This document shows, one piece after another, positions 1 through 8,101 of a stretch of 8,101 nucleotides of DNA. Position 1 is the stretch's first letter, and every line of letters starts with the position of its first letter. The translations under genes were made by a program, and so were the position numbers. Under the pieces are notes generated by a model. It did no database searches and was not told the DNA's origin. It worked only from the letters and a program-made list of their open reading frames with translations. Source of the DNA: Candidatus Mcinerneyibacteriota bacterium (GTDB lineage Bacteria > AUK180 > JAQVHJ01); the NCBI GenBank assembly GCA_030630935.1, contig DAOVMD010000124.1:1-8101 (forward strand), given 5' to 3'.

Positions 1-444
1 ACCTTTAATGATGCAATTGAAAAGTCAAATGCTCAGATTGCACCATTTTATCTTACATTGGAAAATGAAATTATTTCCGAAGTCGCTTTAAATAATAAAG
101 ATCCGAAACTTTTTAAGATATCTTGCGGATTACCTGAGTTTGGTGTTATTACCTCAAAAAATATTGCAGCAAACTATGGAATCAAACATATTAAGAAAAT
201 TATTGTAGGCACAGATAGAGTACTTCAATATCCTTATATCTCATCTACATTCTCTGTAACATTAAATAAGGCCAGTGCGTTCACACTAAATACAAAAGTT
301 TTATATAAGAATCCATTTGAGGGGAATTACGATTTTGAAGTGGGGGGAATAATTGGTTATGAGTTCTTTAAAAAATATACCACAACTTTTGATTTTATTG
401 GTATGAGAATTATTATGGCAAAACCTTTTAAGGAACAAGACTAA
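1..444 (+). CDS. Aspartyl protease family protein (retropepsin-like), C-terminal part only
   Basis: The frame is open from the first base, so this is the last 147 codons of a longer gene; the TTG at 58 is internal, not a start. The end of the protein has the closing signature of bacterial retropepsin-like proteases: G-G-I-I-G-Y-E-F-F followed by a strand with T-F-D-F (residues about 116-133), the usual 'GilGydfL...iDy' block. Earlier, visible residues 38-50 (F-K-I-S-C-G ... G-V-I-T) sit where a retropepsin repeat normally has the catalytic D-T/S-G and then V-I-S; here the Asp is Ser41. The visible repeat therefore looks catalytically dead. Any working D-T-G would have to lie in an upstream repeat, since many family members carry two. 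A signal peptide or PDZ domain cannot be judged. A 70-bp gap separates it from the cyclase gene. Family assignment is fairly likely; activity is unknown. Confidence 0.65.
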   Translation, partial: TFNDAIEKSNAQIAPFYLTLENEIISEVALNNKDPKLFKISCGLPEFGVITSKNIAANYGIKHIKKIIVGTDRVLQYPYISSTFSVTLNKASAFTLNTKVLYKNPFEGNYDFEVGGIIGYEFFKKYTTTFDFIGMRIIMAKPFKEQD

Positions 445-514
445 AAAGAATCAAAGATTTAACTAGAACTTTTTATTAATTTGAATTTAAAATAATTATT
501 GAATTTCTTTGAAT

Positions 515-3500
515 ATGGAGTATATGAAAAATTTAATCCCGAAATATATTTTAAAGAATTTGAAGAAAGGTAAATTCAGAGGGAAGTTCAATGGAGGAGT
601 TATCTTCATTGATATTATTGGATTTACCCGGATGACAGAGAAGTTAATGAAATCCGGTAAAGAAGGAGCAGAGATTCTTTCCGGAATTATTAATGATATT
701 TTTACACCGATCATTGACATAATTTATTCTCATAATGGTTTCATCTCAACTTATTCCGGGGATGCATTCACTGCAATATTTGAAGATAAGAATTCATTGA
801 ATACAATTTTAGCTGCAGCATCAATCAAGCAGGTATTCAAGAGTTTCGTGGTCCGGAAAACAAGGTTCGGTACCTTCAATCTTTCAGGAAAGATAGGTAT
901 TTCATACGGTTCAATTGACTGGGGAATTATCGGAGATAAACAGAATAGAGTTTATTTCTTTAGAGGAGAAGTAATTAAACAAGCTGTTGAAGCCCAGGAA
1001 CTATGTAAAGCTAATCAAATTATTTTTCATAATAATGTCCAAAACAAGATATCTAAAAGTTCGATAACTTTTCAAAAGAAGACAACCGACTTCCATATTT
1101 TGAAGTCAGTAAAAGGAATAAAACGTATAACTCAGAAGAAAAAGGTGATTAAAGTTTCAAGCAAATTATTAAACGAATTTTTTCAAATTGATTCACTTCC
1201 GTCCAAAATAACCGGTGAATTCCGTGAAGTTGTATCGGTCTTCGTATCATTTGAAGAGATTAAAAGGTTTGATAAATTAGAGAGATTTTTAAAATGGATT
1301 TTAAATCAAATTCAAATTTTCGGGGGCTACTTCAGTTCAATCGAATTTGCAGAGAAGGGTCCGCATATGTTCATTGTTTTTGGTGCCCCAACTTCACACG
1401 AGAACGATCTGGTCAGGGCATTGAATTTTATCCATTCAATTATATCCAGGAAGGATTTAAATATTAAGGCAGGCATAACAATTGGAACTGCATTTGCAGG
1501 TTTTATCGGCAGTAAACTCAGAGAGACTTATACAGTTCTGGGTGACATTGTCAATCTCTCTGCCAGAATAATGACTGCATCCGATTGGGGTGAGATTTGG
1601 GTCCCTGAAATAATTACCAGGAAGATCAAGGATATATATGAAATTGAATTGATAGGAAAGAAGTCATTTAAAGGTAAGAAGAAAAAAACTAAAATCTTTA
1701 AAATATTATCACCTACTTATACATCGAGTGACTTAATTTATAAGAATGAAATCGTTGGTAGAGAGGATGAGTTAAATAAACTTATTAAGTTTTCAAAACC
1801 AATATTCTCCGGCAAATCCCCGGGGATTATTTATATTTATGGTGACACCGGGATAGGTAAATCCAGACTTATTGCCGAGTTTGTAATTAAGAATAAACAC
1901 ACCTGTACTATTTTCCACTTGAAATCTGATGAGATTCTGAGAAAGAGTTTTAATCCATTTACAAATTTATTCAGGGAATATTTTAATCAAGTTGAAGAGA
2001 CTACTGATAAGAAGAGAAAAAAGAGATTTGATAAGGAGTTTAATAATTTAATAAAATCCCTCACTGAACTTTCAGATAAACCATATTCAATTATCAATGA
2101 ATTATTCCGAATAAAATCATTTTTAGGCGCATTATCAGGAGTTTTGTGGGAAAACACTCTATTTTCTCAACTTGAGCCTAAAGACCAATTTCAAAATTTG
2201 CTTTATGGAGTAAAGACATTTTTTAAAGCACAGAGTCTATTGCGCCCTGTAATAATTTATCTCGATGACCTTCAATGGCTTGACCCGGATTCCAAAACAG
2301 CTTTTAAGACTCTCTCGATAAATATTGAAGATTTCCCGATTATGTTAGTTGCTTCAAGCCGGTTTAATGATGACGGTTCAAAACCAATCCTGAACCTTGA
2401 CACTAACTTTCCGGTTGACCGAATCGCATTGGAAGCACTTAAGAGCAGCGCTTTAATAAAGCTAATTAATCAAATTCTCCAGAAGCCGGTTAATACAAAA
2501 TTACTGAATTTTATTATAAAGAAAACCCAATCTAATCCATTTTATATTGAACAGATATGCCTTTATCTTAAAGAGAAGAATGTAATAAGAATTTCAAAGG
2601 GAAAATATATCCTTACGAAAGACGAGATTGATATTCCAAATAAAATAAATACAATTCTAATTTCCAGAATAGACAGATTATCGATAAGATTAAAGGATAT
2701 TATAAAATCCGCTTGTATTCTTGGAATGGAATTCGAAGTAAATATATTGTCCGAGATGTTAAAAGGAGAAAAGATTGAACCTGATCTGATAAGAGGTGAA
2801 AATGAAAGAGTTTGGTTTGCGTTCTCAGAATTAAAATATATCTTCCGTCATTCACTGTTAAAAGATGCAATATATAATATGCAATTAAAATCCAGGTTAA
2901 GGCAATTACATAAATTAGCCGCGGAATCTTTACGGAAACTGTTTAACGATAAGCCGGAAAGGTGTATAGATATCGGAACCCATTATGAAAGGGCTGAGCT
3001 CATTAAAGAAGCTAAGGAGTTTTTATTAAAAGCTGCGGAATATTCAAATAACCATTATAAAAATACAGAAGCACTAACTATATATAATAAATTATTAACT
3101 TTTTCATTAGATACCGAATTAAAAATTGATATTCTCCTTCTAAAGGGGGAAGTTTTATATACAATTGGAAAATGGAAGGAAACAGAAGATACTTTAAATA
3201 AAAGTTTAAAATTATCCCGAAAAATTAATAATCATTTTTATATTTCAAAGAATAAAATATTATTAGGGAGTTTATATAATAATCAGGGAAAATACGCGAA
3301 GGCAAAGAAACATTTATTTTCAGGGTTAGAGTATTTTAAGAATTCGCCAGGTAAGGACTTGTTAGATATCCATCAAGAGCTTGGACTTTTATATTATCGG
3401 CAAAGAGACTTTGAAAAAACTGATGAATTTTATTCAAAGGGTTTAAGATTGGCTAAAAAGACAAAGTTAATTACATCTATTGGAACATTCTATTCAGGGT

Positions 3501-4453
3501 TAGGATTATTAAAATGGAAATCAGGTGATTTTAAAAATGCAATTTCTTATTTTAAAAAATCATTAAGAATTGGCAGAAAGTTGAGCGATAAAAAAAGCGA
3601 GAGTGTTAGTTATACTAACATTGGAAATATTTACCTGGAACGGTGTGAATATGAAAAGGCAAAGTATTATTACTCTCTTGGGTTGAAATTAGCTGAGGAG
3701 ATTGGAGACATGTCTTTGACTTCCGCAATCTCCAGTAATATTGGAGCAGTATTCTTTTATCAAAGCGATCACCTCAGTGCAATTCAATACTTTGAAATTA
3801 ACCTGGAAATATATAAAGAACTCGGTGATATTAGGATGATTGGAAAAACTTTGGGTAATCTTGGAAGTATATATGGTGTCTTAGGTGAGTATGAAAAGGC
3901 ACTGGAATTTTATTTTGAAGGTTTAAAAATTGCCGAAAGAATAAATGTTCAGGAAAGTATTGCAGTAACTTATGGAAATATTGGAGAAGCATATAAATTA
4001 TTAGGGAAAACTAAAAAAGCAGAAGAATATTTTATTAAAGCAATTTCGTTAGTAAAGAAATTGAATATTCCGATATCTCTTATTAATTCAATGAACCAGC
4101 TAAGTGAATTATATTTCACATTAAAAAAATATAAGAAAGCAAAAGTTGTATTTAAAGAGATAATTAAGATTTCAAAGAAACAAAAAATTGAGATTAAAGA
4201 TATTCACCAGAGAGTCACACAAATTCTTGTTCTCAACTATGATTCTCAAAAAAAGACCGAGAAGGGCTTACAGGGATTACTTAATCATTATGATAAACCA
4301 AAGGATAAGGTATTGATTTTATATGAACTTTATTTATTGAGAAGGGATGAAAAGTATAGAGATTCGATTAAGGAAATGTTAAAATTAATTCCAGAGAATA
4401 TATTTAATAAAGAGCTTATTCAAATTCGTAAGGATATCCTTAGTGAGTCGTAG
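515..4453 (+). CDS. Soluble adenylyl cyclase-like protein: tandem class III cyclase domains, STAND/AAA NTPase, TPR repeats
   Basis: Predicted to make cAMP in the cytoplasm; there is no signal peptide or membrane segment. Numbering is from ATG 515 (1312 aa). Cyclase domain 1 (about 28-175) has both metal-binding aspartates, D33 in F-I-D-I-I-G-F-T and D83 in S-G-D-A-F, but lacks the transition-state Asn/Arg (G-E-V-I-K-Q-A-V-E). Cyclase domain 2 (about 236-400) is the reverse: no metal aspartates, but K281 (E-K-G-P), T340 (Y-T-V-L-G-D) and N347/R351 (V-N-L-S-A-R). The two halves should form one composite site, as in mammalian sAC. The Lys/Thr pair is typical of class IIIb cyclases. The NTPase begins at I-V-G-R-E, with Walker A G-D-T-G-I-G-K-S at 443-450, Walker B L-D-D-L-Q-W-L-D near 583, and F-R-H-S-L near 777. 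About ten to eleven TPRs fill roughly 815-1220. The start is uncertain: TTG 509, ATG 515 and ATG 524 are in frame and none has a good Shine-Dalgarno. ATG 515 was chosen; all three keep the domains intact. Confidence 0.93.
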   Translation: MEYMKNLIPKYILKNLKKGKFRGKFNGGVIFIDIIGFTRMTEKLMKSGKEGAEILSGIINDIFTPIIDIIYSHNGFISTYSGDAFTAIFEDKNSLNTILAAASIKQVFKSFVVRKTRFGTFNLSGKIGISYGSIDWGIIGDKQNRVYFFRGEVIKQAVEAQELCKANQIIFHNNVQNKISKSSITFQKKTTDFHILKSVKGIKRITQKKKVIKVSSKLLNEFFQIDSLPSKITGEFREVVSVFVSFEEIKRFDKLERFLKWILNQIQIFGGYFSSIEFAEKGPHMFIVFGAPTSHENDLVRALNFIHSIISRKDLNIKAGITIGTAFAGFIGSKLRETYTVLGDIVNLSARIMTASDWGEIWVPEIITRKIKDIYEIELIGKKSFKGKKKKTKIFKILSPTYTSSDLIYKNEIVGREDELNKLIKFSKPIFSGKSPGIIYIYGDTGIGKSRLIAEFVIKNKHTCTIFHLKSDEILRKSFNPFTNLFREYFNQVEETTDKKRKKRFDKEFNNLIKSLTELSDKPYSIINELFRIKSFLGALSGVLWENTLFSQLEPKDQFQNLLYGVKTFFKAQSLLRPVIIYLDDLQWLDPDSKTAFKTLSINIEDFPIMLVASSRFNDDGSKPILNLDTNFPVDRIALEALKSSALIKLINQILQKPVNTKLLNFIIKKTQSNPFYIEQICLYLKEKNVIRISKGKYILTKDEIDIPNKINTILISRIDRLSIRLKDIIKSACILGMEFEVNILSEMLKGEKIEPDLIRGENERVWFAFSELKYIFRHSLLKDAIYNMQLKSRLRQLHKLAAESLRKLFNDKPERCIDIGTHYERAELIKEAKEFLLKAAEYSNNHYKNTEALTIYNKLLTFSLDTELKIDILLLKGEVLYTIGKWKETEDTLNKSLKLSRKINNHFYISKNKILLGSLYNNQGKYAKAKKHLFSGLEYFKNSPGKDLLDIHQELGLLYYRQRDFEKTDEFYSKGLRLAKKTKLITSIGTFYSGLGLLKWKSGDFKNAISYFKKSLRIGRKLSDKKSESVSYTNIGNIYLERCEYEKAKYYYSLGLKLAEEIGDMSLTSAISSNIGAVFFYQSDHLSAIQYFEINLEIYKELGDIRMIGKTLGNLGSIYGVLGEYEKALEFYFEGLKIAERINVQESIAVTYGNIGEAYKLLGKTKKAEEYFIKAISLVKKLNIPISLINSMNQLSELYFTLKKYKKAKVVFKEIIKISKKQKIEIKDIHQRVTQILVLNYDSQKKTEKGLQGLLNHYDKPKDKVLILYELYLLRRDEKYRDSIKEMLKLIPENIFNKELIQIRKDILSES

Positions 4454-4482
4454 TTGATCTTTAAAGATTTGTAATAAATAAT

Positions 4483-4511
4483 TTGACTATTTGTATAAAT
4501 TAATATATAAT
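4483..4511 (+). promoter_or_regulatory. Consensus sigma70 promoter of rmuC
   Basis: TTGACT at 4483-4488 (5 of 6 to the -35 consensus) is followed after exactly 17 bp by TATAAT at 4506-4511, a perfect -10. It lies in the 72-bp gap between the cyclase stop and the rmuC start. Transcription would begin near 4518, only about 8 nt before the ATG at 4526, with no Shine-Dalgarno visible in between. The AT-rich background makes a -10 match cheap, but the paired boxes at ideal spacing in the right place are persuasive. Confidence 0.7.
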
Positions 4512-4525
4512 AGAATAAATCTCAA

Positions 4526-5884
4526 ATGGAGAAGTACGTGGATCCCATAATAATAATTATATTAATTCTGGTTTCGATTCTTGTAATTTTGCAGGTGATT
4601 AGTTTCTTTACAAAGAAAGATAAGCTCCCTGTTCAGGAATTATTAAGGAAAATTGAGGATTTGGAGAAGCTTCAAGAGACGCTTGATAAAGGTCTTAAAG
4701 ATGAGATGAGCAGGACCAGGAGTGAAGCATCGAAAAATTCAAAGGAGTTAAGGGAGGAAGTTAGGAATTCACTTAAGGATTTCAATGACTTATTAATTTC
4801 ACAGATGACTAAGATTTCCGGGATGCAGAAAGACCAGCTTGATTCCTTTTCCAAGCAATTGACTGAACTCACGAAAATAAACGAAGAGAAACTTGAGAAG
4901 ATGAGGGATACAGTTGATAATAGATTGAAAATCATTCAGGATAGGAACTCTAAGGAACTTGAGAAAATGCGTGAGATCGTGGATGAAAAATTACAATCGA
5001 CCTTGGAGAAGAGATTAGGAGAATCATTTAAACAAGTAAGTAATCAATTGGACCTGGTTGCTAAGGGTTTGGGAGAGATGCGTACTCTTGCAAGCGGAGT
5101 AGGTGATTTAAAGAATCTTTTAAGTAATATTAAAGTTCGCGGTACCTGGGGTGAAATTCAGTTAGGAGCTCTGCTGGAAGAAATCTTAACAACAGACCAA
5201 TATGAACATAATGTGAAGATAAAAAGAAATACAACTGTTGAATATGCAATTAAACTTCCAGGGAAAGAAGAGAATTCTAAACTTTACATTCCAATTGACT
5301 CTAAATTTCCCATGGAAGATTATCAAAGACTTGTTTCAGCTCTGGAAATTGGTGACCAGGAAGGTATTAAGAAATCACGGAAACAGTTAGAAGATAGGAT
5401 AAAATCAGAGGCGAAGAAGATTAAAGATAAATATATCTCTCCACCAATAACTACTAACTTTGCAATTCTATTCTTACCGATTGAGGGTTTATATTTGGAA
5501 GTTCTCCGCTTGCCAGTGAGTGACTTTATTCAAAGAGAATATAATATAATGATTACCGGTCCTACAACTCTTGCAGCACTCTTGAATAGCCTGCAGATGG
5601 GCTTCAGAACCCTGGCTATCGAGAAGAGATCCAGTGAAGTATGGAAATTATTAAGTGCAATTAAGACTGAATTTGGGAAATTCGGTGAGCTCTTAGAGAC
5701 AACTCAAAAGAAAATTCAGGTGGTGAGCAATTCAATTGAAAAAGCTGCCCAGAAATCAAGAAAGATTGAATCAAAATTAAAGAAGGTCGAGGAATTACCA
5801 AAATCCGATGCAGATAAACTTTTAGCTTTAGATGAACCTTCAGAGATTGATGATGAACCTGAAGAAACAACTGATGAAAATTAA
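4526..5884 (+). CDS. rmuC: DNA recombination protein RmuC family
   Basis: The 452-residue protein is close to the usual RmuC length. It starts with a hydrophobic membrane anchor (about residues 8-28, Ile/Leu/Val-rich). A long charged coiled coil follows (about 38-180) with repeated K-L-E-K-M-R-type heptads, then the RmuC core (about 190-430). Hallmarks visible are R-G-T-W-G-E-I-Q-L at 205-213, D-S-K-F-P-M-E-D-Y starting at D258, L-F-L-P-I-E-G-L-Y, and I-T-G-P-T-T-L-A-A-L-L at 343-353. A second coiled region and an acidic tail (P-S-E-I-D-D-E-P-E-E-T) end the protein. In E. coli, RmuC limits recombination at inverted repeats. The family has been predicted to have a PD-(D/E)xK nuclease-like fold, and D258-x-K260 would fit that motif; this is an inference. 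The ATG at 4526 sits directly behind a consensus promoter. The next gene starts 18 bp after the stop, so the two are probably co-transcribed. Confidence 0.93.
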   Translation: MEKYVDPIIIIILILVSILVILQVISFFTKKDKLPVQELLRKIEDLEKLQETLDKGLKDEMSRTRSEASKNSKELREEVRNSLKDFNDLLISQMTKISGMQKDQLDSFSKQLTELTKINEEKLEKMRDTVDNRLKIIQDRNSKELEKMREIVDEKLQSTLEKRLGESFKQVSNQLDLVAKGLGEMRTLASGVGDLKNLLSNIKVRGTWGEIQLGALLEEILTTDQYEHNVKIKRNTTVEYAIKLPGKEENSKLYIPIDSKFPMEDYQRLVSALEIGDQEGIKKSRKQLEDRIKSEAKKIKDKYISPPITTNFAILFLPIEGLYLEVLRLPVSDFIQREYNIMITGPTTLAALLNSLQMGFRTLAIEKRSSEVWKLLSAIKTEFGKFGELLETTQKKIQVVSNSIEKAAQKSRKIESKLKKVEELPKSDADKLLALDEPSEIDDEPEETTDEN

Positions 5885-5902
5885 GAAAATTCAGGATCAA
5901 AA

Positions 5903-6532
5903 ATGAAAAAAACAATTTGTATCCTTGTCTTTTTTTTCGCAGCATTAGTTTTTGTAAATGGAGATGCTTTCTTTATTGAATATGGTTTTAAAACCGGTGT
6001 TGTAAGTTCAAATATTAAGAGTGATTTTTTCTTCACTAAACGTTCAAAACTTGGTCTCGATTTTGGAGTCTTTGCTGAATCAAAAAAGTTTAAAAATTTT
6101 CAGATTGTTGCAGAATTTCATTATATTCAAAAAGGTATTATCGATGCGTATATTATTTTTGATCCTGTAACCTATGAAATTCTTGATATGACTGAGCTTA
6201 AACATAGGTTAGATTATATCTCAATCCCTGTTCTTCTAAAATTATCCAAGGAATATGATATGGTCTTACCATACCTGATGTTCGGTCCAAGATTCGATTA
6301 CTTGTTTAGTTATAGAAGCGATATTTACGGTGTATTGTTTGATGAAGTTAATAACTTCGTGCTCGGAGGTGATTTTGTGCTCGGTACTGAAATGAAGATC
6401 TCGGAGAAAATTTCCGGCATATTTGAATTACGATATAACTTCGATATAACATTGTCAGAGAATATTTTTAATTCAAAAAATGAAGCATTTCAAGTTCTCA
6501 TAGGATTCAAATTCTCAGATTTGAAAAAATAA
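5903..6532 (+). CDS. Small outer-membrane beta-barrel protein (PorT/OMP_b-brl_2-like)
   Basis: The 209-residue protein has a clear Sec signal peptide: M-K-K-T, a hydrophobic core I-C-I-L-V-F-F-F-A-A-L-V-F-V, and probable cleavage after about residue 20-22 (N-G-D-A). The mature part is a run of amphipathic strands with alternating hydrophobic and polar or aromatic residues, ending in G-F-K-F-S-D-L-K-K. The central block Y-I-S-I-P-V-L-L-K-L followed by L-P-Y-L-M-F-G-P-R matches the pattern common in PorT-type barrels ('Y-l-x-I-P-l-l-l-K ... p-Y-l-x-x-G-P'). About eight strands are expected, inserted in the outer membrane. The specific role is unknown; many relatives are uncharacterised. The AGGA at 5893-5896, 6 nt before ATG 5903, supports this start. 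The 18-bp spacing from rmuC suggests a shared transcript, without an obvious functional connection. Confidence 0.75.
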   Translation: MKKTICILVFFFAALVFVNGDAFFIEYGFKTGVVSSNIKSDFFFTKRSKLGLDFGVFAESKKFKNFQIVAEFHYIQKGIIDAYIIFDPVTYEILDMTELKHRLDYISIPVLLKLSKEYDMVLPYLMFGPRFDYLFSYRSDIYGVLFDEVNNFVLGGDFVLGTEMKISEKISGIFELRYNFDITLSENIFNSKNEAFQVLIGFKFSDLKK

Positions 6533-6552
6533 GATAAATTCTTTTCTCTTTT

Positions 6553-6570
6553 AAAATCGTTTATGATTTT
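6553..6570 (+). other. AT-rich hairpin downstream of the beta-barrel gene
   Basis: AAAATCG pairs with TGATTTT (one G-T pair) around a TTTA loop, and the 3' arm runs into TTTTTA. It lies 20 bp after the barrel stop codon and could be a weak intrinsic terminator of the rmuC-barrel unit. The stem is almost entirely A-T, so it may be too unstable to act. Confidence 0.25.
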
Positions 6571-6588
6571 TATGAAAATGATTCGTAG

Positions 6589-6608
6589 CCTGGGGCTTCA
6601 GCCCTAGG
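6589..6608. repeat. GC-rich REP-like hairpin 1
   Basis: CCTGGGGCTTCAGCCCTAGG folds into an 8-bp stem (one G-T pair) with a TTCA loop. It stands out sharply from the AT-rich surroundings. Imperfect GGGCTTCAGCCC-type palindromes resemble dispersed intergenic REP elements, but dispersion cannot be seen within one window. No T-run follows on the + strand, so it is not a standard terminator. Confidence 0.6.
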
Positions 6609-6624
6609 AAAAGTTCGAAAATTA

Positions 6625-6644
6625 AACAGCCGTTTACGGCTGTT
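6625..6644. repeat. GC-rich REP-like hairpin 2
   Basis: AACAGCCGTTTACGGCTGTT is a perfect 8-bp stem with a TTTA loop. Its centre is exactly 36 bp from that of the preceding CCTGGGGC hairpin, and the two together look like one paired palindromic element. On the minus strand the stem is followed by TTTAATTTT, so read that way it could act as a terminator. Confidence 0.6.
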
Positions 6645-6660
6645 ATGAAAATAATAAAAA

Positions 6661-6691
6661 GCATCATGAAAATCAGTGATTTACGTGATGC
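6661..6691 (-). terminator. Third hairpin, intrinsic-terminator-like on the minus strand
   Basis: GCATCA and AAATCA pair with TGATTT and TGATGC, interrupted by a 3-nt internal loop (TGA against ACG). Read on the minus strand, the hairpin is followed at once by TTTTTATTATTTT, a good terminator tail. There is no minus-strand gene upstream for it to end, so it may instead be a further part of the hairpin cluster. Confidence 0.3.
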
Positions 6692-6737
6692 ACTCCATAT
6701 TAATAAAAAAAGGGGAAACTTCTGTGTCAATTAAAAT

Positions 6738-6766
6738 TTGACTTTTATATAAGAATATGTTAACAT
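6738..6766 (+). promoter_or_regulatory. Probable sigma70 promoter of the tandem paralogue pair
   Basis: TTGACT at 6738-6743 is the same -35 hexamer as at the rmuC promoter. After 17 bp comes TAACAT at 6761-6766 (4 of 6 to the -10 consensus). Transcription would start near 6773, leaving a leader of about 19 nt that contains AGAGG (6781-6785), a ribosome-binding site 6 nt before ATG 6792. The weak -10 and the overlapping palindrome suggest regulated expression. Confidence 0.5.
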
Positions 6767-6769
6767 ATT
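6754..6769. promoter_or_regulatory. Perfect 16-bp palindrome overlapping the -10 (candidate operator)
   Basis: AATATGTTAACATATT is identical to its reverse complement over all 16 bases and covers the candidate -10 box. The core GTTAAC occurs again at 6785-6790, just before the start codon. The placement suits a dimeric repressor blocking RNA polymerase. AT-rich sequence yields palindromes more easily than balanced sequence, but 16 perfect bases at a promoter is more than expected casually. Confidence 0.45.
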
Positions 6770-6791
6770 AATATATACGAAGAGGTTAACT

Positions 6792-7346
6792 ATGGAAGTT
6801 AAAGGTTTAGCAATTGTAAGTACATTGGAATGGGTAAAAAAGAATCATGGTGAAGAAGCAGAGTTGGAAATCCGCAGCCAACTAAAGGAGGAGGAGCAGC
6901 AGATGCTTGCTTTTGACGGTTGTAAAGCATTATGGTATCCATTTGACTTATATAAACGGATATCTGTACTTGTTATGAATAAATATGGCGGTGGTGATGT
7001 TAAATTCCTTAGGCAAATAGGGGCATATACCGCAGAACATGATAAAACAATAATTCCCAAATTATTTTATAAAATTGGAACTCCTCAGTTTATCATTAGG
7101 TTGGGTACATGGGGTTTTAGAAGGTATTTTAGCGAGGGGAATGTAACTGTACGTGAATCTCACAAAGGAAAAGTTCTTTTCGAAATTTATAAAACTCCGA
7201 TAGTGGACCCGGTTTATTATGAAAGAATTGCAGGATGGATGACAAGAGCAATTGAGCTAAGTGGTGGAAAGAATGTTAAATCTGTAGTTGAAGTTAGAGA
7301 AGAAGGTGGTTCAGAGATAATATTATTTACTAATACCTGGGAATAA
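6792..7346 (+). CDS. Conserved 184-aa protein, first of a tandem paralogue pair (possible DUF2378/V4R-like fold)
   Basis: I cannot name this protein securely. It is soluble, with no signal peptide or membrane helix, and mixed alpha/beta in appearance. Residues shared with the downstream paralogue mark the likely core: C44-K-x-L-x-Y-P50, R74-x-I-G-x-x-T-A-E-x-D84, K90-L-F-Y-K-x-G-x-P-x-F-I-x-R-L-G-x-W107, Y143-E-R-I-x-G-W-M150 and a terminal T-W-E. The size, the mid-protein 'W/F-Y-P', the G-x-x-T-A-E block and the closing 'x-W' resemble the DUF2378 (TIGR02265) family and, more distantly, V4R/heme-NO-binding-type sensory folds. That is a memory-based resemblance only. The start is supported by AGAGG 6 nt upstream and by the matching M-x-V-K-G opening of the paralogue. 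Expression probably comes from the palindrome-overlapped promoter just upstream. Confidence 0.85.
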   Translation: MEVKGLAIVSTLEWVKKNHGEEAELEIRSQLKEEEQQMLAFDGCKALWYPFDLYKRISVLVMNKYGGGDVKFLRQIGAYTAEHDKTIIPKLFYKIGTPQFIIRLGTWGFRRYFSEGNVTVRESHKGKVLFEIYKTPIVDPVYYERIAGWMTRAIELSGGKNVKSVVEVREEGGSEIILFTNTWE

Positions 7347-7364
7347 AAACGAGTTTTTCATCTT

Positions 7365-7919
7365 ATGAAAGTTAAAGGCAAAATAATTCAAAGTACAGTT
7401 GAGTTTGTAAAAGCAAAATATGGTGAAGATGCTTTAACTGAGTTATTAAAAGAATTAACTCCCGAGGAAAGGGATTTCTTCCAATTTGGTATCTGTAAAG
7501 ATTTATTCTATCCAGTCGAAACTCATATAAAATTAACTGATTTGGTAGTGAATAAATTAGCCGAAGGTGATATTAATATTTGCCGGGAAATTGGTGAATT
7601 TACTGCTGAACGAGATAGAAAGAATATTTTAAAATTATTTTATAAATTAGGACCACCACATTTTATAATGAGACTTGGTAATTGGAATTGGAAAAGGTTC
7701 TATGATGAAGGCGAAGTCCAAATAATGGAATCAAGTTCCGGACATTTGATCCTTGATTTAAAAATCCCCGGGGAAGTACATAGATATGTGTATGAAAGAA
7801 TACTCGGCTGGATGAAGAATGCTCTGGTCTATGCAGGAGCAAAAAATATTCAACTCAATATGAAAGTTAATAAACTTAGAGACTTGACAATCGTTAGATT
7901 TCATGCCACTTGGGAATAA
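7365..7919 (+). CDS. Conserved 184-aa protein, second of the tandem paralogue pair
   Basis: It is exactly as long as its upstream neighbour and aligns with it end to end without a gap: 75 of 184 positions identical by hand count (about 41%). The gene therefore arose by an old tandem duplication and both copies have stayed full length. Retained blocks are C-K-x-L-x-Y-P, R-x-I-G-x-x-T-A-E-x-D, K-L-F-Y-K-x-G-x-P-x-F-I-x-R-L-G-x-W, Y-E-R-I-x-G-W-M and final T-W-E. Divergence is highest at 127-142 and in the last 30 residues. An 18-bp gap links it to the first copy, so they are probably co-transcribed; no clear Shine-Dalgarno precedes ATG 7365. A heterodimer or two related sensors are both possible. 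Function is unknown. Confidence 0.85.
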   Translation: MKVKGKIIQSTVEFVKAKYGEDALTELLKELTPEERDFFQFGICKDLFYPVETHIKLTDLVVNKLAEGDINICREIGEFTAERDRKNILKLFYKLGPPHFIMRLGNWNWKRFYDEGEVQIMESSSGHLILDLKIPGEVHRYVYERILGWMKNALVYAGAKNIQLNMKVNKLRDLTIVRFHATWE

Positions 7920-7936
7920 ATAGTCGCTCCGCAAGG

Positions 7937-7971
7937 AAGAATGAATAAGTAAGAATGAACAATGAATAATG
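7937..7971. repeat. Imperfect AATGAA-type direct repeats
   Basis: AAGAATGAA occurs at 7937-7945 and 7951-7959, followed by AATGAA (7961-7966) and AATG (7968-7971). This low-complexity stretch lies between the second paralogue and the intron edge. It has no coding potential and no hairpin. Confidence 0.4.
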
Positions 7972-7978
7972 TTTTTGC

Positions 7979-8101
7979 GTGCGCCAAGCAAAGCTTGTAA
8001 TTTCTTATCGGTTAAAGTCCGATATGGGCAAAGTATAGCCAACAGCCCATCACCGAAGTTGCATTTATGGAGGTAACAAAATAAATGAAGCCAACTATAG
8101 G
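7979..8101 (+). ncRNA. Group II intron, 5' end (start of domain I), truncated by the window edge
   Basis: The sequence begins with GTGCGCC, the conserved 5' end of bacterial group II introns (the lactococcal Ll.LtrB intron also begins GTGCGCC). Domain I-like hairpins follow in order: CAAGC/GCTTG (7985-7997), ATCGG/CCGAT (8007-8023) with a TTAAAGT loop, and ATGGGC/GCCCAT (8024-8050) enclosing AAAGTATAGCCAACA. Then come A-C-C-G-A-A and G-G-T-A-A-C, reminiscent of the AGCCAAC...ACCGAA stretch in Ll.LtrB. Domains II-VI and any reverse transcriptase/maturase gene would lie beyond 8101. The intron is inserted 59 bp after the preceding gene, in intergenic DNA and in the same orientation. The splice boundary is placed at 7978/7979. 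The class is not determined. Confidence 0.8.

Follow-up and report, generated by a model that had tools for sequence, protein, structure and literature searches.

A Bacterial Member of the Soluble Adenylyl Cyclase Family With a Predicted Composite Catalytic Site in Candidatus Mcinerneyibacteriota

Gene Organization and Domain Architecture

The window, that is, the whole 8,101-nucleotide stretch of Candidatus Mcinerneyibacteriota DNA that was analysed, carries on its forward strand a long gene (515–4453) for a class III nucleotidyl cyclase similar to soluble adenylyl cyclase (sAC). The reading frame is open throughout 509/515–4453, and the product comprises 1312 aa counted from ATG515, the start to which all residue numbers given here refer. 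An alternative start, ATG524, appears equally plausible, since several paralogues begin with MKNLIP, as the product would if translated from ATG524.

In the Pfam analysis, the protein matched Guanylate_cyc in two stretches and the NTPase family AAA_16 in one, besides numerous TPRs. The first cyclase homology domain, C1 (approximately residues 21–189; 575–1081, forward strand), contains D33, D83 and the PPi-site lysine K126, with T79 and V158 at the bicarbonate positions. The second, C2 (approximately residues 233–398; 1211–1708, forward strand), contains T340, N347 and R351, with S275 at the base-lysine position, and has an elongated beta2-beta3 hairpin (residues 272–289) with K281 in its EKG loop. 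Next comes a P-loop NTPase of the STAND/AAA_16 type (Pfam match to residues 413–601; 1751–2317, forward strand), with Walker A (GDTGIGKS, residues 443–450) and Walker B (VIIYLDDLQW, residues 579–588) motifs typical in style of STAND NTPases. The clearest repeats of the TPR array occupy approximately residues 955–1229 (3377–4201, forward strand); among paralogues this part is less conserved (24% identity) than C1, C2 and the NTPase (about 36% each). The Pfam matches and Walker motifs agree with the order C1-C2-NTPase-TPR proposed in the sequence-only reading that preceded this analysis.

The neighbours of the cyclase gene encode an RmuC family protein (4526–5884) and an outer-membrane beta-barrel protein (5903–6532), both downstream and with no evident link to cAMP, and two small proteins. 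The latter are a tandem pair of mutually similar 184-aa proteins (6792–7346 and 7365–7919). The first has a weak match to TIGR02265 (E 0.0057) and the second, which has no solved relative, to the haem-NO-binding HNOB family (E 0.0085), both below the cut-off.

Residues of the Catalytic Site

Alignment with human sAC places D33, D83, K126, T340, N347 and R351 of the window protein on sAC D47, D99, K144, T405, N412 and R416, respectively, so that all six are retained; Thr405 of sAC takes part in base recognition. Both metal-binding aspartates thus lie in domain 1, as had been claimed, and the Lys and Glu reported at the C1 Asn/Arg positions were found as K155 and E159. In C2 the first metal aspartate is gone, the position of sAC D47 being taken by S245. 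Together, K155 and E159 in C1 and S245 in C2 indicate that a second site is dead, as in sAC, which has a single competent catalytic site (PMC4506562); the roles of most of the mapped sAC residues are tabulated in PMC12867704. An arrangement of the homodimer type, with the metal aspartate pair and the Asn/Arg pair in one domain, was not found in the window protein.

The same asymmetry extends through the family. Among 50 bacterial members, the window protein counted, the metal aspartates are invariant, the C2 Asn and the C2 Arg are each kept in 49, and the full composite residue set is present in 48, while a second site would be possible in none. The earlier suggestion that the degeneracies of the two domains are complementary and leave one composite site is thereby strengthened.

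For domain 2, the loss of the first metal aspartate and the retention of T340, N347 and R351 were confirmed, but K281, listed with them in the sequence-only reading, is not the adenine-recognising lysine. A gap-free alignment across the beta2-beta3 hairpin puts K281, located in the EKG turn, on sAC K340 of the FDKG loop, and puts the base-recognising Lys334 of sAC on Ser275. Lys334 is thus not matched in the window protein, although its partner, Thr340, is present. Lysine occupies this position in 25 of the 50 bacterial proteins; neither the window protein nor its close paralogue on contig C180 has it there. With half of the bacterial relatives lacking it, Lys334 is not a defining residue of the wider family.

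Ser at the base-lysine position casts doubt on activity or on specificity for adenine. Among the paralogues, of which there are at least ten, the window protein could be a dead or nearly dead one whose C1-C2 has only a structural or regulatory part to play within a STAND protein; the close paralogue C180 likewise has Ser at the base-lysine position and, in addition, its transition-state Arg is replaced by Lys. We consider this unlikely, since the window protein retains every residue for metal and PPi binding as well as the Asn and the Arg, and the class III cyclases Rv1900c and Rv0386 are active despite non-canonical base residues.

The replacement of the lysine by Ser275 also means that the substrate preference may be relaxed or altered. 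That the enzyme makes cGMP, cCMP or cUMP instead of cAMP, as a Pycsar-like defence cyclase might, is very improbable. The base-recognition pair is indeed Ser/Thr instead of Lys/Thr or Lys/Asp, and weak matches to PADLOC PycC models were obtained (best 1.9e-9), but these fall far below the sAC match and are expected of any class III domain, the guanylyl Glu/Cys pair is absent, and the adjoining genes include no recognisable Pycsar effector. Identification as a Pycsar protein was rejected on the weakness of the matches and the lack of an evident effector nearby.

Relationship to Human sAC

The sequence comparison with human sAC covered the C1-C2 region. In a search against all solved structures, this region matched human sAC (ADCY10) best (E 7e-22), followed by Pseudomonas CyaB (6e-11) and AC9 (1e-10). 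A profile built from ten paralogues aligned with sAC in one colinear stretch (positions 19–395, E 7e-54), the next chain scoring 2e-28. The likeness to sAC over both domains is therefore far beyond chance, and the homology proposed from the sequence alone is upheld.

Human sAC (structures 4CLF, 4OYA and 4CM2) and the window protein both carry C1 and C2 in a single chain, and their composite sites agree in the metal-binding residues and at the Asn, Arg, Thr and PPi-site positions. In both, moreover, the C2 hairpin is elongated and bears a D/E-K-G motif, and the cyclase domains are followed by a P-loop STAND domain, which in sAC is part of the full-length protein (PMC12802110). The hairpin comprises 17–19 residues in the C2 domains of sAC and the bacterial proteins (18 in sAC itself and in 44 of 51 overall), whereas every C1 examined has the short form, as do typical single-domain cyclases, judged by reading their sequences. 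Human sAC differs in being regulated by calcium and bicarbonate and in having K95, R176 and Lys334 where the window protein has T79, V158 and S275.

In the phylogenetic tree, human C1 falls within the bacterial C1 domains (support 100/99) and human C2 within the bacterial C2 domains (99/97), while single-domain cyclases are separate (99/93). The sequence-only reading had recommended a phylogenetic comparison with ADCY10. A topology with human C1 and C2 as sisters, corresponding to a separate duplication in the human lineage, was rejected by the AU test (p 0.011), and placement of human C1 with single-domain cyclases was barely rejected (p 0.047). The C1/C1 and C2/C2 grouping and the shared longer C2 hairpin point to one ancient tandem duplication common to sAC and the bacterial proteins, so the claimed relevance to the origin of sAC stands. 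The least probable of the alternatives, an independent tandem of two bacterial cyclase domains that became sAC-like by convergence, could draw on the long branches and on the failure of the AU test to reject a grouping of human C2 and the single-domain cyclases (p 0.154), but it conflicts with this grouping, the common hairpin, the rejected human duplication and the P-loop domain that follows the cyclase domains in both proteins. The C1 domain of the window protein lies outside the subclade nearest to sAC in the tree; the paralogues on contigs C399 and C380 are among those closer in C1.

Comparison With Other Cyclases

The homodimeric Pseudomonas CyaB (3r5g), a cyanobacterial cyclase (2w01) and Spirulina CyaC (1wc0) belong to the same domain family and have the same metal and Asn/Arg motifs, but all of these motifs are in one domain, the hairpin is short, and the proteins fall outside the C1 and C2 clades. 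Elsewhere in the organism's genome, single-domain cyclase-NTPase proteins (on contigs C465, C62 and C93) contain a related NTPase (25–27% identity, E 1e-23 to 1e-29) but only one cyclase domain, compared with two in the window protein. In the one on contig C465 (locus L037), the cyclase-NTPase gene (4837–8580) is directly followed by a gene for a cNMP-binding protein (8682–8942), a possible cyclase-effector pair. The cyclase and NTPase stretch of the window protein also matches the TOMM system kinase/cyclase fusion (TIGR03903, E 1e-32); identity with this fusion was rejected, as the cut-off of 705.75 bits is far above the score obtained (112.8), and Pfam showed no kinase domain.

Enzymes of Chloroflexus aurantiacus, reportedly described by Kobayashi, Buck and Levin in 2004, are reported to combine a pair of catalytic domains with an extended C-terminus resembling that of sAC. 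The two-domain bacterial layout is alike in these and the window protein, as far as the description goes. Bacterial sAC with a P-loop domain is attributed in the literature to Roelofs and Van Haastert (2002) as well as to Kobayashi, Buck and Levin (2004). The two-domain bacterial sAC type has thus been known since about 2004, and the window protein is an added member of it with altered residues. The novelty suggested in the sequence-only reading is not sustained: besides the orthologues described in 2002–2004, the type occurs in 42 of 386 genomes and at least ten times in the organism's own genome.

Bicarbonate Site

The bicarbonate-binding residues K95 and R176 of sAC align with T79 and V158 of the window protein, and Arg176 is missing in all 63 bacterial sequences examined. 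With the equivalents of both residues lost, control by bicarbonate through the sAC pocket is not expected, and bicarbonate regulation of the mammalian type is unlikely. This does not exclude kinship with sAC, since K95 together with R176 defines mammalian sAC only and most non-mammalian animal sACs lack one or both; two such animal sACs that were tested were pH-responsive instead (PMC12867704). The Chloroflexus sAC, which a review describes as activated by bicarbonate (Kobayashi, Buck and Levin, 2004), differs in this respect from the window protein, which lacks the mammalian bicarbonate residues.

Distribution and Paralogues

The genome, whose assembly is 80% complete, encodes at least ten two-domain proteins of the sAC type, and such proteins were found in all six other genomes of the same class that were searched. 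Matches at E 1e-40 or better were obtained in the 42 of 386 sampled genomes mentioned above; among the matches listed, most cover both domains within open frames about 1,150–1,500 aa long, and many families are represented. A search of viral contigs for relatives found none, a plasmid search yielded only C2-like matches, in Caballeronia, and a search of genome contigs with the single protein yielded only two matches, to the TPRs, in source genomes that have no full two-domain match.

Class III cyclase domains are very dense in this genome, with 27 matches in 3.2 Mb; a comparable density was seen in close relatives and in genome G036 of another group. Two relatives are candidate pseudo-cyclases with Ser at the base-lysine position: L036, on contig C180, has Lys for R416, and L102, in G036, has Ile for N412.

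Proposed Mechanism

The combined observations are best explained by a bacterial sAC-family cyclase with one composite site formed within the chain, gated by the STAND/TPR region and likely producing cAMP, a reading to which we assign a probability of about 0.75. C1 and C2 would pair within the chain and close over one NTP to form a single catalytic site. Both metal-binding aspartates and the lysine that binds PPi would come from C1, and the Thr and the Asn/Arg pair from C2; the pseudo-symmetric counterpart of this site would be dead. The homology, the order of the domains, the pattern of residues, the common hairpin and the phylogeny are demonstrated, whereas catalysis, product, gating and the pairing of C1 with C2 in space are inferred. 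The spatial pairing of the two domains rests on homology, because an AlphaFold model of C1-C2 from the single sequence, without an alignment, reached a pLDDT of only 37 (pTM 0.31).

The STAND NTPase and the TPR region most likely act as a ligand-gated switch on the cyclase, in which the TPRs would form the variable, ligand-sensing part. The lower identity of the TPRs among paralogues is in keeping with sensors that vary around a conserved switch; as evidence this is weak, since TPRs drift fast in general. The product, most probably cAMP, would be read by cellular cNMP-binding proteins; six cNMP-binding matches in the genome are possible readers.

Implications for the Origin of sAC

Absence of Arg176 from all 63 bacterial sequences suggests that the mammalian bicarbonate switch based on this residue was a later addition, a provisional conclusion given the reported activation of the Chloroflexus sAC by bicarbonate. 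More speculatively, and with a low likelihood in our estimation, these bacteria may possess a lineage-specific array of at least ten sAC-type STAND cyclases per genome that differ in their TPR sensors and base-recognition residues, are ligand-gated and do not depend on bicarbonate for signalling, some of which, including the window protein, may make a product other than cAMP. If so, the array family would preserve the bicarbonate-free ancestral condition that gave rise to eukaryotic sAC. The wide occurrence of two-domain bacterial homologues, together with the placement of human C1 and C2 inside the corresponding bacterial clades, makes it possible to test whether the sAC pseudoheterodimer originated in bacteria.
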